Source: Paracoccaceae bacterium (GTDB lineage Bacteria; Pseudomonadota; Alphaproteobacteria; Rhodobacterales; Rhodobacteraceae). Taken from it: a stretch of 35,899 nucleotides of DNA. Position numbers and translations under genes: made by a program. Shown here piece after piece: positions 1 to 35,899 of this stretch. The stretch lies in the NCBI GenBank assembly GCA_020832705.1, contig JAFIEE010000015.1, forward strand, positions 1 to 35,899. The letters are read 5' to 3'. Positions within the stretch are counted from its first letter, which is position 1. Each line of letters starts with the position of its first letter. A model generated the notes under the pieces. That model did no database searches and had not been told where the DNA came from. It was given only the letters and a program-made list of their open reading frames with translations.

Positions 1-772
1 GACGGGTGCCGCGCACGCGCTCGGGGAAGAAGCGGGTGACCCAGCCCTTGTTCTTGACGTAGGTGTAATCGACCGTGTCATAATAGGCCGACATGATCGA
101 GTCCTGATTCATGCCCAGCGCATACAGCAGCGTCGTCACCGGCAGCTTGCGGCGGCGGTCGATGCGGGCGAAAACCTGGTCCTTGGCGTCGAATTCGAAA
201 TCCAGCCACGAGCCGCGATAGGGAATGATCCGGCAGGTGAACAGCAGCTTGCCCGAGGAATGGGTCTTGCCGTTGTCGTGGTCATAGAACACGCCCGGAG
301 AGCGGTGCATCTGGCTGACCACCACGCGTTCGGTGCCGTTGACGATGAAGGTGCCGTTCGGGGTCATGAGCGGCATGTCGCCCATGTAGACATCCTGCTC
401 CTTGATGTCTTTCACGGACTTGGCGCCGGTATCCTCGTCCAGATCGAAGACGATCAGCCGCAGCGTCACCTTCAGCGGCGCGGCATAGGTCATGTCGCGC
501 TGCTGGCACTCGTCGATATCGTATTTCGGTTTTTCGAGCTCGTACTTGACGAATTCCAGCGTCGCGGTCTCGTTGAAATCCTTGATCGGAAACACCGACT
601 GGAAAACACCCATGATGCCTTCGCCGTCCTGCGGCGCTTCCGCGTCGCCGGAGCGCAGGAACAGGTCATAGGACGATTTCTGAACCTCGATCAGGTTCGG
701 CATTTCCAGCACTTCGCGGATCTTGCCGAACATCTTGCGGATACGTTTCTGGCCAACGTAACTCTGAGCCAT
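1..772 (-). CDS. rpoB: RNA polymerase beta subunit, N-terminal part (truncated by window edge)
   Basis: This is the first 257 codons of the beta subunit of core RNA polymerase; the rest lies beyond the window start, which is why the ORF track omits it. Reading the minus strand from ATG at 772 gives [16 protein letters not shown], then the [13 protein letters not shown] and [17 protein letters not shown] segments of the beta protrusion, and [19 protein letters not shown], which is the hallmark beta-subunit block. The frame is open to base 1. The start is preceded by AAAGG, a modest ribosome-binding site. It lies downstream of rplL in the classic rplKAJL-rpoBC order, separated by 269 bases full of inverted repeats. 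Identification is near certain; only the extent is incomplete. Confidence 0.97.
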
Positions 773-862
773 GCGCGTGGTCACCTTTCATCTTTCGCGG
801 GCCTGCCGGACGCCGGGCCGCGGCCGGTCATGCCCTTTGCGAAACGGGGGAGCTCCATTCCT

Positions 863-884
863 GCGATCCGTCCCACCGGATCGC
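863..884 (-). promoter_or_regulatory. Hairpin in rplL-rpoB spacer (first of three)
   Basis: The bases gcgatccg and cggatcgc form a perfect 8-bp stem with a 6-base loop. It is the repeat nearest to rpoB. It has no T-run, so it is more likely an RNA processing or attenuation structure than a full terminator. Confidence 0.4.
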
Positions 885-904
885 GCCCGAGCCCTCAACT
901 GCCC

Positions 905-963
905 CTGGACAGGGCTCGCCCGCCCTGCGCCTGTCCGCCAGGTTGCGCACAAGCCCTGTCCAG
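905..963 (-). promoter_or_regulatory. Perfect 12-bp inverted repeat in rplL-rpoB spacer, candidate RNase III/attenuation site
   Basis: ctggacagggct (905-916) is exactly complementary to agccctgtccag (952-963), with 35 bases between the arms. In the beta operon of E. coli the rplL-rpoB spacer carries an attenuator and an RNase III cleavage site that lower rpoB relative to ribosomal protein synthesis. The position here is equivalent, so a double-stranded processing site is a reasonable inference. The base pairing is seen directly; the function is not. Confidence 0.5.
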
Positions 964-977
964 AAACAGTTTTGGCC

Positions 978-999
978 GGGCCCGGGAAACCCCGGGCCC
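978..999 (-). terminator. GC-rich hairpin just after rplL, attenuator-like
   Basis: gggcccggg and cccgggccc form a perfect 9-bp all-GC stem around a 4-base loop, 42 bases after the rplL stop codon. On the minus strand it is followed by GGCCAAAACTG and not by a T-run, so it would be only a partial terminator or pause site. It is well placed to reduce read-through from the L12 gene into rpoB. Confidence 0.45.
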
Positions 1000-1041
1000 A
1001 GCCATGTCAGCGACGCAGGGTGCGTGCAGCACCCCGGTCGA

Positions 1042-1422
1042 TCACTTCAGCTCGACCTTGGCGCCAGCCTCTTCGAGCTTTTTCTTGATTTCCTCGGCCT
1101 CGGCCTTCGAAGCCTGTTCCTTCACGGCCTTGCCGCCGGCTTCCACCATGTCCTTGGCCTCCTTCAGGCCCAGGCCGGTGATTGCGCGGACTTCCTTGAT
1201 CACGTTGATCTTCTTGTCGCCTGCGCTGACAAGGATCACGTCGAATTCGGTCTGCTCTTCGGCCGGGGCCGCGTCGGCACCGGCGGCGGGGCCAGCCATC
1301 ATCACGGCGCCGCCCGCAGCGGGTTCGATGCCGTATTCGTCCTTCAGGATCGTCTTCAGTTCCTGGGCTTCGAGCAGCGTGAGGTTCACGATTTGCTCGG
1401 CAAGTGCTTTCAGATCAGCCAT
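1042..1422 (-). CDS. rplL: Ribosomal protein bL12 (L7/L12)
   Basis: A 126-residue acidic protein forming the multicopy flexible stalk of the 50S subunit, which recruits and activates translational GTPases. It has the N-terminal dimerisation helix ([22 protein letters not shown]), an Ala/Gly/Pro-rich hinge at about residues 35-55, and the conserved globular C-terminal domain beginning [24 protein letters not shown] and containing [12 protein letters not shown]. Length matches the family. It lies 70 bases downstream of rplJ, consistent with co-translation so that the L10(L12)n complex can assemble. A GC hairpin follows its stop codon. Confidence 0.97.
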
Positions 1423-1492
1423 TTTTCAGTTCCATTCTGTCAGGTTGGGTATCCGGCGCGGGTGCAATGACCCCACGCAGGTCAGACATTGC

Positions 1493-2008
1493 TCAAGCGG
1501 CTTCCCGCTCCTCCAGTGTGGAGAGGATGCCCGCGATGTTGGAAGCAGGTGCGCCAATGGCGCCAGCCAGACCGGATGCCGGGGCACCGATGCAACCCAC
1601 GATCGAAGCGATAAGCTCCTCGCGCGAGGGCATCGAGGCCACGGCCGTCACACCGGCCGGGTCCAGCGCCGTGCTGCCCATCGCCCCGCCAAGGATTTCG
1701 AACTTCTTGTTGTCCTTGGCGAAGTCCTCGGCCACCTTTGCTGCCGCAACGGGGTCCTCGGAATAGGTCAGCACGGTCATACCCGTCAGAAGGGAGCCGA
1801 TGCTTGCGCAGGGCTTTCCTTCCAGGGCGATCTTGGCGAGCCTGTTCTTGGCAACGCGCACGGACCCGCCAGCTTCACGCATCTTTGCGCGCAGGCCCTG
1901 CATCTCGGCAACCGTCATGCCTGCGTAGTGGGCGACCACTACCACGCCAGAGCTTTCGAAGATCTGGCCGAGTTCCTCGACCACTTTCTCTTTCTGGGCT
2001 CTATCCAC
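1493..2008 (-). CDS. rplJ: Ribosomal protein uL10
   Basis: A 171-residue protein that anchors bL12 dimers to the ribosome and, in well-studied bacteria, represses its own operon by binding the mRNA leader. The sequence opens [40 protein letters not shown], typical of uL10, with the [16 protein letters not shown]-binding segment. The C-terminal helix ([17 protein letters not shown]) is the bL12 docking region. It is preceded by a 348-base non-coding leader containing several hairpins, which fits leader-based autoregulation. rplL follows. Confidence 0.97.
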
Positions 2009-2356
2009 GGTTCACTCCAAGTTTGGGGGGTGACCCCCGGCTCGTTTCCGCCCCCTGCGGGGGCGATCGGGTCCGAATCGGGTCCGAGGTCAAGACCGCC
2101 CGAGAAAAGCCCCGGGGGAATGAAATCTCGCATCCCGTCTCGGGCAGGAAATTAAGCGCCGGGCAAATCCCGGCGCACCCACCGTCTCGGACGAAGCTGC
2201 GGGCTGACCGAAATCAACCCGCAGGCGACGAGGCCATAGTCGGTTTGCCCCGAAGGAGCAACCCCCCGGCCGCGCCTTTTGCGCCCGCTGACCATCACAG
2301 GAAAGTCAGCAGGCGATTTCGGTGCAATGCTGCCCGCCACGCGGGCAGCAATCGGC
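2009..2356 (-). promoter_or_regulatory. rplA-rplJ spacer: probable L10-type mRNA leader with several hairpins
   Basis: This 348-base gap contains no plausible gene. Three perfect stems are visible: gctgcccgc/gcgggcagc (2329-2349, 9 bp, 3-base loop) directly after the rplA stop; gcgccggg/cccggcgc (2156-2176, 8 bp, 5-base loop), followed on the minus strand by TTAATTT; and cgccccc/gggggcg (2049-2065, 7 bp) close to rplJ. The equivalent spacer in other bacteria holds the ribosomal protein L10 leader bound by the L10(L12)4 complex. I could not confirm the L10-leader consensus motif by eye, so that identity is an inference from position and folding. Confidence 0.5.
2156..2176 (-). terminator. Stem-loop in rplJ leader with short T-rich tail
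   Basis: An 8-bp GC-rich stem (gcgccggg/cccggcgc) with a 5-base loop is followed on the minus strand by TTAATTTCC. It could act as a weak intrinsic terminator or as the terminator half of a leader attenuator between rplA and rplJ. Confidence 0.4.
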
Positions 2357-3055
2357 TCAGTTGCCGGTCGCCGAAGCCAGGTCGACGCTGACCCCGGGCC
2401 CCATGGTCGAACTGAGCGAGACCTTGCGCATGTAGGCGCCCTTGGCGCCCGTGGGCTTGGCCTTGGCCACCGCATCCACGAAGGCGCGGATGTTCTCGGC
2501 CAGCTTGTCGGCCGCGAAGGAAACCTTGCCGACACCGGCATGGATCACGCCCGCCTTTTCGACCTTGAACTGGACCTGCCCGCCCTTGGCGCTGGTCACG
2601 GCCTGGGCCACATCCATGGTCACGGTGCCGACCTTGGGGTTGGGCATCAGGTTCCGGGGGCCGAGGATCTTCCCCAGCCGCCCGACGACCGGCATCATGT
2701 CCGGGGTGGCGATGCAGCGGTCGAAGTCGATCTTGCCGCCCTGGATTTCCTGCATCAGGTCCTCGGCGCCGACGATATCGGCGCCCGCCTCCTTCGCCTC
2801 GTCGGCCTTGGGGCCGCGGGCAAAGACCGCCACGCGCACCGTCTTGCCGGTGCCGTTGGGCAGGTTGACCACGCCGCGCACCATCTGGTCTGCGTGGCGC
2901 GGGTCAACCCCGAGGTTCAGCGCCACCTCGACGGTTTCGTCGAACTTGGCGCTGGCGTTGGCCTTGATCAGGGCCACCGCGTCCTCGACCGAGAGGTTTT
3001 CCTTGTCGGCAAAGGCTTCACGCGCCGCGCGCAGTCGTTTTCCGTGCTTGGCCAT
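2357..3055 (-). CDS. rplA: Ribosomal protein uL1
   Basis: A 232-residue protein of the mobile L1 stalk, which binds 23S rRNA and moves E-site tRNA; in several bacteria it also represses its own mRNA. Signature segments are [15 protein letters not shown] at the start, [21 protein letters not shown] (rRNA-binding), the domain II block around [17 protein letters not shown], and [15 protein letters not shown] near the end. Length is typical. The start codon is 3 bases after the rplK stop, so the two genes are translationally linked. The stop is followed by a 9-bp hairpin and then the rplJ leader. Confidence 0.97.
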
Positions 3056-3058
3056 GAC

Positions 3059-3487
3059 TTATCCCTTCACCTCGATACCCATCGACTTGGCGGAGCCAAG
3101 GATGATCTGCATCGCGTCCTCGACGGTGTTCGCGTTGAGGTCCTTCATCTTGGCCTCGGCGATCTCGCGCAGTTGCTTGGCGGTCACCGACCCGGCGGTG
3201 GCGCGGCCCGGGGTCTTGGAGCCCGAGTTCACCTTCGCGGCCTTTTTCAGGAAATGCGACGCGGGCGGCGTCTTGATTTCCATGGTGAAGGACTTGTCCT
3301 GGTAATAGGTGATGATGGTGGGGCAGGGCGCGCCCGGCTCCATCTCCTGGGTGCGGGCGTTGAAGTCCTTGCAGAACTGCATGATGTTGATGCCGCGCTG
3401 ACCCAGCGCGGGGCCGACGGGGGGCGAGGGGTTCGCCTTGCCCGCGGGCACTTGCAGCTTGAGCTGCCCGATCACTTTCTTGGCCAT
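3059..3487 (-). CDS. rplK: Ribosomal protein uL11
   Basis: A 142-residue protein at the base of the ribosomal stalk, part of the GTPase-associated centre with 23S rRNA helices 43/44. It shows [32 protein letters not shown], the proline-rich N-terminal domain and PVGPALGQ motif diagnostic of uL11, and the C-terminal RNA-binding domain ending [10 protein letters not shown] strong AAGGAG ribosome-binding site lies 8 bases before the ATG. It is followed by rplA with a 3-base gap and preceded by a structured 109-base spacer after nusG. Confidence 0.97.
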
Positions 3488-3596
3488 GCGGCCTCTCCTT
3501 CTTCTCTACCTCGGCCGCGCCACGCGAGGCGGGCCGTCTGCGGTTGACGTGGTCCGGGCTCCGGGGCGCGCCCCGTCCCCCTCCCACGGGGATCAC
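3488..3596 (-). promoter_or_regulatory. nusG-rplK spacer with hairpins, candidate L1-responsive leader
   Basis: The spacer contains ccccgt/acgggg (3571-3576 with 3586-3591) and an overlapping palindrome ggggcgcgcccc (3563-3574), so two alternative stems can form. In E. coli, uL1 represses the L11-L1 transcript by binding a structure just upstream of rplK. Location and folding fit that role, but no specific L1-site consensus could be verified by eye. Confidence 0.35.
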
Positions 3597-4130
3597 TCAG
3601 GTGCTTTTGGACACCTGGGTGAATTCCAGTTCGACCGGGGTGGCCCGGCCGAAGATCGACACCATGACCTTGAGGCGGTTGTTGCCTTCGTCCACCTCTT
3701 CGACCATGCCCGAGAAACCCTCGAACGGGCCGTCGGCGACCTGCACCTGCTCGCCGATCTCGAAGCGGATGAGCGAGCGCGGCGCGGCCTCGCCCTCCTC
3801 GACCCGGTTCAGGATCGCGTTCACCTCGTCGTCGCGCATGGGCATGGGTTTGCCCTGCTGGCCCAGAAAGCCGGTCACCCGGTTGATCGAGTTGATCAGG
3901 TGATACCCCCGCGGCGACATCTCCATGCGCACCAGCACATAACCGGGCATGAAGCGGCGCTCCGACGTGACCTTCTTGCCGCGGCGCACCTCGATCACCT
4001 CTTCGGTGGGCACCAGCACTTCCTCGATCTCGTCATGAAGGCCCTTTTCCTCGACTGCGGTGCGGATGGCCTCGGCGACCTTCTTCTCGAAGTTCGACAA
4101 CACGCTCACCGAATACCAGCGCTTGGTCAT
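3597..4130 (-). CDS. nusG: Transcription termination/antitermination factor NusG
   Basis: A 177-residue factor that binds RNA polymerase across the clamp and links it to Rho or to the leading ribosome. The NGN domain is visible as MTKRWYSVSVLSNFEKKVAEAI with RFMPGYVLVRMEM and VTGFLG; the KOW domain follows as FEIGEQVQVADGPFEGFSGMVEEVD and ends ATPVELEFTQVSK. The ORF track starts 63 residues further upstream, but that extension is Arg/Cys-rich, runs through the secE-nusG hairpin and has no family resemblance. The ATG at 4130, giving MTKRWYSV, is the family start. It lies between secE and rplK in the conserved order. Confidence 0.96.
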   Translation of the reverse strand: MTKRWYSVSVLSNFEKKVAEAIRTAVEEKGLHDEIEEVLVPTEEVIEVRRGKKVTSERRFMPGYVLVRMEMSPRGYHLINSINRVTGFLGQQGKPMPMRDDEVNAILNRVEEGEAAPRSLIRFEIGEQVQVADGPFEGFSGMVEEVDEGNNRLKVMVSIFGRATPVELEFTQVSKST

Positions 4131-4237
4131 TCCGTCGTCATCCTTGTCCTGCCGGAGCTGCGGTGTGCCCCGAACCCTGTCGCCGTGGCGGCTGGTCGCA
4201 TGATCCGCTGCGCGTCGTTGCCACGTGATGCCTGCGA

Positions 4238-4267
4238 CAAACAAAACAGCGCACCGAATCGGTGCGC
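4238..4267 (-). terminator. Terminator-like hairpin between secE and nusG
   Basis: gcgcaccg and cggtgcgc form a perfect 8-bp stem with a 3-base aat loop (4249-4267). On the minus strand the stem is followed directly by TGTTTTGTTTG, a T-rich tail. This is the best match to an intrinsic terminator in the window. It lies 73 bases after secE and 108 bases before nusG, so nusG and the ribosomal genes may be partly uncoupled from secE or have their own promoter. Confidence 0.6.
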
Positions 4268-4340
4268 AGCGTGACCGCCTGTTTGCGGTTCGCTTACAGG
4301 GACCGTCCGGGCATTTCAAGCCCGCAGCGCACCGAAGCGC

Positions 4341-4535
4341 TCAGAACAGCCCCAGCAGCGACGAAAGCCCCGTGCGGATTAGCAGATCGACCAGAAAGAA
4401 GAAGATCGCCGTGAGCGTGGCAAGCGCGAACACCATCGCCGTGGTGACGAGCGTTTCGCGGCGGGTCGGCCAGACGACCTTGGAGGTCTCGGCGCGCACC
4501 TGCTGCATGAACTGAAGGGGGTTGGTCCTGGCCAT
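4341..4535 (-). CDS. secE: Preprotein translocase subunit SecE
   Basis: A 64-residue inner-membrane protein that clamps SecY in the SecYEG channel. The N-terminal amphipathic part MARTNPLQFMQQVRAETSKVVWPTRRET contains the invariant KVxWPxRxE signature. It is followed by one transmembrane helix (about residues 30-52) and a short tail. This is the single-TM form usual outside enterobacteria. CAGGA lies 1-5 bases before the ATG. A terminator-like hairpin follows, then nusG. The usual neighbouring tRNA-Trp is not present upstream in this window. Confidence 0.95.
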   Translation of the reverse strand: MARTNPLQFMQQVRAETSKVVWPTRRETLVTTAMVFALATLTAIFFFLVDLLIRTGLSSLLGLF

Positions 4536-4832
4536 GTCCTGATCCGGTCGCTTGCGTTGGGGCCGAGATACGCGCCCGGCGCGCCGGTTTCAAGCCCCCG
4601 CTGCACGGGAGGCGGGGCGCCGCCCATGCCATCCGCCCACGACCTGCACTTGCCCGGCCCGCGGGATAAGGCTATCGCGGCGGGTGACGGCGGGATGCAC
4701 GGGAACCGGCGGCCCATGCGTCGGCACCGGGGACGCGCGCGATGCCATGCCCCCTGTGCGCCACCATGCAATGCACCGCCCGCACCTGCCGCGGCCAGGT
4801 CCGGAAGGAACCACCCAGGGCACCGAGATCAA
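4536..4832. other. Divergent intergenic region between secE and the ATP-grasp gene
   Basis: 297 GC-rich bases lie between divergent starts and presumably hold both promoters. I see no convincing -35/-10 pair and no tRNA. A 15-base match to the conserved tip of SRP RNA (caggtccggaaggaa, 4796-4810) is present, but it lacks the required flanking pairing and is treated under rejected observations. The ORF track extends the downstream gene through here, but that extension has no domain-like character. Confidence 0.5.
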
Positions 4833-5846
4833 ATGGCTTCACCGATACCCGCGCCGCACCCCCTCGACCCCGAGACCCGGCGGCTGTTTCGCTACGTCAA
4901 CGCATGGGCGCGGTTGGCCCATCCCCGGCTCTACCTGTGGATTATCGGCAAGCCGCGGACGTTCGGTCCGTTTCCGTCGGTGGCGCTGCCGCGCACGCTG
5001 AACGCCAAATTCACCTGGCGCAAGATTTTTGACCATGATCCGCGGTTCAAGGTGGTCAGCGACAAGCTGGCCGTGCGCGATTTCTGCGCCGCCATCCGCC
5101 CCGACCTGCGCGCCCCCGAGGTGCTGTGGTCCGGCACCGACCCGGGCGATATCCCGGATTCGGTGCTGCAGGGTGATGTGGTGGTCAAGACCAACCACAC
5201 CACGGGCGCGAACATCTTTATCCGCGGCGGGGCGTTCGACCGGTCCTGGATAGAGAAAGGCATGCGTCGGTCCCTGTCCAGGGGATACGGATTTCACCGA
5301 CACGAATGGGGGTATTTCGGCATCCCGCGCCGCGTCTTCGTCGAGCGGATGGTGCCCGGGGGGGCGCGGGTGGAAGAGGTGAAATTCTACACCTTCGGCC
5401 GGCGGATCGAGATGGTCTTTCGCAGCATCGACCGGCTCGGAGATGCGGGCGGGCAGATGCGCCTGCCCGATGGCGCGGGTGGTATCGTCCTTTCCGAGCG
5501 CATGCCGACTGCGGTCACGGCGCGCAGAGACTGGCCGTTACCGGACAACTGGGACCATCTGGTCGACGTCGCACGCGATATCGGCGCCTGCTTCGACCAC
5601 ATGCGGGTGGATCTGCTGACCAATGGTTCGGACGCCTGGCTGAGCGAACTGACCGTCTATAACCAGGGTGGATACCAAATCTATTTCGGGCAGGACCCCG
5701 ACGCGCAGATCACCCGCGCCTGGGATATCCGCCGAAGCTGGTTCATGACAACGCCGCAACCCGGCTGGCGCGGCGAATACGCCGAGGCCCTGCGCCGTGT
5801 GCTGGACGCCGAGGCCGAAGCCGCGCCGCCGCTCCCTGTCGCCTGA
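4833..5846 (+). CDS. TupA-like ATP-grasp family protein
   Basis: A predicted 337-residue soluble protein of the TupA-like ATP-grasp family (Pfam PF14305), usually found in surface-polysaccharide or teichuronopeptide-type clusters and thought to form amide bonds using ATP. Family features are a Tyr/Trp-rich N-terminus (LFRYVNAWARLAHPRLYLWIIGKP), the lysine region DVVVKTNHTTGANIFI, the EWGYFGIPRRVFVERMV block, the VEEVKFYTFGRRIEMVF strand, and a metal/ATP-site region MRVDLLTNGSDAWLSELTVY near residue 270. The start at 4833 is chosen because upstream residues in the track are low-complexity. Its ribosome-binding site is weak. The neighbouring amidoligase-type genes make a peptide-ligation theme plausible, but the substrate is unknown. 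Confidence 0.72.
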   Translation: MASPIPAPHPLDPETRRLFRYVNAWARLAHPRLYLWIIGKPRTFGPFPSVALPRTLNAKFTWRKIFDHDPRFKVVSDKLAVRDFCAAIRPDLRAPEVLWSGTDPGDIPDSVLQGDVVVKTNHTTGANIFIRGGAFDRSWIEKGMRRSLSRGYGFHRHEWGYFGIPRRVFVERMVPGGARVEEVKFYTFGRRIEMVFRSIDRLGDAGGQMRLPDGAGGIVLSERMPTAVTARRDWPLPDNWDHLVDVARDIGACFDHMRVDLLTNGSDAWLSELTVYNQGGYQIYFGQDPDAQITRAWDIRRSWFMTTPQPGWRGEYAEALRRVLDAEAEAAPPLPVA

Positions 5847-6013
5847 TCGACCGCCGCCGCAGGTCTGACCGGTGCGACGCCGCACAGCGCAGGTCCATGT
5901 GCTGAAATCCTTGCAATCCATCGGCGTGTCCCGCATGCTCGTCATGGTTGTCGCATCAGCCTGGCTTGCGCTGCAGGTTGAACGGGTTTATTGCGTCTCG
6001 GGAGTTTCCTCAC

Positions 6014-6484
6014 ATGACCACATGGCATTTCCTCCTCAACGGCGAACCCATGAGCACCCTGCGCGGCAGTGTCCTGTCGGTGCCTGCCTTTTCCGGACTG
6101 GACGGGGACATCAATGAATGCGCCTCGGTCTGTTTCAAGAACAAGGGGCCGATTCCGCCGGGGCGGTATTACATCGTCGACCGCCCGACCGGGGGCAGGC
6201 TTGGCACGGTGCGCGACTGGTGGACCGGCAGGTCGGAATGGTTTGCGCTGTTCGCCGATGACGGGAGCATCGATGACTGGACGCTGTGCGAAGAGGTCAG
6301 GCGCGGGCGTTTCCGGCTGCATCCGCGCGGCCCGCGCGGGATCAGCCTGGGGTGCATTACCGTCGATCGACGGCAGGATTTCCTCCGGGTAAGGGCGCTG
6401 CTGCTCGATACGCCGCAAACGGCGATTCCGGACAGCGAGTTGATGGCCTATGGTACCGTCACCGTCCGTTGTCCGCGGGGCTGA
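6014..6484 (+). CDS. DUF2778 / Tlde1-like protein (L,D-transpeptidase-related)
   Basis: A 156-residue protein resembling DUF2778, the family of the type VI effector Tlde1, whose characterised members cut or modify peptidoglycan with an L,D-transpeptidase-like Cys active site. The N-terminus MTTWHFLLNGEPM and the strand-rich middle (IPPGRYYIVDRPTGG, WFALFADDG) fit. The catalytic block is RFRLHPRGPRGISLGCITV, with conserved His and Cys. There is no signal peptide, as expected for a secreted effector delivered by a machine. GGGAG lies before the ATG at 6014; the ORF track start is 22 residues further upstream with no RBS. Only 5 bases separate it from the small membrane protein downstream. No T6SS genes are in the window. 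Confidence 0.68.
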   Translation: MTTWHFLLNGEPMSTLRGSVLSVPAFSGLDGDINECASVCFKNKGPIPPGRYYIVDRPTGGRLGTVRDWWTGRSEWFALFADDGSIDDWTLCEEVRRGRFRLHPRGPRGISLGCITVDRRQDFLRVRALLLDTPQTAIPDSELMAYGTVTVRCPRG

Positions 6485-6489
6485 GTGTC

Positions 6490-6756
6490 ATGCGCCGTTC
6501 GTTCCGTATTGTTCTGCTGGCCCTGTGGGTCGTGGTGGCCACGCTGGCGCTGGGGCGCTGGTGGATGCTCCGGCCCGAGACCTTTCCGACCTTGCCCGAT
6601 GCGCTGTGGCAGTCGGTCATGGCCCGGTTTGATCCGGGCTGCTGCGAAGATGTCGCCGATGTCGAGGCGCTGGTGGTGCTGGTCACGGCCTTCGTGGTGG
6701 TGCTGGCGGTGACGGTTCTCGGCTGGCTGTTCTGGCGGCGGCTCCGGCCCGCCTGA
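6490..6756 (+). CDS. Small two-TM protein downstream of DUF2778 gene, candidate immunity protein
   Basis: An 88-residue protein that I do not recognise as a named family. It has two hydrophobic helices (about residues 6-26 and 62-82) joined by a roughly 35-residue loop containing DPGCCEDVADVE, and a positively charged start (MRRSFR) and end (FWRRLRPA). That charge pattern predicts both termini in the cytoplasm and the loop in the periplasm. The start is 5 bases after the DUF2778 stop, so the two are almost certainly co-transcribed. Tlde1 effectors are encoded beside an immunity protein; a periplasm-facing partner would be suitably placed. That role is an inference from position and topology. 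It is embedded in a longer track ORF beginning at 6286 whose first part overlaps the previous gene. Confidence 0.6.
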   Translation: MRRSFRIVLLALWVVVATLALGRWWMLRPETFPTLPDALWQSVMARFDPGCCEDVADVEALVVLVTAFVVVLAVTVLGWLFWRRLRPA

Positions 6757-6771
6757 ACGTGACCGCGAAGC

Positions 6772-6798
6772 CCGGACGCGGCGGGCGTGCCGCGCCGG
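6772..6798. terminator. Hairpin between convergent genes
   Basis: ccgg-a-cgcggc pairs with gccgcg-ccgg around a 6-base loop, giving a 10-bp stem with one bulged A. It fills the 43-base gap between the two-TM gene and the convergent amidoligase gene. No T-run is present on either strand, so it is a possible bidirectional or Rho-assisted terminator. Confidence 0.4.
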
Positions 6799-6799
6799 A

Positions 6800-7813
6800 T
6801 CAGCCGCTGTCGCTGGCCGGGGCGCGCAGATCCAGCCCCATGCGGGCCGGCAGGGCCGAGGCCGCGATCCGCGCCTCGACCCGCGCGGCCCATGTCGCCC
6901 GCGCGCCCGGCAGCGGTCCCTGATGCGCGGGCCAGTCTGCGGCCAGAGCGGCCAGCAGGTCGGGGTCGGTTGCCACATGTTCGATCACCGACCAGCGGTT
7001 CCACTCATAGGCCAGTGACCAGCCGGGTGCGCCCAGACGCGCTTCGGGCAGGCGATAGTGAAAGGCCGGGCGCGCGCCCTTCAGATGATCCTCGGGCACG
7101 CCGGACAGGGCGTCGGGGCACAGGTGCTGCAGCGCGGGCAGCAGGTCCAGACCGAAATTGCGCGAAGGCGCGTGGGTCGCCATCGCCCGCGCCAGATCGG
7201 TCGGCGCCCAGCCTTCGGCCCGGGCCAGTTCGGCGACCAGCCCGTGCGGGAACGCTGCAACGAAGGGCAGCACGCGCCGCGCCGGGTCCAGAGGGTCGGC
7301 GCGGCGCATCCAGTCCTCGCACAGCGCATAGGCGCGCGCCGTGGCGACAAGCGCCGCGCCATCGTCATCGGGCAGTTCGATGTTGAAATGGATGCCGAAA
7401 CCATAGGCGAGCTTTTCGTGCGTGCCCAGCGCGCCTGCAGCTGCCAGCGTGCGCAGCAGGCTTTCCACCCGTGGCAGGTCAGCGCGGGGCAGGGGTTCGG
7501 TGATGACCTCGACCGGGATCAGGTCGCCCAGCACCGACGCGGCCAGATCCTCGGCCCATTGGCGTTTGAGCGCGATGTCAAGCTCGACCCGGATATCGCC
7601 CAGCCGGCTGCCCCGGACATGGATTTCGCGGATGGACTCGCGCGGGGCGCCCGTGTCCGGCCCGTCAAGCCGCCCGCCGCAGGCGTCGGCGATGACCTCG
7701 GCTGCTGCGGGCACGTCCAGCCCGGCGAATTCGACCTCGACCCCGACACGGCGGCGTGCGCTGCGGGCGGTTCCGTGATCGGGCAGGGGCAGGCAGGCAT
7801 GCAATGCGGGCAT
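6800..7813 (-). CDS. Amidoligase family protein
   Basis: A 337-residue predicted carboxylate-amine ligase of the glutamine-synthetase/GCS2-like superfamily (putative amidoligase, PF12224). Visible features are an acidic metal-binding start of the catalytic sheet (RRVGVEVEFAGL, about residues 22-33), the strand DIRVELDIALKRQ, the region VEVITEPLPRADLP, the GFGIHFNIELP metal-binding strand near residue 145, and the ATP/substrate-side AFHYRLPEARLGAP segment. Published comparative genomics (Iyer and colleagues, amidoligases) links such enzymes to gamma-glutamylcyclotransferase-like and ATP-grasp genes. Here a GGCT-like gene ends 16 bases upstream in the same orientation. GGGAGGG precedes the ATG. 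The peptide or protein substrate is unknown. Confidence 0.8.
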   Translation of the reverse strand: MPALHACLPLPDHGTARSARRRVGVEVEFAGLDVPAAAEVIADACGGRLDGPDTGAPRESIREIHVRGSRLGDIRVELDIALKRQWAEDLAASVLGDLIPVEVITEPLPRADLPRVESLLRTLAAAGALGTHEKLAYGFGIHFNIELPDDDGAALVATARAYALCEDWMRRADPLDPARRVLPFVAAFPHGLVAELARAEGWAPTDLARAMATHAPSRNFGLDLLPALQHLCPDALSGVPEDHLKGARPAFHYRLPEARLGAPGWSLAYEWNRWSVIEHVATDPDLLAALAADWPAHQGPLPGARATWAARVEARIAASALPARMGLDLRAPASDSG

Positions 7814-7829
7814 CCGGCCCTCCCGTTCG

Positions 7830-8276
7830 TCAGTCCTGCAGGGCCTCCACCCCGCGCGCGCCTATCAGCCGGTAGACCCAGGCCATGGAGCCGTCTTCCA
7901 GCGGCAGCAGATCACGGCGGTATTTTCGCCCGGTTCGCTCGTAGCGGTCAAGGCGGGCAAGCTCGGACGGGGTGACACGGAACCGCACGCCCTGCAACAC
8001 GCTGTCGGGACTGTCGCGCAGGTCGCGCCGGTCGCGGATGACGCCGCTCAGGGCGGCAGGTTCGGCGGGCACCGGGCGGCCTACCACAATCAACCGCACC
8101 ACCGGATTGGTCAGCGTGGCAAAGCCGAAGACATAGCTGTCGCCCTCGGGCAGGGGCGGCGCGTTCGCGGCCGGCGCGGGCAGGTAGAAGGGCGCGCGCA
8201 CCACCGCGTAGCCAAGCGCCAGCAACAGCGCGATCAGGAAAACGGCGACCATTGTTCCGGGGCTCATCCAGCGCAT
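7830..8276 (-). CDS. Membrane-anchored gamma-glutamylcyclotransferase-like (AIG2/GGCT) protein
   Basis: A 148-residue protein with an N-terminal transmembrane or uncleaved signal segment (about residues 7-28) and a GGCT/AIG2-like domain. The substrate loop is YVFGFATLTNP, in place of the usual Y-G-T-L form, and the helix RLDRYERTGRKYRRDLLPL carries the catalytic Glu of the family. The ATG at 8276 has GGAAGG just before it; the ORF-track start adds 37 residues without an RBS. The anchor would place the domain on the periplasmic side, unusual for GGCT proteins, which are normally cytosolic. Pairing with the amidoligase downstream suggests one enzyme makes and the other releases gamma-glutamyl or related amides. 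An imperfect hairpin (ccggatg/catccgg, 8303-8331) sits upstream, after mscS. Confidence 0.7.
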   Translation of the reverse strand: MRWMSPGTMVAVFLIALLLALGYAVVRAPFYLPAPAANAPPLPEGDSYVFGFATLTNPVVRLIVVGRPVPAEPAALSGVIRDRRDLRDSPDSVLQGVRFRVTPSELARLDRYERTGRKYRRDLLPLEDGSMAWVYRLIGARGVEALQD

Positions 8277-8445
8277 GTCCTTCCATATGGGCGTGCCCCG
8301 CCCCGGATGCTGCGGCTTTTGCGCCATCCGGTGCCATGCGCCATCTGCGGTGCACGGCTTCGCACGGGCACGCCACGCTCCCCACACCCGCCGCCGGGCC
8401 GGTCAGGACCGCAAGACAGGCGCGGACGCATCGGACCCTGACCCC

Positions 8446-10734
8446 CTAGGGTTTCGCGCGCTCCGCATCTTGGGCTTCGGCGGCATCGGCGCGGATTTCG
8501 GTGGGCCGCTCTTCGGACGCTGCACCGGCGGCAGGGTCTGTCGGGGCGGGCCGGTCGGGCAGGGGCGCCGCGCGGCGCAGGTGCAGGGGCGGGGCCGTGC
8601 CGTCCTTGTCCTGCCCCATGTAGAGCGTCATGTGCGGGAAGGGGATTTCAACGCCTGCGCGGTCCAGCACCTGCTTGATGATCTCGTTATAGGCGCGTCC
8701 GACCCCCCATTGCATCCCCGGCGCGGTCTTGATCCGGCCCCGGACCACCACGGCCGACTCGCCCAGTTCCGCGACCCCGTGAATCTCGAAATCCCCGACG
8801 ATGCTTTCGCCGTGTTCGGTGGCTTTCAGGATGTCGAACGCCTCCTGCATCAGATCCTTCACCTGCGCCACATCCTCGCGATAGGCGACCGCGACATTGG
8901 CGACATGGAAGCCGAAGCCCTTCATGAAGTTCGAGACCATGTCCACCGAACTGAACGGAATCAGGTGATAGGTGCCGTTGAGGTCGCGCAATCCCACCGA
9001 GCGGATGGTGAGCTTTTCCACCACCCCGGTGGTGCCGCCCGCAGTGACGACATCGCCTTCGTTCATGGCGTTTTCGACCTGGATGAAGGCGCCGGTGATG
9101 ATGTCCTGCACCAGCCGTTGCGCGCCGAAGCCGATCGCCAGACCCAGCACGCCGGCACCGGCCAGCAAGGGCGCGATGTTCACCCCGAGTTGCGACAGCG
9201 CCAGCATCGCCGCCATGATGATCAGCGCGATGGTGAAGGCATTGCGGAACAGCGCCAGCAGCGTGCGCTCGCGTGCGGTGGGCACGCGCCCGACCTCGGG
9301 GTTCAGGCGGTATTCGATGAAGGACGACAGCGCCAGCCAGACCCCGAGCGCGATCAGCACCACCAGCGTGGCGGACACGATCCGCCCGGTCACGTCGCGC
9401 CCGACCTCGCTTGCCGCCCAGCCCAGGAAGTCCATCACCTGCCAGACCTGCGCGATCACCACCATCACGGCCAGGAAAGCCAGTATCCGCAGCACCTTGA
9501 GAATGGTCGGCACAAAGGCGTTGAGCCGGTCCTCGAGCAGCGGCAGGGTCTGGCGCACATCGGGCGGCAGGCGCATGCCGCCGGTGATCGCGCGGCTGAT
9601 CAGCGCCATCACCGCGACCCCGGCGACAACGGCGATCACCGAATTCAGCGTCGCCATCAGCATGAAGGGCAGCGCCTCCTCGGGCCGCACGGTCCAGACC
9701 ACGAACAGCGCGACCAGATAGCCGATGGCCAGCCAGTGCCAGAAACCGGCGAAGAACGCCTCGATCCGGCCGACCATGTCCTCGGGCATGCGTTCGTGGC
9801 GGGCGCGCAGGGCCTGCGCGACCGGAGCGCGGTTCTGCAGGACGATCAGGATGGCGATCAGCAGCGCCGTGATGACGATCAGCGCGGTCACGCTGCGCCC
9901 GACGGCAAAGGAGACGGCAGCGTTGATGATCGGCACCACCAGCAGGATGCCATAGCCCAGCAGGCTGACCAGACGCGAGGACCAGAAATACCAGTAGGCG
10001 GCGGTCTCGTCGCCCATGGGCGCAAAGCGCAGGCGCGGGAAGCGCGGTGCAAAGATGCCGCGCAGGACGACCTTGGTCAGTTCCACCAGCAGGAACGCGT
10101 TGAGAAACAGGCTCTGGCGGAAATCCATCGCGCCCGGTTCGCCCAGATAGAGCGCGGCGATGTAGCCGCCCGCCCAGGCCAGCACGATGATCAGCGCATC
10201 GATCACGCTGGACCCGGCGATGAGTGCCAGCATCAGCAGCCACCGCCCTTCGGCCACACGTCCGGACATGGCCGCAAAGATGCGCCCGCCCAGCAGCCGC
10301 AACCCGAAGAACAGCCCCAGCGTGATGGCACCGACAATCAGCAGCGCGCTGACCGTGGCGCTGACCTCGGCCCAGTTGATGCGGCTGGCGTCCGAGAACC
10401 CGGCCAGCATGGACTGGACCGAATGGAAAACGTCAAAGGCCTGATCTGTCGCCCCTTCGGCAAAGGCGCGCGTGTATTCGGCGATCTGGCGCGCAAGCGA
10501 CACCTGCTGTGGCGGGGGCGATTCGGCGAGGGGAGCGGCCTCGGGGTCGATGGCGCGCGCCTCGAGTTGCGCGATGAGCGCGTCAAGGGCGGCCTCGTCG
10601 CGCAGGATCTCGATCAGGAGCGTTGCGGGATCGTCGGTGCCGGGGGCGGTGTTCACATCCTGCGCATGCAGCGGTTGCGCCATGGCCGACCAGGCCAGCA
10701 TCATCCAGACGATCAGAAACCGCAACACCGTCAC
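8446..10734 (-). CDS. Large MscS-family mechanosensitive channel (YbiO-like)
   Basis: A 762-residue inner-membrane channel predicted to open on membrane tension and release solutes on hypo-osmotic shock. It has a signal peptide (residues 1-25, ending AMAQPLHAQD), a periplasmic N-terminal helical region, many transmembrane helices between about residues 130 and 500, then the pore helix and beta domain: GVNIAPLLAGAGVLGLAIGFGAQ, LVQDIITGAFIQVENAMNEGD and GTYHLIPFSSVD, characteristic of MscS. The C-terminal alpha-beta domain ends PFPHMTLYMGQ near residue 700, followed by a charged, Pro/Ala-rich tail. Length and layout resemble E. coli YbiO. The start is GTG and has no clear Shine-Dalgarno site; it diverges from the hybrid kinase gene. 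Confidence 0.9.
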   Translation of the reverse strand: MTVLRFLIVWMMLAWSAMAQPLHAQDVNTAPGTDDPATLLIEILRDEAALDALIAQLEARAIDPEAAPLAESPPPQQVSLARQIAEYTRAFAEGATDQAFDVFHSVQSMLAGFSDASRINWAEVSATVSALLIVGAITLGLFFGLRLLGGRIFAAMSGRVAEGRWLLMLALIAGSSVIDALIIVLAWAGGYIAALYLGEPGAMDFRQSLFLNAFLLVELTKVVLRGIFAPRFPRLRFAPMGDETAAYWYFWSSRLVSLLGYGILLVVPIINAAVSFAVGRSVTALIVITALLIAILIVLQNRAPVAQALRARHERMPEDMVGRIEAFFAGFWHWLAIGYLVALFVVWTVRPEEALPFMLMATLNSVIAVVAGVAVMALISRAITGGMRLPPDVRQTLPLLEDRLNAFVPTILKVLRILAFLAVMVVIAQVWQVMDFLGWAASEVGRDVTGRIVSATLVVLIALGVWLALSSFIEYRLNPEVGRVPTARERTLLALFRNAFTIALIIMAAMLALSQLGVNIAPLLAGAGVLGLAIGFGAQRLVQDIITGAFIQVENAMNEGDVVTAGGTTGVVEKLTIRSVGLRDLNGTYHLIPFSSVDMVSNFMKGFGFHVANVAVAYREDVAQVKDLMQEAFDILKATEHGESIVGDFEIHGVAELGESAVVVRGRIKTAPGMQWGVGRAYNEIIKQVLDRAGVEIPFPHMTLYMGQDKDGTAPPLHLRRAAPLPDRPAPTDPAAGAASEERPTEIRADAAEAQDAERAKP

Positions 10735-11010
10735 GAACCCGCACCCCGCAAGATATTCACTATTTCCAATGCACCTTTACCGGCTCAGGGCAGGACAGGC
10801 AAATCCGGCGCGACGGCCTTGCGCGCGGGCGTCTTCGGCTTCCCGTCACCCGGGCGGCGCTTTCGGCGTCGGTTCACCTTCGCGCCCGCGCGCGCCGGAG
10901 GGCATGCGATCAGCGCGGCAGACGGGCCGACAGGGGCGCCCATCGGGGGGCGCTTGCAACTTTATGGCGAAAACGCTTGCCCGGGGCGACCGGGGCAGGT
11001 CACTCTGGCC

Positions 11011-13389
11011 GTGAATGCTTCCAAACCCGGTTTGCCCGAAATGAGCGCAGCAATCGACGGCATCATCTGGCGCGCCGATGCGGATACGCTTCGCTTCGAA
11101 TACGTCTATGGCAGCGTCCGCGAAATCCTCGGCTACAGCGCCGAGGACTGGCTGGCCGAGGACGGATTCTGGCAGTCGAAACTGCACCCCGAGGATGCCG
11201 ACAGGATCATCGCGGCCTGTGTGGACCTCAGCCGCCAGCGCCTGCCGCGTCGGCTGACCTATCGCATGATCGCTGCAGATGGGCGCGCGGTATGGCTTCA
11301 GGACAATGTCAAGGTCGAGGTCGACGGTCCCCGTGCGAGGCTGACCGGAATCATGATCGACGTCACCGCGCTTGTGGAAGAGCGCAGGCAGGTCGATTCA
11401 TCGCGCCGCCAGAACGCGCATTCCCGCGCGCTTTACGACCTTGTTCCCGTTGCCATCTGGGAGGAAGAGTGGTCCGGCGTGGTGGCGGAATTGCGCAACC
11501 TGCGCGCGCGGGGGATCGCCGACATCCGGGCGCACGCCGACCGGACCCCGGGGTTCGTGGAGTCGATGCTGGCGCGGCTTCAGGTGGTTGCGGTCAATCC
11601 CGGCGCGGTCGAGATGTTTCGCGCCGCGGATGCCGCGGACCTGATTGCCCGGGCCAGTGCGGTGATTGATGCCGACCGCCCGAACTCGGTTTTCATCACC
11701 GCGCTGGATGCGATACTGCGGGACGAGCGCCGGATCGAAGGGGTCAACACCCTGCGGCGGCTGGACGGCGCACCGGTGCATGTGCATTACCGCATCGCCC
11801 TTCCGGGGATCGAGGACCGCACGGCGCACGCTGTCATCTGCGAGATGGACATCAGCGAAGCGCATACGGCCAACGAACGCTTCGAACTCGTCACCCGTGC
11901 CACGTCGGATGTGATCTGGGATTTCGACATCGTGGCCGATACGCTCTGGGCCAGCGACGGGTTGCAGCGGATCTTCGGGCTGGACCCGGCCGTAATGCTT
12001 GACGGGCTCGACCGATGGACCGCGCGCATTCATCCCGAGGATATCGATCGCGTGATGACCCAGTTCGACGCCATCCTGAACCGGGGCAGCGATGTCTGGG
12101 AACAGGAATACCGGTTCAGGAAGGGGGACGGTTCCGACGCCTGGGTGCGCGACGAGGGGTTTGTGCTGCGCGATGCACAGGGCGCGGCGGTGCGCATGGT
12201 CGGCAGCCTTGTCGACATCACCGAGCAGCGCAAGCTTGAGGAGCGGCTTCTGCAGTCACAGAAACTCGAGGCGATGGGCAAGCTCACCGGCGGCATGGCG
12301 CATGATTTCAACAACCTGCTGACGGTCGTGCTGGGCAGTCTCGAAGCGCTGGAGGATCGTATCGGCGCCGATGCCGAGGCCCGGCAGCATCTGCAGGTCG
12401 CCAACCGCGCCGTGGACCGCAGCGCGCAGATGATCAGCCAGCTTCTGTCCTATGCCCGCCAGCAGCCGATGGCGCCGCAGACGATCGACATGGCGTCCCA
12501 GGTCGGCGACATGCGCCAGACACTGGCGCGCACGCTTGGCGAGCAGATCACTCTTGCGGTGGAGGGCGCGCCCGACTTGTGGATGTGCCGCGCCGACCCT
12601 GGCCAACTGGAAAGCGCGCTGCTCAATCTCTGCATCAATGCCCGCGACGCCATGCCCGGCGGCGGCAGGCTGACCATAGGGATGCGCAATGCCCAGGTTG
12701 CCGCGGACGACCCATTGGCCGAACAGGGGCTGGCCCCGGGCGGTTATGCGGTGCTGTCGGTCAGTGACACGGGCCACGGAATGGATACCGCGACGCTTCA
12801 GGCGGCATTCGATCCCTTTTTCACCACAAAGGAAGTCGGCGCGGGCAGCGGGCTTGGCCTGTCGATGGTGCAGGGATTCGCGCATCAGTCGAAGGGTATC
12901 GCGCAAATCCGCTCGGAACCCGGGCGCGGCACCGTTGTCGAACTCTATCTGCCCGCGCGTCCGGTCGCGGCGCCGGATGCGGCGGCGCGCGCAGCGCCTG
13001 CGGCAGAGCGTCTGCACGGGGCGGGTCATGTGCTGCTGCTCGAAGATCAGGACATGGTGCGCACGCATGTGGTCAAACTGCTCGACTCGCTGGGCTATTC
13101 GGTGACACCCACGGGCACGGTGGCGGCGGCCGCCGAGGTGCTTGCCTCGGACCGCCGTATCGACCTGGTGCTTGCCGACATCGTGCTGCCCGGGGGCGAA
13201 TCCGGGTTCGACCTTGCCCGACAGGTGGCGGCGTTGCGTCCCTGCCTGCCGGTGATTTTCACCTCCGGGTATCACGCATCCGAGGATGACGCGGGAAAGT
13301 TGCTGCAGCCGGGCCGGAACTTCCTGCGCAAACCCTATCGCCGCAACGACCTTGCCACGCTCCTGCAGCAGGCGCTGGGCAAAAATTGA
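11011..13389 (+). CDS. Soluble PAS-PAS-PAS hybrid histidine kinase with C-terminal receiver
   Basis: An approximately 792-residue cytoplasmic hybrid kinase. Three PAS-type modules are visible: about 12-118 (DGIIWRADADTLRFEYVYGS), 141-285 (a variant with IWEEEWSGVVAELRNL) and 291-405 (TSDVIWDFDIVADTLW). The HisKA block follows, KLEAMGKLTGGMAHDFNNLL, with phospho-His near 431. The HATPase has LLNLCINARDAMPGGG, SDTGHGMD and GSGLGLSMVQGF, and the receiver (673-792) has Asp near 723 in LVLADIVLPGG. No transmembrane segment is seen, so it senses an internal signal, possibly redox, oxygen or light. The ORF-track start (8275) reads antisense to mscS; GTG 11011 is preferred, ATG 11041 is the alternative. 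No separate response regulator is adjacent. Confidence 0.85.
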   Translation: MNASKPGLPEMSAAIDGIIWRADADTLRFEYVYGSVREILGYSAEDWLAEDGFWQSKLHPEDADRIIAACVDLSRQRLPRRLTYRMIAADGRAVWLQDNVKVEVDGPRARLTGIMIDVTALVEERRQVDSSRRQNAHSRALYDLVPVAIWEEEWSGVVAELRNLRARGIADIRAHADRTPGFVESMLARLQVVAVNPGAVEMFRAADAADLIARASAVIDADRPNSVFITALDAILRDERRIEGVNTLRRLDGAPVHVHYRIALPGIEDRTAHAVICEMDISEAHTANERFELVTRATSDVIWDFDIVADTLWASDGLQRIFGLDPAVMLDGLDRWTARIHPEDIDRVMTQFDAILNRGSDVWEQEYRFRKGDGSDAWVRDEGFVLRDAQGAAVRMVGSLVDITEQRKLEERLLQSQKLEAMGKLTGGMAHDFNNLLTVVLGSLEALEDRIGADAEARQHLQVANRAVDRSAQMISQLLSYARQQPMAPQTIDMASQVGDMRQTLARTLGEQITLAVEGAPDLWMCRADPGQLESALLNLCINARDAMPGGGRLTIGMRNAQVAADDPLAEQGLAPGGYAVLSVSDTGHGMDTATLQAAFDPFFTTKEVGAGSGLGLSMVQGFAHQSKGIAQIRSEPGRGTVVELYLPARPVAAPDAAARAAPAAERLHGAGHVLLLEDQDMVRTHVVKLLDSLGYSVTPTGTVAAAAEVLASDRRIDLVLADIVLPGGESGFDLARQVAALRPCLPVIFTSGYHASEDDAGKLLQPGRNFLRKPYRRNDLATLLQQALGKN

Positions 13390-13521
13390 GCGGCCGCATT
13401 GCCCGCCACGCGCCGGGCGCATCAAGATTGAACGCCAACACAGGATGATTGCCCCGCGGGCGGTGCCGACGGCGCGTGCGCTCCGGTCGGGATGATCCCG
13501 AGGCAGGGCAGGGCGCAGCGG

Positions 13522-15258
13522 TCAGCAGATTTCGGGCTCGCCTGCGGCGGGGCCGAACCCGCGTTCCAGGAAATCGAAATCGCAGCCCTTGTCCGCCTGC
13601 GTGACATGGCGCGAGAACATCCACCCCCAGCCGCGCTGGAACCGTGGTTCCGGCGGGGTCCAGGCGGCGCGGCGTCGGTCAAGTTCATCTGCATCGACCA
13701 GCATGTCCAGCCGCCGCGCGGAAAGGTCCAGCCGTATGGTGTCGCCGGTCCTGAGCAGCGCCAGCGGCCCGCCGACAAAGGCTTCGGGCGCGACATGCAG
13801 CACGCAGGCCCCGTACGAGGTGCCCGACATCCGCGCGTCCGAAATCCGCAGCATATCGCGGTGACCCTGGCGGATCAGCGTCCTGGGGATCGGCAGCATT
13901 CCCCATTCGGGAAAGCCGGGGCCGCCCAGCGGACCGGCATTGCGCAGGACCATCACATGGTCGGGCGTGACATCCAGGGTCTCGTCCTCGACCGCAGCCT
14001 TCATCTCGGCATAGCTGTCGAACACCAGCGCGGGGCCTTCGTGGGTGTGGAACTTCGGATCACAGGCGGCTGGCTTCATCACGGCCCCGTCCGGACAGAG
14101 GTTGCCGCGCAGCACCGCCAGCGAGCCTTCGGGATAGACCGGGTTCGACAGCGGGCGGATCACATCGGCGTTCCAGACCTCGGCCCCTTCCAGGTTTTCG
14201 CCCAGGGTGCGGCCGGTGACGGTCAGGCAGGACAGGTCCAGTCGGTCCCTGAGCTGCACCATCAGGGCGCGCAACCCTCCGGCATAGTAGAAGTCTTCCA
14301 TCAGATACTCGGTGCCCGCGGGCCGGACATTGGCGATCAGGGGTGTGACGCGCCCCAGCGCATCCAGATCATCCAGCGTCAGATCCACGCCCGCGCGCCG
14401 CGCAATGGCGATCAGATGGACAACGGCGTTGGTGGAACAGCCGAGGGCCATGGCGACGGTGGCCGCGTTGCGCACCGCCGGAGCGGTGACGACCCTGTCG
14501 GGGGTCAGTTGTTGTTCGATCATCTCGACAATACGCCGACCGCAATCGGCTGACATGCGCTGATGGCCCGAATCCACCGCCGGGATGGACGAGGCGCCGG
14601 GCAGTGTCAGGCCCATCGCATCGGCGATGGCGGTCATGGTGCTGGCCGTGCCCATGGTCATGCAGACCCCGGCCGAGCGCGCAATCCCCCCCTGCAGCCC
14701 CTGCCACTGATCGGGGCTGATCTTCCCGGCGCGCCGTTCGTCCCAGTATTTCCACGCGTCGGACCCTGAACCCAGCGTCTGCCCGGCAAAGTTGCCGCGC
14801 AGCATCGGGCCTGCGGGCAAGTAGATCATCGGCACGCCGGCGCTCAGCGCTCCCATCACCAGCCCCGGCGTGGTCTTGTCGCACCCGCCCATCAGCACCA
14901 CCCCGTCCAGCGGATGGGCGCGGATCTGCTCTTCGGTTTCGATGCCCAGCAGGTTGCGATAGAGCATCGAGCTGGGCTTGGTGAAGCTTTCATCCACCGA
15001 GATCGCAGGCAGTTCCACAGGAAAGCCCCCGGCCTGCAGCACGCCGCGCCGGACATCCTGGGCGCGGTCGCGAAAATGCGCATGGCAAGAGTTGAGTTCC
15101 GACCAGGTGTTGAGAATGCCGACAATGGGCTTGCCCATGAAATCGGCCTCGGAATAGCCCAGTTGCATCATGCGCGAGCGGTGGCCGAAGCTGCGCAGAT
15201 CGTCCGGTGCGAACCAGCGCGCGCTGCGCAGTTGCCTTGGGTTTCTGGTCTGGGTCAT
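13522..15258 (-). CDS. IlvD/Edd family dehydratase (sugar-acid dehydratase type)
   Basis: A 578-residue Fe-S dehydratase of the IlvD/Edd family, which converts 2,3-dihydroxy acids or aldonates to 2-keto-3-deoxy acids. It shows the family signatures GILNTWSELNSCHAHFRDRAQDVR, MGGCDKTTPGLVMG, GVCMTMGTASTMTAIADAMGLTLPG and SDARMSGTSYGACVLHVAPEA, including the cluster cysteines (SCHAH, GGCDK, GVCMT). The overall form resembles L-arabinonate/xylonate-type dehydratases more than biosynthetic IlvD. ATG 15258 has AAGGA 7 bases upstream and is chosen over the track start (15276), which has none. It lies just downstream of a GntR regulator and points away from the catabolic operon. A weakly paired 132-base gap separates it from the convergent kinase. 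Confidence 0.85.
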   Translation of the reverse strand: MTQTRNPRQLRSARWFAPDDLRSFGHRSRMMQLGYSEADFMGKPIVGILNTWSELNSCHAHFRDRAQDVRRGVLQAGGFPVELPAISVDESFTKPSSMLYRNLLGIETEEQIRAHPLDGVVLMGGCDKTTPGLVMGALSAGVPMIYLPAGPMLRGNFAGQTLGSGSDAWKYWDERRAGKISPDQWQGLQGGIARSAGVCMTMGTASTMTAIADAMGLTLPGASSIPAVDSGHQRMSADCGRRIVEMIEQQLTPDRVVTAPAVRNAATVAMALGCSTNAVVHLIAIARRAGVDLTLDDLDALGRVTPLIANVRPAGTEYLMEDFYYAGGLRALMVQLRDRLDLSCLTVTGRTLGENLEGAEVWNADVIRPLSNPVYPEGSLAVLRGNLCPDGAVMKPAACDPKFHTHEGPALVFDSYAEMKAAVEDETLDVTPDHVMVLRNAGPLGGPGFPEWGMLPIPRTLIRQGHRDMLRISDARMSGTSYGACVLHVAPEAFVGGPLALLRTGDTIRLDLSARRLDMLVDADELDRRRAAWTPPEPRFQRGWGWMFSRHVTQADKGCDFDFLERGFGPAAGEPEIC

Positions 15259-15290
15259 CGCCGATCCTTGGCTCATGGGTGGGATGGGGG

Positions 15291-16019
15291 CTATTCGGTC
15301 ACGCGCCGCCGCGCCTGGACCAGGTGATAGCGCATCAGCAACTCCGCGGCCTCACCGTCGCGGTTGCGGATCGCTTCAAGAATATCGCGGTGCTCGTTCA
15401 CCACGGTGTCCACTCGCAGCGCATCGCCCATTCTGGTCAGGGACTGGGCCACGCCGATCGCGCGCAGCATGACCGGGCGGGCCACATCCAGCATGTCGCA
15501 AAAGAGGTCATTGCCGCTGGCTCCGGCAATGGCGCGGTGCAGGTCGAAATCGGCCTGGCGCGACGGTTCGCGCGCGCGCATGGAGGCTTCCATCTCCGCC
15601 AGCTTGCGGGTGATCAGTTCCAGATCGGCGGAGGTGGCCCTGTGGGCGGCATGGCGCGCGGCCGCCGGTTCCAGCGCAAGGCGCGCCTCCATGCAGCGCA
15701 TGAGCGCGGCGACATCGCCGGCGCCGCTGTGTTCGATCAGTGCCTGCGGCGGGCGGCGGCGGACGAAGCTGCCGGCCCCCTGGCGCGCCACAACGATCCC
15801 GTCCGCCCGCAGGCGGGCAAAGGCTTCGCGCACTACGGGGCGGGAAACAGCGTATGTGCGGCACAGCTCGTTCTCCGAGGGCAGCCGCGCGCCTTCGACG
15901 AACCGGCCGGAAGCGATCATTTCCAGGATACGGCCATAGATATCATCGGCCAGCCGACGGCGCTGGCGGCCGTGGCCGCCATCTGGCGCGGCTGCGGGCG
16001 CATCGTTGCGTGCTGTCAT
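15291..16019 (-). CDS. GntR-family (FadR/FCD) transcriptional regulator 1
   Basis: A 242-residue repressor-type regulator. The winged helix-turn-helix spans about residues 22-90, with RLPSENELCRTYAVSRPVVREAFARLRADGIV, the GntR recognition segment. An FCD ligand-binding domain fills 105-230, with the conserved D-F-D-L-H-R-A-I run and NEHRDILEAI carrying metal/ligand His residues. Such proteins usually bind hydroxy, keto or sugar acids. It is divergent from the TPP-enzyme operon and lies 32 bases upstream of the IlvD/Edd gene. The palindrome between the divergent genes is the likely operator, so it may control both sides and itself. Confidence 0.88.
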   Translation of the reverse strand: MTARNDAPAAAPDGGHGRQRRRLADDIYGRILEMIASGRFVEGARLPSENELCRTYAVSRPVVREAFARLRADGIVVARQGAGSFVRRRPPQALIEHSGAGDVAALMRCMEARLALEPAAARHAAHRATSADLELITRKLAEMEASMRAREPSRQADFDLHRAIAGASGNDLFCDMLDVARPVMLRAIGVAQSLTRMGDALRVDTVVNEHRDILEAIRNRDGEAAELLMRYHLVQARRRVTE

Positions 16020-16076
16020 GCAGGCCCTTTCCGATGATCCGGCTGCATCGCTTGTCAGTCACACATGTAATGACAT

Positions 16077-16105
16077 TTGACAAGTTTGTCGACAAGTGAT
16101 CTGAC
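16077..16105 (+). promoter_or_regulatory. Candidate promoter with embedded TTGTCGACAA operator
   Basis: TTGACA (16077-16082) matches the -35 consensus exactly and is 17 bases from TCTGAC (weak -10, 3 of 6). The perfect palindrome TTGTCGACAA (16086-16095) lies in the spacer. The minus strand also shows ACTTGTC twice at a 12-base interval across this region. A palindrome inside the promoter of an operon divergent from its GntR regulator is the classical arrangement for repression. The sequences are seen directly; binding by this regulator is inferred. Confidence 0.55.
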
Positions 16106-16134
16106 TGGGCGCAGATTGCGAAAAGGGGTGACAG

Positions 16135-17859
16135 ATGCCAGAACACCATGAAATCCCTGCCAGGTCTGCGGGAAAGGTTCTTGTGGATCAACTTGTTGCC
16201 CATGGGGTCGATGCGGCGTTCTGCGTGCCCGGCGAAAGCTATCTGGAGATACTGGACGCCCTGCATGACGTGTCTGACAAGATCACGCTTTACAACGCAC
16301 GCCACGAAGGCGGGGCCGCGAACATGGCCGAAGCGCATGGCAAGCTGACAGGCAGGCCGGGCATCTGCCTGGTCACGCGCGGCCCGGGGGCCTGCCATGC
16401 CGCGGTCGGGGTGCATACCGCGCGGCAGGACAGCACACCGATGATCCTGCTGATCGGTCAGGTCGCGCGTGACACCATCGACCGCGAGGCCTTTCAGGAG
16501 GTCGATTACCGGGCCATGTTCGGCGGGCTGGCCAAGTGGGTGGCCCAGATCGACATGCCCGAACGGGTGCCGGAGTACATGGCGCGCGCCTTCCGGGTGG
16601 CGACATCGGGGCGGCCCGGGCCCGTGGTTCTGTCCCTGCCCGAGGACATGCTGGTTGCGCAGGTCCGCGTGCAGGACGCGAAGCCCTATGCGCCGACGCG
16701 CGCGACCTTCACCCCCGATGACCGCGACCGGCTGTGTGCCGCGCTGGCCACGGCGCAACGCCCGCTGCTGGTGCTGGGCGGGTCGGGCTGGACCGATGCC
16801 GCCAGCGCCGACATCCGCCGCTTTGCCGAGGCGAACCGGCTGCCCGTGGCGGTGTCCTTCCGGCGTCAGGATGCGATCGACAACCGCTCGGACAGCTATG
16901 TGGGGGATCTGGGTATCGCTGTCGGCCCGGCGCTGCGAAAGCATATGGCCGAAGCGGATGTCATTGTCGCGCTGGGGGCACGGATGGGCGATATCACCAC
17001 CCAGTCCTATACCGGGATGGTTCCGCCGCAACCGAAGCAGCGCCTGATCCATGTGCATCAGGACCCCGACGAGATCGGCCGCGTCTTTGCGCCCGAAGCG
17101 GGGTTCGCTGCCGATATGCCCGCGGTGGCCGGGGCGCTGTGCGGGGTCGATCTGGGGCGTCAGAACACCTGGGGCGACTGGTCGGGGAAATTGCGCAAGG
17201 ATTACCTGGACGATTCCGCCCCGCCCGCCGATGGCGGCTGGGATCTGGACATGGGGCAGGCGCTCTGCGCGGTGCGCGACGCGCTGCCGGCCGAAATGAT
17301 CGTCACGCTGGATGCGGGTAACCATACCGGCTGGGGTCAGCGCTTCCTGCGCTACGCGCGGCCGGGGCGGCAGATCGCGTCGACCTCGGGCGCCATGGGG
17401 TACGGGGTGCCCGCCGCCGTGGCGGCAAGCCTGCGCCACCCGGACCGGCTGGTGCTGGCGCTGGTGGGCGACGGTGGTTTCATGATGAGCGGGCAGGAGC
17501 TGGCCACGGCCACGCAATACGGGGCCACGCCTGTCGTGCTGCTGTTCAACAACGGCATCTATGGCACCATCCGGATGCATCAGGAGCGCGATCATCCCGA
17601 ACGGGTGTCCGGCACGACCCTTGCGGGTCAGGATTTTCTGACCATCGCCAAGGGCTATGGCGCGCATGCGGAACGTGTCACGGCCACGGCCGATTTTCCC
17701 GCCGCGCTGGAACGTGCCCGCGCCAGCGGCCGGGCGGCGGTGATCGAACTGGTCACCGACCCCGAGCAGATCACCTCGCGCACAACGATCGCGGAGTTGC
17801 GAGCCGCAGCACACGCGCGCCTGTCCGCCGGATCATCGAAAGGGCCCGCCGATGCTTGA
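16135..17859 (+). CDS. Thiamine-pyrophosphate-dependent enzyme (acetolactate-synthase-like)
   Basis: A 574-residue TPP enzyme of the acetolactate synthase/benzoylformate decarboxylase superfamily, expected to decarboxylate or ligate 2-keto acids. The N-terminal Pyr domain has FCVPGESYLEILDAL and the activating Glu near residue 58 in NARHEGGAANMAEAHG. A central domain follows (about 190-330), then the PP domain with the metal/TPP motif GDGGFMMSGQELATA starting near residue 445 and NNGIYGTIRMHQE. AAGGGG precedes the ATG. It is the first gene of a plus-strand operon and overlaps the next gene by 8 bases. The exact reaction cannot be told; biosynthetic IlvB is unlikely given the context and the absence of a regulatory-subunit gene. 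Confidence 0.85.
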   Translation: MPEHHEIPARSAGKVLVDQLVAHGVDAAFCVPGESYLEILDALHDVSDKITLYNARHEGGAANMAEAHGKLTGRPGICLVTRGPGACHAAVGVHTARQDSTPMILLIGQVARDTIDREAFQEVDYRAMFGGLAKWVAQIDMPERVPEYMARAFRVATSGRPGPVVLSLPEDMLVAQVRVQDAKPYAPTRATFTPDDRDRLCAALATAQRPLLVLGGSGWTDAASADIRRFAEANRLPVAVSFRRQDAIDNRSDSYVGDLGIAVGPALRKHMAEADVIVALGARMGDITTQSYTGMVPPQPKQRLIHVHQDPDEIGRVFAPEAGFAADMPAVAGALCGVDLGRQNTWGDWSGKLRKDYLDDSAPPADGGWDLDMGQALCAVRDALPAEMIVTLDAGNHTGWGQRFLRYARPGRQIASTSGAMGYGVPAAVAASLRHPDRLVLALVGDGGFMMSGQELATATQYGATPVVLLFNNGIYGTIRMHQERDHPERVSGTTLAGQDFLTIAKGYGAHAERVTATADFPAALERARASGRAAVIELVTDPEQITSRTTIAELRAAAHARLSAGSSKGPADA

Positions 17860-18496
17860 GCTTTACACCTGGGGCACGCCGAATGGCCGCAAGGTTTCGA
17901 TCCTGCTGGAAGAGCTCGGCCACCCCTATGAGGTAATCGCCGTCAACATCGGTCAGGATGAACAGTTCGATCCCGCCTTTCTGGCCATCGCGCCCAACAA
18001 CAAGATCCCCGCGCTGGTGGATCATGACGCGGGCGTTTCGCTGTTCGAATCGGGCGCGATCATGGTGCATCTGGCCGAACGCTTCGGCCGGTTCCTGCCG
18101 ACGGCCGCCGGGCCGCGTGCGGAAACGATGCAATGGCTGATGTGGCAGATGGGCGGCTTCGGGCCGATCCTGGGGCAGGTGCATCACTTCGTGCACAAGA
18201 ACCCGGGCCTTTCGGACGCCGCTGCCGAGCGGTTCAGCACCGAGGCCCGGCGGCTATACGGGGTGCTGGACCGGCGCCTGGGCACGTCAGAATTTCTTGC
18301 CGGCGATTATTCCATAGCCGACATGGCCACCTTTCCCTGGGCCGCGCGCCATGACTGGCAGAAGATCGACCTGCGCGCCTATCCCAATGTCCTGCGCTGG
18401 TATCGGGCACTGGCCGCGCGCGGCGCGGTGCAGCGCGGGTATCAGGTTCCGCGCGATGTCGGCCCCATCCCCATGCCGGATCGAGACCGCCCATGA
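17852..18496 (+). CDS. Glutathione S-transferase family protein
   Basis: A 214-residue protein with a thioredoxin-like N-terminal domain (MLELYTWGTPNGRKVSILLEELG, then NKIPALVDHDAG and LFESGAIMVHLAE, the glutathione-binding Pro and Glu-Ser motifs) and an all-helical C-terminal domain with SIADMATFPW. It resembles the YfcG/Ure2p-like Nu-type subgroup, which can have disulfide reductase or isomerase activity. Its ATG lies within the last codons of the TPP-enzyme gene (ATGCTTGA), so the two are translationally coupled. Its stop overlaps the SDR start (ATGA). The tight coupling suggests a real pathway role and not general detoxification. Confidence 0.88.
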   Translation: MLELYTWGTPNGRKVSILLEELGHPYEVIAVNIGQDEQFDPAFLAIAPNNKIPALVDHDAGVSLFESGAIMVHLAERFGRFLPTAAGPRAETMQWLMWQMGGFGPILGQVHHFVHKNPGLSDAAAERFSTEARRLYGVLDRRLGTSEFLAGDYSIADMATFPWAARHDWQKIDLRAYPNVLRWYRALAARGAVQRGYQVPRDVGPIPMPDRDRP

Positions 18497-19236
18497 CCCG
18501 GACTCCCACCATTCTGATCACCGGCGCCGGCAGCGGGATCGGGCGCGCCACCGCGCAGCGCTTCCTGTCCGAAGGCTGGCGGGTCGGGCTGATCGGACGC
18601 CGCCGCGCGGCGCTGGACGAGACCGCTGCCAGCCATGCCGACGCGCTGGTGCTCCCGTGCGACGTGACCGACGCCCAGGCGGTCGATGCCGCGTTCGACC
18701 GTGCCGTGACACACTGGGGGCGGATTGATGCGCTTTTCAACAATGCCGGGCGCAACCTGGCCGCCAACACCCCTGACCGGATCGACCCGGAGGATTTTCG
18801 CGCGGTGATCGAGGTCAACCTGGTGGGCATGTTCCTGTGCGCGCGCGCCGCGTTTGCCCGGATGCGCGCGCAGGATCCGCAGGGCGGGCGGATCATCAAC
18901 AACGGTTCGATCTCGGCCCATGCGCCACGCCCGGGGACCATTGCCTACACCGCGTCGAAACACGCGGTCACCGGGCTGACCAGATCCCTGTCGCTGGATG
19001 GGCGGCCCTTCGGCATTGCCTGCGGCCAGATCGACATCGGCAATGCCGTCACCGAGATGGCGGCGCGCATGGCCCGCGGCGTGCCCCAGGCTGACGGGTC
19101 GATCCGCCCCGAGGCGATGATGCGCGTGGATACCGTCGCCGAGACCGTTTTCCGCATGGCCTGCGTTCCCGAGGGTGCGAACATGCAGTTCGTCACGGTC
19201 ATGGCGACGAATATGCCCTTTGTCGGGCGTGGATGA
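18493..19236 (+). CDS. Short-chain dehydrogenase/reductase
   Basis: A 247-residue classical SDR. The cofactor loop TGAGSGIGRAT lies at residues 10-20, NNAG near 90, the catalytic Ser in NNGSISAHAP, and the Tyr-Lys pair in IAYTASKHAVTGLT. The residues after beta2 (LIGRRRAAL) contain Arg, suggesting NADP preference. The start ATGA overlaps the GST stop. It is followed 19 bases later by a D-2-hydroxyacid dehydrogenase. The substrate is probably a hydroxy acid or secondary alcohol in the same pathway; this is inferred from the operon. Confidence 0.9.
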   Translation: MTRTPTILITGAGSGIGRATAQRFLSEGWRVGLIGRRRAALDETAASHADALVLPCDVTDAQAVDAAFDRAVTHWGRIDALFNNAGRNLAANTPDRIDPEDFRAVIEVNLVGMFLCARAAFARMRAQDPQGGRIINNGSISAHAPRPGTIAYTASKHAVTGLTRSLSLDGRPFGIACGQIDIGNAVTEMAARMARGVPQADGSIRPEAMMRVDTVAETVFRMACVPEGANMQFVTVMATNMPFVGRG

Positions 19237-19255
19237 ACAACGAAGGACAACGCGG

Positions 19256-20188
19256 ATGACCAGAGTTCTTGCCATCGGAAAATACAAGGAAGCGGACGCG
19301 CAGGCCCTGCGCGAAGAATTCGACGCAGTTGCGATCCCCACCCCCGCCGCCAGCGCAACCCTGGATGATACTGTCCGCAACCGGATCGAGGGCGTGGCGC
19401 TGATGGGGCACCGACCATTCGGGGCTGATGAACTGGCGCTGTTGCCGAAGTTGCGGGCGCTCTCGATCTATGGCGTGGGATTCGATGCCGTCGATATCGC
19501 GGCAGCGCGTGCGCGGGGCATTACCGTCACAAACACTCCCGGCGTGCTGAGTGACGATGTGGCCGATACCGCGATCGGCCTGTGGATTGCCGTGGCGCGC
19601 AACTTCGAGGAGGGCACGCATCTGGTGCGCAGTGCGGACTGGGCGCACAGGCCCCCGCGTCTGGGATTCACCATCACCGGACGGCGCACCGGGATCGTGG
19701 GTCTGGGCCGGATCGGCCGCGAGATTGCGAACCGCCTGACCGGGTTCCGCAGCGAAATCCACTATCTGGCCCGGTCGCCCAAGGACACGCCCGGCTGGAC
19801 CTTTCACGCCGATATCCTGTCGCTCGCCCATGCCGTGGATGATCTGTTCATCGCCACGGTGGGGGGCGCGGAAACACGCGGCATGGTGGGGGCGGATGTT
19901 CTGGCCGCACTGGGTCCGGGCTATGTCATCAATATCGCGCGCGGCACGGTCATTGACGAGGCGGCGCTGATCGCCGCGCTGGACAATGGCCCCATTCGTG
20001 GCGCCGGGCTGGATGTGTTTCAGGCTGAGCCGCATGTGGACCCGTGCCTGGCCCGGCATCCGAAGGTCTATCCGTTGCCGCATATCGCGTCGGCCACGGT
20101 CGAGACGCGCGCCCGGATGGGGGCGCTTCAGCGCAGCAACCTGCGCGCGCTCCTGGCGGGTGATCCGCCCCTGACCCCGGTGACATGA
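19256..20188 (+). CDS. D-isomer-specific 2-hydroxyacid dehydrogenase
   Basis: A 310-residue NAD(P)-dependent oxidoreductase that interconverts 2-hydroxy and 2-keto acids such as glyoxylate or hydroxypyruvate. The Rossmann motif is GIVGLGRIGREIA near residue 150. The catalytic set appears in order: Arg in NIARGTVIDEAAL, Glu in VFQAEPHVDP, and His in PLPHIASAT. ATG 19256 with AAGGA 9 bases upstream is chosen; the track start at 19175 overlaps the SDR gene. It ends the plus-strand operon and converges with the hydratase gene 33 bases on. Confidence 0.9.
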   Translation: MTRVLAIGKYKEADAQALREEFDAVAIPTPAASATLDDTVRNRIEGVALMGHRPFGADELALLPKLRALSIYGVGFDAVDIAAARARGITVTNTPGVLSDDVADTAIGLWIAVARNFEEGTHLVRSADWAHRPPRLGFTITGRRTGIVGLGRIGREIANRLTGFRSEIHYLARSPKDTPGWTFHADILSLAHAVDDLFIATVGGAETRGMVGADVLAALGPGYVINIARGTVIDEAALIAALDNGPIRGAGLDVFQAEPHVDPCLARHPKVYPLPHIASATVETRARMGALQRSNLRALLAGDPPLTPVT

Positions 20189-20221
20189 CGCGCGGCCTGC
20201 GGGCGGTTGGTGCGGGTGGGA

Positions 20222-20959
20222 TCAGCCGATGACCGTGTGCACGGTCCCGACCCCGTCGATGCGCCCTTCGATTTCGGTGCCTCCGGGCAGGAACACCATC
20301 GGATGCAATGACCCGGTGAGGACGATCTGCCCCTTGCGCAGCCCGCCGCAATGCGTGCCCAGCATCCCGGCCAATGCCTGAAGCGCCGCCAGCGGATCGC
20401 CGCCCGGCACCGCGACCGCACCGTCCAGAATGACCCTGTCGCCGATGCGCAGCCAGGCGTGCAGCCTTGCGGCGGCCCGCGCATCGGGCGGCGCCGCGTC
20501 CCCCAGCACCAGGGCGGCATTGCGCTGGTTGTCGGCCAGAGTGGCCAGGCGGTGCTGCAGGGCCGGACCTTTCATCCGGGTGCCGACAAGTTCGATCACC
20601 GCCACCGGTTCGGCCAGTGCGGCCAGGCGTTCGGCAAGATCGGGAGCGCCGGGCGCAGGCGGGTCGGCGCGCAGACGCAGGCCAAGTTCCAGCTCAACCG
20701 CCAGCGTGTCGCCGGGCAGGGCGCCGAAACTGCTGCCGCTTGGTCCGATATCGGCCGCGAAGATCGGCGCATGGACCTGCTCCGTATCCGGCTTGCGGGC
20801 GCATTTGAACGCGCCAACGGGGCCAAGCTCGTCCGCGACCATCGCCTGAACGGCATAGGCCTGGGCGGTATCGGTCGGAAGTTCGGGGCCGGGGTCGATC
20901 AGTTGCCGGTCGCGCCGCGCCCGCAGCAGGTCCGAAGCGAAGCGTTCGGGATCGAACAT
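20222..20959 (-). CDS. 2-keto-4-pentenoate hydratase-like (MhpD/FAH superfamily) protein
   Basis: A 245-residue enzyme of the fumarylacetoacetase/hydratase superfamily. It follows the MhpD pattern: an N-terminal helical region with DTAQAYAVQAMVADE, the GAFKCARKPDTEQVHAPIF active-site segment, LAVELELGLRLR providing metal-binding acidic residues, LVGTRMKGPALQHRLATLADNQRNAALVLG, and the closing GQIVLTGSLHPMVFLPGGTEIEGRIDGVGTV. Related enzymes hydrate 2-hydroxydienoates or decarboxylate keto acids. It is the last gene of the ABC-transporter operon, separated from the upstream dehydrogenase by a strong hairpin. The substrate is unknown. Confidence 0.8.
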   Translation of the reverse strand: MFDPERFASDLLRARRDRQLIDPGPELPTDTAQAYAVQAMVADELGPVGAFKCARKPDTEQVHAPIFAADIGPSGSSFGALPGDTLAVELELGLRLRADPPAPGAPDLAERLAALAEPVAVIELVGTRMKGPALQHRLATLADNQRNAALVLGDAAPPDARAAARLHAWLRIGDRVILDGAVAVPGGDPLAALQALAGMLGTHCGGLRKGQIVLTGSLHPMVFLPGGTEIEGRIDGVGTVHTVIG

Positions 20960-21006
20960 GAAACCCTCCAGTGTTGCGCGCAGTCCTGTCCGGCGCGACG
21001 CGGCGG

Positions 21007-21045
21007 ACGCAAGGCCGGGCGGGATCGTGCCCCGCCCGCCTGCGT
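21007..21045 (-). terminator. Strong bulged hairpin after the gulonate-dehydrogenase-like gene
   Basis: acgca-a-ggc-c-gggcggg pairs with cccgccc-gcc-tgcgt, giving 15 base pairs with two single-base bulges and a 7-base loop. It lies in the 108-base gap before the hydratase gene on the minus strand. There is no T-run, so it may stabilise the upstream mRNA or cause partial termination. Confidence 0.45.
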
Positions 21046-21067
21046 GAAGCCTGCCGAAAGGGATGGC

Positions 21068-22015
21068 TTACTTGATGTTCTCGTCGGCCCATTTCTTGTG
21101 CTTGGCAAGCGCGACCAGTCGCTTGTCGCGCCAGCGCATCCGGTCCTGCAACTGGTCCATCGGCAGCACCTTGCGGCGTTCCTGTTCGATGTAGTCGACC
21201 AGCGGACCGTCCCAGGGCACCAGATCGCGCTGGGTTTCGGCGATGGCACGGTTCAGCGGCTCGCCCCGGATCGACGACTCGCGGATGCCCTTGTCATGGT
21301 TGATGTCACGCTGCTCGAACGGGCCGATGAAGGACCAGCGCTGAGAAATCCCTTCGGACATGGCCAGATCAACATCGCCCGGCGTGGCGACCCCGGCGGC
21401 GACCAGGCGATAGGCCTCGTGCAGGATCGGCGCCTGGAACCGGTTCATGATGAAGCCCAGGATTTCCTTTTTCAGCGTGATCGGCACGAGGCCGATCTCC
21501 TCGAACAGGGTGCGGGTCGCCGCGACAAGCGCGGAGTCGGTCCACGGGGCGGGCACGATCTCGATCAGGCGCACGGCATAGGGCGGGTTGGTCGGGTGCG
21601 CGACCATGCAGCGGTGCTTGCCGGGCAGCCCGTCGCTCCACATCGAGGCAACGATGGTCGAGGTGGAGCTTGCCAGCACCACATCAGGCGGGCACAGAGC
21701 ATCCAGTTCGGCAAAGATCTTCTTCTTCAGCTCCAGCTTCTCGGGGGCGTTTTCCTGCACATGCACCGCGCCGTCCACGGCGGCTTCGGTCGTCGGCGCA
21801 ATGCTGATCCGCCCCATCACCGCATCGGCGCTGTGACCGTTCAGGAAATCCTCGGCCTCCAGGTCCTCGGCGGTCTCGCGCATCCGCGGGATGCTGGCCT
21901 CGGCGGCGCCGTCGACGGGGTCGAACATAGACACCTCGTACCCGCCCCGTGAAAAGCAGATCGCATAAGCGCGCCCGATGGCGCCGGCTCCGATCATTGC
22001 GACCTTTTTTGCCAT
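21068..22015 (-). CDS. 3-hydroxyacyl-CoA dehydrogenase-like / L-gulonate 3-dehydrogenase (lambda-crystallin) family
   Basis: A 315-residue NAD-dependent dehydrogenase. It opens MAKKVAMIGAGAIGRAYAICFSRGGYEV, a GxGxxG dinucleotide fold, and has SSTSTIVAS, then MVAHPTNPPYAVRLIEIVPAPWT with the catalytic His and the HPxNPPY signature of the CRYL1/gulonate dehydrogenase branch. FIMNRFQAPILHEAYRLVAAG and FIGPFEQRDIN complete the helical C-terminal domain. AAGGGAG precedes ATG 22015; the track start 57 residues upstream runs into the dppF-like gene. It probably oxidises a 3-hydroxy acid derived from the transported compound. Confidence 0.87.
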   Translation of the reverse strand: MAKKVAMIGAGAIGRAYAICFSRGGYEVSMFDPVDGAAEASIPRMRETAEDLEAEDFLNGHSADAVMGRISIAPTTEAAVDGAVHVQENAPEKLELKKKIFAELDALCPPDVVLASSTSTIVASMWSDGLPGKHRCMVAHPTNPPYAVRLIEIVPAPWTDSALVAATRTLFEEIGLVPITLKKEILGFIMNRFQAPILHEAYRLVAAGVATPGDVDLAMSEGISQRWSFIGPFEQRDINHDKGIRESSIRGEPLNRAIAETQRDLVPWDGPLVDYIEQERRKVLPMDQLQDRMRWRDKRLVALAKHKKWADENIK

Positions 22016-22079
22016 GTTGATACTCCCTTGGCATGATTTGGTTTCTGTCGGCGCATCGCTGTGCGGCTGCCGCGCGGCC

Positions 22080-23096
22080 TTATCGGTGGATGCAGGCCTT
22101 GAAGTGCCCTGGCGCGGCTTCGACGAGGGGCGGCACCGTTTCGGCGCATTCCGGCGTCGCAATCGGACAGCGCGTGCGAAACACACAGCCGGATGGTGGG
22201 CGCAGCGGGCTGGGAATGTCGCCCTTCAGGATCTTGCGCTTGCGTGCCCGCGCCCGCACCGGATTGGCGATGGGCACCGCCGAGATCAGCGATTCCGTAT
22301 AGGGATGGCGCGGATTGTGATAGAGCGCGCTTGCAGGCGCGATTTCCATGACACGGCCCAGATACATCACCATGACCCGGTCGGCGATGTATTCCACCAC
22401 CCCCAGATCATGCGCAACGATCAGCATGGCAAGCTGCATTTCCTCCTGCAGGTCCTTCAGCAGGTTCATGACCTGCACCTGGATCGACACATCCAGCGCC
22501 GACACAGGTTCATCCGCAACCACGAATGTGGGATTGACCGCCAGCGCCCGCGCGATGCCCACCCGCTGACGCTGCCCGCCCGAAAACTCGTGGATGTAGC
22601 GGCGTATATGCTCCGGCCGCAGCCCGACCTTGTCCAGCAGGGACGCCACCCGATCGGGGATTTCCTTGCGCGGGATGATGTTGTGGACCAGCAGCCCCTC
22701 GCCGATCAGATCACCCACGGACATGCGCGGGTTCAGACTGGCATAGGGATCCTGAAAGATGAATTGCATCCGGCGCCGGAAGTCGCGCATTTCCGCGCCC
22801 CGCAACGGTGCGATATCGGTGCCGTCGAACAGGATTTCGCCGCTGGTGGGTTCCTGAAGGCGCAGGATCGTCTGGCCCACGGTGGTCTTGCCGGAACCGG
22901 ATTCGCCCACCAGAGCAACCACTTCGCCGCGCTGCATCGTGAAGGAAACATCCTCTACCGCGCGCACAATTCCGGCGCCGGCACCCAGCAGGCCCGCACG
23001 CAGCGTATAGTGTTTCTTCAGGTTCCGGACATCCAGCAAAGGCGACCCTGTCGTGGTGGCCCCGGAGGCGACGGCAGAGATTGCACGCGCGTTCAT
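22080..23096 (-). CDS. Peptide/opine-type ABC transporter ATP-binding protein (DppF/OppF-like)
   Basis: A 338-residue ATPase subunit. Walker A is [13 protein letters not shown], the signature is [16 protein letters not shown], Walker B is [16 protein letters not shown], and the switch His lies in [12 protein letters not shown]. The C-terminal oligopeptide extension is present, [23 protein letters not shown], with the Cys pattern typical of OppF/DppF. Its start overlaps the stop of the DppD-like gene (ATGA), so the two ATPases are made together. It energises import with the two permeases upstream in the operon. Confidence 0.93.
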
Positions 23097-24127
23097 GCCT
23101 GTTCTCCTGCAGCCTGTGCCAGCGCGAGTTCACGCCAGCGGATACAGCGGACCAGGTGATCGGCGGTATCTGTCGGTTCCAGTTCGGGGCGTGACTGTGT
23201 GCAGATGTCCCGTGCAAACCTGCATCGGGGGTGGAAGGCACAGCCGGGCGGAAGCGCGGTGGGGGAAGGCACGTTGCCCGGGATGGCCCGCAGCCGCGTG
23301 GACCCTTGCTGGGCAAGCCGCCCCAGTTCGGGGATCGAGTCCATCAACCCCTTGGTGTAGGGCATCCGGGGAGACTCGAACAGCGAGAACACATCCGCCG
23401 TTTCGACGGCCCGCCCGGCATACATGACCACCACCCGGTCGGCGACCTCGGCCACGACGCCCAGATCATGGGTGATGAACAGGACGCTCATGCCGATTTC
23501 CTTCTGCAGATCACGGATCAGCTCGAGGATCTGGGCCTGGATCGTCACGTCAAGCGCGGTTGTCGGTTCATCGGCGATCAGCAGTTCGGGGCGGCAGCTC
23601 AGCGCCATGGCGATCATCACGCGTTGACGCATTCCCCCCGAAAGTTCGTGCGGATAGGCGTCGGCGCGTGCGCCCGGGTCGGGGATGCCGACAAGCTCCA
23701 GCAGCTCGACCGCCTGTTTCCAGGCCTGGGTGCGTCCCTTGTTCTGGTGGAGGACGATTGCCTCGACGATCTGGTCGCCGACCTTGTAGACCGGGTTGAG
23801 GCTGGTCATCGGTTCCTGAAAGATCATCGCGATCCGGTTGCCCCGGATCCTGCGCATCTGGTTATCCGATTTGCCGAGCAGTTCCTCGCCATCGAAACGG
23901 ATGCTGCCGCTTTCGACCCGCCCGCCTTCAGCGAGAAGCTGCATGATCGACAAGCTGGTCACGGACTTTCCCGACCCGGATTCACCGACCACGGCCAGCG
24001 TCTCGCCGCGCTTGATGGTGAGCGAAAGGTTGTCCACCGCGCGCACCGGACCATTGTCGGTGTCGAACACCGTGGTCATGTTGCTGAGTTCCAGAAGCGT
24101 TTTATTCGACACGGGTGGCCTGCTCAT
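23093..24127 (-). CDS. Peptide/opine-type ABC transporter ATP-binding protein (DppD/OppD-like)
   Basis: A 344-residue partner ATPase with Walker [17 protein letters not shown] signature [16 protein letters not shown], Walker [17 protein letters not shown], and [16 protein letters not shown]. The C-terminal extension has [18 protein letters not shown], the Cys cluster of DppD/OppD. It overlaps the DppF-like gene by 4 bases. A 70-base gap separates it from the DJ-1/PfpI gene upstream. The transported compound cannot be told from the ATPases. Confidence 0.93.
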
Positions 24128-24197
24128 GCTGGTCAGGGAAAAGGGGCGTTCGGGCGCGCGGTTTCTGTCGCGCCCGACAGAGCGGATGGCGACCCGC

Positions 24198-24758
24198 TCA
24201 ACTCCGCGAAGACGTCACAAAGGCGATCATCGCACGGCAGAACGCTCCCAGATCAGGCGGCGTGCGCGAGGTGATGAGGTTGCCATCCTGGACCACTTCC
24301 TGATCCAGCCATTCGGCCCCGGCATTGATGGCATCGTCCTTGATCTTGGCGACACAGGTGACCTTGCGCCCCTTCAGGATTCCGGCGGACACGGGCGTCC
24401 AGATCCCGTGGCAGATGGCGGAAACCATCTTCCCGTCGGCATTGAGTTGCTGGACCAGCGCCTTGACTTCGGGCAGGTGGCGCAGGTGGTCCTGCGAATA
24501 CCCACCCGGGCACAGCACGCCGTCATAATCCGCGGCCCGAGCATCGGCGACCTTCAGTGTCTTTTCATGGTACTGGCGGTGCTTCAGATACCAGTCGATC
24601 GCCAGATCGTGCTCGCCGCGTGTCGGTGCCTCGCCGTCTGCGGTCAGAAGGTGGATCTCGATCCCCTCTTCCTTCAGGCGCCAGATCGGATAGAGGATTT
24701 CCATCTCGTCCACCCAGTTGGCGGCAAGGACGGCAATTCTGGCGGGTCTGTCGGCCAT
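24198..24758 (-). CDS. DJ-1/PfpI family protein inserted in the ABC operon
   Basis: A 186-residue protein of the DJ-1/PfpI superfamily, whose members include cysteine amidases, glyoxalase III-type enzymes and, debated, proteases and deglycases. It opens [23 protein letters not shown] with the conserved Glu (DEMEI), has [14 protein letters not shown], and the nucleophile elbow [16 protein letters not shown] with Cys and adjacent His. It lies between the DppC-like and DppD-like genes in the same orientation with short gaps (33 and 70 bases), so it is very probably co-transcribed. Its position suggests it processes the imported compound, perhaps an amide or aldehyde intermediate. Confidence 0.88.
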
Positions 24759-24791
24759 GATGATCTCCTTGTTGAAGTGAGGACGTTGCGG

Positions 24792-25748
24792 TCAGTTGCG
24801 CAGCTTCACGTCCAGGTAATCGCGCAGCCAGTCCCCCAGCAGGTTGAATGACAGCACCGTCAGCGTGATCGCCACGCCGGGAAAGACTGCCAGCCATGGT
24901 GCACGCAGCATCAGATCGCGCGCCTGTGACAGCATGTTGCCCCAGGTCGGAATGCTTGGCGGCACGCCCAGGCCGAAGAAGCTCAGCGCACTTTCGTAAT
25001 AGATCGCCACCGCCAGCGAGAACGTGGCCACGATGACCAGCGATGACATCACATTCGGAGTGATGTAGAGCCGAAGGATCCGGAAATGCGACAGGCCCAG
25101 TGCGCGCGCGCCGTCGACATAGGGCGTCGCGCGGACCTTGAGCACCTCGCCCCGGACGATGCGCGCGTAATCGGCCCACTGTGTGATCGCGATGACCAGG
25201 ATAAGCTGCACCACGCCAGCCCCCAGAAGCCCCATCGCCACCAGGCCGATGAACAGGCTGGGGAAGGCAAGCTGCAGATCCACAAGCCGCATGATCACCG
25301 CATCCGTGCGCCCGCCCACATAACCGGCAATCAGTCCCATCAGGAAACCGATGCTGCCGCCCACAAGCACTGCGCACAGGGCGACGATCAAGGTCATGCG
25401 CGCGCCAACCACCAGCCGCGAGAACGCATCGCGACCCTGCTGGTCGGTGCCCAGAAGGTAGGTGATCGTCCCGCCTTCACTCCACGACGGCGGAACGAAG
25501 CGAGCGCCGAGATTGAGCGCGTTGACCGGATGGGGAATGAGTGCAGGCCCGAAGATCGCAGCAAATGCAATCGTCAGAAGGATGATGCAGGCGATCGTCG
25601 CGGTGCCGGAACGCAATATGGAACGCAGGACCCGCCGAATGCTGTCACGATAGGTGTCGGCGGGGCCGTCGCTGGCCGATTTCTCGTTCAATGCCGGTGT
25701 TGTGGACATGCTCGGGTCCTTGCTGGATGTGTCTTGCATAGCCTTCAT
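24792..25748 (-). CDS. Peptide/opine-type ABC transporter permease (DppC-like)
   Basis: A 318-residue membrane permease. It has a hydrophilic N-terminus of about 45 residues and a first TM helix (about 48-70). A soluble segment has LLGTDQQGRDAFSRLVVGAR, the hallmark of DppC/OppC, followed by five more helices including the EAA loop RGEVLKVRATPYVDGARALGLSHFRIL contacting the ATPases. It ends GDWLRDYLDVKLRN, typical of the family. Its start overlaps the DppB-like stop (ATGA). Confidence 0.93.
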   Translation of the reverse strand: MKAMQDTSSKDPSMSTTPALNEKSASDGPADTYRDSIRRVLRSILRSGTATIACIILLTIAFAAIFGPALIPHPVNALNLGARFVPPSWSEGGTITYLLGTDQQGRDAFSRLVVGARMTLIVALCAVLVGGSIGFLMGLIAGYVGGRTDAVIMRLVDLQLAFPSLFIGLVAMGLLGAGVVQLILVIAITQWADYARIVRGEVLKVRATPYVDGARALGLSHFRILRLYITPNVMSSLVIVATFSLAVAIYYESALSFFGLGVPPSIPTWGNMLSQARDLMLRAPWLAVFPGVAITLTVLSFNLLGDWLRDYLDVKLRN

Positions 25749-26677
25749 GACCGGCGCAGCCGCGGATCAAGCAGCGTGTAGATAACGTCCACGATGAAGG
25801 CGAGAACGACATACATGACGGCGACCAGGGTCAGCGCGCCGGCCACCACCGGAATATCCATCAGCCGGATGGAATCGAGCAGGAAGCGCCCGAAGCCGGG
25901 CCAGGAAAAGACGCTCTCGACGACCATGGAGCCGGAGATCAGCGATCCAAGCTGCAAGCCGCTGATGGTCACATATGGCAGCATGGCGTTGCGCACGACA
26001 TGGCGATACATCACGCGCCGCGGGCTCAGGCCCTTGGCGCGGGCGGTGCGCACGAAATCCTGCCCCATCAGCTCCAGCACGGCGCCGCGCATCATCCGCG
26101 TCAGATAGGCCATGGTCAGCAGCGACAGGGTGAAGACGGGCATGATCATGTATTTCAGCTTTTCGCCCAGGGTCTCGCCGCCCATGCCGGATGCGGGCAG
26201 CCAGCGCAGATGGATGGCGAACAGAAGGATCAGCATGATACCGACCCAGAAATTCGGTGCCGCCTGACCGACCAGCGCAAATGTGCGTGCGATGAAGTCG
26301 ATCGGACGGTTGCGGTGCATGGCGCTGATCACGCCGACCGGGATCGAAACGCAGATGGCAAGCAGCAGGGCAGGCACCGCGAGGATGATGGAATTTCCAA
26401 GCCGCGAAATCAGCAGGCCAAGGACCGGCTCCTGGTGACGATAGGACAGGCCGAAGTCGCCCTGCACGACACCCCACATGAACTGGCCATACTGAACGAT
26501 CAGCGGACGATCGAGGCCCATCTGCTGGCGGACACGGTCGATGGTTTCCTGGGTCGCATCGTCACCGATCCGCATGAGCACCGGATCGCCGATGATGAAC
26601 ATCAGGACGAAGGAGATTGATGCTGCGGCAAACAGGACAATGAAGCCGTGATACAGACGCTGGGCGATATAGGACAT
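25745..26677 (-). CDS. Peptide/opine-type ABC transporter permease (DppB-like)
   Basis: A 310-residue permease. It begins MSYIAQRLYHGFIVLFAAASISFVLMFIIGDP with the first TM helix, then GLDRPLIVQYGQFMWGVVQGDFGLSY, the conserved DppB/OppB periplasmic region, and further helices. The EAA-type loop is LMGQDFVRTARAKGLSPRRVMYRHVVRNAMLP. It ends DVIYTLLDPRLRRS, a common C-terminus of this family. It is separated from the solute-binding protein gene by 116 bases containing a strong hairpin, a usual way to keep binding-protein levels above permease levels. Confidence 0.94.
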   Translation of the reverse strand: MSYIAQRLYHGFIVLFAAASISFVLMFIIGDPVLMRIGDDATQETIDRVRQQMGLDRPLIVQYGQFMWGVVQGDFGLSYRHQEPVLGLLISRLGNSIILAVPALLLAICVSIPVGVISAMHRNRPIDFIARTFALVGQAAPNFWVGIMLILLFAIHLRWLPASGMGGETLGEKLKYMIMPVFTLSLLTMAYLTRMMRGAVLELMGQDFVRTARAKGLSPRRVMYRHVVRNAMLPYVTISGLQLGSLISGSMVVESVFSWPGFGRFLLDSIRLMDIPVVAGALTLVAVMYVVLAFIVDVIYTLLDPRLRRS

Positions 26678-26756
26678 CGTGGTTTCCGATCCGCTCGCAT
26701 ATCCGAGGCGTTTTGAACGTCAGGCAACCTGAACAGCGGCAGGCCCCCGGCTGGGT

Positions 26757-26785
26757 CCCGGAGGCGGCGCGGCGCCGCCTCCGGG
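26757..26785 (-). terminator. 12-bp GC hairpin between SBP gene and permease genes
   Basis: cccggaggcggc pairs perfectly with gccgcctccggg around a 5-base loop, 8 bases after the SBP stop codon. There is no T-run. Such structures after binding-protein genes commonly protect the 3' end of the SBP message or partly stop transcription. Confidence 0.55.
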
Positions 26786-26793
26786 GTGCGGTC

Positions 26794-28329
26794 TTATTCG
26801 ACCAGACGGATCTGGGCGAAGTCCTCGACCAGGAAGGACGGGTGCGGATAGTAATGCGCCACCCGGTCGCTGATCGCCCGGAACAGGGGCACACGGAACT
26901 GGGTCAGCCAGGGACCACCTTCGGCGTGCAGGATTTCCTGCATGCGATGGTTGATCTCGGTGCGGCGGTCCTGATCGACGGTCCGGACCAGTTCTGCGTA
27001 GAGATCATACCACTCCTGATTGAACCAGTTGGTCGAATTCGACGGCCGGTCCGGATGGGTCGCCCACATGTCGGTTTCCGGCGTGTTCTCGCCGGCAGAC
27101 CAGTGGTGCGCGTGCAGGTTCAGCGTGCCTTCGACATTGCGGGGCAGCCAGACCGGGCGCGACAGCATGTTCACCTGGCTGATGTTGATACCGACTTCCG
27201 TCAGATAGAAGGCGGCGGCTTCGGCCCAGTCGAAGGCATCGGGGTGCAGAACGTCCAGTTCGACCGTGAAGCCATCTGGGTATCCGGCCTCGGCCAGCAG
27301 TTCACGCGCCTTGTCCGGGTCGTAGCCATAGGGCTCCAGGTTGGGGTTGTGGTTCGGCGGATTGACCATCGTGACCGCCTGTTCCGCCTCGCCCAGGGCG
27401 AAGGCGTCGATCAGCGCCTGCGTGTCGATTGCCCATTGCATGGCCTGCAGAACCCGCGGGTCGTTGAAGGCTTCATGAAGGTTCACGTTCACGATCAGGA
27501 CAGCACGCACGAGGCTGTCGCCGACAATCAGGTCCACGCCTTCGGCCGCGCGCACGTCTTCGGCATTCGATGGCGACACGGGCGCGATATCCACCCCGCC
27601 GGTCAGAACTTCGGCGAGCATCGTCGCCGGTTCCGGAATGACGCGATAGACGAGGCGGTCGAAATTGGGCATCGGACCCCAGTAGTCCTCGTTCCGCTCC
27701 ATGACGATCCGCTGGTCACGGACCCATTCGACCAGCTTGAAGGGGCCGGTGCCCACCGGCATCCGCGATGACTCCTGCTGGCTCAGTTCGCTGTAATGCC
27801 CGGGCTCCAGGATGAAGGCCCCGTTGCGCGACAGGCGCTGCGGCAGGATCGGCACGGGTTCGTGCGTGACGATATGCACGGTGTAGTCATCAATGATGTC
27901 AACATGCGAGATCGGCACATCGATGATCTTGTCACCGGTTTCGAAGTCCGGATGATGCGGACGCTCGATGGAGAACTTCACCGCCTCTGCATTGAACGGG
28001 GCGCCGTTGTGGAAGGTCACCCCTTCGCGCAGCGTCAGCTCCCAGGTCAGATCGTCAATTGGCTCCCAGCTTGTGGCCAGCATCGGGCGCAAACCCGAGC
28101 GCTCGCCGTGTTCCTTGGACAGGTCGTAGTCCCAGATCAGCGGATCAAAAAGCGCAATGGTTGCGGGATGGTCGGCAATGCTGCCACGGGCCGAATGCGG
28201 ATCAAGGTCCTCGGCATCGGCGTAGATCCCCTAGGTCAGCGTTTGCGCGCCGGCGTGATGGATGCCGAATGGCATCAGTGCTGCGGCGGCCACGACGGGC
28301 AGCAGCGGTGAACGTGGTCTCATGGTCAT
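26794..28329 (-). pseudogene. ABC transporter peptide-type substrate-binding protein, interrupted by in-frame amber codon
   Basis: A gene of 512 codons including stop for a periplasmic family-5 (DppA/OppA-like) solute-binding protein. GGAGG precedes ATG 28329; residues 1-28 form a signal peptide (MTMRPRSPLLPVVAAAALMPFG, cut after GAQ or AGA). Codon 33 is TAG (28231-28233). The frame continues without another stop for 478 codons: GIYADAEDLDPHSARG, then WELTLREGVTFHNGAPFNAEAVKFSIE, ETGDKIIDVPISHVDIID and MNPNLEPYGYDPDKARELLAEAGYP-like segments ending SFLVEDFAQIRLVE. The ORF track shows only the part from the internal Met at 28092. TAG is one base change from TGG, CAG, TTG, TCG, AAG or GAG. It could be a recent nonsense mutation, a sequence error, or read-through; without a signal peptide no start downstream gives a working protein. 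Confidence 0.8.
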
Positions 28330-29026
28330 TCCGGATATCCTCCGTTGGTTGGAGCGCGACGAACAGGCGAGGGCCTGATCTGCACGCGGGATTCCGGCCA
28401 GCGCACCCGGAAAGGCGTGCAGGAACACCCGCCATCCTTCAGGGGGTTCTGGCCGGTGATGCAGCCGGGATGCCGGCTGCACGGCGAGGCGTACATCGCC
28501 CGTTTCGTCCCGGGGTGCGCGGGCGCCCCGACAGGGTTCTTTTCTGCACGCCCCTGCATGCGCTGCACGTCCGGTCGCCAGGCTGACCGGCGCAGCATGC
28601 GAGGCTGTTCATGGCGGGGCCGGGCGTCCGATGACCCGGCATTGATACGTCGAACTTCGGAGCGCGGCGCGTCTGCTGACAGGCACGCGCGGTGCGTGAT
28701 GCCGCTATCCGAACCGGCACGTGCCCCATCCGGGGGGCAGGGCCGTTGGTCGGCGGGGCTTGCACTCGCCGGAGTTGCGGCGACAAGACCCTCCGCGGCG
28801 CGCGTCACCTTTGGGGCGCCGATGTCATGGCGCAGCCGGGCCGGAGGTGGTGCCTTTGCGCTCCGCACGGCGCTGTCGGCGCAGTGCGCGCCGCCACGCT
28901 CAAGCCTGAGACTTGCGGCGCAGATCAGGGTGCCGTTGCCGGAAAGTCCAAACCCCAACTGCCCCTCCCTGCTTTGGTGCCTGGCGTGGCGGGCCGACCC
29001 CATGATCGACTCGAACTGTAATTTTA

Positions 29027-29055
29027 AATACAATGCATGCATGCCCGGATGTCAA
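29027..29055 (-). promoter_or_regulatory. Candidate sigma70 promoter for the SBP operon, overlapping TGTA-N8-TACA element
   Basis: On the minus strand TTGACA (29055-29050) is followed after exactly 17 bases by TGTATT (29032-29027). The -10 overlaps TGTATTTAAAATTACA (29032-29017), an imperfect palindrome matching 12 of 16 positions. ATGCATGC repeats lie in the spacer. This looks like a regulated promoter whose operator covers the -10. Confidence 0.5.
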
Positions 29056-29181
29056 GTGTGCTTTTTGCCCTCCTGCGTTCTTGGAGCTTCGGCGAAGGCG
29101 CGGGGCTTGCCGCGGGCGGCGATCTGCTCTGGATGCGTGGGGCTGATCGCACAAAACCATATGAAAAAAAACATAAAAAAT

Positions 29182-29223
29182 TGAATCATGCATAAACGGA
29201 AGCTTCAGCGCTGAATCTTGCAT
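29182..29223. repeat. Direct repeat TGAATC(A/T)TGCAT, 30-base spacing
   Basis: TGAATCATGCAT (29182-29193) and TGAATCTTGCAT (29212-29223) differ at one base and start 30 bases apart, about three helical turns, so both copies face the same side of DNA. They lie between the two divergent promoter candidates and may be binding sites for a dimeric regulator. Confidence 0.45.
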
Positions 29224-29290
29224 CATGCGCCGGAGTGCGGCTGCCGCGGCGCGGATGTTCCGGGCGCCGGTGGCGGCGCCTCGATGCGAA

Positions 29291-29320
29291 TTGACGTTTT
29301 GTATTTTATATGCGAGAGAA
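29291..29320 (+). promoter_or_regulatory. Candidate promoter for the VOC-hydrolase-GntR unit
   Basis: TTGACG (29291-29296), 18 bases, then GAGAAT (29315-29320, 4 of 6). The spacer contains TTGTATTTTATAT (29299-29311), which matches 11 of 13 positions of TTGTATTTAAAAT overlapping the minus-strand SBP promoter. The shared element suggests one regulator acts on both divergent promoters. Confidence 0.4.
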
Positions 29321-29348
29321 TCTATGGAACAGTCTTGGGAGAACTCTG

Positions 29349-29732
29349 ATGCGCTTTGCACACACGATGATACGCGTGAAGGATATCGACGAGTCGGTGC
29401 GGTTCTACACCGATATGCTGGGAATGACCCTGGAGCGGAAATTCGAGCTGCCCGGCGCCGATGCGACCCTTGCCTTTGTCAAGGACCCGGCCAGCGGGAT
29501 GGAGGTCGAGCTGACCTACAACCACGATGGCCGCGACTATGAATTGGGCGACGCCTTTGGTCATCTGGCGTTCTACGTGGCCAGCGTGGACGAAACCTTT
29601 GCTGCGCTCAAGGCAAAAGGGGTCCCGTTTTCGCTGGAGCCGAAGACCATGAAAAGCGGAACCAGGATCATGTTTGCCGTCGACCCCACCGGCTACAAGA
29701 TCGAATTCATCGAGCGCCCCGAGAAGCTCTGA
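29349..29732 (+). CDS. VOC family / lactoylglutathione lyase-like protein
   Basis: A 127-residue glyoxalase I-type metalloenzyme of the vicinal oxygen chelate fold. The four expected metal ligands are visible: His in MRFAHTMIRVKD, Glu in GMEVELTYNHDG, His in AFGHLAFYVAS, and Glu in PTGYKIEFIER. It has the RFYTDMLGMTL segment of glyoxalase I. ATG 29349 has GGGAG about 9 bases upstream; the track start is 13 residues earlier without an RBS. It heads a plus-strand unit and could isomerise a hemithioacetal formed from a reactive keto-aldehyde produced by the pathway. Confidence 0.85.
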   Translation: MRFAHTMIRVKDIDESVRFYTDMLGMTLERKFELPGADATLAFVKDPASGMEVELTYNHDGRDYELGDAFGHLAFYVASVDETFAALKAKGVPFSLEPKTMKSGTRIMFAVDPTGYKIEFIERPEKL

Positions 29733-29850
29733 GCGGCTCACGGCGCAGCCAGGCGGCCCATGCCGACAGGCAAGGCCGTCGGCGCACCCGGACTTCCGCG
29801 CCAGGGCGCGACCGGGATCGGCAAACCGCCACCATCCCATGAGGATCCTG

Positions 29851-30987
29851 ATGAAAGCATCCACGACCTCTTATGTCCCCGGTGATCTTGCGTCCTGGGA
29901 AAGTGTCGATCCGGCCGAAGCCGGGTTCGATCCGGGCCGCCTCGATCAGGTTGCCGAGTTTCACAGGGCCAATGAATCGCAATGGCCCAACAGCATGTAC
30001 ATGCCCAATGGCGAGTATGTCGGCACCGCCTATATCGAGGAAAAGCCCCCGCACAACACGGTGATCGGCCCTGTGAAGGAACGCGGCGGCCCCGCGGGCA
30101 TGATCCTGCGCGGCGGACGGATCGTTTCGCACTGGGGGGATATCGAGCGCCCGGACATGACCTTTTCCGTGGCCAAGAGCTTTCTGGGGGTTCTGGCCGG
30201 ACTTGCTGTCGAGCGTGGCTTGATACGGTCGCTGGATGACCGTGTGGCCGATTACGCTCTGGATGACGGTTTCGAAGGGCCGCACAACAGTGCGATCACC
30301 TGGCGCCACCTGTTGCAGCAGACCAGCGAATGGGAAGGCACCCTATGGAGCAAGCCGGATTCGGTTGACCGCAACCGCCAGGCCGGTCCGGGCGCCGTGA
30401 ATACGGCCAAGGGCGATGATCGCGACCTCAGCGCCCCTGGAACGCACTGGGAATACAACGATGTGCGCGTCAATCGCCTGAGCCTGAGCCTGCTGCAGGT
30501 ATTCCGGGAACCGCTGGACGAGGTGCTTGAACAGAGCATCATGACGCCGATCGGCGCGACAAACTGGGTCTGGCACGGCTACCACAACTCCCAGGTGGTG
30601 ATCGACGGCCGCGAAATGACGTCGGTGACCGGCGGTAGCCACTGGGGGGGCGGCTTCCAGATTCCCACCGATGCGCTGGCGCGCTTCGGGCTGCTGGTGT
30701 CGCGCAAGGGAGCCTGGAACGGTCAGCAGTTGATCCCCGCCACCTGGATCGACCAGATGCTTGAACCCTGCCATGCCAACCCGGTCTACGGGTTCATGTG
30801 GTGGCTCAACACGGACCGCAAGCTGCATCCTTCCGCACCTGCGACATCCTTCTTTGCGCTGGGCGCTGGCAGCAACGTCATCTGGATAGATCCGGAACTG
30901 GACATTGTCATGGTTGCCCGCTGGGTCGCGAAGGACAAGGTGGACGCGCTGGTCGGAACCGTGCGGGCGGCAATGACGGACACCTGA
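29851..30987 (+). CDS. Beta-lactamase-fold serine hydrolase
   Basis: A 378-residue enzyme of the class C beta-lactamase/D-aminopeptidase/esterase superfamily. The catalytic S-x-x-K is in MTFSVAKSFLGVLAGLAVERG (about residue 110), and the second-motif Tyr in HWEYNDVRVNRLSLSLLQ. The third motif appears as a Gly-rich SHWGGGFQIPTDALARFG. No signal peptide is seen, so it is probably cytoplasmic, arguing against an antibiotic-resistance role. GAGG precedes ATG 29851; a nearby ATG at 29839 is an alternative. It lies between the VOC and GntR genes and likely cleaves an amide or ester of the imported compound. Confidence 0.85.
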   Translation: MKASTTSYVPGDLASWESVDPAEAGFDPGRLDQVAEFHRANESQWPNSMYMPNGEYVGTAYIEEKPPHNTVIGPVKERGGPAGMILRGGRIVSHWGDIERPDMTFSVAKSFLGVLAGLAVERGLIRSLDDRVADYALDDGFEGPHNSAITWRHLLQQTSEWEGTLWSKPDSVDRNRQAGPGAVNTAKGDDRDLSAPGTHWEYNDVRVNRLSLSLLQVFREPLDEVLEQSIMTPIGATNWVWHGYHNSQVVIDGREMTSVTGGSHWGGGFQIPTDALARFGLLVSRKGAWNGQQLIPATWIDQMLEPCHANPVYGFMWWLNTDRKLHPSAPATSFFALGAGSNVIWIDPELDIVMVARWVAKDKVDALVGTVRAAMTDT

Positions 30988-31065
30988 GTCGACGGCAAGG
31001 CCGGGTGCCGGAGCGGTCGCCCGGCCATCCGGCCGACATTCCGTCGCTGATGCAAGGCATTTATC

Positions 31066-31094
31066 CTGTTCCCATCAAAGGGCTTGGTTATAAT
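31066..31094 (+). promoter_or_regulatory. Candidate own promoter for GntR regulator 2
   Basis: A perfect TATAAT (31089-31094) stands out in GC-rich surroundings, 86 bases before the regulator start. The -35 at 17 bases (CTGTTC) is poor. The position suggests the regulator can be expressed separately from the VOC-hydrolase genes. Confidence 0.4.
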
Positions 31095-31179
31095 GAGTCA
31101 CCACATTGAAGGAAGTTAAAGGAGTGCTTTCGGCCGGAAGCTGCTGGCCACGGCAAAGATCGACAATCCGGAGAGTTTC

Positions 31180-31941
31180 ATGAGCATTCAATCTCCCCAG
31201 CATGAGATACGGCGCGAAGGTAGAAGCGGTATCCACCGGCGTTACCTGCATGACGAAGTTGTCGATCGATTACGTGCCCTCATACTCAGCGGTGAACTTG
31301 AACCCAAATCGCGCGTCAATGAGAATGCACTGGCAAAGCGGTTCGGAATTTCCCGCACGCCCCTGCGCGAAGCCATCAAGATCCTTGCCGCCGAGGGGCT
31401 TCTGGTGCTGCTGCCAAACAGGGGGGCGCGTGTCGCAAGTATCACCAAACAGGAAATCGACGAGATCACCGAAGTGATTGCCTCGCTCGAGTCACTGGGG
31501 GTGGAACTGGCATGCCGCAACATCACCGCCGAGGAGATCGAAAACCTCAAGACGCTGAATGAAAAGATGGTTGCGGCGTGGAAGGCGCGTGATGACGAAA
31601 GCTATTTCAGGATGAACCGGCGCATCCATGAAGCGATCATCCGCGCCTCGCGCAATCAGCAGCTTCAGGAAGTGTATTTCAGCCTCAGCGGGCGCATTCA
31701 ATCCGCGCGTTATACGGCGCGCAAGACCGAAAGCCAGTGGAAACGCGCGATTCTGGAGCATGAATTGCTGCTGAATTACATCGAATCCGGGCTGAGTGTC
31801 GAAGCTTCGGACATCATGCGGATCCATATTCGCGGCAAGAAACTGGTGATCGCCGAGAACTATTCGGACGATGACAAGCCAGATCAGGCCGAGATCGGTC
31901 AGACCAACGCCGGTAACGGCATGCCACGCGAAGCACCGTGA
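31180..31941 (+). CDS. GntR-family (FCD) transcriptional regulator 2
   Basis: A 253-residue regulator. The wHTH includes LSGELEPKSRVNENALAKRFGISRTPLREAIKILAAEGLL, a textbook GntR recognition region at about 36-80. The FCD domain follows, with MNRRIHEAIIRASRNQQLQEVY and ILEHELLLNYIESG holding ligand/metal His residues. GGAGAG lies just before the ATG. It is the third gene of the unit containing VOC and serine hydrolase. It probably binds the AT-rich divergent region at 29017-29311; that target is inferred from proximity and shared motifs. Confidence 0.88.
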   Translation: MSIQSPQHEIRREGRSGIHRRYLHDEVVDRLRALILSGELEPKSRVNENALAKRFGISRTPLREAIKILAAEGLLVLLPNRGARVASITKQEIDEITEVIASLESLGVELACRNITAEEIENLKTLNEKMVAAWKARDDESYFRMNRRIHEAIIRASRNQQLQEVYFSLSGRIQSARYTARKTESQWKRAILEHELLLNYIESGLSVEASDIMRIHIRGKKLVIAENYSDDDKPDQAEIGQTNAGNGMPREAP

Positions 31942-31987
31942 CGCAGCCCGCCCTGGCAATGGGGCGCCCGGACCGCGCCGCAACCGG

Positions 31988-33835
31988 TTAGGGTGCGGGG
32001 CGCCAGGGCAGATCAATCCAGCTTGCCTGCGCAGCCGACCCACTGCCGCGCCTGATCGTGATGTGCGGCGGGCGGCCATGGGGCAGTTGCATGTAATGGT
32101 CGCTGTCGGCCCCCGCAATCGACAGGCGGATGCGACTGCCCCGTGCAAAGCGCCATGCCGTTGGCAGCAGGGCAAACCGCAGTTCCGCCACCTCGCCGGG
32201 CACCAGCGGTGCGCTGTTGGCGCGGCTGAAATCCCGGTATGGCCAGGACCAGTTCTGCTCCGGGGGGGCGGGGGCGGTCATTCGGTGGAGCGCGCGCAGC
32301 ACGCCTTCGGTGACGTAGTGCAGGGACCCGTCGGCCGTCAGCTCCGACAGATAGACATGCAGCACGGCATCGGCCTCGCTCGCGCAGATGTTCAGGTTGA
32401 TGACGGGGTGGCCTGCGATCTCGCCTGCGCCTGAAAGCGGCGCGGTGGTCCAGGACAGCATCCTGGCTTCACGGATCGGCCAATCGGGATAATACTCGGT
32501 TACGGCCAGCGCCGAGAGACGTTCATACCGCGTCGATGTGCCCGTGCCATGCGAGAAATCAGCCTGGAAGCTGTCTGCGCCAGCGGGGCCGGGCACCTCG
32601 GCCAGCACACCGCCCGCATCAGGATAGAGCCGCAGGTTGCCCCCCGCGGGCGGCCAGCTCCGTGCCGCATTCCATTGCTCGGCGTGAAGGGTGAAGTAAT
32701 GGATCGGCGCCTCCGCCCGCAGGCCCGCGTCCCGCCCCGCGAGGTAGTGGTCGAAGAAACGCAGAACCTCGGCCATGATGGGAAAGCCGGGCGTGGCGTC
32801 CTGGCGCCAGGGGGATACATTGGTCCGCCCGCCATGATCCCAGGGGCCGATGAGCAAGTGCTGCGCAGGATTGGGCAAGGACAGGAAGCGCGCAATCGCT
32901 CCATTGCTGAATCCCGCCCCGTCCATCCACCCCGAGACGGACAGAACCGCCAGATCGGGCCGAAAGCCGTCGGCGTAATGACAGGGGTTGAAGGAATGGC
33001 TGCCGAAATCCGGGTCATAGGGCAAGCGGTCGTCGGAAAACCGGAACTCGGAGATGAAATCGGGCATGTGAAAATTGCCCCGATGCGCGGATATGGCCTG
33101 ATCTCTCAGCGTGCCGTCGGTGTCCTCGTCCACCGGATGGGGCCCGGCATAGTCGGGATTGTTGAAATACGGCAGTTTCGCAAGGATGTCGCGCCGATCA
33201 TGATCCAGGCCGACCATGATCTCATCATAGCTTTCCGCCAGACGATTGAGCAACACGCCGCCCGGATACAGGTGATCGGTATAGGTGTTCCAGACGGCGA
33301 AAAGCGGCGCAATCGCCTTGACGGCCGGGTGCCCGGTGCTGGCCAGGAAACACGCCGCCGCGCCCAGATAAGAGATCCCTGTCGATCCTATGGTCCCGTC
33401 CGACCAGGGCTGCGCAACGATCCAGTCGGCGATTTCGCCGAAGTCCTCGCGCTCGACCGGTGAGCGAAAGCTGTCGCGCGTTCCGAAACTGGCGCCGGTT
33501 CCCCGCACATCGACCGCGACAACCGCATACCCCCGAGGCACGAACGCATCACGGTAAAGCGCGATGTTGGGGCTGGCTTCGGTGCCGGGCGCATGCCCTT
33601 CACGCAGGGCAAAACGCCGATAATAGGGTGTCAGGATCAGGATGACGGGGAACCCCGCCGCCGGTCGATCGCCGCCTGCGGGGAGGTAGACATCCAACGC
33701 AATCCGGCAGCCGTCGCGCATTGTCACATAGTGCGACACGGGAACGGGCGGCACCGCGTGGGTTGGCGGCCTGTCGCTCAGGTAGTGCGAGGGCGCGCGT
33801 TCCCAGGCCAGGCTCTCCGCATCGCTGTCCGACAT
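31988..33835 (-). CDS. CocE/NonD family hydrolase (X-Pro dipeptidyl-peptidase-like)
   Basis: A 615-residue serine hydrolase of the cocaine esterase/alpha-amino-acid ester hydrolase/X-Pro peptidase family. The N-terminal alpha/beta-hydrolase part has VTMRDGCRIALDVYLP, DVRGTGASFGTRDSF and the nucleophile elbow GSTGISYLGAAACFLAST (Ser near 160). Later come LAVLSVSGWMDGAGF, carrying the family Asp, and LLIGPWDHGGRTN with the catalytic His. The C-terminal jelly-roll domain covers roughly residues 400-615 (PVINLNICASEADAVLHVYLSEL). No signal peptide. It is the last gene of a minus-strand unit after GntR 3 and an MDR oxidoreductase and converges with GntR 2. Substrate likely an ester or amide. Confidence 0.88.
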   Translation of the reverse strand: MSDSDAESLAWERAPSHYLSDRPPTHAVPPVPVSHYVTMRDGCRIALDVYLPAGGDRPAAGFPVILILTPYYRRFALREGHAPGTEASPNIALYRDAFVPRGYAVVAVDVRGTGASFGTRDSFRSPVEREDFGEIADWIVAQPWSDGTIGSTGISYLGAAACFLASTGHPAVKAIAPLFAVWNTYTDHLYPGGVLLNRLAESYDEIMVGLDHDRRDILAKLPYFNNPDYAGPHPVDEDTDGTLRDQAISAHRGNFHMPDFISEFRFSDDRLPYDPDFGSHSFNPCHYADGFRPDLAVLSVSGWMDGAGFSNGAIARFLSLPNPAQHLLIGPWDHGGRTNVSPWRQDATPGFPIMAEVLRFFDHYLAGRDAGLRAEAPIHYFTLHAEQWNAARSWPPAGGNLRLYPDAGGVLAEVPGPAGADSFQADFSHGTGTSTRYERLSALAVTEYYPDWPIREARMLSWTTAPLSGAGEIAGHPVINLNICASEADAVLHVYLSELTADGSLHYVTEGVLRALHRMTAPAPPEQNWSWPYRDFSRANSAPLVPGEVAELRFALLPTAWRFARGSRIRLSIAGADSDHYMQLPHGRPPHITIRRGSGSAAQASWIDLPWRPAP

Positions 33836-33951
33836 CAGTCTCTACCTTCTGTGGTGTGCTGCATGTGCGGCGCTCATGCGCGCGTGGCGCCGCGGTGGTG
33901 GCGGGGGGCCGTGCCGGTGTGTGCAGAGGAGCGCGCGCGCAGCCGGGCGGC

Positions 33952-34947
33952 TCAGCCAGCGGTTCCGGCAAAGGTAAACAGCACCTTTCCGTCGCGACCT
34001 TCGCGGGCGGCGTGCTCCAGCGCGGCGGTGGCATCATCGAGTCGATACGTCGCCTCTATCGGGGCGGACAGGACACCCGCGGCAACCCGCTCGGCAAGCA
34101 TTGCATACATGGCGGCAACGTCGGACTCGCTCATGGCGCCCAGGTGGAATTGCGAGCGATAGCCGCGCAGTCGGAGGTCGCGGAACACCGTATCCTTGGC
34201 ATCAAGGATCAACTGATCATCCCCAAGCCGACCGTAGTTGACAAGCGTGCCCCCATCGGCCAGCGCGCGGGCAAGTCGGCCGGTCGCCGCGCCCGCGACC
34301 GCGTCGATGGCCAGTCGGGGGCGCGCGCCGCCTGTGGCCTCCAGAACGCGGGTGTCCAGATCCGGACCATCCACCAGCACCACATCGGCACCCGCGCGGC
34401 GCAATTCTGGCACCAGCGACTCGCGGCGGACCACATTGATGGTCTTCCAGCCTTCGGCTCGGGCAAGCTGGATCACATATCGTCCGACAGAGGAATTTGC
34501 CGCGTCCTGGATCACCCAGTCGCCCTTGGCCAGTGTGACAAAGCGGGTCAGCATCAGCCATGCCGTGCGCGGATTGGTCCGCGCCATGGCGAGTTGCAAA
34601 GCGTCGGTTCCCGAGGGGAGGGGGGCAACCCCCCTGGCCGGGCCGACAACGATTTCGCGCCATGTGCCACGCGCCGGTGCGGCGACCAGATCGCCCGGCG
34701 ATACATGACTGACGTCGGCGCCGCAATCAATCACGCGTCCGATCCCCTCGGAACCCAGGGGTTCGGGGCCGACGGGTTTGTGTGCACCGTGCCGTCCTGC
34801 GGTGGTGGCCAGATCGGACGGGTGGATTGGCGCCGCAACCATCTCCACACGGATTTCGCCCGGCCCGGGAGCATCTGGCGCGGGCAGATCGACAACCTGC
34901 GCCACCTCGGAGGCCGTGCCGAACGTGTCGAAGATGATGGCTTTCAT
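33952..34947 (-). CDS. MDR-superfamily oxidoreductase (MECR/quinone-reductase-like)
   Basis: A 331-residue medium-chain reductase. It starts MKAIIFDTFGTASEVAQVVDLPAPDAPGPGEIRVEM, the quinone-reductase/enoyl-reductase type N-terminus, has PLGSEGIGRVIDCGADV and the cofactor region WVIQDAANSSVGRYVIQLARAEGW (Rossmann loop), then NVVRR suggesting NADPH. The Cys/His zinc ligands of true alcohol dehydrogenases are not visible, so it resembles trans-2-enoyl-CoA reductase (MECR) forms. It sits between GntR 3 and the CocE-type gene and probably reduces a double bond or quinone-like intermediate. Confidence 0.85.
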   Translation of the reverse strand: MKAIIFDTFGTASEVAQVVDLPAPDAPGPGEIRVEMVAAPIHPSDLATTAGRHGAHKPVGPEPLGSEGIGRVIDCGADVSHVSPGDLVAAPARGTWREIVVGPARGVAPLPSGTDALQLAMARTNPRTAWLMLTRFVTLAKGDWVIQDAANSSVGRYVIQLARAEGWKTINVVRRESLVPELRRAGADVVLVDGPDLDTRVLEATGGARPRLAIDAVAGAATGRLARALADGGTLVNYGRLGDDQLILDAKDTVFRDLRLRGYRSQFHLGAMSESDVAAMYAMLAERVAAGVLSAPIEATYRLDDATAALEHAAREGRDGKVLFTFAGTAG

Positions 34948-34997
34948 GTCATGCTCCTTCAGGGGTCATTACCGCCCGGTTGCGGTTGTGGCCGACG

Positions 34998-35711
34998 TCA
35001 TGGGTCGTCGGTCGGATCGCCTCCGGTGGGGGCGATTTCCTGGTCTGACGCGCGGAGTGCGCGCAACTTGTTCTGCAGATGCAGGCGCAGCAGTTCTCCG
35101 GTCCGGGCGCCGTCACGGGCACGCAGGGCGCTGGCGATGCGGATGTGTTCGTCCATGGCCTGCTCCCAGCGGCTGCTGGAGATATTGGCCTGATACCTGC
35201 CGCGGCGGACGCGGCCATCCAGACTGCGCTGCATGCGCCACAGGGTCGGGTTCCGGGCCGCTTCCGCAATCGCCAGGTGGATCTTCTGATTCAGTTCGAA
35301 ATAGGCCTCGCGCCGCCCGGCCCGGTGGTGTTCGGCCATCTCGTGCGTCAGGCGGTCGATGTGCTCGATTTCAGCATCCGTGGCATTGGCACAGGCCATT
35401 TCTCCGGCCAGGGCTTCGAGGGCCGCCATGATCGGAAACGCTTCCTTCAGGTCATTTTCGGACAATGCGGCAACCCAGGCGCCGCGGCGCGGTACAAGGG
35501 TGACATATCCTTCGGTGGCAAGCACCTTGAGCGCCTCGCGCAACGGTGTGCGCGACACCCCGAAGCGTTCGCAGAGTTCGCGTTCTTCCACGCGGGCACC
35601 GGCGCGAAGCGTGCCGGTCATGATCATTTCACGCAAACGCTCCACCAGTTCATCATGCAGGCTCCGATGGGAAATGCGCCCGGAGTCGGTGTTTTCGGCA
35701 ATCTGGTTCAT
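34998..35711 (-). CDS. GntR-family (FCD) transcriptional regulator 3
   Basis: A 237-residue regulator with RVEERELCERFGVSRTPLREALKVLATEGYVTLVPRRGAWV, the GntR wHTH (about residues 40-80), and an FCD domain with FELNQKIHLAIAEAARNPTL and MDEHIRIASALRARD. It is clearly related to regulator 2 (shared SRTPLREA--LA-EG blocks and similar length). It is the first gene of the minus-strand unit, 50 bases before the MDR gene, and probably controls that unit through an upstream site near 35740-35756. Confidence 0.88.
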   Translation of the reverse strand: MNQIAENTDSGRISHRSLHDELVERLREMIMTGTLRAGARVEERELCERFGVSRTPLREALKVLATEGYVTLVPRRGAWVAALSENDLKEAFPIMAALEALAGEMACANATDAEIEHIDRLTHEMAEHHRAGRREAYFELNQKIHLAIAEAARNPTLWRMQRSLDGRVRRGRYQANISSSRWEQAMDEHIRIASALRARDGARTGELLRLHLQNKLRALRASDQEIAPTGGDPTDDP

Positions 35712-35739
35712 ATGTCTGTCCGGTTGCTTTGGGTGCCCG

Positions 35740-35768
35740 AGTGTATCGTTTGCACTGGCGCGTGGGAA
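35740..35768 (-). promoter_or_regulatory. Weak promoter and imperfect palindrome upstream of GntR regulator 3
   Basis: On the minus strand TTCCCA (35768-35763), 17 bases, TACACT (35745-35740) match sigma70 boxes at 4 of 6 positions each. The segment agtgtatcgtttgcact (35740-35756) has AGTG/CACT arms and could be an operator. Modest evidence only. Confidence 0.3.
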
Positions 35769-35839
35769 CCGTGGCGTGTGCGATTCCGGGACCGCTGCGC
35801 CGCCGTCTGGTCGGCGAAACGGGGGGCGCGGCGGTCGGG

Positions 35840-35873
35840 CCCCCCCCCCCCCCCCCCCGCCCCCCCCCCCCCC
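35840..35873. repeat. Poly-C tracts near window end
   Basis: C19 (35840-35858), a single G, then C14 (35860-35873). Such long homopolymers are rare in bacterial genomes and typical of low-quality contig ends. The 188 bases upstream of regulator 3 otherwise show no gene. Confidence 0.7.
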
Positions 35874-35899
35874 GCAAGCAACGCCGGTCTGCCGGCCCC

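Follow-up and report, generated by a model that had tools for sequence, protein, structure and literature searches.

In the window, i.e. the whole stretch of 35,899 nucleotides analysed here, the gene of a solute-binding protein (SBP) is interrupted by a single in-frame amber codon directly after its signal peptide. We consider it probable, at roughly 0.68, that this is a lone nonsense substitution in an otherwise intact SBP gene; in the sampled population, it may be fixed or polymorphic. The feature is an ordinary single premature stop, and pseudogenes arisen by nonsense mutation are commonplace in bacteria. From the evidence given below, we infer that the organism really carries the change, that it arose recently, and that transport is abolished by it.

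Results

On the minus strand, the TAG (28233-28231) is embedded in the context ...GCG CAA ACG CTG ACC TAG GGG ATC TAC... and constitutes codon 33 as counted from the ATG at 28329. One and the same frame holds GGAGGATATCCGGA-ATG, MTMRPRSPLLPVVAAAALMPFGIHHAGAQTLT, the TAG, GIYADAEDLDPH, 478 codons (28230-26797), and a TAA (26796-26794). The upstream ORF (28329-28234) consists of 32 codons beginning with the ATG; the signal peptide ends with AGA-QTLT, and a ribosome-binding site, GGAGGA, lies approximately 9 nt 5' of the start codon. When the whole genome was searched in six frames, a single match of 562 residues emerged, containing exactly one internal stop, a TAG. The central claim of the earlier note, that an in-frame amber follows immediately on the signal peptide of an ABC solute-binding protein, is thus confirmed: the frame is shared on both sides and contains one internal TAG. 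It was also correct in stating that the ORF track hides the interruption; the listed start at 28092 is a TTG and a mechanical artefact, located 46 codons inside the mature domain. The short minus-strand ORF ending at 28231, which the note joined to the downstream part, is indeed in frame; its listed start, GTG 28482, has to be replaced, as the likely true start is the ATG at 28329.

In a crude six-frame scan of the 35.9 kb, 10 sites passed as a ribosome-binding site combined with a signal-peptide-like N-terminus. Among these, the site of the SBP gene ends exactly where the SBP domain begins; since, moreover, homologues align through the stop, the continuity of the frame is more than chance. 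The export signal is present, but the TAG separates it from the SBP_bac_5 domain, so that no open frame comprises both. The coordinates of all features are compiled in Table 1.

Table 1. Features of the interrupted SBP gene and its operon in the window
Feature	Position	Strand	Evidence
Start codon and signal peptide MTMRPRSPLLPVVAAAALMPFGIHHAGAQTLT	28234..28329	-	Sequence, signal-peptide scan, alignment of homologous SBP N-termini
In-frame TAG (amber) codon	28231..28233	-	Sequence, frame; single internal stop in six-frame search
Family-5 solute-binding protein (SBP_bac_5), 478 uninterrupted codons and TAA	26794..28230	-	PF00496 E 2.7e-78; PDB 5u4o E 2.2e-48; GsiB/DppA structures
DppB/NikB-type permease, intact	25745..26677	-	PF00528 4.1e-42, PF19300
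DppC/NikC-type permease, intact	24792..25748	-	PF00528 2.2e-28, OppC_N
DppD-type ATPase, intact	23093..24127	-	PF00005 and oligo_HPY
DppF-type ATPase, intact	22080..23096	-	PF00005 and oligo_HPY

The alignment of homologues, which the earlier note had proposed as a means of identifying the residue at the site, proved informative. Among the 55 homologues covering the position, the residue aligned to the TAG is V in 17, I in 12, W in 8, F in 7, L in 4, A in 2, Y in 2, D in 1, and G in 1 case, with one gap; note that the set includes near-duplicates and that single alignments are approximate at identities of about 25-40%, while the column is clear overall. Because a hydrophobic or aromatic residue occupies this column in 52 of the 55 sequences, the TAG replaces a sense codon. 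In the mature protein, this column corresponds to the first hydrophobic strand. The note had also envisaged homologues that start downstream with a different signal peptide. These were not seen among the homologues examined, which carry their signal peptide at an equal distance from the site.

Following the stop, a part of 432 residues passes the curated cut-off of SBP_bac_5 (264.1 bits vs 32.4), and the structural relatives of the downstream part are 5u4o, GsiB/YliB (1uqw), and DppA structures. The designation "DppA-like" is appropriate at the level of the family and does not extend to DppA itself: the NCBIfam model NF043070 assigned 105.1 bits to the 432-residue piece, the cut-off for a DppA equivalog being 1005. 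Neither for the SBP nor for the permeases does any NCBIfam equivalog score above its cut-off; the substrate is therefore not settled. The closest SBP match (G363) shares 42% identity and also adjoins matching ATPases; those beside this homologue (locus L110) are 63% identical to the DppD-type and 66% identical to the DppF-type ATPase. A search for closer orthologs in the sets of relatives, family, class, genome contigs, plasmids, and viral contigs gave a best identity of about 42% for the SBP, and the best value for DppB was about 46%. With a best SBP match of 42%, a close relative in which the change segregates or is fixed was not found.

The SBP gene heads a dppBCDF-type operon encoding an ABC importer of the peptide/nickel type (family 5). 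Its neighbours are the cognate genes, namely two BPD_transp_1 permeases and two ATPases with ABC_tran and oligo_HPY domains; all four are open, as had been claimed for the rest of the operon. Between dppC and dppD, a PfpI/DJ-1-like deglycase gene is located at 24198-24758 (minus strand; 134.9 bits, just below the NCBIfam cut-off). The SBP gene and dppB are 116 nt apart, and between them lies a long, G+C-rich hairpin (26755-26786, minus strand; 13 pairs in the predicted fold); it resembles the hairpins that frequently follow genes of binding proteins and stabilise the mRNA or act as attenuators. About 1 kb on the upstream side of the SBP gene (28340-29300) is free of recognisable genes. There follow a lactoylglutathione-lyase-like gene (29310-29732), which precedes a serine hydrolase gene of the beta-lactamase family (29674-30987), and, adjoining this pair, a GntR regulator and a CocE/NonD hydrolase (31988-33835). 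Together with the transporter, these genes possibly form an uptake-and-hydrolysis cluster. The overlap of plus-strand ORFs at 29674-29732 had raised the suspicion of a frameshift in the serine hydrolase gene; as the upstream ORF is a separate and complete glyoxalase-like gene, there is no second lesion at this place.

Several properties of the SBP gene bear on the age of the lesion. The G+C content at the three codon positions of the 478 downstream codons is 0.68/0.40/0.80, similar to that of dppB-F, and a second lesion is absent, though 98 of these codons are one substitution away from a stop. That the coding composition was kept and none of the 98 stop-prone codons was hit points to a young event; the replacement of a sense codon in a gene free of other lesions is what characterises a recent nonsense pseudogene. 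In addition, the TAG is part of a CTAG, a tetranucleotide that occurs twice in the 36-kb window (about 14 expected) and 18 times in 147 kb from other loci of the same genome (about 105 expected). The second CTAG of the window is found at the TAG terminator of an MscS-like ORF (8446). CTAG is thus strongly avoided in this genome, and finding one within the SBP gene agrees with either a recent change or an error.

An error in the consensus or the assembly, or a mixture of strains, would mean that the organism possesses a sense codon and a functional gene at this locus. The avoided tetranucleotide is compatible with this explanation, as are the draft state of the assembly (272 contigs, 86.8% complete) and the fact that the TAG is the sole lesion within an otherwise intact gene and operon. 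On the other hand, internal stops are absent from 102 ABC_tran matches and from the 10 other family-5 SBP matches of the same assembly, which indicates that stop-making errors are rare in it; moreover, only about 3% of the single substitutions in the SBP gene yield a stop. We therefore regard an error as unlikely, while granting it a noticeable share of the probability. The weighting of a real mutation over an error reflects our judgement rather than a calculation.

The earlier note offered three explanations, a very recent lesion, an error, or tolerance through amber suppression. The lone lesion in an intact gene and operon is in agreement with the first two; suppression fared worse. If the amber were read through, by means of a suppressor tRNA, pyrrolysine, or a recoded TAG, the full-length protein would be made, and the intact downstream frame is in accordance with this. 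However, RF1 is present (475.8 bits vs a cut-off of 423), and TAG serves as an ordinary stop, terminating six of the 73 predicted genes in other loci as well as the GntR gene of the window (15291-16019). A look-up of suppressor tRNAs, which the note had suggested, found the CUA anticodon in none of the 28 tRNAs recovered from the incomplete assembly; all their anticodons are ordinary. As the tRNAs for Tyr, Ala, and Ile are among those missing from the recovered set, a suppressor tRNA retains a small probability. The search for PylS gave at most a 25-bit fragment and nothing above the cut-off, and pyrrolysine was rejected; no known RNA element was found around the site, and recoding by such an element was likewise rejected. 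The genome thus displays neither the loss of RF1 nor the PylS that would mark a TAG-recoding organism. With RF1 present, TAG used as a normal stop, no CUA tRNA among the 28 recovered, and no PylS above its cut-off, read-through of the SBP amber is unlikely, and we assign it a very small probability. Still more improbable is a variant according to which the amber is maintained in the population and low-level read-through by an uncatalogued suppressor tRNA, encoded in a part of the genome missing from the assembly, would set the dose of the SBP.

Alternatively, a functional protein might result from a restart of translation at TTG 28092 or ATG 28083, which are the next in-frame start codons. These sites, however, fall 46-49 codons inside the mature domain and possess neither a signal peptide nor a clear ribosome-binding site; a protein made from there would lack the first strand and remain in the cytoplasm. 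A functional restart product is accordingly very improbable.

Discussion

Given a nonsense substitution as the preferred reading, translation would begin at ATG 28329 and halt after 32 residues, giving rise to the signal peptide only. The exported binding protein would not be made, and uptake via the transporter would be lost or greatly reduced. In binding-protein-dependent importers, loss of the binding protein is established to abolish import; by analogy, import through the SBP-less transporter would be lost in this organism, too, and it is plausible that the stop silences the whole operon. The consequences for the cell could be tempered by the 10 further family-5 SBP matches of the genome, all of which are free of internal stops; one of these might take the place of the lost protein.

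A search of the literature found nothing relevant, and a lone stop in an SBP gene has no bearing on an open question. If real, the case adds another solute-binding protein that a single nonsense change has removed from an otherwise intact transporter. It also calls for caution, as ORF callers mask stops of this kind by taking an internal codon as the start.

Recent single-nonsense pseudogenes likewise contain one stop, with everything else, including the operon partners, intact; in contrast to these, the stop described here is known from one draft assembly. According to the NCBIfam cut-offs, the SBP is not an equivalog of DppA, GsiB, or NikA. With the family-5 SBPs DppA, OppA, GsiB, NikA, and AccA, it shares the domain, the signal peptide, and the place at the head of the operon before the order permease-permease-ATPase-ATPase; it differs from all of them in the premature TAG at codon 33.
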